Below, in pieces: positions 1 through 41,835 of a DNA stretch of 41,835 bases. The stretch is from a virus, in the IMG/VR virus record IMGVR_UViG_3300025426_000055, positions 1 to 41,835 of that record; one strand, 5' to 3'. The first letter of the stretch is position 1, and the number at the start of each line of letters is the position of its first letter. The notes below the pieces were generated by a model. It made no database searches and was not told the DNA's origin. It worked only from the letters and a program-made list of their open reading frames with translations. A program made the position numbers and the translations under genes.

Positions 1-816
1 CAGCGTTACGATGAGTACATGTCTATCAAGACACGTCCTAACGGCTTGCTTGGTTTGTCTACTGGCTTTAACACCATTGACAAGATTACTTCAGGAGTTA
101 TGAAGCAACAGCTGTGGACAATCGCGGCACCTCCTAAGACTGGTAAGTCAGTGCTTGCAATGCAGATGGCTATCAAAGCTCAGGATGAGAATCAGCGTGT
201 CATGTTCCAGTCTTTTGAAATGACTGCTCGTGAGATGAAGACTCGTTACGATGCAATGCGTTCACACATCTCACACCAGCGTTTAATCATGGGAGCTCTT
301 AAATCCGATGAAGAAAAGCGTTATCTCGATCACCTAGGTATTGCTCGTGATGATTTCTGGATGCCGGACACGGTAGCCTCTAGAACTATCACAGGTCTTT
401 GTGCAAAGGTAGAGAAGTACGAGCCGGACATTTTGTTCGTTGACGGTATGTATCTTATGTTTGATGAGGAAACCGGCGAAACAGAATCAGAGCGTTCTCT
501 TCGCAGTCTTACTCGTTCTATGAAGCGTGTGGCACAGCGCTACAACATTCCTGTTGTGGTTAGCACCCAGACTCTTCGCTCTAAGATGCGTGGCGGAAAG
601 GTAACGGCAGATTCTATCGGCTACACCTCATCGTTCTTGCAGGACTCAGACATTGTTCTAGTTCTACAACGTCAGGATGAAGATGATGATTCATCTCGTT
701 CTCTAACAGTGGCAGCAAGTCGTATTTCAGGTATGGGATCCACAGATCTACTGTGGGATTGGGAGGAGGGTCGTTTTGAAGAGTACGCAGCCTTTTCAAA
801 TATCCAGTCCATTTGA
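1..816 (+). CDS. dnaB: DnaB-type replicative helicase, C-terminal ATPase domain (5' end outside window)
   Basis: The reading frame is open from base 1, before the first ATG at 19, so the N-terminus lies outside the window. Numbering from that Met, the segment GLSTGFNTIDKITSG (12-26) and the Walker A PPKTGKS (38-44) match the RecA-fold domain of DnaB helicases. A hydrophobic strand ending in Asp (DILFVDG, Walker B) and a strand with STQ (VVVSTQTLR, motif H3-like) follow in the usual order. The protein should unwind the replication fork 5'-3' as a hexamer and work with the primase encoded 0.5 kb downstream. The next gene overlaps its end by 41 nt. A RadA-like RecA-fold ATPase is a weaker alternative. 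Confidence 0.85.
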   Translation, partial: QRYDEYMSIKTRPNGLLGLSTGFNTIDKITSGVMKQQLWTIAAPPKTGKSVLAMQMAIKAQDENQRVMFQSFEMTAREMKTRYDAMRSHISHQRLIMGALKSDEEKRYLDHLGIARDDFWMPDTVASRTITGLCAKVEKYEPDILFVDGMYLMFDEETGETESERSLRSLTRSMKRVAQRYNIPVVVSTQTLRSKMRGGKVTADSIGYTSSFLQDSDIVLVLQRQDEDDDSSRSLTVAASRISGMGSTDLLWDWEEGRFEEYAAFSNIQSI

Positions 817-1030
817 TGGGACTCAACTATGTGTAACCTACAGCACTGACATCTTTTATCCTGATACCTATGAGGATGCGGATGTTGCTCAGGCTAAAAG
901 CATCTGCAACGATTGCTGGATGAAAGATAAGTGTTTATCTTTTGCTCTGTCTAATCGTGAGTCTGAGGGCGTATGGGGCGGGACTACTCCTCGTGAGCGT
1001 CGCCGTATCCTTAGAAGGAAAAAGAAGTGA
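776..1030 (+). CDS. whiB: WhiB-family iron-sulphur transcription regulator (first of three)
   Basis: This 84-aa protein has the complete WhiB signature: C19, C44, C47 and C53 (C...CxxCx5C) to bind a [4Fe-4S] cluster, the GVWGG turn at 65-69 and a basic C-terminal tail (RERRRILRRKKK) for DNA contact. The start is TTG at 776, behind a strong GGAGGAGG at 762-769; no in-frame ATG gives a complete protein. It overlaps the helicase gene by 41 nt. WhiB proteins usually act with the host primary sigma factor. The segment around its first cysteine, FDGTQLC, is identical in the WhiB at the right edge of the window. Confidence 0.92.
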   Translation: MKSTQPFQISSPFDGTQLCVTYSTDIFYPDTYEDADVAQAKSICNDCWMKDKCLSFALSNRESEGVWGGTTPRERRRILRRKKK

Positions 1031-1212
1031 TTGATCTTCGGGGTGAACCTACCCATGTCTGCATATGCGGCTCCATGCTTTGGAATGTGCAGGCAATGTT
1101 TGAAGATTACGAAATCTCTATGTATATGTTAGATATGGAGTGTGCGCTCTGTGGCTCTAAGGCCACAGCGCCCACGCTTCCTGACAAGCCAGGTTGGGTA
1201 CGTGATGAGTAA
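1027..1212 (+). CDS. Small zinc-ribbon protein, unknown function
   Basis: A 61-aa protein starts with GTG at 1027, overlapping the whiB stop (GTGA coupling). Two cysteine knuckles, CICG (about residues 12-15) and CALCG (about 39-43), would form a treble-clef or zinc ribbon. No other motif is recognised. Small zinc-ribbon proteins of this type are common between actinophage replication genes. The real start could be slightly further in, but translational coupling makes 1027 reasonable. Confidence 0.7.
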   Translation: MIDLRGEPTHVCICGSMLWNVQAMFEDYEISMYMLDMECALCGSKATAPTLPDKPGWVRDE

Positions 1213-1327
1213 GCGTGGGGACAAAAAAGAATACTGTAGCGATTGCGGTAACTGGGCTACAGATTGCGAGACTGTTATAGTTTACGGTGCTCCTGAAAAG
1301 GTGTGCGGAAAATGTAGGAGGAAATAA
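1205..1327 (+). CDS. Tiny zinc-finger protein (40 aa), unknown function
   Basis: The ATG at 1205 overlaps the end of the preceding gene by 8 nt. The frame can be extended upstream to a GTG at 1142, but that part would lie wholly inside the previous gene, so the short form is preferred. The 40-aa product has YCSDCG near the N-terminus and VCGKC near the C-terminus, a four-cysteine zinc-binding pattern, and a basic end. Its stop overlaps the primase ATG (TAATG), so the two are probably translationally coupled. Confidence 0.65.
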   Translation: MSKRGDKKEYCSDCGNWATDCETVIVYGAPEKVCGKCRRK

Positions 1328-2292
1328 TGTACAGTGAAGGCTCAGTAGAGGGCGTCCTACTAACTCTTGGCATTGAGACTAACCAACGTGGCGATGAGCT
1401 TCTTGGTCTATGCCCAATGCACCTAGAGCGCACAGGCAAGGAAGATAGCAACCCATCATGGTCCATGAATGCAGAGACCGGAGTTCACCATTGCTTCTCC
1501 TGTGGCTATAAAGGAACTCTGCTTACCTTGGTTGCTGAGATCAAGGAGTTCACAACCCAGTGGGGCAATACAGACTTTGATGCTGCCAAGGATTGGCTAC
1601 GCAACAATATCGAGGTTAACTTTGAGTATCTAGCTAGGCAGCTGGAAGAGGCTAGGAACTCTTATGTTCCTATCCCAGTCCCAGTATCCATGAGTGAGGC
1701 CAGACTTTCGATTTTCGAAAGTACCCCACCTGATTGGGCATTGTCTGCTAGGGGTCTTACTGAAGAGGGCTGCGTCCTTTACGGCGTTAAGTGGAATCCA
1801 GCAACAAATTCTTGGATCACACCTATCCGTAATCCTAAGAGCTTTAGTCTTATGGGTTGGCAGGAGAAGAGTCAGACTCAAAGGTTGTTCCGTAATCGTC
1901 CTACCGGTGTAGCTAAGTCTAAGACTTTGTTTGGCATTGAGCGGTTCAAGGGAGGAACTATGATTGTAGTTGAGTCTCCTTTAGACGCTGTACGTCTAGC
2001 ATCATTGGGAATTCAAGGAGGCGTTTCAACCTTTGGTGCGTCTGTAAGCAACGAGCAGATCCAGTTGATGAAGTCAGCAGATAAACTGATCCTTGCTATG
2101 GATAACGATGTCGCGGGTAAGAAAGCGTCGTTAGATCTTCTTACACGTACACGCAAAGAAGGCATGGAGTGCTGGTTCTTAAACTATAAAGATACAGAGT
2201 TTAAAGATCTTGGTGACATGCCAGAAGATTTGGTACACTATTGTATAGAGGGTTCAAAACATTCGGTGTTCGGGGAGGCGGCATTTTTATGA
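1327..2292 (+). CDS. DnaG-type primase (CHC2 zinc ribbon plus Toprim)
   Basis: The 321-aa protein starts with a CHC2-like zinc ribbon: C29-P-M-H32 and C56-F-S-C59. It continues into a Toprim domain: E216 in VVESPLDAVRLASLG and D259/D261 in AMDNDVAGKK, the acidic residues that coordinate metal during primer synthesis. At 321 aa it is much shorter than bacterial DnaG (about 600 aa) and lacks the helicase-binding C-terminal domain. The helicase is a separate gene upstream, so this is not a T7 gp4-type fusion. GGAGGAA precedes the ATG. Confidence 0.88.
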   Translation: MYSEGSVEGVLLTLGIETNQRGDELLGLCPMHLERTGKEDSNPSWSMNAETGVHHCFSCGYKGTLLTLVAEIKEFTTQWGNTDFDAAKDWLRNNIEVNFEYLARQLEEARNSYVPIPVPVSMSEARLSIFESTPPDWALSARGLTEEGCVLYGVKWNPATNSWITPIRNPKSFSLMGWQEKSQTQRLFRNRPTGVAKSKTLFGIERFKGGTMIVVESPLDAVRLASLGIQGGVSTFGASVSNEQIQLMKSADKLILAMDNDVAGKKASLDLLTRTRKEGMECWFLNYKDTEFKDLGDMPEDLVHYCIEGSKHSVFGEAAFL

Positions 2293-2525
2293 CACACGAT
2301 GCGTTGTTATTCAAACTCCGCGAGGCGGATGATTGGTACCACGATCAAGAGATTGTTGCAGAACTGTACGTTTATCTTAAAGCCATCCGCGCAGTAGTGG
2401 AATTGCACAAGCCACATCTATTTGGTGTTGGAGAGGTTATTTGTTCGGGCTGCTCAATTGGGGCGGAATGGGCAGTTTCTTATCCCTGCGACACCATTCA
2501 GACTATTGAGAAGGGGTTAAAATGA
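2289..2525 (+). CDS. Small conserved-looking protein with a cysteine pair, unknown function
   Basis: The ATG at 2289 overlaps the primase stop (ATGA). The frame is open upstream to 2241, but that region is inside the primase and lacks a better ribosome site. The 78-aa product is largely helical (residues about 5-40) and ends with an ICSGCS segment followed by AEWAVSYPCDTIQTIEKGL. The cysteines could bind metal. No family is recognised. It is coupled to the kinase gene downstream by another ATGA. Confidence 0.65.
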   Translation: MTHDALLFKLREADDWYHDQEIVAELYVYLKAIRAVVELHKPHLFGVGEVICSGCSIGAEWAVSYPCDTIQTIEKGLK

Positions 2526-3061
2526 TTATAGGACTATCAGGATATGCACAATCAGGTAAAGATACAGTAGCTAAGTATCTTGTAGAGCAACGTGGCTTTA
2601 AACGTGTAGCTTTTGCCGACCCTATTAGGGATTTGCTTTATGAGCTGAACCCTATTATCAGCACAGTGGCCAGTGAACCTATGTACCTTCGTGGTCGTGT
2701 AGACCGTGATGGATGGGATGAGGCTAAGAAAAGCCCAGAGGTTCGTAGGCTGCTTCAAGTGCTTGGCGTAGGAGCTAGAACTGTTATTGACACCGAAATT
2801 TGGGTAGCCAAAGCTCTTAGAACCATGTCAGATGAAGGCAACTACGTTATTACAGATGTCCGTTTTCAAAATGAAGCTACCACACTTAGACTAGCTGGGG
2901 CAGAAATCTGGCGTGTAGAGCGTGCCGGTGTAGATGCTGTCAACTCCCACGTATCAGAGCATGACTTAGATAACTGGGAGTTCGATGCCTATATCCATAA
3001 CAACTCTACTATTGAAGACCTAGAGTTTTCAGTTAAGACTAGATTGTTGGCCCGTCTTTAA
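2522..3061 (+). CDS. Deoxynucleoside monophosphate kinase
   Basis: The N-terminus IIGLSGYAQSGKDT is the P-loop of the phage dNMP kinase and CoaE-like P-loop kinase families, with FADPIR about residues 31-36 as the LID/substrate region. The 179-aa length fits. The enzyme should phosphorylate dNMPs to dNDPs from degraded host DNA or salvage, feeding the polymerase at 6.5 kb; the RNR at 27.8 kb supplies dNTPs by another route. VITDVRFQNEA (about 112-122) is a Walker B-like strand with a conserved arginine. Coupled to neighbours by ATGA and TAATG overlaps. Confidence 0.85.
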   Translation: MIIGLSGYAQSGKDTVAKYLVEQRGFKRVAFADPIRDLLYELNPIISTVASEPMYLRGRVDRDGWDEAKKSPEVRRLLQVLGVGARTVIDTEIWVAKALRTMSDEGNYVITDVRFQNEATTLRLAGAEIWRVERAGVDAVNSHVSEHDLDNWEFDAYIHNNSTIEDLEFSVKTRLLARL

Positions 3062-4608
3062 TGTTTACTGGAACACTTTTACCGTATCAGGTTGAGGCCG
3101 TAGAGGCCATGGTAGACCGCAAGAAGATGCTTGTGGCCTACGACCTTGGCCTGGGTAAAACTGTTCTTACTATTGCTGCAATTGAGCAGCTAAAAGACTT
3201 TGAAGAAATCCAGGAACCTGGTATTGTAATCTGCCTATCCTCGTTGAAGTATCAATGGGCCGAACAGATTAGGAAGTTTACCGGTGGTGATGCAAACCCT
3301 TTGGTCATTGATGGAACCAAAGCTCAAAGAGAGCAACAGTATCAAGAAGCCCTTGACTGGGGTACTTCCCTCGTTGACTATGTCATTATCAACTATGAAC
3401 AAGTTGTTAACGACTGGGAATGGGTATCCAAACTCGCAAGAGGGTTTATCGTCTGCGACGAAGCTACCGCAATAAAATCATTTAGATCTAAAAGGTCTAA
3501 GCACGTCAAGGATTTAAGAAGCCCAGTTAAGTTTGCGCTTACCGGTACGCCTATTGAGAATGGCAAGCCTGAAGAACTTTATAGCATCATGCAGTTTGTA
3601 GACTCTACAGTGCTGGGTCGCTTTGACCTATTTGATAAGACCTTTATTGTTCGCAACCACTTTGGTGGGGTAGAGCGTTACCGTAACCTGCCTACCCTAA
3701 ACACAACCATGTCTAAGGCCAGCGTACGTAAACGCCAACAGGATCCAGACGTAGCTCCTTACCTACCTACAACTATCTTTGCTGAACCTATCCGTGTCCC
3801 ATTTGATAGGGCAGGAGTCAAGCTTTATAACCATGTGGCAGGAGAGATCCTAACTGACCTAGAGGACGCGATAGATAGCTATGGCACCTCCTTTGACCTA
3901 TTCTCGCACTATTCCGGGGATAAACAGAACGAAGCTGCCAACGCTGTTAAAGGCAAGATCATGTCTAAACTAACAGCATTAAGAATGCTGTGTGACAGCC
4001 CAGAGCTATTTGATACCTCAAACTCTGGATACATAGATGCACTAAGGGAAGCAGGCAGATTGGACAAAGTGTCTAAGTCACCAAAGCTAGCCGCCCTTAA
4101 ACAGTATGTGGATGACTTCCTAGACCAGAATGATCAGAACAAGGTAGTTATATTTACTAGCTACGTACAGATGGTTGCCTTGATTAGAAAACAATTACAG
4201 CACGCTTCGGCGGGATATACAGGAGAGATGGATGCAAAGACTAAAGAGACTGCTAAGGTCTGGTTTCAAACTGATCCAGGTTGTCGTATTCTTGTGTCTA
4301 GTGATGCCGGTGGCTACGGGGTGGATCTTCCTCAGGCTAATCTACTCATTAACTATGACCTCCCGTGGAATGCGGGCCTCGCTCTACAACGCAATGGTCG
4401 CATTCGCAGAGCTAGTAGCACTTGGCCTTCCATCGTAATTCAAGACTTCTTGATGGAGGGGTCTATTGAAGAGCGTCAACATGACATGCTTCTTCAAAAG
4501 AACTCAGTAGCTGATGCCATTATGGACGGAGAAGGCATAGATGATGCTGGAGGTATAGAGTTAAACTTAGGTAGTCTTAAGGCCTTTTTACAACAAAGTA
4601 TGGTCTAA
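3061..4608 (+). CDS. SNF2-family DNA helicase/translocase
   Basis: The 515-aa protein has all the SF2/SNF2 landmarks in order: LLPYQVEAVEAM (Q-like motif), Walker A DLGLGKT at 28-34, DEAT box at 133-136, ALTGTPIENGKPEEL (motif III region), then the C-terminal lobe with VVIFTSYVQM (motif IV), SSDAGGYGVDLPQAN (motif V) and QRNGRIRRASS (motif VI, QRxGRxxR). It is compact, without accessory chromatin domains, as in phage recombination helicases. It should translocate on double-stranded DNA with ATP and may assist branch migration or replication restart with RecA and the resolvases downstream. Confidence 0.9.
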   Translation: MFTGTLLPYQVEAVEAMVDRKKMLVAYDLGLGKTVLTIAAIEQLKDFEEIQEPGIVICLSSLKYQWAEQIRKFTGGDANPLVIDGTKAQREQQYQEALDWGTSLVDYVIINYEQVVNDWEWVSKLARGFIVCDEATAIKSFRSKRSKHVKDLRSPVKFALTGTPIENGKPEELYSIMQFVDSTVLGRFDLFDKTFIVRNHFGGVERYRNLPTLNTTMSKASVRKRQQDPDVAPYLPTTIFAEPIRVPFDRAGVKLYNHVAGEILTDLEDAIDSYGTSFDLFSHYSGDKQNEAANAVKGKIMSKLTALRMLCDSPELFDTSNSGYIDALREAGRLDKVSKSPKLAALKQYVDDFLDQNDQNKVVIFTSYVQMVALIRKQLQHASAGYTGEMDAKTKETAKVWFQTDPGCRILVSSDAGGYGVDLPQANLLINYDLPWNAGLALQRNGRIRRASSTWPSIVIQDFLMEGSIEERQHDMLLQKNSVADAIMDGEGIDDAGGIELNLGSLKAFLQQSMV

Positions 4609-4620
4609 ACTTATCTCACT

Positions 4621-4776
4621 ATGCCAAACGCACCTAAGACCCCAACCCGCACCGTCCGGGTATCAGATGAGCTCTGGACCGCTGTCAAAGACAAGGCTCA
4701 GATAGATGGCCGTACAGTTACGGATGTCATTATTGCTGCCCTAAAGGAATACATAAAGGGCGTGTTGCCGGAGTAA
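4621..4776 (+). CDS. Ribbon-helix-helix DNA-binding protein (51 aa)
   Basis: This short gene begins 12 nt after the SNF2 stop. TRTVRVSDELWTAV forms the beta strand and first helix and GRTVTDVIIAALKEYI the second helix of a CopG/Arc-like ribbon-helix-helix fold. Such proteins dimerise and bind operators through the strand, often repressing their own or nearby promoters. There is no obvious Shine-Dalgarno site before ATG 4621, so translation may depend on reinitiation. A promoter box overlaps its 3' end (4765-4807), making that box a candidate target. Confidence 0.75.
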   Translation: MPNAPKTPTRTVRVSDELWTAVKDKAQIDGRTVTDVIIAALKEYIKGVLPE

Positions 4777-4807
4777 GAAATCTGTGGTAATATATTTAAT
4801 AGGGGGG
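4765..4807 (+). promoter_or_regulatory. Promoter, copy 1 of a repeated box (CTGTGGTAATAT)
   Basis: TTGCCG at 4765-4770, a 17-bp spacer and TAATAT at 4788-4793 give a sigma70-type promoter. The surrounding box (4782-4804, CTGTGGTA...TTTAATAGGG) is repeated at 13,858, 17,741 and 23,830, each shortly before a gene. Transcription would start about 4800, leaving a very short leader that is mostly the G-rich ribosome site AGGGGGG before ATG 4816. Confidence 0.65.
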
Positions 4808-4815
4808 TAAATAAT

Positions 4816-5253
4816 ATGCCAAAAGTTATTCACAGAGATTTGCCTACAGAGGGCAATCCAGTAGTTAGTAAAGTCCGCAAGTATGTTCAACTCAGAGGTC
4901 GTATCGAAGACCTTACCAAAGAGCAATCCTCACTTAAGGCAGAGCTTTCTGACCTTGTAGACAAAGAGGGTACTCCTGACGACAAGGGCCATATCTGGTA
5001 TTCACTTCCAGAAGAAGTAGATGGCTTCCAGTCCTTACAGCGCCAACGCCGTGTCACCCAAAAGCTTGATGAGGATAAGGCTCGCGCCATCCTAAAGCAA
5101 AAAGGTCTGACAGACCGTTGCTATAAGCTTGTACCTGTTCTAGACGAGTCAGAGGTTATGGCTTGCCTATATGAAGACCTTCTCACAGAAGAGGAGATCG
5201 ACTCAATGTTCCCTAAATCCGTTTCCTACGCGTTCATTCCTAGCAAGTCATGA
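4816..5253 (+). CDS. Coiled-coil protein of unknown function
   Basis: A 145-aa protein with ribosome site AGGGGGG (4801-4807) nine bases before ATG, directly under a repeated promoter. Residues about 17-50 (VRKYVQLRGRIEDLTKEQSS and following) are predicted to be a coiled coil. The middle holds a basic patch (LQRQRRVTQKLD) and the C-terminal part is acidic. No enzymatic motif is recognised. Being first gene of a transcript leading into a MerR-like gene, the probable SSB and the polymerase, it may be a replication accessory protein; this is inference from position only. Confidence 0.6.
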   Translation: MPKVIHRDLPTEGNPVVSKVRKYVQLRGRIEDLTKEQSSLKAELSDLVDKEGTPDDKGHIWYSLPEEVDGFQSLQRQRRVTQKLDEDKARAILKQKGLTDRCYKLVPVLDESEVMACLYEDLLTEEEIDSMFPKSVSYAFIPSKS

Positions 5254-5723
5254 GTGACCAGGATCCAGTAGACCGCTTAATCGCAGAACTAGACGAGTAC
5301 TACCCTGGTTCTAAGAAGAAGCGCCGTCCCCTGAATCCTCAGGCTAAGAAACCTAAAGTAAAAGAAGAAGGTTCCTGGGATTCAAAACCTCAGGTAAAGA
5401 CTTTACCCAACGGTAAAGTGGTAGAATTATTTAGTGCAGGAGATTTCTCAAATGCACTAGGTAGACCTCTAGTGACTATCCGTCTCTGGGAGCGCAAGGG
5501 ATATATTCCCCGAGCACCTTACAGATTGAAGTCGCCAGTTGTAGATGGTGTAAAGAAGCCAGGTTGGCGAATGTACTCCAGAGCAATTGTTGAGGCTACA
5601 GTGGCTGCTTTCGAAGTCCGCGGACTTATGGATGCACCACGAATTGATTGGAATAAGTACTCAAGTTTATCTATAGAACTTATGGAGACTTGGAAACGTA
5701 TTCACGATCAAGAAGTTAACTGA
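5250..5723 (+). CDS. MerR-like helix-turn-helix DNA-binding protein
   Basis: ATG 5250 overlaps the previous stop (ATGA). The 157-aa protein has a charged, disordered first third (KKKRRPLNPQAKKPKVKEE) followed by LFSAGDFSNALGRPLVTIR and LWERKGYIPRAPYRL, a MerR/excisionase-like winged helix with the typical W-x-x-x-G-x-I/L-P transition from recognition helix to wing; GWRMYSRAIVEATVAAFE completes the fold. Such domains bind DNA as dimers or with partners. It could act as a regulator, origin-binding protein or recombination directionality factor; the replication context favours the first two. Confidence 0.65.
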   Translation: MSDQDPVDRLIAELDEYYPGSKKKRRPLNPQAKKPKVKEEGSWDSKPQVKTLPNGKVVELFSAGDFSNALGRPLVTIRLWERKGYIPRAPYRLKSPVVDGVKKPGWRMYSRAIVEATVAAFEVRGLMDAPRIDWNKYSSLSIELMETWKRIHDQEVN

Positions 5724-5755
5724 CCTATCGACCTACAGACCAAAGGAAAATCCTA

Positions 5756-6460
5756 ATGACCACATCATCACTACGTGCAAAGTCTTCCGTTCCAAACGTA
5801 GACTCTTACACAGTTCCAACTACTACATCTGAAGATGTAGATCTCTTCATTGAAGAGGATGAAGACTTTTCATCTAACAACTCTTCAATTATCCAAACCG
5901 GTTGGGCTTCTGTCAAGGAAGCTTCTGTAAAGAATAGCAAGTATGCTACCGACTTCAAGTTCGATGAGGATCTTCAACTCATCAAGTTCATTTCATCTGA
6001 GCCAATCTCATTTATGCAGCATTGGGTTAACCGTACAGGTAAGAAGTCTTTTATCAGCATCGGTGAAGATGATCCACTAATTGCAGTAGGCAGCGTTCCA
6101 TCTCGTAAGTTTGCTTTTACTGTCCTCAATCTTTCTGACCCTGAGGGCCCACAGCTTGAACTTATGACTGTTGGTATTCGTCTTTGCAAGCAGATCGAGA
6201 AGCTTGCTTCTGATCCTAAGACTGGGCCGCTTAACCGCTCAGACATTTACTACGCTGTTAGTAAGTCAGGTACTGGTACCAAGACTACTCACACAATCGT
6301 TCCTGTAAAGGAGCGCGATCTCGCTGATGATTGGGATATCGATCCAGTCGCTACGGCTGATTACGTCAAGACTCTTAAGCCTTATACCTCTGATGCCATT
6401 TATATGTCGTCAAGGCAGGAGCTTTCTGATGTAGCACGTGAAATTGCCGCTAGCAACTAG
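5756..6460 (+). CDS. Putative single-stranded DNA-binding replication protein
   Basis: A 234-aa protein behind AAAGGAAAA. The N-terminal 50 residues are Ser/Thr-rich with an acidic stretch (FIEEDEDF); the core (about 60-160) is rich in alternating beta-type strands (FKFDEDLQLIKFISSEPIS, KFAFTVLNLSD, LELMTVGIRLCKQI), which would suit an OB-like fold. The assignment rests on fold-like character and on its place immediately before the DNA polymerase in a replication operon. No classical SSB C-terminal tip (DDDIPF) is present. Confidence in the gene is high, in the function low to moderate. Confidence 0.5.
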   Translation: MTTSSLRAKSSVPNVDSYTVPTTTSEDVDLFIEEDEDFSSNNSSIIQTGWASVKEASVKNSKYATDFKFDEDLQLIKFISSEPISFMQHWVNRTGKKSFISIGEDDPLIAVGSVPSRKFAFTVLNLSDPEGPQLELMTVGIRLCKQIEKLASDPKTGPLNRSDIYYAVSKSGTGTKTTHTIVPVKERDLADDWDIDPVATADYVKTLKPYTSDAIYMSSRQELSDVAREIAASN

Positions 6461-6478
6461 TATGTCCCACTAATGTTG

Positions 6479-6513
6479 GGGAGCCGGGTTTTACCTCCTT
6501 TCTACCGGCTCCC
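6479..6513 (+). promoter_or_regulatory. Hairpin with a 16S rRNA 3'-tail-like (anti-Shine-Dalgarno) loop before the polymerase gene
   Basis: A perfect 9-bp stem (GGGAGCCGG 6479-6487 with CCGGCTCCC 6505-6513) encloses a 17-nt loop containing ACCTCCTTTCTA (6493-6504). That string equals the usual 3' end of actinobacterial 16S rRNA, the anti-Shine-Dalgarno. There is no T-run after the stem, so it is not a standard terminator. Its CUCCU could pair with the AGGAG of the downstream polymerase ribosome site (about 6526-6530). It lies in the 74-bp gap between the ssDNA-binding candidate and the polymerase. Confidence 0.6.
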
Positions 6514-6534
6514 TAACCTACTTTCAGGAGAGCG

Positions 6535-8514
6535 ATGAATATTATTACCACAGACGAGCAACTGTCCGAGCTCGTTGAGTACTACCTATTACAAGATGCT
6601 TTTGTATTTGACGTTGAAACTATGGGCGATCACCGTGGAGACCCACGACAGAACCAAGTAGTGTGGATTGCCTTGGCTACTAATGGTCGCGTAGATGTTA
6701 TCCCTATGGGGCACCCTAACGGTGAATACCTACGCACTGAGTACCCTCTGCTTCCTTCTGCCCAAGACCGTATCATCAAGGGTTTACCCCTACGTCCTAG
6801 CGATTACAGCAAGGATGAGCGCAAGGCTACTAAGATTTTTGGTGAAGCCCCTGACCAGCTTATGGTGGGAGAAGTATTTAAGGCTCTAAAGCCTTTGTTC
6901 TTTAGTGACCTATTGAAGATCGGTCACAATCTTAAGTTTGATATCCAAAGCGTTTCAAAGTATATCGGTGGCCTACCTTCTAAGCCTTACGCCTGTACTC
7001 TTAACGCTGCTTTTATCCTAGATACTCGCAATAGCCGTCACCTAGGTTTAGATGACTGCTTGAAGCGCGAGTTTGATTACAACATGGTCAAGGGCGTCGG
7101 TGCTGAGATTGAGGCCCACACCTTTGATGACGTTGCTACCTACGCCGGACTTGACGCAGAGTGGACGTGGAAGCTTTGGAATAAGTACTCTCCTAAGCTT
7201 GACGAAGATAACGTGCGTGGAGTGTTTAGCCTAGAGATGGACGTGCTCTATGTAATTTCTAAGATGGAACTGCATGGTGCGGACATTGATGTAGAGGCTT
7301 TAAAGATTCTTAAGGTAGACCTAGAGTCTCAGTTAGAAACCACTAAGGCTGACATCTATCGTTTAGCTGGCAAGGCTTTTAACATTAACAGTGTTCCTGA
7401 GAAACAAAAACTACTCTTCTCTGCGAAGAAGGACGGTGGTCGCGGACTTCGACCTCGCGTTCTTACCCCGAAGGGCGTCACTAATAGCGAAAACGGTATC
7501 GCTCCCGTTATATCAGACTACTCGGTGTCTGAGCCTGCGCTAAAAGCATTCCAGGGCAAGGATGCTTTAGTTGACGCCCTTCTCAACTATTCCGACTTAA
7601 ACAAGTTGCTTACTACATATGTAATCCCATACTTAGGTGGAGACATTACACGCACTACTGGTGGCAAAGCAAAGACTGTAGCTAAGAAATCTCTGCTACT
7701 CAAGGGCCGGATTCACACAGACTTTATCCAGTATGGTGCAGATACCGGTCGCTTCTCAAGTCGCAACCCTAACTTACAGAATGTGCCTAACCCACGCACA
7801 GCTAACGGAAAAGCTATCCGTAATCTGTTTGTAGCTCCAGAGGGTCACCAGCTAGTAGTGGCTGACTATTCTCAGATCGAGCCTAGAATCCTCTCATCAT
7901 TCAGTAATGATAGGGTTTTATGTCAGAACTATGTTGACGGCGTAGATATCTATACAACCATTGGCGACACAGTTGGAATCACCCGCAGTGGTGCAAAGAC
8001 TTTGGTGCTAGGTATGATGTACGGTATTGGTCCTGAGAAGATCGCTACCTCTATTGGGGTCACTGGACGTGAAGCCAGAGACTTACTAGATAGCTTTGGA
8101 CGCAAGTTTCCTGCTATCTCTCAGTATAAGAGGCGTGTGGTAGCTGAGACCCGTAGGCGTGGTCCTGTTCCGTACGCCCTTACCTACATGAACCGACGTC
8201 GTTATCTACCCGACATGCTTTCCAGGGAAATGGGTAAGCGTGCTAGCGCAGAACGACAGGCGTTTAACACGGTTATCCAAGGTTCCGCAGCCGACCTAAT
8301 CAAGTTGGCTATGGTACGGGCAGAAGGTTTACTACCTGATAAGGCTGCCATGATCCTGACTATCCACGATGAACTAGTCACGGTTGCTCCAAAAGAGATC
8401 ATCGAAGAAACAGCAGCCGCTATTCGTGAGGCTATGGAAGGCATCAAAGCCTTGTCTATCCCTATGCTAGCAGATGTTAAAATTGTAGATAAATGGGGAG
8501 AGGCTAAGGACTAA
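6535..8514 (+). CDS. polA: Family A DNA polymerase (PolI-like, 3'-5' exonuclease plus polymerase)
   Basis: 659 aa. The N-terminal DEDD exonuclease shows FVFDVET (D26, E28), GHNLKFD and YAGLDAEWTW. The polymerase shows DTGRFSSRNPNLQNVPNP, motif A VVADYSQIEPRIL, motif B R484-x3-K488-x3-L492 within RSGAKTLVLGMMYG, and motif C TIHDELV. There is no 5'-3' exonuclease domain, as usual in phage enzymes. The residue equivalent to E. coli Phe762 is Leu492. It should be the phage replicase, working with the helicase, primase and ssDNA-binding candidate. CAGGAG precedes ATG 6535, downstream of an unusual hairpin (6479-6513). Confidence 0.95.
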   Translation: MNIITTDEQLSELVEYYLLQDAFVFDVETMGDHRGDPRQNQVVWIALATNGRVDVIPMGHPNGEYLRTEYPLLPSAQDRIIKGLPLRPSDYSKDERKATKIFGEAPDQLMVGEVFKALKPLFFSDLLKIGHNLKFDIQSVSKYIGGLPSKPYACTLNAAFILDTRNSRHLGLDDCLKREFDYNMVKGVGAEIEAHTFDDVATYAGLDAEWTWKLWNKYSPKLDEDNVRGVFSLEMDVLYVISKMELHGADIDVEALKILKVDLESQLETTKADIYRLAGKAFNINSVPEKQKLLFSAKKDGGRGLRPRVLTPKGVTNSENGIAPVISDYSVSEPALKAFQGKDALVDALLNYSDLNKLLTTYVIPYLGGDITRTTGGKAKTVAKKSLLLKGRIHTDFIQYGADTGRFSSRNPNLQNVPNPRTANGKAIRNLFVAPEGHQLVVADYSQIEPRILSSFSNDRVLCQNYVDGVDIYTTIGDTVGITRSGAKTLVLGMMYGIGPEKIATSIGVTGREARDLLDSFGRKFPAISQYKRRVVAETRRRGPVPYALTYMNRRRYLPDMLSREMGKRASAERQAFNTVIQGSAADLIKLAMVRAEGLLPDKAAMILTIHDELVTVAPKEIIEETAAAIREAMEGIKALSIPMLADVKIVDKWGEAKD

Positions 8515-8936
8515 TGTTTAGACGTAAGAAGAAAAGAAGGATTGAGGTAAAGCACATACCTCTGCCTATCCTCATCAGGCAAGCCATCTATGACTCTATG
8601 CTTGAACCATCAGAGGGTATTGCAGAGGCTATGGGATTGCCTCCTATCTCTGATGAGGTAGCTGAGATGGAAGTTGCTGCAAGTCAAAATCGTCTAGAAC
8701 GATTTGCAAGGCTTCTTCCCTTTATAGATTCGCATGCAGACATGTGTTCTCGAATCTGCACAGCGGCCTATCTTTTAGAAGATGATGGGGAACAATTAGA
8801 TTCCCTAGGAGATCTTGATATAGAGGGCATGACCAGCCTGTTCAGGGTTGTAGCTATCTCTTCAACCATCTCCTGCATATCAACATTATTTAATCTCGAG
8901 TTAATAGAATCAAAGGTGGAATCACATGGCGAATAG
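8514..8936 (+). CDS. Hypothetical helical protein
   Basis: The 140-aa product starts at ATG 8514, overlapping the polymerase stop (TAATG). It begins with a strongly basic tail (FRRKKKRRIEVK) and then is mostly helical with an acidic middle (LEDDGEQLDSLGDLDIEG). The hydrophobic stretch VVAISSTISCISTLFNLELI near the C-terminus (about 109-128) could be a buried helix or one membrane segment. No family is recognised. Position between polymerase and recA suggests a replication-associated accessory role, without direct support. Confidence 0.55.
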   Translation: MFRRKKKRRIEVKHIPLPILIRQAIYDSMLEPSEGIAEAMGLPPISDEVAEMEVAASQNRLERFARLLPFIDSHADMCSRICTAAYLLEDDGEQLDSLGDLDIEGMTSLFRVVAISSTISCISTLFNLELIESKVESHGE

Positions 8937-9321
8937 CGATTGGTGGTCTAAGAAGATGGGTGCTCCAGCAGCACCTCGTCAAGCCACTCCTCCAACAGGA
9001 CCTTCTCAACCGGTAATCTACACTCCTCCGGCACAGCAGCCAAACGTTCAGGTTAACTATGATCCTAATGCAGATCAGTTAACAACCAAAGCTCAGAGTG
9101 CTAAGCGTGCCGAGTATTGCCCTAACTGTTCTTCCGGCAATTACTTTGCCCCTCTAGGTACTCAGCGTATGCGATGCTACGACTGTGGCTACCCAGTAAT
9201 GCAGTCTGGTTCCGGTGCCGGTCTTCCTAGTGGAAGCGGAGGAGCTACAGCTACTCCAGCTAAGCAAGTAGGACAAAGTGGCGGGTTTAATCCAAACATT
9301 ATCGTAGATAGGATCGGTTAA
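8926..9321 (+). CDS. Zinc-ribbon protein with Pro/Gly-rich flanks
   Basis: 131 aa, ATG 8926 behind AAAGGTGGA and overlapping the previous gene by 11 nt. A central zinc ribbon (YCPNCSSGNYF ... MRCYDCGYPV, about residues 64-89) is flanked by a Pro/Gln-rich N-terminal linker and a Gly/Ser-rich C-terminal linker, both probably disordered. The layout suggests a small adaptor that binds nucleic acid or a protein through the ribbon. It is coupled to recA by a TAATG overlap. No defined family is recognised. Confidence 0.65.
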   Translation: MANSDWWSKKMGAPAAPRQATPPTGPSQPVIYTPPAQQPNVQVNYDPNADQLTTKAQSAKRAEYCPNCSSGNYFAPLGTQRMRCYDCGYPVMQSGSGAGLPSGSGGATATPAKQVGQSGGFNPNIIVDRIG

Positions 9322-10382
9322 TGACAATGACAATCAATTCAGACGCACTCAAGGTTGTAGCCCTGCTTAACAAGAAGCTTGGTCCTAACACCGTAGTTGC
9401 CGCTAGCGATGTGGTTCTCAACCCACGTATTACCTCAGGCTCCTTAACCTTAGACGTAGTGCTTGGCGGAGGCTGGGCTATGAACCGTTGGGTAGAGCTT
9501 ATTGGTGAGGCTTCTCATGGTAAAACAGCTATTGCCTTGCGCACTATCGCAGCTAATCAGAAGATTAACCCAAACTTCACAGCTGTATGGATTGCAGCAG
9601 AAGACTTTGACTCTAAGTATGCAGAGCTTTGTGGCGTGGATACTGAACGGGTCATCCTTGTAGAAACTAACAATATGGAGGACGCCTATGAAGCGGTCAT
9701 TAAGTTCATGGAAAGTAAGTCCGTGGATATGGTTGTTATTGATTCTCTTCCTGCCCTGGTTCCTGGAGCGGAAGACGAGAAAGAAATGGATGAGTTCACG
9801 GTAGGACGCGGTGCTCTAATCACCAATAAGTTCTTCCGTAAGGTTGCCTCAGCAACTAAAAGAGATTTGATTGAGTCAGAACGCCCAGTCTTGGGCATGA
9901 TGATCAACCAATACCGTATGAAGATCGGCGTCATGCATGGCGATCCTCGTACAACCCCAGGGGGTCTTGGCAAAGACTATGCCTACAGTATCCGTTGCGA
10001 AGTAAAGCGTGACGAATGGCTCGAGGTAGGCACCGGACAAGAGAAGCGTCGTGTGGGGCAGACGATTCGCGTCCGTACTATTAAAAACAAGACCTACCCT
10101 CCACAGCAGACAGCCTACCTCGACTTCTACTTCTCCGATGGTGGACCTATTGATGCGGGTAATTACGACTCTGGAAAAGAGATCGTAGCCCTCTCAATCC
10201 TCAACGGCATCGTAGAACGTCGTGGTGGCTGGATGTACTATAATGATCGTAAGTGGCAAGGCTCTCAGGCTCTCATTGACTCTATCCGTGAAGAGATTGA
10301 CTTAAAGGAAGAACTAACCGCAGCGGTTATGGATACCTTGAAGTCTTCTCCAGTACTGATGATGAGTTCTGATGAAGAGTGA
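9321..10382 (+). CDS. recA: RecA-family recombinase
   Basis: 353 aa, close to bacterial RecA length. It has SGSLTLDVVLGGGWAMNRWV leading to the Walker A GEASHGKT (62-69), the Walker B strand VDMVVIDSLPALVP and MMINQYRMKIGVMHGDP in the L2-like position, followed by the TTPGGLGKDY segment characteristic of RecA (TPGGxALKF). The E. coli PESSGKT loop is altered to EASHGKT, as in divergent phage RecAs. It should form filaments on ssDNA for strand exchange, with the two resolvase-like nucleases and the Cas4-like nuclease encoded just after it. Confidence 0.9.
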   Translation: MTMTINSDALKVVALLNKKLGPNTVVAASDVVLNPRITSGSLTLDVVLGGGWAMNRWVELIGEASHGKTAIALRTIAANQKINPNFTAVWIAAEDFDSKYAELCGVDTERVILVETNNMEDAYEAVIKFMESKSVDMVVIDSLPALVPGAEDEKEMDEFTVGRGALITNKFFRKVASATKRDLIESERPVLGMMINQYRMKIGVMHGDPRTTPGGLGKDYAYSIRCEVKRDEWLEVGTGQEKRRVGQTIRVRTIKNKTYPPQQTAYLDFYFSDGGPIDAGNYDSGKEIVALSILNGIVERRGGWMYYNDRKWQGSQALIDSIREEIDLKEELTAAVMDTLKSSPVLMMSSDEE

Positions 10383-10689
10383 GGGTCAGAAGCAGTCTCT
10401 AAAGCATGAAAAGCGTTTAGAGAAAGTAGCAGGCGGCAAGCGCAACGCCGCATCTGGTGCTTTTTGGTCTCGTAAGGGGGACGTCAGAACAGACGACCTC
10501 CTTATCGAGCACAAGTGGACCGGTAAGAAGTCGGTAACAATCAAGTCAGAAGTACTTGAGAAGATTACCAAAGAAGCAATTTTGGATAGCAGAATGCCTG
10601 TACTGGGTCTGCATCTCGATGGTGAAAACTACGTGGTACTACTGGAGGAGGATTTTTTTGAACTGCGTAACGCAGTAAGAGGTGAGTAG
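10372..10689 (+). CDS. PD-(D/E)XK Holliday-junction-resolvase-like nuclease (first of two)
   Basis: 105 aa, ATG 10,372 overlapping recA by 11 nt. The pattern GKRNAASGAFWSRKGDVRTD followed by DLLIEHKWT has the spaced Asp (GDV) and E-x-K (EHK) of a PD-(D/E)XK nuclease core, followed by a helix (EVLEKITKEAILDSRMP) and a strand (PVLGLHLDGENYVVL). Short basic proteins of this design in actinophages are generally taken as Holliday junction resolvases. Directly following recA supports a recombination role, cutting branched DNA before packaging. Not related at sequence level to the second one at 12.76 kb. Confidence 0.65.
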   Translation: MKSEGQKQSLKHEKRLEKVAGGKRNAASGAFWSRKGDVRTDDLLIEHKWTGKKSVTIKSEVLEKITKEAILDSRMPVLGLHLDGENYVVLLEEDFFELRNAVRGE

Positions 10690-11060
10690 TGCCAAACAAA
10701 TATGACCCGCCATGGACTTGGAGATATGATGCCAAGTGTCGGGGAGAAGATACAGAGATGTTCTTCCCACCCAGAGACAAACATCTATACAAGCCCATAG
10801 CGGATAAGGCTAAGGCAATCTGTTGGGGCAAGGATGGTAGACCTCCTTGTCCGGTAAGAAAAGAATGCCTTAAAGAAGCACTCGTAAACGAGGAGCTTCA
10901 TGGGATTTTTGGTGGACTATCACACCGAGAACGTAATGCGGTAGAACGCAAGATGCGTAAACAAGGTGTCACTCTTGATGAGTGGCTAGAGCTGGAGGGC
11001 AAATATGGCGGGAAAGCCGACGACAATTCCGAGCAAGGATCTAAAGGCGTTTCTAAATAG
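10689..11060 (+). CDS. whiB: WhiB-family regulator with an expanded cluster motif (second of three)
   Basis: 123 aa with a GTG start at 10,689 overlapping the previous stop (TAGTG), behind AGAGGTGAG. C17, C45, C54 and C60 supply four cysteines, and GIFGGLSHRER is the WhiB glycine turn and basic helix. In canonical WhiB the second and third cysteines are CxxC; here they are separated by eight residues (ICWGKDGRPPCPV), a six-residue insertion. The C-terminal tail is longer than usual and acidic/basic mixed. It would sense redox or NO and modulate transcription, if the cluster still assembles. Confidence 0.88.
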   Translation: MPNKYDPPWTWRYDAKCRGEDTEMFFPPRDKHLYKPIADKAKAICWGKDGRPPCPVRKECLKEALVNEELHGIFGGLSHRERNAVERKMRKQGVTLDEWLELEGKYGGKADDNSEQGSKGVSK

Positions 11061-11877
11061 TAACAAGCGCGAGAGCAGGTTGCTTGGTGCCCTAGAGCGT
11101 CACGTACTTGCACAGCCGTTTGATGAGCGAGATCAGTCTTATATCCATCCCTCAGATATTATCAAGCAAGAGTGGTGCGCCCTTGCTCAGTATCATGCCA
11201 TCAAGGGAAACTACATTGAGACTCGTGACAAGACAACCCTGCGCCTAGCATCTATCTTTGCTGAAGGCCACACCATCCACGCCAAGTGGCAGAACTGGTT
11301 TAGAGAGATGGGCGTACTTTACGGTATGTGGCACGGTCCCACAGGTAAAGGTTGGGACCTGTCGTCTAACAATGTAGACATTGAAGATGAGTACCTAGAG
11401 GTTCCCTTACGTAGCGACAAGTATATGATGCGTGGGCATGCCGATGGATGGATCAAAGGCCTAGGAGATGATTGCCTCATTGAGATTAAGTCTATTGGTA
11501 CAGGCACTATCCGCATGGAGATGCCTGCCCTAATGGCTCAATACAATAATGATATTGATGTGGTGTGGAAGAACATCCGCACCCCTCTTCGCTCCCACCA
11601 GTTGCAGGGTCAGGTTTACCTACACCTTTGCCATCTGATGGTGGAAGAGGGTTTGCTTGAGACTGCTCCAGAGGAGATTGTATTTCTTTATGAGCTTAAA
11701 GCTAACCAAGAATATAAAGAGTTCGTAGTAAAATACAATCCAGACTACACAGCTGAGATCTTTGATAAAGCTAGAGATGTAGCCTGGGCTGTAGAGAACA
11801 ACAGGGAGCCTGTATGTAACCAGGATCCTGTTAAGGGGTGCAAGCGTTGCGCTCCATTTAGGGGGGAAAACAAGTGA
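11005..11877 (+). CDS. Cas4/RecB-like PD-(D/E)XK nuclease with probable Fe-S cluster
   Basis: 290 aa, ATG 11,005 overlapping the whiB gene by 56 nt. Motif II MRGHADGWI (Asp), motif III LIEIKS (E-x-K) and the RecB motif Q-x3-Y (QLQGQVYLHL) are in order. Cysteines C58 near the N-terminus and C271, C279, C282 at the C-terminus are placed like the 1+3 iron-sulphur ligands of Cas4/AddB-type nucleases, though the C-terminal spacing differs from Cas4. It should resect DNA ends, supplying ssDNA for RecA. No cas1/cas2 or CRISPR array is present, so a recombination role is preferred to adaptation. Confidence 0.75.
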   Translation: MAGKPTTIPSKDLKAFLNSNKRESRLLGALERHVLAQPFDERDQSYIHPSDIIKQEWCALAQYHAIKGNYIETRDKTTLRLASIFAEGHTIHAKWQNWFREMGVLYGMWHGPTGKGWDLSSNNVDIEDEYLEVPLRSDKYMMRGHADGWIKGLGDDCLIEIKSIGTGTIRMEMPALMAQYNNDIDVVWKNIRTPLRSHQLQGQVYLHLCHLMVEEGLLETAPEEIVFLYELKANQEYKEFVVKYNPDYTAEIFDKARDVAWAVENNREPVCNQDPVKGCKRCAPFRGENK

Positions 11878-12353
11878 GCATCAGCACTAAAGTAGTAGAG
11901 GCTCTCAATGAACTTGGGTTTGCTTTAACACCAAAGCCAGAGTACGAGATCCCATCACTTCCCAGAGATATAACTGAGCTGGATGACGAAGCCCTTATGG
12001 ACTTATTCGTTCAGTACACTCAGTGGAACGACCACCTAGCCGGAGCTTTTGCTATAGCTGTGGTTAATGAACGTGAGGCCGATAGCGCTCTAAAGAATGC
12101 CGAAGCTGTAGCGTTGCTTAGTAACTGGACCGGAGCTAAAGGAGACAGAGTAACCTTAGTAAAGGCTCAGATTCAAGCGTCGGAGGCTATCCAGGATCTA
12201 ATCTATGATTACGATACTAAGTACGCTTTCCGTAAGCTAATTGAAACTAGAACTCAAAACATTGAGAGGGATGCCAACGTGGTATCTCGTGAACTTACCC
12301 GCCGTACATCGGATGGCGGATTACGATCAAGACAGAGGAGGTATACAACATGA
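11874..12353 (+). CDS. Hypothetical helical protein in the recombination cluster
   Basis: 159 aa with GTG start at 11,874 overlapping the nuclease stop (GTGA), behind AGGGGGGAA. After an N-terminal segment with TELDDEALMDLFVQYTQWND, almost the whole protein is long amphipathic helices (about 55-140) rich in Ala, Glu and Arg, ending in a basic tail (RELTRRTSDGGLRSRQRRY). A DNA-associated coiled-coil or recombination mediator is possible from context, but no family is recognised. Confidence 0.55.
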   Translation: MSISTKVVEALNELGFALTPKPEYEIPSLPRDITELDDEALMDLFVQYTQWNDHLAGAFAIAVVNEREADSALKNAEAVALLSNWTGAKGDRVTLVKAQIQASEAIQDLIYDYDTKYAFRKLIETRTQNIERDANVVSRELTRRTSDGGLRSRQRRYTT

Positions 12354-12649
12354 CAGGTTGCTATGAATGCGACGGAGAAGGTTGGGTTGACGAAGGAAAT
12401 CTAGTTATCTGCGATGCCTGTGATGGTTATGGAGATGATTGGGACGAGGCAGATGATGATTATCTGTCAGAAGAAGAGGAAGACTACCTAGCGGAATATA
12501 TCCAAAAGATTCTTAACCATAGGGGTTTTGTAACACTCTTTACTTTAGACTTTGAAAATAAAACTTCATATAGAAACATCTACTTCCAGTGGCGTAGTCG
12601 TAAGTGGTTGCTTCTAAAACTTCCAACAAATAAGAGGTTTTTTCTATGA
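12350..12649 (+). CDS. Small acidic protein with DnaJ-type CxxCxGxG zinc motif
   Basis: 99 aa, ATG 12,350 overlapping the previous stop (ATGA) behind AGAGGAGG. The N-terminus has CYECDGEGW and CDACDGYGD, two CxxCxGxG repeats like a single DnaJ zinc module, followed by a very acidic stretch (DEADDDYLSEEEEDYLAEYI). The C-terminal 45 residues are basic and aromatic, and end in KRFFL. The role is unknown; CxxCxGxG modules bind proteins or RNA. Confidence 0.6.
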   Translation: MTGCYECDGEGWVDEGNLVICDACDGYGDDWDEADDDYLSEEEEDYLAEYIQKILNHRGFVTLFTLDFENKTSYRNIYFQWRSRKWLLLKLPTNKRFFL

Positions 12650-12780
12650 GCACAGAAGGTAAGTGGGAACAATTATCTTTGTTTAGCGATGAGGAGTTAG
12701 GCATTGAGCCTCAGACTCTTCCTATGGCAAACAAAAAATGTTGCGAGGAGTGTACCTGTGAGCAATCCAGCCAAGGCTAA
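12646..12780 (+). CDS. Tiny cysteine-rich protein (44 aa)
   Basis: ATG 12,646 overlaps the previous stop (ATGA), supporting translation by coupling, behind AAGAGGT. The product ends with KKCCEECTCEQSSQG, four cysteines within seven residues, which could bind zinc or an iron-sulphur cluster. The next gene starts inside its 3' end. The gene is short and rests on coupling and the cysteine cluster only. Confidence 0.45.
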   Translation: MSTEGKWEQLSLFSDEELGIEPQTLPMANKKCCEECTCEQSSQG

Positions 12781-13096
12781 GGGCAGCGGTGCAGAGCGTG
12801 CTGTAGTGGCGTGGCTCAAGCAATGGTTTCCCTACGCAGACCGTAGGCTAGCTGGGGCTACCCTTGATAAAGGGGATGTCTCAGGTATCCCAGGAGTAAC
12901 CATCGAGATCAAGAACCATGCAACCATGAAGTTATCTGAGTGGGTCAAGGAGCTTGAGACTGAGATGAAGAACGACGGGGCCTGGACTGGAGTGGTTATC
13001 CATAAGAAAAAGGGAACCACAGATGTGGGCCAGTGGTACGCCACAATGCCTGCTTCAGTCTGGGTTGACCTCCTGGGTAGGGGACTAAAGAATTAG
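12758..13096 (+). CDS. Hjc-like Holliday junction resolvase (second PD-(D/E)XK nuclease)
   Basis: The frame is open upstream to 12,704, but GTG 12,758 has GAGGAG eight bases before it and gives the family-like start SNPAKAKGSGAERAVVAWL. The 112-aa product has E (in GAERAV), D (GDVSGIPG) and E-x-K (VTIEIKNH), in the order of archaeal Hjc and VRR-NUC-type nucleases, and a C-terminal strand/helix (GVVIHKKKG, QWYATMPASVWVDLL). It should cut four-way junctions or other branched DNA during replication and packaging. Two different resolvase-like nucleases lie within 2.4 kb. Confidence 0.72.
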   Translation: MSNPAKAKGSGAERAVVAWLKQWFPYADRRLAGATLDKGDVSGIPGVTIEIKNHATMKLSEWVKELETEMKNDGAWTGVVIHKKKGTTDVGQWYATMPASVWVDLLGRGLKN

Positions 13097-13183
13097 GGGC
13101 TTATAGACGTACTGACGGCCGTTTAAAGGGTATTGTAGGACCAGGTGGGCGACCTAAAAATCGAACCTAAAGGACTACAAATC

Positions 13184-13462
13184 GTGACTGAATCAACAGA
13201 AGAAAAGTTCCTACGCGTAGGCGCAGGATCTAATGCACAATCAGTGGGCTCAGCTATTGCCCACGCCCTATATGAAAAGCCTGAAGTACGCCTACGGGCA
13301 GTAGGCGCCTCAGCAGTAAACCAGGCGGTTAAAGCAATTGCCATCGCAAGTGGCTACGTGGCACCAAGAGGTATGAACCTGAGCTGTCGTCCAGGATTTA
13401 CTACGGTAGATTCACGGGATGGACAGATTAGCGCGATTGTCTTTACAATCACCGCAAATTAA
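13184..13462 (+). CDS. spoVS: SpoVS-family protein
   Basis: 92 aa from GTG 13,184, with AAAGGA eight bases upstream; a start at GTG 13,145 would add 13 residues. The sequence follows stage V sporulation protein S closely: FLRVGAGSNAQSVGSAIAHA, VRLRAVGASAVNQAVKAIAI, ASGYVAPRGMNLSCRPGFT and a final strand ISAIVFTI. SpoVS (about 86 aa) is a small Alba-like protein that affects septation and sporulation timing in Bacillus; related proteins occur in many bacteria. Its presence beside WhiB and BldC homologues suggests the phage handles host development or division. The phage function is not known. Confidence 0.88.
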   Translation: MTESTEEKFLRVGAGSNAQSVGSAIAHALYEKPEVRLRAVGASAVNQAVKAIAIASGYVAPRGMNLSCRPGFTTVDSRDGQISAIVFTITAN

Positions 13463-13500
13463 TATAAGATTTGAGATGAGATCTCACCTCTAACAGTTAG
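13442..13500 (+). promoter_or_regulatory. Promoter with overlapping palindromic operator
   Basis: TTTACA (13,442-13,447), a 17-bp spacer and TAAGAT (13,465-13,470) form a sigma70-like promoter at the end of the SpoVS gene. The 10-bp palindrome TGAGATCTCA (13,477-13,486) sits on the predicted start point, and a second dyad CTAACaGTTAG (13,490-13,500) follows before ATG 13,509. This is a plausible repressor site; the regulator is unknown. Confidence 0.45.
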
Positions 13501-13508
13501 GTACCAAC

Positions 13509-13856
13509 ATGGCAAAGTCAGATATCGATGTTGCAGTAGCAGCGGGTAACACTCAGGGACGTCAAGTCGAAGGTCCTGGAGTTTCATTTACCAACGCTTC
13601 TGGAGCAGCATCAGCAAACACAAAGCTCGAGCCTCGCAATGATGTGCAGGCTGGAGACCCAACAGCTGCAGGAACTCGCGTAGCACGTCCAAACCGTCCT
13701 ATGTCCGCAGCTGAGCGCAATGGTGCAGCACATACCATTGTGACTTCAATTGTAAAGCAGAACGAACCATCAGCAGGAGCAACACTAGCAAACGCTAGGG
13801 TTATTCCAGCAGCTACAAAGCGTAGCTTCTCAGGTGGAATTGATTCTTCTTACTAA
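13509..13856 (+). CDS. Ala/Gly/Thr-rich low-complexity protein, unknown function
   Basis: 115 aa dominated by Ala, Gly, Ser, Thr and Asn, with few hydrophobic core residues, so probably disordered or assembled only with partners. One regular segment, MSAAERNGAAHTIVTSIVKQ (about 65-84), looks like a helix. Its own promoter and operator-like palindrome lie directly upstream, and a second promoter follows, so it may be a single-gene transcript made in quantity. Ribosome site is weak (GTTAGGT). No family recognised. Confidence 0.55.
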   Translation: MAKSDIDVAVAAGNTQGRQVEGPGVSFTNASGAASANTKLEPRNDVQAGDPTAAGTRVARPNRPMSAAERNGAAHTIVTSIVKQNEPSAGATLANARVIPAATKRSFSGGIDSSY

Positions 13857-13881
13857 TCTGTGGTAATATATTTAATAGGGG
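13840..13881 (+). promoter_or_regulatory. Promoter, copy 2 of the repeated box
   Basis: TTGATT (13,840-13,845), 18-bp spacer, TAATAT (13,864-13,869). The box 13,858-13,881 is identical to copy 1 over CTGTGGTAATATATTTAATAGGGG (quoted in two parts: CTGTGGTAATAT and ATTTAATAGGGG). The predicted start (about 13,875) coincides with the first bases of the hairpin at 13,872-13,901. Confidence 0.65.
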
Positions 13882-13901
13882 TCTTTATAGGCCCCTATTA
13901 A
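13872..13901 (+). promoter_or_regulatory. 5'-end hairpin of the transcript from the copy 2 promoter
   Basis: TTAATAGGGG (13,872-13,881) and CCCCTATTAA (13,892-13,901) form a perfect 10-bp stem with a 10-nt loop, followed by AAAGGGGGGG and ATG 13,918. There is no T-run after it. Since the left arm is the tail of the promoter box, the hairpin would sit at the very 5' end of the message and may protect it or set ribosome access. Confidence 0.55.
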
Positions 13902-13917
13902 GTAAAGGGGGGGCACT

Positions 13918-14157
13918 ATGAGTTTAGACTCTTTGTATCAAAAAGCAAAAGTAGAAAATCCAAATGTAGCTGGCAAATGTTCGGTAGGTGCCTGGGCTAC
14001 TAATCTTAATGAGGCTGATTCTAAAGCCTTTGAAGAATCCTTAAATGATGATGACTTCTCTACTCGAAGTCTTCACACGCTTTACAAATCTGCAGGAGCA
14101 CCATTCGGACTAACAACGCTCAAAGAGCACAGAAACGGAAACTGTTCATGTCGCTAG
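13918..14157 (+). CDS. Small probable DNA-binding protein, unknown family
   Basis: 79 aa behind the very strong purine run AAAGGGGGGG, first gene after the copy 2 promoter. Short helices dominate: LDSLYQKAKVENPNV, the CSVGAWATNL segment, SKAFEESLND and TRSLHTLYKSAGAPFGLTTL, ending in HRNGNCSC. The compact multi-helix arrangement with a final basic, cysteine-containing tail suggests a small helix-turn-helix domain. It ends 10 nt inside the next gene. The next protein also opens with an MSL(D/E) helix, so the two might share this domain; this is a guess from the residues. Confidence 0.5.
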   Translation: MSLDSLYQKAKVENPNVAGKCSVGAWATNLNEADSKAFEESLNDDDFSTRSLHTLYKSAGAPFGLTTLKEHRNGNCSCR

Positions 14158-15287
14158 AAGACGCATACAACTCAGCCAAAGCAGACGGAGCGTTAAGTTC
14201 CATTGACAAACTACTCAAGGCTAACGGACTTACCCCAGATGATGTGGGTAAGATCAGCAAGGTCAGCCTGTCAACTAACCCAGATGATACTAAGATCATT
14301 CTGTCTCCTAAGTGGAGTGAGGGTCCTAAGTGGCAACCTGTACAGGCTGCAGACCCAGTAATCATTAATCCAAAACCAACCCCGACCCCTGCCCTGATCA
14401 GCAGTGGCTGGAAGGTTGCTGTCGCCCTGCCCGATCCACAGATCGGCTACCGTAAGAACGAGGACGGAACTCTAGATCCGTTCCATGATGAGGATGCTAT
14501 GGATGTGGCGCTTCAGATTGTAGGGCTAGACCACGGTCATCCACTAGACCAAATTATTAACTTGGGCGACTTCCTAGATCTCCCTATGTTTGGAACATAT
14601 GAACAGGAGTCTAACTTTGCTCATACTGCTCAGCTCGCTATTAATAGGGGCCATCGTTTTCTTGCTGAACAAAGGGCGAACGGTGGGGCAGATGCCCGCA
14701 TCATTCTTCTTGAGGGAAATCACGATAAGCGTCTCAATCGCTTTATTAACACTAATGCTGCTGCGGCATATGGTCTAAAAGTAGCCAACATGCCAGATTC
14801 TTGGCCAGTTTTAAGCCTACAGAATCTACTACGTTGTGATGAATTAGGGGTGGAGTTTATCGATGGTTACCCAGCTGGAGCACATTGGATTAATAAGCGC
14901 CTACGTGCTGTTCACGGTGATCGTGCTAATGCATCTGGCTCAACGGCTGCACAATATGCGAATTCGAATCCAAATATCTCTACGTTATTTGGTCATACTC
15001 ATCGCATGGAACAGCAATCCAAGACTGTATTTGATCGTGACCAGGCCATTAAAAGTGTCTCTTTTAGCCCGGGATGCCTCTGCAGGGTTGACGGTGCAGT
15101 CCCTTCCGTTAAGGGCGGTGTTGATGTCAAAGGCCAAGCTCTACAGTATTTTGAAAATTGGCAACAAGGAGTAAGTGTTATCTTCTTTAAAGATGGGGAC
15201 GATGACAGCTTCCACTTCGACCAAGTTCATATACATAAAGGTAAGACTATGTACCGCGGTCAGGAGATTGTAAGTACGCTTAAGTAA
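14148..15287 (+). CDS. Calcineurin-like metallophosphoesterase
   Basis: 379 aa. After about 80 residues of helix and linker, the metallophosphoesterase motifs appear in order: PDPQIGY (D96, Gln in place of the usual His of DxH), NLGDFLDL (D141), EGNHDKR (N191, H192), VHGD and FGHTHR. The Gln replacing the first His is a known variation in phage members. It should use two metal ions to cleave phosphodiesters; likely substrates are DNA ends or nucleotides, but they cannot be read from sequence. A strong terminator follows at 15,305, so it ends the transcript that begins at 13.86 kb. Confidence 0.82.
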   Translation: MSLEDAYNSAKADGALSSIDKLLKANGLTPDDVGKISKVSLSTNPDDTKIILSPKWSEGPKWQPVQAADPVIINPKPTPTPALISSGWKVAVALPDPQIGYRKNEDGTLDPFHDEDAMDVALQIVGLDHGHPLDQIINLGDFLDLPMFGTYEQESNFAHTAQLAINRGHRFLAEQRANGGADARIILLEGNHDKRLNRFINTNAAAAYGLKVANMPDSWPVLSLQNLLRCDELGVEFIDGYPAGAHWINKRLRAVHGDRANASGSTAAQYANSNPNISTLFGHTHRMEQQSKTVFDRDQAIKSVSFSPGCLCRVDGAVPSVKGGVDVKGQALQYFENWQQGVSVIFFKDGDDDSFHFDQVHIHKGKTMYRGQEIVSTLK

Positions 15288-15304
15288 CTGCGTTTAGCAG
15301 TACG

Positions 15305-15351
15305 AATAGGTCGGTGTAATGCATAATATGTGCATACGCCGACCTATTTTA
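15305..15351 (+). terminator. Long hairpin terminator after the metallophosphoesterase gene
   Basis: AATAGGTCGG (15,305-15,314) pairs perfectly with CCGACCTATT (15,339-15,348); the stem continues inward with one G-U pair and ATGCA/TGCAT pairing. TTTTATT follows. It separates the metallophosphoesterase gene from the lysis cassette. Confidence 0.75.
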
Positions 15352-15361
15352 TTGGAGAGAT

Positions 15362-15628
15362 GTGAGCCAAAACACTATTAATATTTTGCAAGGTATCTCT
15401 GCAGCGATTGCTATTATCGCAGCCGTAGGCGTTATTTTGCGCTGGGTAGTTAAGCACTATCTTTCAGAATTGAAGCCAAACCATGGGTCTTCTCTTAACG
15501 ATAAGATTAACCTGGAGATCATCCCTCTTCTTAAAGAGCTTAGGTCTCATCAGGAAAAGATTGCTTTAAAAGTAGCTAAGCTAGAGGGTCGCTTCGAACA
15601 ACACGTAGACGACGTAGAGGAGCAATAA
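15362..15628 (+). CDS. Membrane protein with one TM helix and coiled coil, holin candidate
   Basis: 88 aa with GTG start at 15,362 behind TTGGAGAG. One N-terminal transmembrane helix (ISAAIAIIAAVGVILRWVV, about residues 12-30) is followed by a charged helical tail (KINLEIIPLLKEL ... KVAKLEGRFEQHVDDVEEQ) predicted to be a coiled coil. It is coupled by TAATG to a papain-fold protein and lies 1 kb before the endolysin, so it may be a holin or spanin-like lysis accessory. A single TM with a long cytoplasmic tail is unusual for a classic holin. Confidence 0.6.
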   Translation: MSQNTINILQGISAAIAIIAAVGVILRWVVKHYLSELKPNHGSSLNDKINLEIIPLLKELRSHQEKIALKVAKLEGRFEQHVDDVEEQ

Positions 15629-16110
15629 TGGTTTATACACCGCGTCCAGGAGACTATGGTGTAGTTAAAACCAACGGCTTTATTGGCAGGCTCATCAGAT
15701 TAACCACAACAAGTAGGTGGAATCACGCCGTAATCTACATTGGCGATGGAGCACTTGTTGAGGCTAGACCTACTGGGGTTACTTTTGGCAAAGTAGACGA
15801 GTACCCTGTAATAGCCTGGAATCAACATGAGTACAGCCTTACTGATGAACAACGCAAGATCATCGTAGATTACGCTGTAGATCAAATTGGTAAGCCATAC
15901 GGCTATTTAGATATCTTTGTAATCTTCCTACGTGCTTTTGGCCTAAAACTACCTCCAACTAAGCTATGGATATCCCTAGCTAGGAGACAAGGTTTTATCT
16001 GCTCAGAGCTTGTATCTGAAGCATATGAGCATGCAAACTATTCACTAAGTAAAAAGCCCGATGCCCTTGTGACACCAGGTGATCTAGCAGAGAGGTTAAT
16101 CTACCAGTGA
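15628..16110 (+). CDS. YiiX-like permuted NlpC/P60 papain-fold protein
   Basis: 160 aa. RPGDYGVV, WNHAVIYIGDGALVEA (His) and IGKPYGYLDI precede GFICSELVSEAY with the candidate nucleophile cysteine, so the His comes before the Cys as in the circularly permuted NlpC/P60 group (YiiX/YaeF). Members include amidases and peptidases acting on cell-wall peptides, lipids or protein conjugates. A hydrophobic stretch IFVIFLRAFGLKL lies between. Placement between a TM protein and the endolysin suggests a wall-related or lysis role. Confidence 0.75.
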   Translation: MVYTPRPGDYGVVKTNGFIGRLIRLTTTSRWNHAVIYIGDGALVEARPTGVTFGKVDEYPVIAWNQHEYSLTDEQRKIIVDYAVDQIGKPYGYLDIFVIFLRAFGLKLPPTKLWISLARRQGFICSELVSEAYEHANYSLSKKPDALVTPGDLAERLIYQ

Positions 16111-16538
16111 CAGACGCACATAAGCAAGCAATGAATCTTCACCTTGCTGTCTCTATCCCTGCCCATGAGCCTCGTGAGACAGATCCGCACTACCACTTGT
16201 TCAATCAGGCTAAGGCTAGGATTAAAAAGCAAGGCCTATGGAAGTGCATAATTGATGATGACCTATGCTCTGGAGGACCTGAGCTACATCACAGCCACAT
16301 AGAATTTAGCCAGATCAACAATATGGATCCTGCTAAAGTTGAAAAAGCATTCGGACTACATTTTGAAAATGATGAAGACTTCCAGGAGTGGATTGAGTCC
16401 CCAGGAAATCTAGAGGTTCTCTGTGAGGCCCATCACCGTACACGCTTTGGCATACATGAGATCCCAGCCCCATTGTGGGAAACATTTAGATATCGCAAGA
16501 CAGGTACAGATCCTGCAGCGGAGGTGACACATGAGTAG
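16107..16538 (+). CDS. HNH-like endonuclease
   Basis: 143 aa from GTG 16,107, overlapping the previous stop (GTGA). WKCIIDDDLCSGGPELHHSH gives a cysteine pair and the HH of an HNH core; GNLEVLCEAHHRTRFG supplies the Asn and final His of the beta-beta-alpha metal motif. HNH proteins nick or cut DNA and in phages are homing nucleases or packaging partners. Here it is embedded in the lysis cassette, coupled by an 8-nt overlap to the endolysin gene, with no terminase seen. A free-standing homing nuclease is possible. Confidence 0.7.
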   Translation: MTDAHKQAMNLHLAVSIPAHEPRETDPHYHLFNQAKARIKKQGLWKCIIDDDLCSGGPELHHSHIEFSQINNMDPAKVEKAFGLHFENDEDFQEWIESPGNLEVLCEAHHRTRFGIHEIPAPLWETFRYRKTGTDPAAEVTHE

Positions 16539-17400
16539 CGGTTTAGATATTGTAAACATTGCACAGACCCAAATTGGGTTTATTGAGGGCCCTAACAATG
16601 ATAATCCATACGGCAAGTGGTACGGCATTCCAAATGAAAGTTACTGCGCCATGGGAGTTAGTTGGGTATTTGCCCAAGCTGGTCTCTCAGCTCTTGTTGC
16701 TGCCCAGACTGAAAAGGGTTTTGCATACTGCCCTGCAGGCTTGACATGGTTTCAAAAAAAGGGCCGTGTTGTAGGAAAGTATGAAGGGCAGCCAGGAGAT
16801 CTAGTATTTTATTCCTGGTCCGGTAATGGTGTTGCAGACCACGTAGAGATTATTGAGGCTGCATCTCGTGACGGCATTACTTGTATTGGATTTAATACCG
16901 GACCAGACAAATCAACTGGTAATCCTGCTAATGGTGATGGCGTATTTAGGGTTCATCGTCCCTACCTTTATGTCTTGGCTATCGTTCGCCCTGAGTATCC
17001 TGGTGCAGTTAAGCCAGCCTCTAGTAAAGCTGTTAACAATAAAGCTTTAGCTACAGGTGTCGCTGGTGTAACAGCTCTTGGTGGGGCCGGTGTTGCCGGA
17101 GTACACAATTCTACAAGCACCACACCTACAACTAAAACTACTGTCATAGTTGCTCCGCCATTCCCTGGATCTAAAGCCTTTAAGGCCGGCGCTAAAGGAA
17201 CAGCTGAGCTGATCGTAGCTAGGGCTCTTGCTAACGCAGGTTTACTTCCAATGAACTTAGTTTCTAACGTTCTTACACCTGAAGAAATAGCTTTGATTCC
17301 GGTTTATCAAGCTAAATATCCAGGCCTAGCTGCTGAGAAGAAAGCTGGAATTGTGGGTCCTAACACATACCTATCTATGGCAGCAAAGGCAGGATACTGA
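16531..17400 (+). CDS. Endolysin, CHAP domain with C-terminal wall-binding region
   Basis: 289 aa. The CHAP amidase/peptidase spans about residues 8-155: DIVNIAQTQIGFIEGP, catalytic C39 in ESYCAMGVSWVF, QPGDLVFYSW, H104 in ADHVEII and the polar residue in CIGFNTG. A Gly/Ala/Thr linker (about 165-215) leads to a C-terminal part (FPGSKAFKAGAKGTAE ... AGIVGPNTYLSMA) that resembles a diverged peptidoglycan-binding domain (GxVGPxT). It should cut the peptide part of host peptidoglycan. No signal peptide, so export needs a holin; candidates flank it on both sides. Confidence 0.88.
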   Translation: MSSGLDIVNIAQTQIGFIEGPNNDNPYGKWYGIPNESYCAMGVSWVFAQAGLSALVAAQTEKGFAYCPAGLTWFQKKGRVVGKYEGQPGDLVFYSWSGNGVADHVEIIEAASRDGITCIGFNTGPDKSTGNPANGDGVFRVHRPYLYVLAIVRPEYPGAVKPASSKAVNNKALATGVAGVTALGGAGVAGVHNSTSTTPTTKTTVIVAPPFPGSKAFKAGAKGTAELIVARALANAGLLPMNLVSNVLTPEEIALIPVYQAKYPGLAAEKKAGIVGPNTYLSMAAKAGY

Positions 17401-17726
17401 TGAAGCTGTTTCAAAAACTATCTGACTGGGCCGCAGTATCCTTTGGATCCCCTTGGTTCTTTATCTTTCACCTGCTTTGGTGGGGAAGCTGGGTAGTCTT
17501 TGCCATAGAGCCGTTCCCGTACGGACTCTTAACTCTCATAGTTTCTTTGGAGTCTATTCTTTTATCCGGGTTGATCTTGAACGCTACTAACCGTTCAGGT
17601 GAGGAAGATAGGCGCATTATTAGTAAGGATCTAAAGCTAGATCAGGCAACCCATAATCATATTGAGGAAATGCGCAGGCATATCAACCTGATTATGGATC
17701 ATATGGGCGTAGAAGACAGCAAGTAG
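17400..17726 (+). CDS. DUF1003-like membrane protein, holin candidate
   Basis: 108 aa, ATG 17,400 overlapping the endolysin stop. Two transmembrane helices (WFFIFHLLWWGSWVVFAIE, about 19-37, and GLLTLIVSLESILLSGLIL, about 42-60), then the NATNRSGEEDRR segment and a helical cytoplasmic tail with several His residues. The order W..F/P-rich first helix, second helix with SLESILL and a following N-R-x-x-E-x-D-R segment matches DUF1003 membrane proteins. Its place right after the endolysin makes it the best holin candidate in the window. Confidence 0.68.
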   Translation: MKLFQKLSDWAAVSFGSPWFFIFHLLWWGSWVVFAIEPFPYGLLTLIVSLESILLSGLILNATNRSGEEDRRIISKDLKLDQATHNHIEEMRRHINLIMDHMGVEDSK

Positions 17727-17740
17727 CCTATGAGCTGTTT

Positions 17741-17767
17741 CTGTGGTAGACTATTTAATAGAGGGGT
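17741..17767 (+). promoter_or_regulatory. Promoter, copy 3 of the repeated box
   Basis: The box CTGTGGTAGACTATTTAATA runs from 17,741, with TAGACT (17,747-17,752) as the -10. A clear -35 is not visible at the usual distance, so recognition may rely on the extended -10 (TGTGG before it) or an activator. AGAGGGG serves as ribosome site for ATG 17,774. Confidence 0.55.
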
Positions 17768-17773
17768 ATAAAG

Positions 17774-18004
17774 ATGATTAAACTTAATCTTAAAAGTCCT
17801 GTGTCAGTGGGTATTGGAAGCTCTGCCGCGTTTAGTGCGTGGGCAGCATCTGGCTTTTCACCGGACTTGAGGCATATAGGCCTTGCTATATCGGCTGGAC
17901 TAGCCGGTACTGCTCAGCCTAGCTTCTCCTCTTCCCAGCCAAACGTTCAGGCTGAATCCCACATTGTTACACCATACGTAAACAATGTAACACCTACAGA
18001 ATAA
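17774..18004 (+). CDS. Small hydrophobic protein, unknown function
   Basis: 76 aa, first gene after the copy 3 promoter, with AGAGGGG eight bases upstream. Residues about 9-48 are rich in Ala, Gly, Ser (SVGIGSSAAFSAWAASGF, HIGLAISAGLAGTA) and could form one or two weak membrane helices; the tail is polar and Ser/Asn-rich. It follows the lysis genes and precedes another small hydrophobic protein, so it could belong to the lysis system or be a minor virion protein. No family recognised. Confidence 0.5.
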   Translation: MIKLNLKSPVSVGIGSSAAFSAWAASGFSPDLRHIGLAISAGLAGTAQPSFSSSQPNVQAESHIVTPYVNNVTPTE

Positions 18005-18014
18005 GGAATATAAA

Positions 18015-18314
18015 ATGCACCTACCACAATCGGAAAAAGCACTTGTCGAGCACTATCTTTATGCAACAGCCGCATCAGCTGTAGCAATTTATCAGACAGG
18101 AAACCACCACCTCAAGCATGTTCTCTGGGCTGCTGTTATCGGTGTAGTCGGTCCAATCCTGGCTCGTTTTAATACCAAAGGTGTTGTAGCAGATCTTTCA
18201 AAGAAGGAGCACCTTGACGCAGTAACAACTGCAGCTCTCACTTCTGTAGCAACCGCTGCAGTAGCAGACGCTCAGAAGGCTGTAGCTAAAGCTGCTGTAG
18301 AGGCAGCTAAGTAG
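18015..18314 (+). CDS. Small membrane-associated protein, unknown function
   Basis: 99 aa behind AAGGAATA. A predicted membrane helix (VLWAAVIGVVGPILARF, about 36-52) is followed by a long Ala-rich amphipathic helix (LDAVTTAALTSVATAAVADA, continuing with QKAVAKAAVEAAK). One TM plus an Ala-rich helical tail would suit a pore-forming or membrane-anchoring protein, including a holin. A textbook terminator follows, so this gene ends the transcript that begins at 17.74 kb. Confidence 0.52.
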   Translation: MHLPQSEKALVEHYLYATAASAVAIYQTGNHHLKHVLWAAVIGVVGPILARFNTKGVVADLSKKEHLDAVTTAALTSVATAAVADAQKAVAKAAVEAAK

Positions 18315-18330
18315 CCTGATTAAAGTAATT

Positions 18331-18362
18331 AGCCGGGGAATACACCCCGGCTTTTTGCTTTT
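18331..18362 (+). terminator. Rho-independent terminator
   Basis: AGCCGGGG (18,331-18,338) and CCCCGGCT (18,345-18,352) form an 8-bp GC-rich stem with a 6-nt loop, followed by TTTTGCTTTT. It closes the lysis/membrane transcript. A possible new -10 (GGTATACT, 18,366-18,373) follows, before ATG 18,396. Confidence 0.88.
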
Positions 18363-18365
18363 CAG

Positions 18366-18373
18366 GGTATACT
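18366..18373 (+). promoter_or_regulatory. Candidate extended -10 promoter (GGTATACT)
   Basis: TATACT fits the actinobacterial TAnnnT -10 and shares GGTAnACT with the repeated box (GGTAGACT). No convincing -35 is seen because the terminator occupies that position. It would restart transcription for the block of small genes from 18,396. Confidence 0.35.
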
Positions 18374-18395
18374 GGGGACGTTCAAGGGAGTAGAC

Positions 18396-18941
18396 ATGCC
18401 TCAGTCGCATCAAAACTGGCAGTACCTCGGTGCTAGCGGTTATGTAGGAGCGTACACCACTACGGGTGGTGGCGGTACTCCTGTAGCCCCACGTAGCTCT
18501 ATGGACTTTTTGCGTATGGGTATTGGTCGCGCACCTCAAGCGGAATATCCAGATGGTTACCTAGGAACAATTCGTACTCGTCGTGATGATAAGGGTAAGC
18601 CTTATTCTATTGGCGACACTGTTCTTGACTCTCTTAAGAATCGTCAGAATCAACGTGCCTATCAACGTGGTGTTCACCGTGGAGAACGTATTGATCCCGC
18701 TCAGTATTTGTGGCCTCAGAATCTTGAGCCAGATCGCGGAGTCAAATCTAAAAACTATAAGGTCCAGGAGGTTGCCGGGGCAGTGGTCTACATGGGTAAG
18801 AGAAACGCTCCTAAGATGGCGTTGGCTCCTGCACCACACCTTGTTAATGATGGTAAAGCCGATGTATCAGCAAACGTACCTGCAGAGTTTAATCCTCGCA
18901 CAGCTCAGAACTTCACTCACCTATCCCCTAAGTGGAAATAA
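18396..18941 (+). CDS. Hypothetical protein, possibly virion-associated
   Basis: 181 aa behind AAGGGAG, the first gene after the terminator. It is rich in Gly, Arg, Tyr and Pro with short ordered stretches (GYVGAYTTTGGGGTPVAP, SIGDTVLDSLKNRQNQRAYQ). The composition, mostly loops and turns with few long hydrophobic strands, resembles small structural or scaffold-like phage proteins, but no family is recognised. The following block of small genes shares this low-complexity character. Confidence 0.5.
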   Translation: MPQSHQNWQYLGASGYVGAYTTTGGGGTPVAPRSSMDFLRMGIGRAPQAEYPDGYLGTIRTRRDDKGKPYSIGDTVLDSLKNRQNQRAYQRGVHRGERIDPAQYLWPQNLEPDRGVKSKNYKVQEVAGAVVYMGKRNAPKMALAPAPHLVNDGKADVSANVPAEFNPRTAQNFTHLSPKWK

Positions 18942-18943
18942 CT

Positions 18944-19174
18944 ATGCAAGAAGATCATAACTTTCTACCAGATAATCCTGAATGGGATCAAGAACATCTT
19001 GATGAGTATGTTAAGACTGGCGCCGCATCCCATAAAGATTTTGGACATGGTGACACTTGTGCTTGGTGTAACGAAGCAATATCTCGCGGCATGGAAGCAA
19101 AAATGGGTTTATCAACTCACCTTAAAATGGGTATGATAGAGAGTAAGTTTAGGAAACGTTATGGACCAGTCTAA
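18944..19174 (+). CDS. Small protein with HGDTCAWCN zinc-knuckle motif
   Basis: The frame is open from GTG 18,932, but ATG 18,944, three bases after the previous stop, is preferred. The 76-aa product is acidic at the N-terminus and carries DFGHGDTCAWCNEAI in the middle. The same pattern (HG-x-x-C-x-x-CN) appears in the protein at 19,974, so both probably share a small metal-binding module. The C-terminus is basic (SKFRKRYGPV). It overlaps the next gene by 14 nt. Function unknown. Confidence 0.55.
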   Translation: MQEDHNFLPDNPEWDQEHLDEYVKTGAASHKDFGHGDTCAWCNEAISRGMEAKMGLSTHLKMGMIESKFRKRYGPV

Positions 19175-19613
19175 ACGCCCAGGACACCTGGCTACATGTG
19201 GAGCAGATTGCAAAAAGAATCACGGCGGTCGCCCTAAATCTGGCAAGCGCCCTACCCTTTCAGAACAACGTGTTAATGAGGGCTACTATAGTCATAGAGA
19301 CGTTGCAGACATGCTTGGTATACACCCTGACACTGTGCATAAGCTTACTCGCATTAATAAGATTCCTGTAGAGCGTAGAGAAAAAGGTATTGGGGGACAT
19401 CATGATCTCTTTTACCCCAAAGACGCTATCCACGCATTGCGCGATAAGTTAAGTCGTGGAGTTACCGGCTCTGCACTTAAAGAGGTTAAAGCACAAAACC
19501 CTATTAAGCAGATAAATGGCGTTGAAAGCCTATACTGCGAAAACTGCAATACTGATGTGCCTCTTGAAGAGGCAGTAATGCATGAACGAGGACACAGAAC
19601 GGGGAATCTATAA
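19161..19613 (+). CDS. MerR/excisionase-like HTH protein with zinc finger
   Basis: 150 aa. The N-terminus has CGADCKKNHGGRPKSGKRPT (basic, two cysteines). Residues about 42-95 form a winged helix: YYSHRDVADMLGIHPDTVHK, then LTRINKIPVERREKG and HHDLFYPKDAIHALRDKL. The C-terminal part has a C-x2-C...H...H pattern (LYCENCNTDVPLEEAVMHER, then GHRTG), a possible C2H2-type finger. It probably binds specific DNA as a regulator or directionality factor. The same winged-helix-plus-cysteine-finger design recurs in the BldC-like gene at 20,297. Confidence 0.65.
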   Translation: MDQSKRPGHLATCGADCKKNHGGRPKSGKRPTLSEQRVNEGYYSHRDVADMLGIHPDTVHKLTRINKIPVERREKGIGGHHDLFYPKDAIHALRDKLSRGVTGSALKEVKAQNPIKQINGVESLYCENCNTDVPLEEAVMHERGHRTGNL

Positions 19614-19972
19614 TGGAAGATGCAAATGGCGTCTATGACTATAGTAAGGGTCGCCCTATAGTTAATGAGGATCCAGAACCAAGTCTTCTTCGGTATGACT
19701 TCATGGGTCCTTTTGCCAATGCTCAAGAAGCATTTATGGCTAGAGCCCTTAAGTCTGCTACAATGCCAGCTGCCTTGATCCCAGATCTAATTCGTCCTCC
19801 TCTACCTCAGGTGCAGTTATTCCCACCTCGCTTTGGATATCGCACCCGTCAGCTGGGCATTCAAGATGTTATGGACGTTAATAACGCCTTCCAGCCAACT
19901 CGTGTAGACTTTACTCGTGAGCCTGGTGGCTATCAAGGCACAGCTCGTAACGTATCAGAAAGTGTATGGTAA
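19613..19972 (+). CDS. Hypothetical protein, proline-rich
   Basis: 119 aa, start overlapping the previous stop (TAATG). The middle carries a helix (NAQEAFMARALKSATMPAAL) and a Pro-rich stretch (IPDLIRPPLPQVQLFPPRFG), with an aromatic and Arg-rich C-terminal half. This suggests an extended protein that docks onto a partner. No family recognised; context is the block of small unknown genes. Confidence 0.5.
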   Translation: MEDANGVYDYSKGRPIVNEDPEPSLLRYDFMGPFANAQEAFMARALKSATMPAALIPDLIRPPLPQVQLFPPRFGYRTRQLGIQDVMDVNNAFQPTRVDFTREPGGYQGTARNVSESVW

Positions 19973-19973
19973 T

Positions 19974-20297
19974 ATGGCTATTGATAAGAAAGCTTGGTAT
20001 CGACGTCTTCATTTAAATGAAGCTATGAAGCAACAAGAACTTCGTCAAAAACATAATATGCAGCCTTTAGAGGGTCCTTGGTACATGGGACATGATGATC
20101 CTGACTGTGAAGAGTGTAGCTTAGTTAGGTCTAACGGTGAAAAAAGTAAGTTTTTTGTAAGGGCGCATGTAGAAGATCCACGCAATAATCCAAGTAACTT
20201 AAATCATGGAAATAGTTGCGAGTACTGTAACACAGCCGTACTTAATGATATGACAAGAAACGATCATTTTGATACCGGCAGCGGAGAAGGTAAATAA
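19974..20297 (+). CDS. Small zinc-knuckle protein with NDHFDTGS tail
   Basis: The frame extends upstream to 19,917, inside the preceding gene; ATG 19,974 right after that gene's stop is preferred (107 aa). It has CEECSLV in the first half and LNHGNSCEYCNTAVL in the second, two cysteine pairs that may form one zinc site. It ends with MTRNDHFDTGSGEGK. The first module recurs at 18,944 and the NDHF tail in the protein at 21,812, suggesting these small proteins share pieces. Function unknown. Confidence 0.55.
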   Translation: MAIDKKAWYRRLHLNEAMKQQELRQKHNMQPLEGPWYMGHDDPDCEECSLVRSNGEKSKFFVRAHVEDPRNNPSNLNHGNSCEYCNTAVLNDMTRNDHFDTGSGEGK

Positions 20298-20545
20298 TGT
20301 CTAAAAGAAACTACCCTGAAGATAACGAATTTCCTAAACTTTACTCCCCACAGGAGGTAGGCCGCCTATTTAAAGTAGACCCTAGAACGGTAGGGCGTTG
20401 GGCACAGACTGGTAAAATTAAGGCTGTTAGAACACCGGGCGGGCATACAAGGTTTCCTGAACATGCCATTAACGCCATTTCTAACGGGGTATGCAGAAAC
20501 TGCTCTACCTTACGTCTAGATGATGGGTCGTGTAATTGTGGATGA
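20297..20545 (+). CDS. BldC-like MerR-family DNA-binding protein with C-terminal zinc knuckle
   Basis: 82 aa, start overlapping the previous stop (TAATG). Residues about 14-62 follow Streptomyces BldC closely: LYSPQEVGRLFKVDPRTVGR, WAQTGKIKAVRTPGGHTRF. BldC is a small MerR-like protein that binds direct repeats cooperatively and delays sporulation. Here the winged helix is followed by CRNCSTLRLDDGSCNC, a C-x2-C...C-x-C finger that BldC lacks. It may bind phage or host promoters. Plain excisionase function is an alternative, but no integrase is seen in the window. Confidence 0.78.
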   Translation: MSKRNYPEDNEFPKLYSPQEVGRLFKVDPRTVGRWAQTGKIKAVRTPGGHTRFPEHAINAISNGVCRNCSTLRLDDGSCNCG

Positions 20546-20711
20546 AGATGTATCAACCTTAACTATCTATGATGGTACTTTGCCGTGTAAGAAGTGTGGA
20601 TACCCTATGACTCCGCTAGAAGCTATGTATAGCGATGATGGTCTATGCCCATACTGCCGCAATGAGAAGTATGAAAAGCACGCCAAGAATTTGATGTCCG
20701 ATGAAAGGTAA
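20520..20711 (+). CDS. Small zinc-ribbon protein
   Basis: 63 aa, ATG 20,520 overlapping the BldC-like gene by 26 nt, with GTG 20,538 as a possible later start. LPCKKCGYPMTP and GLCPYCRNEKYEKHAKN form a standard two-knuckle zinc ribbon. The C-terminal helix is basic. It is one of the many small zinc proteins in this genome; the role is unknown. Confidence 0.58.
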   Translation: MMGRVIVDEDVSTLTIYDGTLPCKKCGYPMTPLEAMYSDDGLCPYCRNEKYEKHAKNLMSDER

Positions 20712-20898
20712 ACAATTCACCTCAGTAGCTAGCTGGGAGAAGAAGTCTGCCGGTCAATGGGTTTCTGGCGTCGCATCCGGGTTAAATCCTGGAAGCAAGA
20801 CGGCCAGTACCAAGCGCAGGCAGAAGACTAGCCACGCTAGGGGCAAAAAAGTTACACGTCCGAGGGTCCCAAAGCACCATAACCCTGACAAAGATTAA
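20701..20898 (+). CDS. Small very basic protein
   Basis: 65 aa overlapping the previous gene by 11 nt, with GATGTCCGATGAAAG context at the start. The C-terminal two thirds are Lys/Arg/His-rich (KTASTKRRQKTSHARGKKVT, RPRVPKHHNPDKD), likely disordered and nucleic-acid binding. It might neutralise DNA or bind RNA. No family recognised. Confidence 0.5.
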   Translation: MKGKQFTSVASWEKKSAGQWVSGVASGLNPGSKTASTKRRQKTSHARGKKVTRPRVPKHHNPDKD

Positions 20899-20919
20899 AA
20901 ATAAGGAGATAATTACACC

Positions 20920-21087
20920 ATGGCAAAGAAGAAGGCTAGTAGTAAGATTAAGGACCCACACGGCAAGGATATGGACTATAAGGTTGAAAAACTGAAGGTC
21001 ATGACTCCTGAGCGTAAGGCTGAAATTGAAGCTAAGGCAAAAGCCAAGCACGCACCTAAGCCAGCAGCAAAGAAAAAGGCAAAATAA
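20920..21087 (+). CDS. Small lysine/alanine-rich protein (55 aa)
   Basis: ATG 20,920 lies behind AAGGAG (20,902-20,907) and the stop overlaps the next ATG (TAATG), both supporting translation. The product starts AKKKASSKIKDPHGKD and ends in a Lys/Ala repeat (KAEIEAKAKAKHAPKPAAKK), similar in composition to histone-H1-like tails. It probably binds DNA or RNA non-specifically. Confidence 0.55.
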   Translation: MAKKKASSKIKDPHGKDMDYKVEKLKVMTPERKAEIEAKAKAKHAPKPAAKKKAK

Positions 21088-21260
21088 TGAACTACCTTAA
21101 AGATCGTGCGGCACATCGCCGTGCTGTTCACTACAGCAACGCACAGTCTGATTTTGGTCATAATGATTTTGCAGGTATGTTAGTAAACACTTCCGCTAAA
21201 GCGGGGGTGCCTAATGTATCTTACGGCATTGAAGCACCAACTAACGATCAGGAGAGATAA
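21087..21260 (+). CDS. Small hypothetical protein (57 aa) with SDFGHNDF motif
   Basis: Starts and stops in TAATG overlaps with its neighbours, which supports translation. The N-terminus is basic and helical (NYLKDRAAHRRAVHYS), followed by NAQSDFGHNDFAG, which resembles the DFGHGD segment of the protein at 18,944 and the NDHF motif at 19,974 and 21,812. No cysteines. Function unknown. Confidence 0.5.
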   Translation: MNYLKDRAAHRRAVHYSNAQSDFGHNDFAGMLVNTSAKAGVPNVSYGIEAPTNDQER

Positions 21261-21529
21261 TGAGATTCCTACCACGTAGAGAAAATAACGCTAAGCGCGT
21301 AGCAAAGACCGCTGCTCGTGCCCTAGAAGCCGCAAACGGCCCTACCCTTGCACCTGTAGGTTACAAGCCAGATACTAAAGGCCGTGAGACAGTACAGATT
21401 GGAGCAGGACGTCGCTTACTTGCGGCTACCCCTCTTTCAACTAATCCTAATGAGGAGCCACTAGTAACTCGTAAGAAAGCTTACGAAGAGTCTGCAAAAG
21501 CAAACGATGCCTACCTTGGAGGTATGTAA
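21260..21529 (+). CDS. Small basic hypothetical protein
   Basis: 89 aa, coupled to the previous gene (TAATG) with CAGGAGAG upstream. Basic N-terminal helix (RRENNAKRVAKTAARALEAA), then a loop-rich middle and a polar C-terminal helix (RKKAYEESAKANDAYLGG). No motif is recognised; possibly a small virion or DNA-associated protein. Confidence 0.48.
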   Translation: MRFLPRRENNAKRVAKTAARALEAANGPTLAPVGYKPDTKGRETVQIGAGRRLLAATPLSTNPNEEPLVTRKKAYEESAKANDAYLGGM

Positions 21530-21531
21530 TA

Positions 21532-21810
21532 ATGCGTACAGAAAATAAATCTCTCAATAACAGCATGAAGGACGGCGCCACAGACGGCAAGTACCGCAAG
21601 GTGCGTCCTAACACAACTGTTGCTCCAGGCACAGGCGAAGACCTTATGTTGGCTAATCGCCGTGGTCTACACCCATACTGGAACTATGATTTTATCGATC
21701 AAGAGACACCTAGCAAGGTTAACCCTGCAGCTATGTCCGCTACCGCAAAGGCACGTCCAGCTACAGATGTAGCGGACACCGCTAACAACAAGATGTTGGG
21801 TACATACTAA
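21532..21810 (+). CDS. Small loop-rich hypothetical protein
   Basis: 92 aa behind TTGGAGGT, two bases after the previous stop. The sequence is polar and rich in Asn, Thr, Ala and Lys (SLNNSMKDGATDGKYRKVRP, MSATAKARPATDVADTANNK) with one aromatic cluster (LHPYWNYDFID). It is probably extended. No family is recognised. Confidence 0.48.
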   Translation: MRTENKSLNNSMKDGATDGKYRKVRPNTTVAPGTGEDLMLANRRGLHPYWNYDFIDQETPSKVNPAAMSATAKARPATDVADTANNKMLGTY

Positions 21811-21811
21811 A

Positions 21812-22141
21812 ATGGCTAAAGATCCATGGCACAAAGACCGTATAAACAAGATTAAGAACTCACCCGCAGCCGGCAAGATTAAGAAAGCTGGCAAGGCGGT
21901 TAGCTCTTACCTCGGTCTTGACGATGAATCATTGACTCGCAATGATCATTTTGAGCATGGATCTACTGAGCATATTACTGAGCCTCTTAAAGAACCTATG
22001 CATGTTCTTGCAAAAGATGCCACTCAAGCACAAGGCTTGATTGATAATGGAGCCCCCGCTCCTTTTGCTGAGGATAATGTAAGTTCTATTACTAACGCAT
22101 TTGCACATAGAGTTCGTAAGGCCCCACCGGAGGGATACTAA
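21812..22141 (+). CDS. Hypothetical protein with LTRNDHFEHGS motif
   Basis: 109 aa. A basic N-terminal helix (KDRINKIKNSPAAGKIKKAG) leads to SLTRNDHFEHGSTEH, almost the same as the C-terminal MTRNDHFDTGS of the protein at 19,974. The remainder is helical and polar. The shared motif suggests a common binding partner or processing signal. It is coupled to the next gene by TAATG. Confidence 0.5.
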   Translation: MAKDPWHKDRINKIKNSPAAGKIKKAGKAVSSYLGLDDESLTRNDHFEHGSTEHITEPLKEPMHVLAKDATQAQGLIDNGAPAPFAEDNVSSITNAFAHRVRKAPPEGY

Positions 22142-22371
22142 TGTCTAATCTACCAGATCGCGCAGGAGCACGTAGGCCTGTTTTTGTTTCACGTGCCGAA
22201 GAGTTTAAAACACGTCTTCAACAGGATATGGCACGTCGTGCTGCCCTACCAAAAGATCATCCAGATTACGCATCTCCTGATATTGAAATTGATAATAATA
22301 ATATCCGTCGCGATGCTGATGGCAAAGAAATCGACATTAGAGGTAAGAAGCCCAAGAACAAGGGTAAATAA
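22141..22371 (+). CDS. Small charged hypothetical protein
   Basis: 76 aa, start in a TAATG overlap. A helix (VSRAEEFKTRLQQDMARRAA) is followed by an Asp/Asn-rich stretch (SPDIEIDNNNIRRDADG) and a Lys-rich end (RGKKPKNKGK). It probably lies on the outside of some complex. No family recognised. Confidence 0.47.
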   Translation: MSNLPDRAGARRPVFVSRAEEFKTRLQQDMARRAALPKDHPDYASPDIEIDNNNIRRDADGKEIDIRGKKPKNKGK

Positions 22372-22374
22372 CCC

Positions 22375-23826
22375 ATGGCTAAAGAACTTGATGGAAATTC
22401 TGTAGACGAATCCACTCTTCAACCTGTCAATAGTGGCGAAACCGAAACAGTAGGTACAGCAACAGGAGCAGGCGGCTCATCTATATCTAAGCCTGAATGG
22501 GTTCATACAGGTACCCAACGTCAGATAACAAGAGGTCCAGAAGCTGTAACAAGAACTTCTGAGACAACTTCCGGCATTCCTGAAGGAACTATTGACATAG
22601 AGCCTTCAACTAAAGTTACTATCCCTGTACAAGCTGTAGGTGGTCGTAAACCTATGTTCACAGCTACAGGTCCAGGAAGAACAACTCATGGTTATGATTG
22701 GTTTGAGGATCTAGCTCTTCAAAATAACCGACGCATTGGGTTAACTTGCGATATTCCAGGTGGAACCTACTCACACGGTGAGGATGGTCCTGCCGGCACA
22801 CACTTTTTAACTAGTGCTACAGATAATCCTTTTACTACAACTCCCTATGTTCTTTGTAAGCACCATTTAAAGCTAAAGCAGATACAGCACGCGGCTGATC
22901 CTAATATTAGATTTACGCCTATTAAAGCTCAAGATGTAGAAAAGCATTTGGCACGTCTAGAAGGCCTAAGAAACTCAGCTACAGGTGCCCTTGAGTCAAC
23001 CCTACGTACAGGCGGAATTCCCGTAACACTTCCAGCTGGTGAGGCAAAGCCACCTAAGAATGTGGTTCTTCCTGAAGGAGATCTACTTTGGGGACAAGAG
23101 ACTGAAACTAAGAATGCTCGTAGTGGTTCACTTAAGACGCATCTTGACGAAGTAAGCGGCCGCCGCAGCAACAACGAAAAAGAAGAAATCTTAACTAAGG
23201 CCATAGATAATCTTAGGGCGTCAGGTGAAATAAGCCCTGAAGAGCACGACGAGCACATGGAAAAGTATCACTCTGCTACGTCTGAGTTGCCTACAGATGA
23301 TTCAGGAAATCAATATTGTCCTACTTGCTCATCTATCTATGCTAGGACTGTAGATAATGCTGCTGAGGGCGAACCTAAGCCTAGAGGTATGAAGGGTAAG
23401 CCATACGTATTTAGCCCTAAAGATCTTTCAGGAGTACAGCGCACACGTAAGCCAGGACAAGCTAAGCCAGAGGCTGCCCCACGTGTGGGTCAAAGCCTAC
23501 CTAGCGAGCGTGCAACACGTGAGTCCGTTCCTTATGGTAATTTACGGGACTGGGAACAAGCGGTTTTACCTGCTCACATGATTGCAAACGATGTTACAGG
23601 AACCAGAGCAGTAACGCCTTTAGAAAGGTTTGCAGAAGAACAGCTTGTAAAGCAGCAAGCCGACCTAGTTGCAGAAAATGCAGACACTGCTATTTCCTCA
23701 AGAAATCGTGAAAAAGAAGCATTCAGGCGTATGAGCAGAGCAGAACAGATTGAACATCAGCGCAAGAAAGCGTTAGAATTTAAGACTGGTCAACAAGGTC
23801 CTTTGGAGCTTGAATCCGGAGAGTAA
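22375..23826 (+). CDS. Large hypothetical protein with two cysteine-containing regions
   Basis: 483 aa, the largest of the small-gene block. The first 90 residues are Thr/Ser/Gly-rich. A conserved-looking domain (about 95-200) contains IGLTCDIPGGTYSHGEDGPA, GTHFLTSATDNPF and YVLCKHHLKLKQ, where Cys and His residues may bind metal. A second pair, YCPTCSSIYA (about 323-332), looks like a half zinc finger. The C-terminal 100 residues are helical and charged. It could be a virion or host-takeover protein; neither is shown. A repeated promoter box follows immediately. Confidence 0.55.
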   Translation: MAKELDGNSVDESTLQPVNSGETETVGTATGAGGSSISKPEWVHTGTQRQITRGPEAVTRTSETTSGIPEGTIDIEPSTKVTIPVQAVGGRKPMFTATGPGRTTHGYDWFEDLALQNNRRIGLTCDIPGGTYSHGEDGPAGTHFLTSATDNPFTTTPYVLCKHHLKLKQIQHAADPNIRFTPIKAQDVEKHLARLEGLRNSATGALESTLRTGGIPVTLPAGEAKPPKNVVLPEGDLLWGQETETKNARSGSLKTHLDEVSGRRSNNEKEEILTKAIDNLRASGEISPEEHDEHMEKYHSATSELPTDDSGNQYCPTCSSIYARTVDNAAEGEPKPRGMKGKPYVFSPKDLSGVQRTRKPGQAKPEAAPRVGQSLPSERATRESVPYGNLRDWEQAVLPAHMIANDVTGTRAVTPLERFAEEQLVKQQADLVAENADTAISSRNREKEAFRRMSRAEQIEHQRKKALEFKTGQQGPLELESGE

Positions 23827-23829
23827 TAC

Positions 23830-23854
23830 CTGTGGTAGACTATTAATTAGAGGG
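23830..23854 (+). promoter_or_regulatory. Promoter, copy 4 of the repeated box
   Basis: CTGTGGTAGACTATTAATTA begins at 23,830, with TAGACT (23,836-23,841) as -10. TTGAAT lies 20 bp upstream (23,810-23,815), too far for a standard -35. Compared with copy 3 the stretch after the -10 is ATTAATTAGAGGG instead of ATTTAATAGAGGGG. It drives ATG 23,871 with AAAGGAG as ribosome site. Confidence 0.55.
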
Positions 23855-23870
23855 TTATAAAGGAGTATAA

Positions 23871-24455
23871 ATGGGCGTCCCAATTTTAGGACAAGGCGGA
23901 GCAGGCTCCGCAGGAGAAGGCAAGTACACAGAGATTAAGGACGAGGGTCCTAAAATCCGCTTGCTCTATTGCTATAACTGTAAAACTATTGAGGAGTTGC
24001 CAGATTTTGAAGGCAACCCAGATGATGACGTATTGCTGCAAGTCTTAGTAGACAAGCATGAGTCTGCTGGAATTAAGCATGCCGGTTTTCTATCTAAAAT
24101 CGGAGTCAAGCTCTATTCCCGTCCTGAAGTAAAAAAGCAGGTCATTAAGAATCTTAGAGATAAAGTCGGTGGCGGTTTAGCAGACATTGATCCAGACTAT
24201 TACACAACTAAGGCAACCTTTGGTGAGGATGCCATGAAGTGCTTTAATCTGCACCTTCGCCCTGTTGAAGGATGCTATGATTACAAGACAGAAAAGAAAA
24301 GATTGGTGCCAAAAGGTACCGACGAGCTCCGTAAGGATCTCGGGTTGGACACAGCCGCAAAATCACAAAGCACAAAGGTATATCTTTGCGACTTCTGTCC
24401 AGCTAAGACGTTCGTAGTAGAACAAAATCGTAAAAAAGCCGGCCTGTACGAATAA
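23871..24455 (+). CDS. Zinc-finger-like protein of unknown function
   Basis: 194 aa, first gene after promoter copy 4, with AAAGGAGT upstream. LLYCYNCKTIEELPDFEG near the N-terminus and VYLCDFCPAKTF near the C-terminus are CxxC pairs at either end of a helical domain (about 60-150), possibly joining into one zinc site. MKCFNLHLRPVEGCYDYKT adds two cysteines. The charged, soluble character and a dedicated promoter suggest an abundant protein. Confidence 0.58.
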   Translation: MGVPILGQGGAGSAGEGKYTEIKDEGPKIRLLYCYNCKTIEELPDFEGNPDDDVLLQVLVDKHESAGIKHAGFLSKIGVKLYSRPEVKKQVIKNLRDKVGGGLADIDPDYYTTKATFGEDAMKCFNLHLRPVEGCYDYKTEKKRLVPKGTDELRKDLGLDTAAKSQSTKVYLCDFCPAKTFVVEQNRKKAGLYE

Positions 24456-24466
24456 GGAGACATAAC

Positions 24467-24772
24467 ATGTCAGAAGATACAACAACCACAGAAACCACAG
24501 ATGCTACAACAACAGCTCCTGCAGCTGATGCAACAGCACCAGAAATTCCACCATTTAAGTACGGTTTTGCTGTACTTGTAAATGACGAGGGCGCTGTCTA
24601 TATTGAGAAGAACCTTTCTCTATTCTCTATTCCAGTAGAGCGTGAGGCATCTCTAATTGAGATTCGCCGTTACACCTCTGAAATCCTCATGGATCTTCAG
24701 GCCCAAGCAGCGGCAGAGTACTCTGCAATGCGTCTACAGGCCGTTCAGGAAGCATCAGCCCCACAGTCTTAA
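24467..24772 (+). CDS. Small hypothetical protein with Thr/Ala-rich N-terminus
   Basis: 101 aa behind AAGGAGA. The first 25 residues are Thr/Glu/Ala repeats (DTTTTETTDATTTAPAADAT), probably disordered. The rest is a small alpha/beta domain: FKYGFAVLVNDEGAVYIEKN, SLIEIRRYTSEILMDLQAQA. Similar proteins with a regulatory look occur in phages, but no family name can be given. Confidence 0.52.
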   Translation: MSEDTTTTETTDATTTAPAADATAPEIPPFKYGFAVLVNDEGAVYIEKNLSLFSIPVEREASLIEIRRYTSEILMDLQAQAAAEYSAMRLQAVQEASAPQS

Positions 24773-24827
24773 TATTTGTATGCTTCAAGCCGAGACGTAA
24801 TGACGTAAGGGATGGAAGAATACGGGT

Positions 24828-25739
24828 ATGGGAATGTATAACTACGCAGCAGCTCCAGGCATCACGCCTGGGGCTACTTCGTATTTTAGCGCCCCTTCAC
24901 CTGAGCTAGATCCAGACCTGTTTCAAGGCACGGAGCTACGGGTAACTGTAAGAGAAGGCATTCTATCTATTCTCTTTGATTATCTAAGTCGTAACTTTAA
25001 CTCTCCTCATCGCTGGACCAAAGCCTGGTTGGCCGGTTCAGGTGTCTCCTATCAATGGGAGGCCTCACGCGATCCGGGTGATCTCGATTGCTTGGTAGGA
25101 ATTGAGTACACAAAGTTCAGACAGAATAATCCAGAGTATGTTGGGTATAGCAACCAAGAAATCTCTGCTATGTTCAATGAAGGGTTTAATGCTGAGATTA
25201 TGCCTAATACCCGTGACTGGAATGGGTATGAGCTTACATTTTATGTAAACCCTCAAACTGACATTAGAGATATCAACCCATATGCAGCGTATGATTTGAT
25301 TAGCGATACATGGACAGTAAGGCCAGATAAAAATATTCAGCCGCCTTACAGTCGTGATTGGGAACAAAAAGCTAATCGTGACTTTGAGATGGCATCAGAA
25401 ATTTTAAATCGTCACAACTCTGCTGTAAATGAATTAAGATCATCTACCAATGATGCGTATAGAATTAACGCAGAGCGTAAGATTAAGCTAGCTCAAGAGC
25501 AAGCTACAGCTTACTTCGAAGATATTCATCATGGTCGTAAGCTAGCCTTTAGCCAAAATGGTGCGGGGTATGCAGACTACCATAACTACCGGTGGCAAGC
25601 CGGTAAGAGATCTGGGGCAGTACAATCTTTGCGATATATTAAAGATCAAAGAGATTCTAGGCTAAACCAAGAGAATAAAGAGCTTTACGGAGTAGAACTA
25701 CCTAGCACTTCCACATTGATCCGGAGATCTATGCGGTAG
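24828..25739 (+). CDS. Nucleotidyltransferase-like protein
   Basis: 303 aa from ATG 24,828 (ATG 24,834 also possible). AWLAGSGVSYQWEASRDPGD followed by LDCLVGIEY has the G-S ... D-x-D arrangement of pol-beta-type nucleotidyltransferases, with DLD as metal ligands. A third acidic residue may lie in the strand GYELTFYVNP that follows DWN. The C-terminal half is long helices (about 180-240) and a basic end. It could transfer NMPs to RNA, protein or a small molecule; the substrate is not evident. Confidence 0.62.
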   Translation: MGMYNYAAAPGITPGATSYFSAPSPELDPDLFQGTELRVTVREGILSILFDYLSRNFNSPHRWTKAWLAGSGVSYQWEASRDPGDLDCLVGIEYTKFRQNNPEYVGYSNQEISAMFNEGFNAEIMPNTRDWNGYELTFYVNPQTDIRDINPYAAYDLISDTWTVRPDKNIQPPYSRDWEQKANRDFEMASEILNRHNSAVNELRSSTNDAYRINAERKIKLAQEQATAYFEDIHHGRKLAFSQNGAGYADYHNYRWQAGKRSGAVQSLRYIKDQRDSRLNQENKELYGVELPSTSTLIRRSMR

Positions 25740-25748
25740 AATAGGTGT

Positions 25749-25850
25749 ATGGACAGATATCAATGTGAATTCTGTAATACAAAGTATGTGGTACCTTCTC
25801 TCGCAAGAAATTGCGAGGCGAAACATTTGGACAACGATGAAGAGGAATAA
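25749..25850 (+). CDS. Tiny zinc-finger protein (33 aa)
   Basis: ATG 25,749 with AATAGGT upstream; its stop overlaps the next ATG (TAATG). YQCEFCNTKYVVPSLARNCE followed by AKH gives C-x2-C...C-x3-H, a single zinc-knuckle, then an acidic tail. Short, but supported by coupling and the finger pattern. Confidence 0.5.
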   Translation: MDRYQCEFCNTKYVVPSLARNCEAKHLDNDEEE

Positions 25851-26311
25851 TGTCAGCGATAATTGCAGTAGAGGGCGTTCTCAAAACTGAGACGGGCGAT
25901 CCTATCCCAGAGGGTATCAAGCTGTTTAGAATTCTTTCAGAGTTCTATCGTGTAATTCTTTCATCTGACATGGACACAGCCAAGACAGAGCATTGGCTTC
26001 GCAGCCATATGATTGTTGGGTATGGCGAAATCTATGATACTAGTACCTTCTTTGTAGGACAAGAAACACGTCTGCGTCATCTAGAGGTAGCTAAGTCTAA
26101 AGGTAAGATTGAGCTCTTTATTGACTCTGACTCAGACTTCTGTGCTGAAGCCCTATCTATGGGCATCCCTACTATTATGTTTGCTTCTCCTCGCTTTGTT
26201 AGAACTATCAGAAATGTTAAGCCGTGGGAAGACCTGCAGGTAGAGGTAGACCGCCAAAAGGACGCAATCCTTCAGGCCCATCTAGGTAGCAGAATTAACC
26301 GATTCGAATGA
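25850..26311 (+). CDS. Degenerate HAD-like protein
   Basis: 153 aa. The fold order follows small HAD phosphatases: IIAVEGVLKT (motif I position), ILSSDMD (motif II-like Ser), a Lys-containing helix (HLEVAKSKGKIELF), then FIDSDSDFCAEALSMGIPT (motif IV acidic residues). The catalytic DxD nucleophile of motif I is VEG here, so phosphatase activity is doubtful; it may be a binding protein derived from HAD. Coupled to the next gene by ATGA. Confidence 0.6.
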   Translation: MSAIIAVEGVLKTETGDPIPEGIKLFRILSEFYRVILSSDMDTAKTEHWLRSHMIVGYGEIYDTSTFFVGQETRLRHLEVAKSKGKIELFIDSDSDFCAEALSMGIPTIMFASPRFVRTIRNVKPWEDLQVEVDRQKDAILQAHLGSRINRFE

Positions 26312-27783
26312 ACCTTATATTCATGGGGGCTGAAGTCCCGTCCCACCGTATCCTTCTCACCAATATGGGTGTTAAGCACGTATCCATTAACTTTTACCGC
26401 CTAGCCAAGCGTGGCCTGCCTAAGACCAAGGACTACCTGATTCAGGGTAGGTTCCCTGACGATGTTAAGGTCTATGTAGATGGTGGCGGACATCAGATCA
26501 ACGATCTAAAGATGACAGAACGGGAGCTGCAGGAATACGCAGACTCTTATTTAGACTTCCTAGCTGTTAATGCCGATAGACTTTCAGGAGCCACAGAGCT
26601 AGACGTCAAGTCTATGGATCAGGCCTGGAACAACTACCACCGTACCCAAGCTCAAGAAATTATGGGAGATAAACTCTGGGTTGTATGGCACCAGGAAACG
26701 GGTCATACCGGCCTCTACAGCCTTTGTGAGCGGTTTAATAACGTCGCTATACTCGGAGAGTCACTAGAGGACGATACGAGCCTGTCAGCACGTTCTAAGG
26801 CCATGTTGAGCCAGTTCCCAGACCTTCAGTTCCATGGCGTTGCCTGTGCCAAGCCGGACAATCTACGCCAGGTAGCTCTATCAACGGCTAGCAGCCTGTC
26901 TTGGCTATCTCCAATGATGAGAGGCGAGACGATTGTATGGAACGGTACAAAGCTAGTCCGGTATCAGAAGAAGCAGAAAGACCAGGCACGTCCTCGCTAC
27001 AAGGCGATCATTGAGAGGGCCGGACTGGACTACGACAAGATTATTAATGATGATAGTAACGAGGTAACCCGCCTCGCTATTTGGTCCTACCTGCAGCTGG
27101 AGAAAGCCTTGGATAAAAGAAGCGGTAAGAAGTTATCTGATAACAGTGAATTTAGGGATGATCCAGGAAGTGCGGAAACAGGGGGTGGACTTCCTGATAA
27201 CAAGCCCTCTGAGGGTAGGAAACTTTTGGCGCAAAGAGACCAAGATGACCGCCAAATCTTGCCTGTATTTGGAGTAAAAACTAAGACCGTAGTTGAAAAA
27301 GACGATGACGGCAGAGATGTAATCAAGGATGTTTCTGTCCTCAGCAGCAGCCCGGTTTCTCTCAGACAATGTGATACTTGCTTTGTGGCAGCAAACTGTC
27401 CGGCCTTTAAGCCGTCCAGCGAGTGTGCTTTTAGCCTGCCGGTTGAGATCAAAACCAAGGACCAGCTAAAGGGTTTATTGACAACTATGATCGAAATGCA
27501 GGGTTCTAGGGTCGCTTTTGCGCGATATGCTGAAGAATTGAACGGTGGATACCCAGATCCTAACACCGGTCAAGAGCTCGACCGACTCTTTAAGTTGGTA
27601 GGGCAAATGAAGGAACTGGAAGAAAATAAAGAGTTCATCCGAATCACAGCAGAGCGTCAAACCTCTGGTGGGGTCCTGTCCCAGCTATTTGGTGACAGAG
27701 CTAACACCCTCCGTGACCTCCCCAACGGTGGCGTGAGTGAGGCTGAATCTAGTAGAATATTAGATAGAGGCCTAAACGGTTAA
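26308..27783 (+). CDS. Unknown 491-aa protein with cysteine cluster
   Basis: ATG 26,308 overlaps the HAD-like stop (ATGA). The N-terminal half (about 1-215) has alternating strands and helices like a TIM barrel: LIFMGAEVPSHRILLTNMGV, FYRLAKRGLPKTKDYL, VYVDGGGHQIND, LWVVWHQETGH, VAILGESLED, LQFHGVACAKPDNLR. The C-terminal half has CDTCFVAANCPAFKPSSECA (C-x2-C-x5-C-x8-C, close to an Fe-S or zinc site) and a helical tail. No family is recognised. Given its neighbours it may act in nucleotide or nucleic acid modification, but this is speculation. Confidence 0.5.
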   Translation: MNLIFMGAEVPSHRILLTNMGVKHVSINFYRLAKRGLPKTKDYLIQGRFPDDVKVYVDGGGHQINDLKMTERELQEYADSYLDFLAVNADRLSGATELDVKSMDQAWNNYHRTQAQEIMGDKLWVVWHQETGHTGLYSLCERFNNVAILGESLEDDTSLSARSKAMLSQFPDLQFHGVACAKPDNLRQVALSTASSLSWLSPMMRGETIVWNGTKLVRYQKKQKDQARPRYKAIIERAGLDYDKIINDDSNEVTRLAIWSYLQLEKALDKRSGKKLSDNSEFRDDPGSAETGGGLPDNKPSEGRKLLAQRDQDDRQILPVFGVKTKTVVEKDDDGRDVIKDVSVLSSSPVSLRQCDTCFVAANCPAFKPSSECAFSLPVEIKTKDQLKGLLTTMIEMQGSRVAFARYAEELNGGYPDPNTGQELDRLFKLVGQMKELEENKEFIRITAERQTSGGVLSQLFGDRANTLRDLPNGGVSEAESSRILDRGLNG

Positions 27784-27825
27784 TACCTGATAATAAGACA
27801 AATCTAACAGAAATGAGGCAGTATA

Positions 27826-29862
27826 TTGTTTTCGTTTAAACTTGCTGAAGACTTTGTAAATTCCTATCGCGCCAAGAAGGTTGACTGGGGCTATATGGAT
27901 GCTGCAGGCAACTCAGTCGGGGAAATTACCTTTATTAGGACCTACTCTCGTCTTAAAGAGGATGGCACCAAGGAGACCTGGGCCGACGCATGTGAGCGTG
28001 TCATCAACGGCATGTACTCACTCCAAAAGGACTATGCCAAGCAGCAACGCCTTCCATGGTCAGATACCAAGGCAGCCTCCTCTGCCAAGGAAGCTTATGA
28101 CCGAATGTTTAACTTTAAGTGGACCCCGCCTGGGCGCGGCCTATGGATGATGGGTACCCCGCTTGTCAATGTTCAAAAGAACTCTGCAGCATTGCAGAAC
28201 TGCTCCTTTGTATCTACATCGGAAATGACAAAACTAAACCCTGCCAAACCATTCGCATTCTTAATGGAAGCATCTATGCTGGGAGTCGGCGTAGGCTTCG
28301 ATACAAAGGGTGCAGACAAGGACTTCACAATCTATGACCCACAACCAGACACCGAACCCATCGTCATCCCAGACACCAGGGAAGGGTGGTTCGAAAGTAC
28401 CACATCGGTCATCAATAGCTTCCTTAAGCCAGATCAGAAGAGCCCAGTCTTTGATTACAGCCAGATCCGCCCAATTGGAACGCCGATCAAAACATTTGGA
28501 GGAACAGCTGCAGGAGCAGAGCCTCTTATCAAGCTTCACGATCAACTACGAAAGATCTTTAAAGGACGAGCAGGAGAAAAACTCACAGTCCTAGACATTG
28601 CCGACATTGGGAATCTAATTGGGGTCTGCGTAGTCTCCGGTAACGTTCGCCGCTCAGCTGAGCTCTTGATGGGTAAGGCAGACGATGAGGTATTTCTTAA
28701 TCTTAAAAATTCAGAGAAGTACCCAGAGCGTAACTCATACGATCCGGCAGCTCCGGGCTGGGGCTGGATGTCCAACAACTCTGTTGAGGTATCAGTTGGA
28801 CAGGGCCTAGATAGCATCATTGATGGTATTGCTCGCAATGGTGAGCCTGGAGTTATCTGGATGGACGTAACCCGTCAGTACGGACGCCTAGCAGATCCAA
28901 TTAATAATAAAGATTGGCGTGCTGCTGGATATAACCCATGTGCTGAGCAGTCCTTGGAATCTATGGAGTGCTGTACTTTGGTTGAGACATATATTGGCCG
29001 TCATGACAATCTAGAGGATTTCAAGCGCACTCTTAAGTTCGCATATCTCTATGCTAAGACTGTAACGCTTCTTCCTACCCACTGGGAAGAGACCAATGCC
29101 ATCATGCAGCGTAACCGCCGCATCGGTACGTCTATCTCTGGTGTAGCAAACTTTGCAGATACCAAGGGCCTACCGGTTCTTCGTAGCTGGATGGATGAGG
29201 GATACAAGACAGTCCAGGGCTATGATAAGAGTTACTCAGAATGGTTGGGAGTTCGTGAGTCTATCAAGACTACGACCATCAAGCCATCCGGCACTGTGTC
29301 GATCTTAGCAGGGGAGTCCCCAGGAGTTCACTGGACACCAGGCGGAAAGTTCTTCCTACGCACTATTCGCTTTGCTAACAATGATCCTATGCTGCCACTC
29401 TTTAAGATGGCTAATTACAGGGTAGAGCCATCAGCTAGCGATCCGGACGGTACATCTGTAGTGTATTTCCCAATTAAAGCAGAAGCAGTACGCTCTGAGA
29501 AGGATGTATCTATCTATGAGAAGATGGCGCTTGCTGCTACAGCTCAGCGTTATTGGTCTGATAACTCAGTATCAGTAACCGTGTCGTTTAACCCAGAGAC
29601 AGAGTCCTCTGCTATCGGAACTGCCTTGCATATGTATGACGGTCAACTCAAGACCGTATCGTTCCTGCCAATGGATAATGGTTCATACCCACAGATGCCG
29701 TATACACAGAGCTCTGCGGAAGAATATGAAGAAGGTAGGATGACGCTGTTCCCAATCGACCTTAAGGGTGTGTACGAGGGGATGGCATTTGACGCCGTAG
29801 GTGAGGCATACTGTACAACAGACGCATGCGAAGTAAAACTAGTAAGGGATAATGTACAATAA
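27826..29862 (+). CDS. nrdJ: Class II (adenosylcobalamin-dependent) ribonucleoside-triphosphate reductase
   Basis: 678 aa, TTG start at 27,826 behind ATGAGG, keeping the family N-terminus (KLAEDFVNSYRAKKVDWGY). It matches the monomeric Lactobacillus-type RTPR: C126 in QNCSFVST, NPCAEQSLESMECC with thiyl C372, E374 and C383 (the family has NPCGE; Ala replaces Gly), and the C-terminal redox pair C663-x4-C668. It reduces rNTPs to dNTPs using B12 and a thioredoxin-type donor, independent of oxygen. The length is a little under the 739 aa of the Lactobacillus enzyme. It works with the dNMP kinase in supplying DNA precursors. Confidence 0.93.
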   Translation: MFSFKLAEDFVNSYRAKKVDWGYMDAAGNSVGEITFIRTYSRLKEDGTKETWADACERVINGMYSLQKDYAKQQRLPWSDTKAASSAKEAYDRMFNFKWTPPGRGLWMMGTPLVNVQKNSAALQNCSFVSTSEMTKLNPAKPFAFLMEASMLGVGVGFDTKGADKDFTIYDPQPDTEPIVIPDTREGWFESTTSVINSFLKPDQKSPVFDYSQIRPIGTPIKTFGGTAAGAEPLIKLHDQLRKIFKGRAGEKLTVLDIADIGNLIGVCVVSGNVRRSAELLMGKADDEVFLNLKNSEKYPERNSYDPAAPGWGWMSNNSVEVSVGQGLDSIIDGIARNGEPGVIWMDVTRQYGRLADPINNKDWRAAGYNPCAEQSLESMECCTLVETYIGRHDNLEDFKRTLKFAYLYAKTVTLLPTHWEETNAIMQRNRRIGTSISGVANFADTKGLPVLRSWMDEGYKTVQGYDKSYSEWLGVRESIKTTTIKPSGTVSILAGESPGVHWTPGGKFFLRTIRFANNDPMLPLFKMANYRVEPSASDPDGTSVVYFPIKAEAVRSEKDVSIYEKMALAATAQRYWSDNSVSVTVSFNPETESSAIGTALHMYDGQLKTVSFLPMDNGSYPQMPYTQSSAEEYEEGRMTLFPIDLKGVYEGMAFDAVGEAYCTTDACEVKLVRDNVQ

Positions 29863-29893
29863 CCGGGCAGACCACCCATAGGAAAGGTAAACC

Positions 29894-30034
29894 ATGTCAG
29901 ACGATATCAACCCAGATCTATTTGATGAAGACTTCGAAGATGACTTTGAAGATGGATTCGATGACTTTGATTTTGACGAGGATGATCTAGATGATCTAGA
30001 TGATCTCTTGGCGGATGACGAGCCTGAGGCCTAA
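29894..30034 (+). CDS. Hyperacidic 46-aa protein
   Basis: ATG 29,894 with GGAAAGG upstream and a terminator 24 nt after the stop. Of 46 residues, 26 are Asp or Glu and none is Lys, Arg or His; FDEDFEDDFEDGFDDFDFDE and DDLDDLDDLLADDEPEA show a periodic D/F and D/L pattern. The composition resembles DNA-mimic inhibitors, or a calcium/metal-binding or nucleoprotein-displacing tail. It is the last gene of the rightward arm. Confidence 0.6.
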   Translation: MSDDINPDLFDEDFEDDFEDGFDDFDFDEDDLDDLDDLLADDEPEA

Positions 30035-30056
30035 AAATCGGCCAACACAAACATTA

Positions 30057-30087
30057 AGCCCCCGACCGAAATGGCCGGGGGCTTTTT
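30057..30087 (+). terminator. Strong terminator between the convergent arms
   Basis: GCCCCCG (30,058-30,064) and CGGGGGC (30,076-30,082) form the core of the stem, followed by TTTTT (30,083-30,087). The rightward transcript ends here, and the leftward genes end at 30,096. Upstream, the word AACACAAACA (30,044-30,053) precedes it, as a near copy does before the leftward terminator at 38,386. Confidence 0.9.
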
Positions 30088-30095
30088 GCTATCTA

Positions 30096-30308
30096 TTACT
30101 CTGCTATTAATTTACCTTGGCCAGTACGTAGTTCGTAGTAACTAACGTTAGAGTCCTCAGTCTCTTCTTCTGTTCCATCTAGAACATCGGGGTAAACATC
30201 CCCATTGATCAGCTGTTCATAGATTTGAATGGCCTCATTGTCATCCTCTGCTACAAACGATAGGATGCCGTTGCGGCTGGTCTCGAACATGGTGCTGTAT
30301 TTAGGCAT
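30096..30308 (-). CDS. Small hypothetical protein (70 aa)
   Basis: The frame runs upstream to 30,362, but ATG 30,308 has AAGGAGGAAAT seven bases before it and is preferred. The protein is PKYSTMFETSRNGILSFVAE followed by an acidic stretch (DGTEEETEDSNVSYYELRTG). A small mixed alpha/beta fold, unknown family. Last gene of the leftward arm. Confidence 0.6.
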   Translation of the reverse strand: MPKYSTMFETSRNGILSFVAEDDNEAIQIYEQLINGDVYPDVLDGTEEETEDSNVSYYELRTGQGKLIAE

Positions 30309-30435
30309 TGATTTCCTCCTTGTATTGGCATTCGCATTCTCTTGTCTCAAAGGTATCATCATCTAAATACCATTGAGTTACTCCTGTGCCGTAGCACATA
30401 GTGCATGTACGTGGTTCGATTGTTTCCATGTCCAT
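30301..30435 (-). CDS. Tiny CxxCxGxG zinc protein (44 aa)
   Basis: ATG 30,435 overlaps the upstream stop (TGATG); the stop overlaps the next gene by 8 nt. RTCTMCYGTGVTQWYLDDDT and RECECQ give C-x2-C-x-G-x-G plus C-x-C, a DnaJ-like single zinc centre. The AAGGAGG for the next gene lies inside its last codons. Translation is supported by the overlaps and the conserved-looking zinc motif. Confidence 0.58.
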   Translation of the reverse strand: MDMETIEPRTCTMCYGTGVTQWYLDDDTFETRECECQYKEEINA

Positions 30436-30812
30436 CAGATCATATCCTCCTCATCATCTTCGTCTAGAGTGAACAGCTCTGCCTTAAATGATACAGAACC
30501 TATATAGTCTAGATTCCTACCCTTAGCATCTACATGTGGCACCACACTACGCTCACCGGCTTCATTGGTTTGCACTCGTGTCTCTATAGGTGTCATCTTT
30601 ATATTCTTACGCGGTGTTACCTTAATGAGTGTTTCCTTAATCCAACGCTTACCTGCAGATACGTTAGTAAAGGCCTCATACTCTTCATAACCACGGTCTC
30701 TATCGTCACCGTAGTAATCAGTAGATGTACAGACTGAGGCAAGCCATGCCCCACCTTTGACCTCATTCTTAGTCAATCTAGCTGTAAACGTTACTGTTTC
30801 TTTCTTGGCCAT
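30435..30812 (-). CDS. Hypothetical protein
   Basis: 125 aa behind AGGAGGAAAG. Beta-rich: ETVTFTARLTKNEVKGGAWL, an acidic-aromatic loop (STDYYGDDRDRGYEEYEAF) and a strand near RVQTNEAGERSVVPHVD, ending FKAELFTLDEDDEEDMI. No family recognised. It may be a small nucleic-acid-binding or inhibitor protein; the acidic tail is notable. Confidence 0.52.
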   Translation of the reverse strand: MAKKETVTFTARLTKNEVKGGAWLASVCTSTDYYGDDRDRGYEEYEAFTNVSAGKRWIKETLIKVTPRKNIKMTPIETRVQTNEAGERSVVPHVDAKGRNLDYIGSVSFKAELFTLDEDDEEDMI

Positions 30813-30820
30813 CTTTCCTC

Positions 30821-31060
30821 CTATAGTTTTATGTCGGTCTCAAAGCCTACCTTCTTTAGGTCTCTGAGTATATTTTTGCCTGCTCTAAAGTCTCCTAGGG
30901 ACTGTGATCCAAAGAAAACCACCTTCTTAGTCTCGGTATTGACTACTTTAATGTGGTGCTTTCCTGGCGTTATCGAGACGTCCAGTCCAGCGTTCTCTAG
31001 AGCAGAGACCAGCTTTCTTACATTCTTGTCTTTTAGTCGTATGTCTACTAGTTGAAACAA
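30821..31060 (-). CDS. HicA-like small protein (possible mRNA interferase)
   Basis: 79 aa with TTG start at 31,060 behind AAGGAGGGAG. NVRKLVSALENAGLDVSITP then GKHHIKV (H35/H36), strand KKVVFFGSQSLG and helix GKNILRDLKKVGF follow the HicA fold: a small dsRBD-like domain with a catalytic His in a beta strand. No HicB antitoxin gene is adjacent. Phage copies may act as host mRNA shutoff or as RNA-binding proteins without nuclease activity. Confidence 0.6.
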   Translation of the reverse strand: MFQLVDIRLKDKNVRKLVSALENAGLDVSITPGKHHIKVVNTETKKVVFFGSQSLGDFRAGKNILRDLKKVGFETDIKL

Positions 31061-31110
31061 CTGTATCTCCCTCCTTTTGTGTGATGTATAATTTAAGTGC
31101 TAGCTCCAAG

Positions 31111-31156
31111 TACCTCGGAGTTTTCACCCTCGAGTACCCCGGATTGCGCCCGGGGT
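31111..31156 (-). promoter_or_regulatory. Two tandem hairpins before the HicA-like gene
   Basis: On the minus strand, ACCCCGG/CCGGGGT (31,136-31,142 with 31,150-31,156) and a bulged CTCG...CGAG stem (about 31,114-31,134) follow each other directly after the stop of the upstream gene. No T-run is present, so attenuation, RNA processing or protein binding is more likely than simple termination. Confidence 0.4.
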
Positions 31157-31365
31157 TACTCTTCTACTATTTGTATGTGCTTGATTGTCACTCCCTCTCC
31201 AGCATCTTTGAGAGAGTTGGCCGGAACCCACTCTTCCTTGTTTCTATCGAATACATAGAGACACCACTCCCGATTCTCCGGATAGCGCTGGTCTCCGATA
31301 CGCCATTTAGCTATGTCTACCTCATAAAGTATACGTAGTTTGTAGTTTACACTGTCATCAGCCAT
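31156..31365 (-). CDS. Small hypothetical protein
   Basis: 69 aa behind ATGGAGGATA. Beta-rich with conserved-looking aromatic residues: SVNYKLRILYEVDIAKWRIG, WCLYVFDRNKEEWVPA, VTIKHIQIVEE. It could be a small barrel or sandwich. No family recognised. Confidence 0.52.
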   Translation of the reverse strand: MADDSVNYKLRILYEVDIAKWRIGDQRYPENREWCLYVFDRNKEEWVPANSLKDAGEGVTIKHIQIVEE

Positions 31366-31377
31366 TATCCTCCATTC

Positions 31378-31914
31378 CTATTCCAGCCATTCCCAGACAC
31401 CTGAGTCAGGTTCCATAAACGTCCGTACAGAAGAGTACGAATCGCTGTATTCCCGTTCTGAATGTAGTTCACCTTCTTTGTAGAAGCGCCAACCAGAGAA
31501 CGACATGCCACTCTCATCATAGTTAATGAAAATGTTTATGTTGGGGAACATCTCAGCCAGCTTATCATATACCGGTATTGGGGGCGCCCAAGCCGTTTGG
31601 AATGAATAGCCTAGTTGAGACTCGTCATCTTCTGTGAAATCAACAGTTGGCACTGTCTCAGAAGAATCCCACTTGGTACCCCAGTTATTGATACACCAGT
31701 CGTACCAATCTTTGGCACCATACTTAGCAATGTTGTGCTTGATCTTTTGTTCCGGCTCGCGTAATGGGGCACTCTGATTTCTTAACGCTTCCGGAACCGG
31801 TGCTAACTTGTTAAAGGAAAACGGGTTGGGTCCATCGTTCATAAGATCTTTAATTCTTAGAACATCCTCAGAGCTTCCCTTTATCATTACAGCATTATCA
31901 CACCAATTAGGCAT
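31378..31914 (-). CDS. Api92-like ferredoxin-fold phage protein
   Basis: The frame reaches 31,929, but ATG 31,914 with GAGGAGGAAAC upstream gives the family start MPNWCDNAVMIKG. The hallmarks of the phage Api92-like family follow: FSFNKLAPVPEAL, WCINNWGTKWDSS, FQTAWAPPIPVYDKLAE, FINYDESGMSFSG. 178 aa. These proteins are spread in phages and plasmids; their function is not established. The N-terminal cysteine and a WC later could form a redox or metal pair. Confidence 0.75.
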   Translation of the reverse strand: MPNWCDNAVMIKGSSEDVLRIKDLMNDGPNPFSFNKLAPVPEALRNQSAPLREPEQKIKHNIAKYGAKDWYDWCINNWGTKWDSSETVPTVDFTEDDESQLGYSFQTAWAPPIPVYDKLAEMFPNINIFINYDESGMSFSGWRFYKEGELHSEREYSDSYSSVRTFMEPDSGVWEWLE

Positions 31915-32107
31915 ATGTTTCCTCCTCATCTACTACTTCGATATCTCCTACTTCAGTCCAGTTAGCCATATGGTCTTCACGCCATTTGCCGTTGTCTTCA
32001 TTGATGATCTGTTCCTCCGCTACCTCTTCAGCTAGCCCTTGGCTTGGTGCTTCGATGTATGAGTCATAGATACGGTGTTCGTGGATTGTTACTTTGTATA
32101 GTGTCAT
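31907..32107 (-). CDS. Small acidic hypothetical protein
   Basis: 66 aa, ATG 32,107 behind AAGGAACTAAG. The first half (LYKVTIHEHRIYDSYIEAPS) is a strand-turn-strand, followed by a helix and acidic stretch (LAEEVAEEQIINEDNGKW ... VVDEEETYA). Its stop overlaps the Api92-like gene by 8 nt. Proteins with a similar YIEAxSxxxAEExAxE pattern are frequent in phages but uncharacterised. Confidence 0.52.
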   Translation of the reverse strand: MTLYKVTIHEHRIYDSYIEAPSQGLAEEVAEEQIINEDNGKWREDHMANWTEVGDIEVVDEEETYA

Positions 32108-32108
32108 C

Positions 32109-32249
32109 TTAGTTCCTTACCTCGTAGTCTTGGATGGTTGCCATTACTGCATCGTCTAGGTCTGCAATAAGCAGCTCTAGTTCGTTCTCGTTGAACCCCT
32201 CAACCATATTTTCTGTGATTGTGGATTGCCATATGATTCTATCGCTCAT
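32109..32249 (-). CDS. Tiny hypothetical protein (46 aa)
   Basis: ATG 32,249 overlaps the stop of the upstream gene (TAATG) with AAGGAGAAA before it. The product is SDRIIWQSTITENMVEGFNE then NELELLIADLDDAVMATIQD, mostly one helix, acidic. Supported by ribosome site and coupling only. Confidence 0.48.
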   Translation of the reverse strand: MSDRIIWQSTITENMVEGFNENELELLIADLDDAVMATIQDYEVRN

Positions 32250-32698
32250 TATTTCTCCTTCTTGATTGTACGGAATGACCTATCGGGCATAGGCCACTTG
32301 TAAGGCAGGTCATCATCAACATCAAAGTCGTAATGCTCAGGAAGCTTACGCTTTAGATTAGACTGATGACTTTCATGGAACTCCTCAGCACCAAGCCACC
32401 ACGGTTTCTTGATTGGTAACAGCTTATGTTGCTTCATGAGTTCAATTACTTGTTGCTTAGTGTTGTCTACATAGCCACGCTTAACCCACTCATCACAGAT
32501 AGTGATTGTGTACTTGGCTAGCAGACCTTCATGACCCCGCCACATTACAGCAGCAGGGTGATTGCGCCACCCTACAGTTAGACCCAGGTTAGCCCTCAGA
32601 ATCTGCAATGCTTCTACGCGTTGCTTGCCGAGTCTCCTATCGTCTAAGGATTGTGCTACTTGTTTGAAGTCTGCATAAGGCAGAAACGTATTAACCAT
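32249..32698 (-). CDS. Pyrimidine-dimer DNA glycosylase-like protein (MSMEG_6728 type)
   Basis: 149 aa behind GGAGGAGTA. NTFLPYADFKQVAQSLDDRR, LGKQRVEALQILRA, GWRNHPAAVMWRGHEGLL and the later DEWVKRGY match the actinobacterial MSMEG_6728 family, grouped with pyrimidine dimer glycosylases (T4 endonuclease V relatives). Such enzymes would cut damaged DNA at UV lesions. The conserved Arg/Lys/His residues of the first 70 aa are retained. Its role in the phage may be repair or degradation of DNA. Confidence 0.7.
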   Translation of the reverse strand: MVNTFLPYADFKQVAQSLDDRRLGKQRVEALQILRANLGLTVGWRNHPAAVMWRGHEGLLAKYTITICDEWVKRGYVDNTKQQVIELMKQHKLLPIKKPWWLGAEEFHESHQSNLKRKLPEHYDFDVDDDLPYKWPMPDRSFRTIKKEK

Positions 32699-32823
32699 TA
32701 CTCCTCCGGTCTCAGCATGTAGACGATTACCTCATCATCTGTCATATCTTGTAGTTCTTCCATATCCCAATGGAGCCTACGTAAGTAGGCCCCCATATGT
32801 ATTACCTTAGCCAGCTCCTCCAT
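32698..32823 (-). CDS. Tiny hypothetical protein (41 aa)
   Basis: ATG 32,823 overlaps the upstream stop (TAATG), and the stop overlaps the glycosylase ATG. The product is MEELAKVIHMGAYLRRLHWD followed by MEELQDMTDDEVIVYMLRPE; acidic helices. The GGAGGAG for the next gene encodes its last residues. Supported by tight overlaps only. Confidence 0.48.
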   Translation of the reverse strand: MEELAKVIHMGAYLRRLHWDMEELQDMTDDEVIVYMLRPEE

Positions 32824-33014
32824 TACACAAGAGCCTCTAGGTTAATAGAGTTGTTCAATGCCCACTCTTCCGGCTCTGAGATAGACTCAATGGTTAGGTT
32901 TGACCCACCATCCAGTACGTAGTCGGACATATGAAGTAGGAACATCTGAGCAGAATCAAAGTCGTTAAAGACCCCAATCAACTCTTCATTGATGCTGTCG
33001 TAGATTGTATACAT
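32823..33014 (-). CDS. Small hypothetical protein
   Basis: 63 aa behind AAGGAGGCAACA. YTIYDSINEELIGVFNDFDS (strand-turn-strand-helix) then an acidic end (SISEPEEWALNNSINLEALV). The word AACACAAACA (33,026-33,035, minus strand) lies just before its ribosome site. No family recognised. Confidence 0.52.
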   Translation of the reverse strand: MYTIYDSINEELIGVFNDFDSAQMFLLHMSDYVLDGGSNLTIESISEPEEWALNNSINLEALV

Positions 33015-33037
33015 TGTTGCCTCCTTGTTTGTGTTGG

Positions 33038-34927
33038 TTAGTTGCTTCTACGCTTTTTGATTGCACCCATAACTACTTGCTTGGCAAACGGCACCAAGTC
33101 ACGGGCTGTGTTGATACGGCCAAATACTTCCGCACCATGTCTGAAGTTATCCATAGTCTGACCTTGCCTGTCATAGTACTCAAGGTCTCTGTCATCCATG
33201 ATTAGCGTCATCGCAGTCAAGATACCCCTACGACTGATGCGCTCCAAGATCTCATCGTTCTTGTCATGATTGAACACGCCATCAGTGATGATGAATAGCA
33301 TCTTGTTCTTCTTACGAGAAGACATAAGAAGCTGCTCAGCAGCCACCAACGAGCTGTATGGATTGGTACCGCCGTTGCCGTAGATGAACTTGTAGTGTGT
33401 CTTATGTGCACGCTCAGTACGTTTGTAGGCAACCTCGCTCTGGTCATCGAACGCATATACTGTAACCGGAGCCTCAATAGCCTCCAACGCACGCTTGATA
33501 GTCCAGCATGCAAGAGAAGCATTGCGGTCATTGGAGTTACAATTCATGGATCCGGATCGATCTACTAGAATGACAGCCTCCACGTCGGCGCCATCATTAC
33601 CTTCCTCCCACCGGTCGAAGGCTTCGTCGATCTCGCACCCATTGATTACACGCTGGACATTGAGCTTACCACTTGGCACACCCTTGTTCCAGCCAGGCTC
33701 ACACTCATCACGCAGGCGCTCCAATTCCTTGGCGAACCTACGATACGAGGAGATTGTCTCAGCCGGTACATCAGTAAGGTCGAACTTACCTTGCTTGGTA
33801 GAGTCATCGAACTTACCATCGCCACCAACGATTACGCGTTGCTTGGCTTTGATGTCTTGCTGGACTGCCTTGTTGTCATACACATCATTGACTGCTTTAT
33901 CAAGCATGTCGTTGATGTTGTCAGGCACACCGCCCTTGCTCTCATGATGACCTTTACCTGCTTGTGCAGATGGTGGTGCATCTTGATATGCTTCCTGCAT
34001 TGCTTGACGCATATCTAACGCATCAGCAGCGCTTTGCGGTGCATCTGTATGTTGCTGTGGTTCGTCACCTTGACCTGGCTGTGACGTGTTTGTGTTGGGC
34101 GCAGCTTTAGGCTTGCCAGTATACGGACTCTCTTGCTTGCCCATGCCACCAGCACGTTGGCTATCTTTCTCCTGCATCTTGCCAGGCTCAGGACGACCTT
34201 TAACCATTGGGTCACGACTACCGCAACCATTGGGGCCACCAGATATATCTGGCATACCCATTGGAGTCAGTACCTCATCTTGGAACCGTTGGATAAGAAC
34301 TCGAGCCTTAGCATAATCCCTAGGGAATGCAAGTACACGATACTGATCCACGATGTCGATGATGTTGGGTATGAGGTCGGGGAATGCGAACTCGTCACGA
34401 TATGCTTCCCTAATTTCTACTGGAAGATACCTACGACCACGAATCAACGGATAGGTACCTGCTACCTCTTCCGGTGACTCACCCAACCACCTAGCCACCG
34501 TACCGATTAGATACGGCGCTACAGATGGATACCTAGCAACGAGCAATGTCTCGATGCGTTGGTCCTCCAAGATATTTGTTGCTTGCATGTATTTGTTTTC
34601 CAACACCCACTTGATCAACTCTGTACCCTTACGAGGAGTATAGAAGTGATGCGCAAGCTCGTGATAGTTGAGGCCGGTGACCTGTGTCAACGTCTCCAGA
34701 TCCATATCAGTAATCTCTTGCTGATTGATATAGATTGCAGCACCGTCAGACCATGCGGGTGCAGGGCCATCAGGCATTACGTTGACGATAAGCGGATCGC
34801 CAGTTAGTACACGGTCCGCTTGCTCATACACACGACACAAGGCACCAAGTTGGATGATACGTTCTTGATCATCCTCACTCCGTGCCTCTTGACCCCACGG
34901 GCTATTATCGATCTCGTCTATAAGCAT
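33038..34927 (-). CDS. VWA-domain protein with HExxH metallopeptidase-like region (CobT/MoxR-partner type)
   Basis: 629 aa. The N-terminal third has NYHELAHHFYTPRK, with H89-E-L-A-H93 like a zinc peptidase site. A Pro/Gln/Ser-rich linker (about 240-335) follows. The C-terminal VWA domain has the complete MIDAS: DRSGSMN (D456, S, S), the Thr in GNGGTNPYSS and the Asp in LFIITDGVF. It lies 9 nt after the AAA+ ATPase gene and probably forms a chaperone or chelatase-like complex with it, as in MoxR-VWA and CobS-CobT pairs. GAGGCTC before ATG 34,927 is moderate. Confidence 0.83.
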   Translation of the reverse strand: MLIDEIDNSPWGQEARSEDDQERIIQLGALCRVYEQADRVLTGDPLIVNVMPDGPAPAWSDGAAIYINQQEITDMDLETLTQVTGLNYHELAHHFYTPRKGTELIKWVLENKYMQATNILEDQRIETLLVARYPSVAPYLIGTVARWLGESPEEVAGTYPLIRGRRYLPVEIREAYRDEFAFPDLIPNIIDIVDQYRVLAFPRDYAKARVLIQRFQDEVLTPMGMPDISGGPNGCGSRDPMVKGRPEPGKMQEKDSQRAGGMGKQESPYTGKPKAAPNTNTSQPGQGDEPQQHTDAPQSAADALDMRQAMQEAYQDAPPSAQAGKGHHESKGGVPDNINDMLDKAVNDVYDNKAVQQDIKAKQRVIVGGDGKFDDSTKQGKFDLTDVPAETISSYRRFAKELERLRDECEPGWNKGVPSGKLNVQRVINGCEIDEAFDRWEEGNDGADVEAVILVDRSGSMNCNSNDRNASLACWTIKRALEAIEAPVTVYAFDDQSEVAYKRTERAHKTHYKFIYGNGGTNPYSSLVAAEQLLMSSRKKNKMLFIITDGVFNHDKNDEILERISRRGILTAMTLIMDDRDLEYYDRQGQTMDNFRHGAEVFGRINTARDLVPFAKQVVMGAIKKRRSN

Positions 34928-34936
34928 TGAGCCTCC

Positions 34937-36343
34937 TTATACGCTAGCCGGAATTTGAGCCGCCCACTGAGCGACACGTTCATCAAGGCTTGCTTCAGCC
35001 TGATGTTCAGTTACAATCTCTACCTCAAGACCAAGGTCTGACTTAAGATTGTATTCGTGAGTCTGGAATACCATACGCACGCTGGCTTGCTCATCTGCAC
35101 TGAAGTGAGCGATGAAGTTCTCGGATGCAAACTCATAGCCAAGTGAGCCTACGAGATCGATGAACTCCATACCCATGTTAGTAGAGATTGGTGTCTCATA
35201 CTGACCCTTGCCAGCCTCGATGCGAAGTTGCTTCATCAAGACACGCAAAGACTTACAGCTGATCAGCTTCTCCTCAACCGCGTCATCGTAATCCCATGGG
35301 ATCTGGATGTCGAAACGGTTACGGAATGCGAAGTTGAGCGGTGTGGTGCCGATGTAATCTGGATTCATAGTAGCGAAGATAGTGAGGTCTGGATGAGCCT
35401 CAATTGTCTCGCCATGATGATCGAGCAAAGTAATGCTGCGACGACCATCGGTCAATGCATACAGATTGGTGTAGATCTTAGGATTGATGAAGTTAACCTC
35501 ATCAAGCAAGAGGACACCACCATTACGAACCACATCGGTAACTGGACCGTCGATCCACATGAATGCACCTTCGCCATCAGAGACGAACTTACCGGTCATC
35601 TGGCTTGGTTCCATAGATGCGTTACCTGAGATGGTTGCCATACGTAGGTCACGTGCGGCACACCACGCCTCAACTGATGTGGTCTTACCAGGACCGGTAG
35701 GGCCGTAGATAAGAACGTTTGTACCTTGCTTGCGAGCGTGGTCATAGACTGCAAAGTCTTCTTGACCCCAGATCTTGCGATGTACATAACGATCGGCTAG
35801 TGCCTTGCGTGGGACTGTTGCCAGCCTCACGTTGAACACCTTACCGCCTTCAGTATGCGTGATGTTTGATGTGCTGTCCATTGTTTGTGTTGGTACGGGA
35901 ACTACCAACGGAACAGTAGAACCGGACTGACGTCGATTATCGATTACGAATGTATCCAATGCATCATCTCCAATTAGTATTTGGTCGTGAAGTTCGTAGA
36001 GCTTGTCTAAGAACGGCGTGGTATCTGTAGTAGGTTCTGCCTTGGTATGCTGGTTGCATGCCTTGGTACCTAATACAGGAGAATAGCCTTTGTCTGCGAT
36101 TGCCTTCTCATCTGCTGCCGTAACATATACACCAACAGGGGTCCGTGTCAATCGCTCATCAGCTTCAATCATGCTCTCGAAGCTATCGAGGTTAGTTTCT
36201 TCCCACTTGTTATGTGGGCCTTTACTACCATCGGTCAATCGAGACCAGATCTTAACTCCGCCCTCATATGGAGCCATAAGGACTTGACGTCGCTTAGCAC
36301 CCATCATAGGTTCGTAAGACTCGGTGAATACTGCTATCTCCAT
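34937..36343 (-). CDS. MoxR/CobS-like AAA+ ATPase
   Basis: 468 aa behind GAAAGGTACAAC. An N-terminal domain of about 190 residues of unknown type precedes the AAA+ module: Walker A GPTGPGKT (about 213-220), a substrate loop (SGNASMEPSQMTGKFVSDGE), Walker B VLLLDEVNFINP, sensor 1 IFATMNPDY and arginine finger NFAFRNRFD. The module is typical of CbbQ/NorQ/CobS ATPases that remodel a VWA partner; the partner is the next gene. It could assist metal insertion or virion or enzyme maturation. Confidence 0.85.
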   Translation of the reverse strand: MEIAVFTESYEPMMGAKRRQVLMAPYEGGVKIWSRLTDGSKGPHNKWEETNLDSFESMIEADERLTRTPVGVYVTAADEKAIADKGYSPVLGTKACNQHTKAEPTTDTTPFLDKLYELHDQILIGDDALDTFVIDNRRQSGSTVPLVVPVPTQTMDSTSNITHTEGGKVFNVRLATVPRKALADRYVHRKIWGQEDFAVYDHARKQGTNVLIYGPTGPGKTTSVEAWCAARDLRMATISGNASMEPSQMTGKFVSDGEGAFMWIDGPVTDVVRNGGVLLLDEVNFINPKIYTNLYALTDGRRSITLLDHHGETIEAHPDLTIFATMNPDYIGTTPLNFAFRNRFDIQIPWDYDDAVEEKLISCKSLRVLMKQLRIEAGKGQYETPISTNMGMEFIDLVGSLGYEFASENFIAHFSADEQASVRMVFQTHEYNLKSDLGLEVEIVTEHQAEASLDERVAQWAAQIPASV

Positions 36344-36354
36344 GTTGTACCTTT

Positions 36355-36618
36355 CTAGTGGTTGTGACCATCATCGAGAATATTTTTCTCCATGACTGCG
36401 GCTGCTTCATACATAGCAACCTTTGTTCTTGGCCAAGATGTAATCATCTCGAACAAGAATCCTTGTGACTCTGCCTTATCCATAATGTAAGCAATAGATG
36501 CTTGCATGTCATTGATTACAGATTCTTTTACATCAGGCGGTAAAGCCTGTAGATCATCAACGAATTCAGAACTAAACTGAACATCGTCTTCATACTCATC
36601 TCCACATTGGTGGCACAT
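36355..36618 (-). CDS. Small hypothetical protein with N-terminal CxxC
   Basis: 87 aa behind AAAGGAGATAG. MCHQCGDEYEDDVQFSSEFV starts with a CxxC pair, followed by helices (LPPDVKESVINDMQASIAYI, TKVAMYEAAAVMEKNIL) and a His-rich end (DGHNH) that could complete a metal site. It precedes the AAA+ gene and may be co-transcribed. No family recognised. Confidence 0.55.
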   Translation of the reverse strand: MCHQCGDEYEDDVQFSSEFVDDLQALPPDVKESVINDMQASIAYIMDKAESQGFLFEMITSWPRTKVAMYEAAAVMEKNILDDGHNH

Positions 36619-36830
36619 GATCTATCTCCTTTGTTAGTAGGTTGGGTTGGCTTACCTTCGTTGCCATCAGAGGCCATCTGGTCTAGCTCATCTTTGCTCA
36701 ACTGTCGATACGTTATCGTTCGTGCTAATAACGCACTAGTCATATTGCGCCGCCTATTGCATCACGTAGGACATAATGGAGATTGGCTTAGCCAACCCTT
36801 CCTATTTGGTATTCATATGAGATACCAAAC
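36619..36830 (-). other. Intergenic region with hairpins before the AAA+/VWA operon
   Basis: Between the genes at 36,831 and 36,618 there is no convincing gene. On the minus strand TTTGGTAT/ATACCAAA (36,805-36,812 with 36,822-36,829) makes an 8-bp stem, followed by the dyad TTGGCTtAGCCAA (36,784-36,796). Neither has a T-run. A frame from 36,743 reads into the next gene but has no ribosome site. The region could carry the promoter of the AAA+/VWA operon; no clear -10/-35 pair is visible. Confidence 0.4.
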
Positions 36831-37331
36831 TTAGATGTTTAGGTTCTGCTTATCGCGTTCCCATTGATCTTTAACACGATATACGCTGTTCTTAACAATA
36901 TTTACGTAATCGCTGGACTTCAGGCTTTTATTTACTAGCGCTGCTTCATACAGAGTTCGTATGAAAGGGCTAATCTTTGTAGGCTCTACACGGATAAGAA
37001 TCTCTTTGAATAGATCCATATCATCGCTTGCGAATGCAAGGCTTGCAGCATACTCACAATAGACGATGTCTAATGGTTGTGAGATAGTGCCATTTACACA
37101 CCTGAGTTGCTGTGCAAATGTTGCTAGCACAGACTCAGTATCCGGACAGCTCAGAGTGTTAGCAATGAGTAGATCGCGGAATGCGCTTGTTTGTGTTGAG
37201 AGCAATGCAAGATTCGATGGGATCATACCTGACATAAGGTATATCACAGGAGTCTCAGGCTCATTTACTGGGCCTGCTATCATTGCTGGCTTACTGTTTG
37301 GATCGTACTTAACTGACAGTTTCAACGACAT
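36831..37331 (-). CDS. Hypothetical helical protein
   Basis: 166 aa, ATG 37,331 overlapping the previous gene by 23 nt, with AAAGGATG upstream. After a beta-type N-terminus (SLKLSVKYDPNSKPAMIAGP), it is a series of helices (SNLALLSTQTSAFRDLLIAN, YAASLAFASDDMDLFKEILI, LYEAALVNKSLKSSDYVNIV) resembling a repeat or bundle fold. No family recognised. Carries one AACACAAACA word inside codons (LSTQTS). Confidence 0.52.
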   Translation of the reverse strand: MSLKLSVKYDPNSKPAMIAGPVNEPETPVIYLMSGMIPSNLALLSTQTSAFRDLLIANTLSCPDTESVLATFAQQLRCVNGTISQPLDIVYCEYAASLAFASDDMDLFKEILIRVEPTKISPFIRTLYEAALVNKSLKSSDYVNIVKNSVYRVKDQWERDKQNLNI

Positions 37332-38058
37332 CTGCCATCATCCTTTCTAGTAGTGATTGGCTTGCTTTTGTTTGGATAATCTTGCCATCACGTAAGCGAA
37401 GTGGTTGCCCACTCCATAGCGTACGTAAAGGCTTACTGCCATAGTCCCGTTTACCGGAACCGCTGCAGTAATAGCATTGGTCTGTTTTAGGCGTTGAATG
37501 GTTATCAAGTGAACCGTGCTCACAAGGTATCTTGTGATACCTGTAATAAGATGAAGAGTACGGTGGTTCCGCATCAGGATGTTCTGGGCAAGCAAAAACA
37601 CTTTGCACAGAGTTGATTTGATAAACCTCACCATTCCAACAAGTACTTGAATTACACCAGCCATCTACCAACCCGGACTGCTTACACATACGACAACCTT
37701 GGATCTTTGGTGGCGTAAGAGGTGCACCATCTTCTTCTAAGTAGAACTTGAAGTCACGCTGATACACACTGATGCCGGCATAACGTCTGATGGTTAGCCT
37801 AACAGATTGGCTACGCAATGGGGTCCAACCATGGTAATTAAGACGGTTATTACTATGGCCATGGATAGTTGTTGTGCCATCAGCATGCCATGTAACAAAG
37901 GGGAGTTTCCCACTAAATGTCCAACCAATGTGGATATCAGTGTTGTGTGCCCACTGGTTTTCTTTCCACACACGTAAACCACGATCGTATGCTGGACGCT
38001 CATACTTCTTACGGCCTCCGTTTAGAAAGTCAGACATATGTTGGTATGTATAGGACAT
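37309..38058 (-). CDS. Hypothetical protein with multiple zinc-binding clusters
   Basis: 249 aa, beginning at ATG 38,058 which overlaps the upstream stop (TTAATG). The first 120 residues are aromatic and Arg-rich with beta character (NTDIHIGWTFSGKLPFVTWH). The second half carries cysteine groups: CRMCKQSG, WCNSSTCW, FACPEHPD, IPCEHGS and CYYCSGSGKR, probably two or three zinc sites, the last like a DnaJ CxxCxGxG half. The pattern suggests nucleic-acid or protein binding. No family recognised. Confidence 0.55.
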   Translation of the reverse strand: MSYTYQHMSDFLNGGRKKYERPAYDRGLRVWKENQWAHNTDIHIGWTFSGKLPFVTWHADGTTTIHGHSNNRLNYHGWTPLRSQSVRLTIRRYAGISVYQRDFKFYLEEDGAPLTPPKIQGCRMCKQSGLVDGWCNSSTCWNGEVYQINSVQSVFACPEHPDAEPPYSSSYYRYHKIPCEHGSLDNHSTPKTDQCYYCSGSGKRDYGSKPLRTLWSGQPLRLRDGKIIQTKASQSLLERMMADVVETVS

Positions 38059-38366
38059 TAATCAACCTCCTCATAAAATAAGGATAGCTTGCTTGCATTC
38101 TGTAAGTCAAATACGTGCTCACGTACGGCTTCGACTGTCATCTTAGGCTCATCCTCCTCATAAAAGGACAAACTGATAGGGTAGGCGTAGGCATCTTGTG
38201 CCGGGGACTTGGTAAGGATGTTCAAGGCTAAGCCAAGACCATCTATAATGCCTGAGCTATACGAACGCATAACTTGGCTATCATTGAACTGAGTATCCTG
38301 ATGCTCTTCAAACATCAGTTGGTTTATCTGTTGTACTACACGCTTGGTTCTAAAGAACGGTCGCAT
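38058..38366 (-). CDS. Small hypothetical protein
   Basis: 102 aa behind AAGGAGGCAAC. A basic start (RPFFRTKRVVQQINQLMFEE) is followed by MRSYSSGIIDGLGLALNIL, a predicted buried helix, and a C-terminal helix (VREHVFDLQNASKLSLFYEE). It is the first gene after a terminator-like hairpin. No family recognised. Confidence 0.52.
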   Translation of the reverse strand: MRPFFRTKRVVQQINQLMFEEHQDTQFNDSQVMRSYSSGIIDGLGLALNILTKSPAQDAYAYPISLSFYEEDEPKMTVEAVREHVFDLQNASKLSLFYEEVD

Positions 38367-38385
38367 GTTGCCTCCTTATGTGAAA

Positions 38386-38409
38386 GCCCCCGCCATTGCT
38401 AACGGGGGC
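38386..38409 (-). terminator. Terminator-like GC-rich hairpin, leftward
   Basis: On the minus strand GCCCCCG (38,409-38,403) and CGGGGGC (38,392-38,386) form a 7-bp stem, followed by only TTT. The near-copy word AACATAAACA (38,413-38,422) lies just upstream, as AACACAAACA does before the rightward terminator at 30,058. Confidence 0.65.
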
Positions 38410-38437
38410 GATTGTTTATGTTGGGCTAGATGCAGTT

Positions 38438-38524
38438 GAAGAAGTCATCATCCAACATACTAGCGTTGAATGTCTCTCCAGAAGAAGTCATCATCCAACA
38501 TACTAGCGTTGAATGTCTCTCCAG
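38438..38524. repeat. Perfect 43-bp tandem duplication at a gene end
   Basis: Two identical copies run from 38,438 and 38,481 (period 43, including GAAGAAGTCATCATCC and GAATGTCTCTCCAG). The unit length is not a multiple of three, so the reading frame of the leftward gene changes inside it. Without the extra copy that gene would read on through DDDFF to NCI and a TAG at about 38,424. Confidence 0.9.
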
Positions 38525-38876
38525 CCATAATAGATACAGAACGAATCTGTCGCTCAATACGTTGGATCAACGTCTTGGACGGCTTGCACAGTTCACTCTG
38601 ATTAGGTTCTTTGAGGTCAACTCTAACCTTAAAGTCAACATTGACTCCGTTGTAATAACCTCGGAATACATTGTCTTTTAAATCAATGGACTTGAGGTGT
38701 GTGATTGATGCTGCAACAACTGCTTTGTTGAATGCAACGAGATCTTTGTCGTACTGAGCCTTTCGTGTCTCGTACTCCTTGAGATTTTTATCATACTCAG
38801 CCTTGTTAGTCTTAAGACTCGCATTGAGTTGCTTAAGGGCCTCAGCCTTGTTTATTAGATTAGTGACTCTAGCCAT
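38460..38876 (-). CDS. Coiled-coil protein with C-terminus altered by tandem duplication
   Basis: 138 aa from ATG 38,876, six bases after GGAGG; a GTG at 38,879 is too close to it. The first 60 residues are a charged coiled coil (KQLNASLKTNKAEYDKNLKE, TRKAQYDKDLVAFNKAV); the rest is alpha/beta (FRGYYNGVNVDFKVRVDLKE). The end, DDDFFWRDIQR, comes from the second copy of a 43-bp repeat read in a shifted frame; the single-copy ancestor would end DDDFFNCI. The change affects only the last residues and probably not the fold. Confidence 0.58.
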   Translation of the reverse strand: MARVTNLINKAEALKQLNASLKTNKAEYDKNLKEYETRKAQYDKDLVAFNKAVVAASITHLKSIDLKDNVFRGYYNGVNVDFKVRVDLKEPNQSELCKPSKTLIQRIERQIRSVSIMAGETFNASMLDDDFFWRDIQR

Positions 38877-39195
38877 CACTGGCCTCCTTTTTAGTCGGTG
38901 GTGTTACAGGTATACCTGCAACGTATTCATTCTCCTGGCTATCAATAACCACGAGCGTGTCATTCATGTAGGCATCACCTACAGGTGTCTGGTCAACCAT
39001 AGCGAAGAACAATGCGCTCTTCAAACTCTGAAGCTCATCTTCGGTAAGGTGCAAGAGCCTCGATTCTACGATATGGTCAACCATACCGATAGCCCTACCA
39101 GCGCACTCTAGACGAGTGGCATCTTCGGTAGGGTTATCGGAATACTGTTTCTCTTTGAGGTAGTCCAGAGAATAGACTTTTAGTATGTCATTCAT
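38869..39195 (-). CDS. Small hypothetical protein
   Basis: 108 aa, overlapping its downstream neighbour by 8 nt. Helical N-terminal half (LKVYSLDYLKEKQYSDNPTE, ECAGRAIGMVDHIVESRLLH) with LTEDELQSLKSALFFAMVDQ, then a beta-type C-terminus (YMNDTLVVIDSQENEYVAGI). No family recognised; no strong ribosome site before ATG 39,195. Confidence 0.5.
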   Translation of the reverse strand: MNDILKVYSLDYLKEKQYSDNPTEDATRLECAGRAIGMVDHIVESRLLHLTEDELQSLKSALFFAMVDQTPVGDAYMNDTLVVIDSQENEYVAGIPVTPPTKKEASDG

Positions 39196-39443
39196 ACCAA
39201 TGACTTACCAAGATTGGAAGTCGCTTGAGGATTAAATACCTTACCCGTCTTCCAGTGAGGAATAGATTTGTGATCTGCACGACCACCGGCAGCCTTCCAA
39301 GCTTCACGCTTTTCATAGCTTTTGAGAGTACGACCATTGACATGGGTGAAGTTTGTCTTCTCCATCTTCGCTGGTCCTGGATTTTTCTTGCTTGCCTTGC
39401 CATTCGGACGGTTATCGTTGCGTCCGCCTTTTACCTTTGCCAT
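39192..39443 (-). CDS. Small basic hypothetical protein
   Basis: 83 aa behind GAAAGGGGCCAG. Rich in Lys, Asn and Gly (KVKGGRNDNRPNGKASKKNP, FTHVNGRTLKSYEKREAWKA), probably disordered at the start with a short helix. Possibly binds RNA or DNA. It overlaps the gene at 38,869 by 4 nt. Confidence 0.52.
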   Translation of the reverse strand: MAKVKGGRNDNRPNGKASKKNPGPAKMEKTNFTHVNGRTLKSYEKREAWKAAGGRADHKSIPHWKTGKVFNPQATSNLGKSLV

Positions 39444-39463
39444 TGCTGGCCCCTTTCGGTAGG

Positions 39464-39676
39464 TTAGTTGGTCTCTACACTTGTGTGCAGAGTGTCAATA
39501 CCGTCATCCCATAGGGCTGACGCTTCCTTGTAGGTGAGTCCGTGATATGCAACTGCACTCACAATGAATTCTAATCGCTTAGCCGACTCAAGAATAGAGT
39601 CATCAACTAATAGCACACCGCCTCGTTTTGTTACCTTAGCTTTGAGTTTGGCGATGGTTGTTTGTGTTGGAAACAA
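39464..39676 (-). CDS. Small hypothetical protein, TTG start
   Basis: 70 aa from TTG 39,676, six bases after AGAAAGGG. FPTQTTIAKLKAKVTKRGGV then LLVDDSILESAKRLEFIVSA and a helix-turn end (YKEASALWDDGIDTLHTSVE). The first codons contain an AACACAAACA word (39,659-39,668). Just upstream lies the putative structured RNA, which might be its leader. Confidence 0.5.
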   Translation of the reverse strand: MFPTQTTIAKLKAKVTKRGGVLLVDDSILESAKRLEFIVSAVAYHGLTYKEASALWDDGIDTLHTSVETN

Positions 39677-39698
39677 GTTTTGCCCTTTCTATTAGAAT

Positions 39699-39839
39699 GA
39701 GTAGGCGCCCCAATGTCTCAAGATACTCTCTGACCGCTTACCTTACGGCAGCCGGTACGCCCCTCCACTTTCTGAAATTAACCATACTTTGGGATTGTTG
39801 GCGGTTCGGGATTTTTCTGTTAGACGGTAGCGCCTACTC
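39699..39839 (-). ncRNA. Putative structured RNA, about 141 nt, closed by a perfect 10-bp stem
   Basis: GAGTAGGCGC at 39,699-39,708 pairs with GCGCCTACTC at 39,830-39,839 over a span of 141 nt. Inside, on the minus strand, ACCGGCTGCCGTAAGG is followed by TAAGCGGT and folds into a nested ACCG/CGGU and GCC/GGU hairpin. No reading frame of note with a ribosome site fills it. It lies between tRNA-Arg and the gene at 39,676, all on the minus strand. It may be a free small RNA or a leader; strand is inferred from neighbours. Confidence 0.5.
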
Positions 39840-39935
39840 GGTGTGAGCAGTTTTAATAAAGATGCTCAGCTTTTCTAGCGTAGACGAGGGAGGTTTTCTG
39901 ACTGAAAGTCATCCCATCTCCGTGTCTTTCTAGCG
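39840..39935 (-). other. Spacer between tRNA-Arg and structured RNA, with repeats and hairpins
   Basis: The word CGCTAGAAA occurs twice on the minus strand, right after the tRNA 3' end (39,926-39,934) and again about 46 nt later. Small hairpins TGACT-ttc-AGTCA and TGAGCA...TGCTCA (next to the structured RNA) follow. No coding signal is seen. The repeated word after the tRNA may be a processing site. Confidence 0.35.
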
Positions 39936-40008
39936 TGCCCTCGGCTGGAATTGAACCAGCAACACTCACCTTAGGACGATGATGTTCTATCCATTGAACT
40001 ACGAGGGC
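39936..40008 (-). tRNA. tRNA-Arg (anticodon CCU)
   Basis: On the minus strand the cloverleaf is complete: acceptor GCCCTCG/CGAGGGC, D-arm GTTC-AATGGATA-GAAC, anticodon stem TCATC/GGTGA with loop GTCCTAA (anticodon CCT, reading AGG), variable GTGTT, T-arm GCTGG-TTCAATT-CCAGC, discriminator A. CCA is not encoded. It is the only tRNA found in the window. Position 32 of the anticodon loop is G, which is unusual. Confidence 0.93.
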
Positions 40009-40045
40009 GTAAGCAGTTTAACGTCATGCTCAGGACATTGAGTTA

Positions 40046-40270
40046 TCAGTTGTAGTCATAACCTGTCGGGTTATTCCACATACCTAACAACTGAAGGTCA
40101 CGCTCTGACTCTGTCATAGCGACAGACCTCTGTTGATTAGATTCAACACAGCCTTCCCAAGTCTCGTGGAAATACATCTTTCCACCCTTGATTAGGTTGA
40201 TTGATAACTCGGCTTGATGTGGTTGGACACGCCGTCCACATCCTCCGCAGTAATGCAATGGGTTTGCCAT
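40046..40270 (-). CDS. Small zinc-binding hypothetical protein
   Basis: 74 aa behind AAGGAGGTACC. HYCGGCGRRVQPHQAELSIN and YFHETWEGCVESNQQR give C-x2-C, H-rich turn and C, close to a single zinc finger with a helical C-terminus (AMTESERDLQLLGMWN). The Y-x-C-G-G-C-G-R-R start is reminiscent of LIM-like or ribosomal-type ribbons. No family recognised. Confidence 0.57.
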   Translation of the reverse strand: MANPLHYCGGCGRRVQPHQAELSINLIKGGKMYFHETWEGCVESNQQRSVAMTESERDLQLLGMWNNPTGYDYN

Positions 40271-40297
40271 TGCGGGTACCTCCTTCTAGCAGGTACA

Positions 40298-40352
40298 TCC
40301 CACGACTGTGGGAATACTAATACAGATGGGGGGCTGGCTAGGCAACCCCCCA
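40298..40352 (-). other. Two tandem hairpins between small leftward genes
   Basis: TGGGGGG (40,327-40,333) pairs with CCCCCCA (40,346-40,352), and TCCCAC (40,298-40,303) with GTGGGA (40,308-40,313). The GC-rich one could stop or pause leftward transcription after the gene at 40,380, but no T-run follows it on the minus strand. Confidence 0.45.
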
Positions 40353-40379
40353 TGCTGTCCATTATTGGAGAATCACTTT

Positions 40380-40499
40380 TTAAACAATCAGTACAAGGCC
40401 ATCTTGATCCACAGTCCACGGAGCCTGTGGGAATCTTAACGGGTCTGCGAGGTTACTCGGGCTATGCCCTTTAGGCTCCTTTCCGAGCCAGTACGTCAT
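40380..40499 (-). CDS. Tiny hypothetical protein (39 aa)
   Basis: ATG 40,499 is preceded by AAAGGAGTACACGAC, a strong ribosome site; the longer frame to 40,586 lacks one. The product TYWLGKEPKGHSPSNLADPL then RFPQAPWTVDQDGLVLIV has an aromatic-proline character. No family recognised; the support is the ribosome site. Confidence 0.48.
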   Translation of the reverse strand: MTYWLGKEPKGHSPSNLADPLRFPQAPWTVDQDGLVLIV

Positions 40500-40600
40500 G
40501 TCGTGTACTCCTTTAGGTTGTCTATACAACCTACACCCACCCTGTGCTAGACAGGGTAAGTACAGGCGGTATAGGCGGGCGTGCAATGTTTATGTTGGGC

Positions 40601-40741
40601 TCAGTACTCTACTGATATCCAGAAACATACTAGGTCTATGCCGGCACACATACTGTCCACATAGATACCTACACCAAACCTCTTGCTCATACCAAAGGCA
40701 AGAGAGAATCGCTTAAAGTAATATTGCTTTGCTTTGTACAT
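40601..40741 (-). CDS. Tiny hypothetical protein (46 aa)
   Basis: ATG 40,741 overlaps the upstream stop (TAATG) with AAAGGGAATGG before it. The product YKAKQYYFKRFSLAFGMSKR then FGVGIYVDSMCAGIDLVCFW ends ISVEY: basic N-terminus and a hydrophobic half that might be a membrane or beta segment. The word AACATAAACA follows its stop within 14 nt. Confidence 0.48.
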   Translation of the reverse strand: MYKAKQYYFKRFSLAFGMSKRFGVGIYVDSMCAGIDLVCFWISVEY

Positions 40742-40998
40742 TACCATTCCCTTTCTTTATAGATGTTCATTGCTGCTTCTAATGTTTTCTCATAGTCACC
40801 TTTACGGCAGATGCCTGAGGCGTGCTCGTATGACCACACGACAAAGGGATGGCGGGGACTATTCTCTGCGTAACACAGAATTATATCTGTGAAGTTATCT
40901 GCTTCCTTGTTGGCAAGCACAAGGGCACCGGTGGAAGCACCACCATCTCCTTGTAGGCGAATGCCTGGCTTGATAGTTGTGATATCTTCAGGGCTCAT
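40741..40998 (-). CDS. Small hypothetical protein
   Basis: 85 aa, ATG 40,998 overlapping the upstream stop (ATGA), with GGAAGGTACAAA before it. Beta-type core (GIRLQGDGGASTGALVLANK, FTDIILCYAENSPRHPFVVW) and a C-terminal helix (YEKTLEAAMNIYKEREW). No family recognised. Confidence 0.52.
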   Translation of the reverse strand: MSPEDITTIKPGIRLQGDGGASTGALVLANKEADNFTDIILCYAENSPRHPFVVWSYEHASGICRKGDYEKTLEAAMNIYKEREW

Positions 40999-41132
40999 TT
41001 TGTACCTTCCGTTAGTATCTTGAGCATCATCTTGATGATGTCTACATCGATAAGTAACTGTGCTACATAGCGTTCCAAGTTTGTGAGACGCTCATCTTGA
41101 TTATCTTCGTGTGCTTGTGTGTTCTCAGTCAT
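40995..41132 (-). CDS. Tiny helical protein (45 aa)
   Basis: ATG 41,132 behind GAAAGGAGATAGAC, a strong ribosome site, and ATGA overlap with the next gene. The product TENTQAHEDNQDERLTNLER then YVAQLLIDVDIIKMMLKILT is one long amphipathic helix, a possible coiled coil. No family recognised. Confidence 0.55.
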   Translation of the reverse strand: MTENTQAHEDNQDERLTNLERYVAQLLIDVDIIKMMLKILTEGTK

Positions 41133-41268
41133 TGTCTATCTCCTTTCTCCACAGCCTACGCGCCTTGCGTGACCATTTCTTTTTGTCGGGTAAGGAAGTC
41201 GCTGCATTGGAGCGCCTTAATTGCTGTATCCGATTGACCCTGTCCTTGTTGGGATAGTTTCTGAACAT
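41125..41268 (-). CDS. Tiny very basic protein (47 aa), overlapping its neighbour
   Basis: ATG 41,268 lies behind AGGAGCAGAGC and the stop overlaps the next ATG by 8 nt, both typical for this arm. The product FRNYPNKDRVNRIQQLRRSN then KKKWSRKARRLWRKEIDND is highly basic. It overlaps the gene at 41,156-41,374 by 113 nt in another frame, which is unusual here. Confidence 0.42.
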   Translation of the reverse strand: MFRNYPNKDRVNRIQQLRRSNAATSLPDKKKWSRKARRLWRKEIDND

Positions 41269-41374
41269 GCTCTGCTCCTAGTAGTTGGGTCACCACCATC
41301 ACGCACAGGGATAACTTGTCCGCGGGGGTAATGACAGGCTTGCTTATCTTTGCTGTCACTTGTAGCGTTTGCAT
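41156..41374 (-). CDS. Small hypothetical protein (72 aa)
   Basis: ATG 41,374 behind AGGAGGAAAG. QTLQVTAKISKPVITPADKL then SLCVMVVTQLLGAEHV look like a regular strand and helix; the rest is Gln/Ser-rich and coincides with the overlapping gene at 41,125-41,268. Either the two genes truly overlap, or an indel has changed this frame's end. A terminator precedes it. Confidence 0.48.
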   Translation of the reverse strand: MQTLQVTAKISKPVITPADKLSLCVMVVTQLLGAEHVQKLSQQGQGQSDTAIKALQCSDFLTRQKEMVTQGA

Positions 41375-41391
41375 CTTTCCTCCTAAGGGAT

Positions 41392-41427
41392 AAAAAAATA
41401 GGCGGGGGCTCCCTCAAACCCCCGCCT
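41392..41427 (-). terminator. Rho-independent terminator, leftward
   Basis: On the minus strand AGGCGGGGG (41,427-41,419) and CCCCCGCCT (41,408-41,400) form a perfect 9-bp stem followed by ATTTTTTTA (complement of 41,391-41,399). It ends the transcript that carries the third whiB and the TM protein. Confidence 0.9.
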
Positions 41428-41430
41428 ACT

Positions 41431-41450
41431 AGCCTACGGATGTGTAGGCT
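41431..41450 (-). other. Short hairpin next to the leftward terminator
   Basis: AGCCTAC (41,431-41,437) and GTAGGCT (41,444-41,450) form a perfect 7-bp stem with a 6-nt loop, four bases from the terminator stem. It may assist termination or protect the 3' end. Confidence 0.5.
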
Positions 41451-41463
41451 TGCTCACATAAAA

Positions 41464-41592
41464 CTATCTATGCCAATCACGATAGTGTTGCTCAAGGTCA
41501 TCTTGATACTGCTTATCGATCTCGGCTTGATAACTGATGGCTGCATATACAAAGACCAGCCCAATGATTCCAAACGTAATTACATATGCCAT
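41464..41592 (-). CDS. Single-TM miniprotein (42 aa)
   Basis: ATG 41,592 overlaps the whiB stop (TAATG) with AAGGAGGTAGCAGC before it. AYVITFGIIGLVFVYAAISY is one transmembrane helix, followed by a charged tail (QAEIDKQYQDDLEQHYRDWH). A small membrane protein coupled to a WhiB regulator; function unknown. Confidence 0.62.
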   Translation of the reverse strand: MAYVITFGIIGLVFVYAAISYQAEIDKQYQDDLEQHYRDWHR

Positions 41593-41835
41593 TATGCTGC
41601 TACCTCCTTCCTTTCTACAACAGCGGGGGAAACATAGCCGGATCCATCAAACCACTGCCCACCCCATACACCATAGGAGCCGTTCTGCTTATTGGCGTAC
41701 TCTAAGCAAGCCACCATAAGGGGACATTGCTTACAGATAGATACAGCAAAGGCAAAGTCAGCCTTCCTGTGAAAGTTATTCATAGGGAAGAATACTTCGG
41801 GGTCAGTCTGGGCACAAAGTTGTGTCCCATCAAAC
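41592..41835 (-). CDS. whiB: WhiB-family regulator (third), 5' end outside window
   Basis: The frame is open to the right edge; translation of the last bases gives FDGTQLCAQTDPEVFFPMNN with the first cysteine. ICKQCPLMVAC supplies CxxCx5C, and GVWGGQWFDGSG the glycine turn. An internal ATG at 41,783 would omit the first cysteine, so the gene must start outside. All four cluster cysteines are present. FDGTQLC is the same as in the WhiB at 776, suggesting a related pair, while the second WhiB is more different. Confidence 0.9.
   Translation of the reverse strand, partial: FDGTQLCAQTDPEVFFPMNNFHRKADFAFAVSICKQCPLMVACLEYANKQNGSYGVWGGQWFDGSGYVSPAVVERKEVAA

Follow-up and report, generated by a model that had tools for sequence, protein, structure and literature searches.

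Why would a phage carry a copy of the 3΄ end of 16S rRNA in the loop of a hairpin, just ahead of its DNA polymerase gene? The question is raised by a viral DNA of 41,835 nucleotides (IMG/VR record IMGVR_UViG_3300025426_000055), the whole of which is called here the window. In this DNA ACCUCCUUUCUA, the 16S rRNA 3΄ end, lies inside a 17-nt loop between an SSB-like gene and the gene for a family-A DNA polymerase (Table 1). A preliminary description of the window had reported a perfect 9-bp stem, a loop with the 16S tail and an AGGAG near 6526. All three are in the sequence, where the 9-bp core can be read directly (6479-6487, GGGAGCCGG, against 6505-6513, CCGGCTCCC), and the stem really extends to 13 bp. 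The hairpin has a folding energy of -26.4 kcal/mol (z -2.7), which was equalled by 2 of 200 shuffles. When both strands were scanned, ACCTCCTTTCTA was found as a single copy in the window, the chance expectation for any given 12-mer in this length being about 0.005 copies. The polymerase ATG, at 6535, follows 17 nt beyond the hairpin. The upstream 234-aa gene is homologous to a gene annotated as SSB at the equivalent position in Streptomyces phage LuckySocke, and itself matched nothing in Pfam or PHROG. An intrinsic terminator was considered and rejected, since no U tract is found 3΄ of the stem and the hairpin is absent from terminator predictions. Membership of a known RNA family was also rejected, as no Rfam match rose above the gathering score: with Rfam release 15 a tRNA alone was matched in the window, a local search gave nothing credible, and ten related loci had no match at E<=1.

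Table 1. Coordinates of the hairpin, its neighbours and other features, in the window unless a related phage is named
Feature	Position	Strand	Basis
Hairpin, 13-bp stem (6475-6487 / 6505-6517, one G-U) and 17-nt loop	6475..6517	+	folding; compensatory changes in relatives
Complete loop GTTTTACCTCCTTTCTA	6488-6504	+	sequence
Loop segment ACCTCCTTTCTA, equal to the 16S rRNA 3΄ tail (anti-SD)	6493..6504	+	sequence match
Loop 5΄ half, U-rich GUUUU; length varies among relatives	6488..6492	+	alignment of relatives
Short conserved CCCA(T/C) immediately 5΄ of stem	6466..6474	+	alignment of near relatives
Shine-Dalgarno (SD) AGGAG of DNA polymerase gene, 8 nt 3΄ of stem	6526..6530	+	sequence
Family-A DNA polymerase (3΄-5΄ exonuclease and polymerase), 659 aa	6535..8514	+	Pfam PF00476 4.8e-88, PF01612 1e-12
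SSB-like gene, 234 aa, stop 14 nt 5΄ of stem	5756..6460	+	homologue of LuckySocke SSB
WhiB-family transcription factor gene	10689-11060		Pfam 4.3e-18
Another long hairpin, 14 bp and extension, loop without anti-SD, directly 5΄ of an SD (GGAG) and of the gene at 15362	15305-15348
Queuine tRNA-ribosyltransferase-like protein	26308-27783		PHROG 887, 2.5e-54
Repeat family D1, five dispersed copies of CTGTGGTA(G/A)ACTATTTAATAGAGGG	2228, 4782, 13858, 17741, 23830
Exact 43-bp tandem duplication, inside or beside a minus-strand ORF	38438-38523
ACCGCCCTCC-loop hairpins of related freshwater phages	L224 19109-, L227 11755+, L230 8001+, L238 7652+, L252 2086-, L259 12992-, L260 1240+, L266 10887+	as signed

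The copied tail had been called actinobacterial. GGCTGGATCACCTCCTTTCTA is the real 16S 3΄ end in many Actinobacteria (Streptomyces, Microbacterium, Mycobacterium, Actinomarina and others), but it is also a 16S 3΄ end in Firmicutes, Alphaproteobacteria and Planctomycetes, so that the label is correct, yet not specific. The host is very likely an actinobacterium, because the phage has a gene for a WhiB-family transcription factor, which is an actinophage marker.

Is the hairpin conserved, and which part of it? A search with the polymerase gave 80 related IMG/VR loci, and with the loci added by further seeds the total reached 145 phage loci with 88 distinct hairpins. Most of the related records are fragments without named hosts. 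No named phage with a close polymerase was found, the best being Streptomyces phages at 39%, and no relatives were found in bacterial genomes. The evidence is comparative sequence throughout, and the rows share phylogeny, so the counts are not counts of independent events. A hairpin is present at the equivalent position in almost every related locus. In the 40 distinct leaders nearest to that of the window, CTCCTTTCT (RNA CUCCUUUCU) is identical in 40/40, whereas 5 of the 8 aligned core pairs have changed on both sides. All 320 cells of these core pairs are able to pair, and the covariation score is 0.387, compared with 0.162 in shuffles (0 of 500 reaching it); the covariation is lost when the partner is slid. 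The comparison of loop with stem in related phages, which the preliminary description had put forward as a check, was thus strongly positive, the loop being kept while the stem varies with compensation, and this conservation strongly supports its proposal that a loop copying the 16S tail and displayed by a stem is biologically meaningful.

Across all clades, the 88 distinct polymerase-leader hairpins contain CTCC in 85 cases (in each as CUCC within the loop), CTCCTTT in 65, CTCCTTTCT in 58 and ACCTCCTTTCT in 43. When 3.5 Mb of related phage DNA was scanned for CTCCTTT on the 3΄ side of a hairpin loop, 70 distinct hairpins were obtained, and 61 of them sit at the polymerase start. Permuted cores used as a control gave 0-10 hairpins if they did not overlap the motif, and 60 in the case of the overlapping TCCTTTC. 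The more distant clades retain a core (CCCUCCUU, CCUCCUCUC or GUCUCCUUUCUCU). Because some clades have the loop reduced to CCCUCCUU or CCUCCUCUC, their hosts presumably being actinobacteria too, and because CUCC is lost in two members, L496 and L505, these alignments indicate that the loop need not always match the 16S tail in full. In one group an inner hairpin interrupts the loop, yet CCCUCCCUUCUA is still kept beside the 3΄ arm, and L515 and L516 carry two tandem hairpins with the motif in each. The Streptomyces phage relatives have at the polymerase leader either a strong motif-free hairpin or none, so the position of the hairpin may be older than its loop sequence.

The comparisons also bear on the strand. 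The core pairs of the nearest 40 leaders include eight G-U/U-G cells and no A-C, and the plus strand folds better than the minus strand in 74 of 85 distinct relatives, which indicates that the functional, conserved molecule is the plus-strand RNA, that is, the polymerase mRNA. A minus-strand reading, in which the loop would hold a perfect SD, was considered for families A and M and rejected, as the plus strand mostly folds better in them and A-C is never found. Over 84 distinct leaders the stem starts a median of 12 nt past the upstream stop codon and ends 18 nt before the start codon; judging from ribosome footprints, this spacing would be about right for the stem to stay folded between terminating and initiating ribosomes. 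In L078 an inserted ORF (2905-2990) separates the hairpin from the polymerase gene; it is small and Cys-rich (TTG start, about 28 aa, ...DYFWIDINGEGHCECDQCKKN).

Does the loop recur elsewhere? A pattern scan found one hairpin 3΄ of a capsid-like gene (L321) and led to its marine relatives, phages with an SU10-type major capsid protein (Pfam PF17236) in which WhiB is absent. The word marine is taken from the sample series of these records, and no named phages with this capsid were found. Many members have the hairpin within the 85-95 nt gap 3΄ of the capsid gene, and it consists of an outer and an inner stem, the latter of about 11-12 bp, with a small internal loop between them, and is capped by a loop of 16-18 nt that has CCUCCUUUC on its 3΄ side. 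When 30 of these leaders were aligned (122 columns, 46% mean identity), the only invariant columns were those of CCTCCTTTC (CCUCCUUUC), retained in 30/30. In 32/35 marine leaders the fold leaves the motif unpaired, and the plus strand is favoured in 30. A second pattern scan, of which 80 of 117 matches were listed, gave at least 69 strong hairpins among these, mostly from the marine capsid family, with the addition of the N group, which comprises WhiB-bearing phages (L636, L650, L658, L660 and others) with the same loop at a different gene. The stems of the N group are compensated (GCAGGGG/CCCCTGC, GCGGGGG/CCCCCGC, GCAAGGGC/GCCCTTGC), and the gene downstream is small and SD-less. Finally, in the related phages L214 and L276 a hairpin with the loop ..CTCCTTTCA abuts the 5΄ end of a tRNA-Arg. 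The loop hairpin recurs independently in unrelated phage groups.

Three further cases were left out of this support. L700 (4040-4100), a single case, has a hairpin with a 16S-tail loop 6 nt past a Mu-gpT-like major capsid gene, with a strong terminator downstream, and was dropped because the hairpin is absent from the seven cultured or named relatives examined. L698 has an 8-bp hairpin with a 16S-tail loop (426-447) between two tRNA-Val genes, within an array of 34 tRNA/tmRNA genes; it is a single case, as is L635.

What could such a loop do? Our favoured reading, to which we give a probability of roughly 0.4, is that the element is a mimic of the 16S tail placed at gene junctions, where it would be recognised by a non-local partner and would tune translation. 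We favour mimicry because the 16S tail is the common feature across contexts, and the observations in support are those on structure and strand, on conservation of the loop, on the geometry of the junction and on independent recurrence. Set against the 16S tail in pairing to the downstream SDs, moreover, the loop was equal in 25 of 51 representatives, stronger in 21 and weaker in 5. The phage mRNA would thereby hold a structured RNA element at the junction between an SSB-like gene, likely to be highly expressed judging from its type, and the gene for a low-copy DNA polymerase. The long covarying stem would stay folded between the ribosomes that terminate and those that initiate, and would display the loop, a copy of the final 9-11 nt of 16S rRNA. 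Selection would then act on recognition of this loop as a 16S tail by a partner not encoded next to the element. Candidate partners are SDs at large, or else a host factor able to read the 16S 3΄ end, such as S1, a factor of 30S assembly or a nuclease directed at the aSD. The outcome would be tuned translation at the junction, most simply with the downstream low-copy gene held low. Imitation of rRNA is known from the leaders of r-proteins (e.g. S15, S8, L1), in which an mRNA structure imitates an rRNA site and recruits the factor; these leaders imitate r-protein sites in r-protein mRNAs, whereas here the single-stranded 16S 3΄ terminus would be imitated in phage mRNAs. What weighs against the mimicry reading is that the core CUCC is the exact complement of GGAG, as a plain SD-pairing model predicts too, and that the loop is shortened in some clades and has lost CUCC in L496 and L505.

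Such a model, repression of the polymerase SD in cis, had been proposed in the preliminary description. A pseudoknot between CUCCU of the loop and the SD AGGAG would throttle polymerase translation, perhaps being released or stabilised by a protein. The arrangement is sterically possible: the SD lies about 10 nt past the stem in nearly all members, and the plain fold leaves the loop CUCC (0.94) and the SD (0.60) largely unpaired. The core kept most often, moreover, is CUCC (85/88), which is complementary to GGAG, and in one subclade (loops GGYGUCUCC, SD GGAGCGY) some members have extended pairing, of -10.8 to -13.7 kcal/mol. We nevertheless consider this attenuator unlikely. Over 51 representatives, loops pair no better with their own SD than with swapped ones (-8.21 vs -8.24 kcal/mol, p 0.58), in a comparison of low power, SD and loop varying little. 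Of the conserved loop, AGGAG can pair with no more than CUCCU, and yet UUUCU, of which the SD makes no use, is equally invariant in the near clade. Moreover, the loop is kept where no SD is adjacent, in L098, in which a tRNA-Arg and another gene intervene, and in 8/35 marine leaders that lack a downstream SD, and the same loop is found beside tRNA genes. In the known leaders with a sequestering anti-SD (riboswitch expression platforms, fourU and ROSE thermometers), an anti-SD stretch can mask the SD, the complement being paired in a helix to its own SD and changing along with it; here, in contrast, the loop is open, tracks 16S rRNA and persists without an SD. The SD of the upstream SSB gene, often GAAAGGAG in near relatives and complementary to CUCCUUUC, was rejected as a general partner, since in the L007-L024 subgroup it is replaced by GAAAGAAG while the loop stays as it is, and L078 and L098 are without such an SD.

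A generic intercistronic hairpin, serving stabilisation or processing and keeping its pyrimidine loop for an RNase or for mRNA stability, would agree with the strong motif-free hairpins at the equivalent place in the Streptomyces phage relatives and with the presence of another strong hairpin in the window (Table 1). It would not, however, lead one to expect that 9 nt of the 16S tail are copied invariantly in two unrelated families, and we judge it improbable.

We think it quite improbable, too, that the hairpin is a decoy acting in trans, which, freed or transcript-borne, would tie up SDs or a nuclease or toxin that targets the 16S 3΄ end. Exact 16S identity in unrelated phages would suit this role, as would the hairpins of L214 and L276, which abut tRNA 5΄ ends, where RNase P would release them. 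Yet in 28 related contigs, searched both by covariance model and by pattern, there is essentially a single copy per phage, which mostly keeps to one gene junction. A decoy present in many copies in one phage was rejected on the same count of about one copy per contig, the weak second matches being unconvincing except for the tRNA-Arg leader of L214. A decoy for Era, whose recognition site we take to include a GAUCA part, was rejected as well, as this part is not conserved in the loops of the relatives. Toxins that remove the aSD do exist in Actinobacteria: MazF-mt11 cuts C/ACCU and takes off the last 11 nt, aSD included (PMC12274833), and RelE1 has its cut site just upstream of the aSD (PMC12620021). 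The base 5΄ of ACCUCC, however, is never C in family A (0/47), so the MazF-mt11 site CACCU is not copied.

An autogenous operator to which the phage's own polymerase or SSB would bind, in the manner of T4/RB69 gp43, is very unlikely: the architecture matches that of the gene 43 operator (PMC3014915) and the loop drifts between polymerase clades, but the same loop stands after an unrelated marine capsid gene and before other genes, equality with the 16S tail is unexpected of an arbitrary operator, and the distant polymerases of Streptomyces phages have a motif-free hairpin or none. The gene 43 operator is still among the closest known systems. Its loop and top bases are identical in T4 and RB69 and the size of its hairpin differs, and as in the element described here, the hairpin lies 5΄ of the ribosome site of a phage DNA polymerase, with the loop conserved over the stem (PMC3014915). 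The T4 operator has the loop UAAC in a short (16-18 nt) hairpin and belongs to a family B polymerase, whereas the present element has a loop copying 16S rRNA, a 13-bp stem and a family A polymerase and, unlike an operator of the gp43 type, is not restricted to the polymerase mRNA, being found also at the SU10-type capsid gene and at other genes. The second close system is the ESAS/SAS of cluster K mycobacteriophages, which are likewise inverted repeats of actinophages immediately 5΄ of a start-associated sequence that contains an SD (PMC3203893). A genome has many ESAS copies, in which the 17-bp arms are conserved and the spacer varies (PMC3203893); here, by contrast, the loop is conserved and the arms are variable, and a single copy was found in the window and in most relatives.

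Other features of these phages deserve mention. Strong hairpins lie 1-4 nt from tRNA 5΄ ends in L220, L226, L269, L273 and L276, a recurring tRNA-leader architecture. The D1 copies of the window occupy intergenic gaps just 5΄ of genes, the weakest of them, at 2228, being at an ORF end; they resemble extended -10 promoters (TGTGGTAnnnT), and the element is also found 5΄ of tRNA genes in the related phages L220, L269 and L276. Related freshwater phages have a second hairpin with a conserved loop, in which variable stems of 12-14 bp hold an almost invariant 10-nt loop, ACCGCCCTCC; it is terminator-like and occurs once per phage, between genes of about 122 aa and 360-470 aa. The window also codes for a queuine tRNA-ribosyltransferase-like protein, and phage proteins of this kind can modify DNA with 7-deazaguanines.

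To return to the 16S-tail mimic, 9-11 nt copied from the best conserved functional stretch of 16S rRNA persist in mRNAs of actinophages and of unrelated marine phages, at gene junctions, while their surroundings turn over. It is conceivable, and we propose it tentatively, that these hairpins are an undescribed class of phage RNA element, independently evolved in several lineages, that would serve as a mock ribosomal tail, either in competition with ribosomes for SDs or by titrating a factor that reads the 16S end. A hairpin with CCUCCUUUCU adjoining its 3΄ arm offers a marker motif for finding such elements in phage genomes, and the element could be a natural probe for any protein recognising the 16S 3΄ end, among them the aSD-cutting toxins described recently. 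If the loop is indeed a mock ribosomal tail, these phages would control translation through imitation of the ribosome itself.
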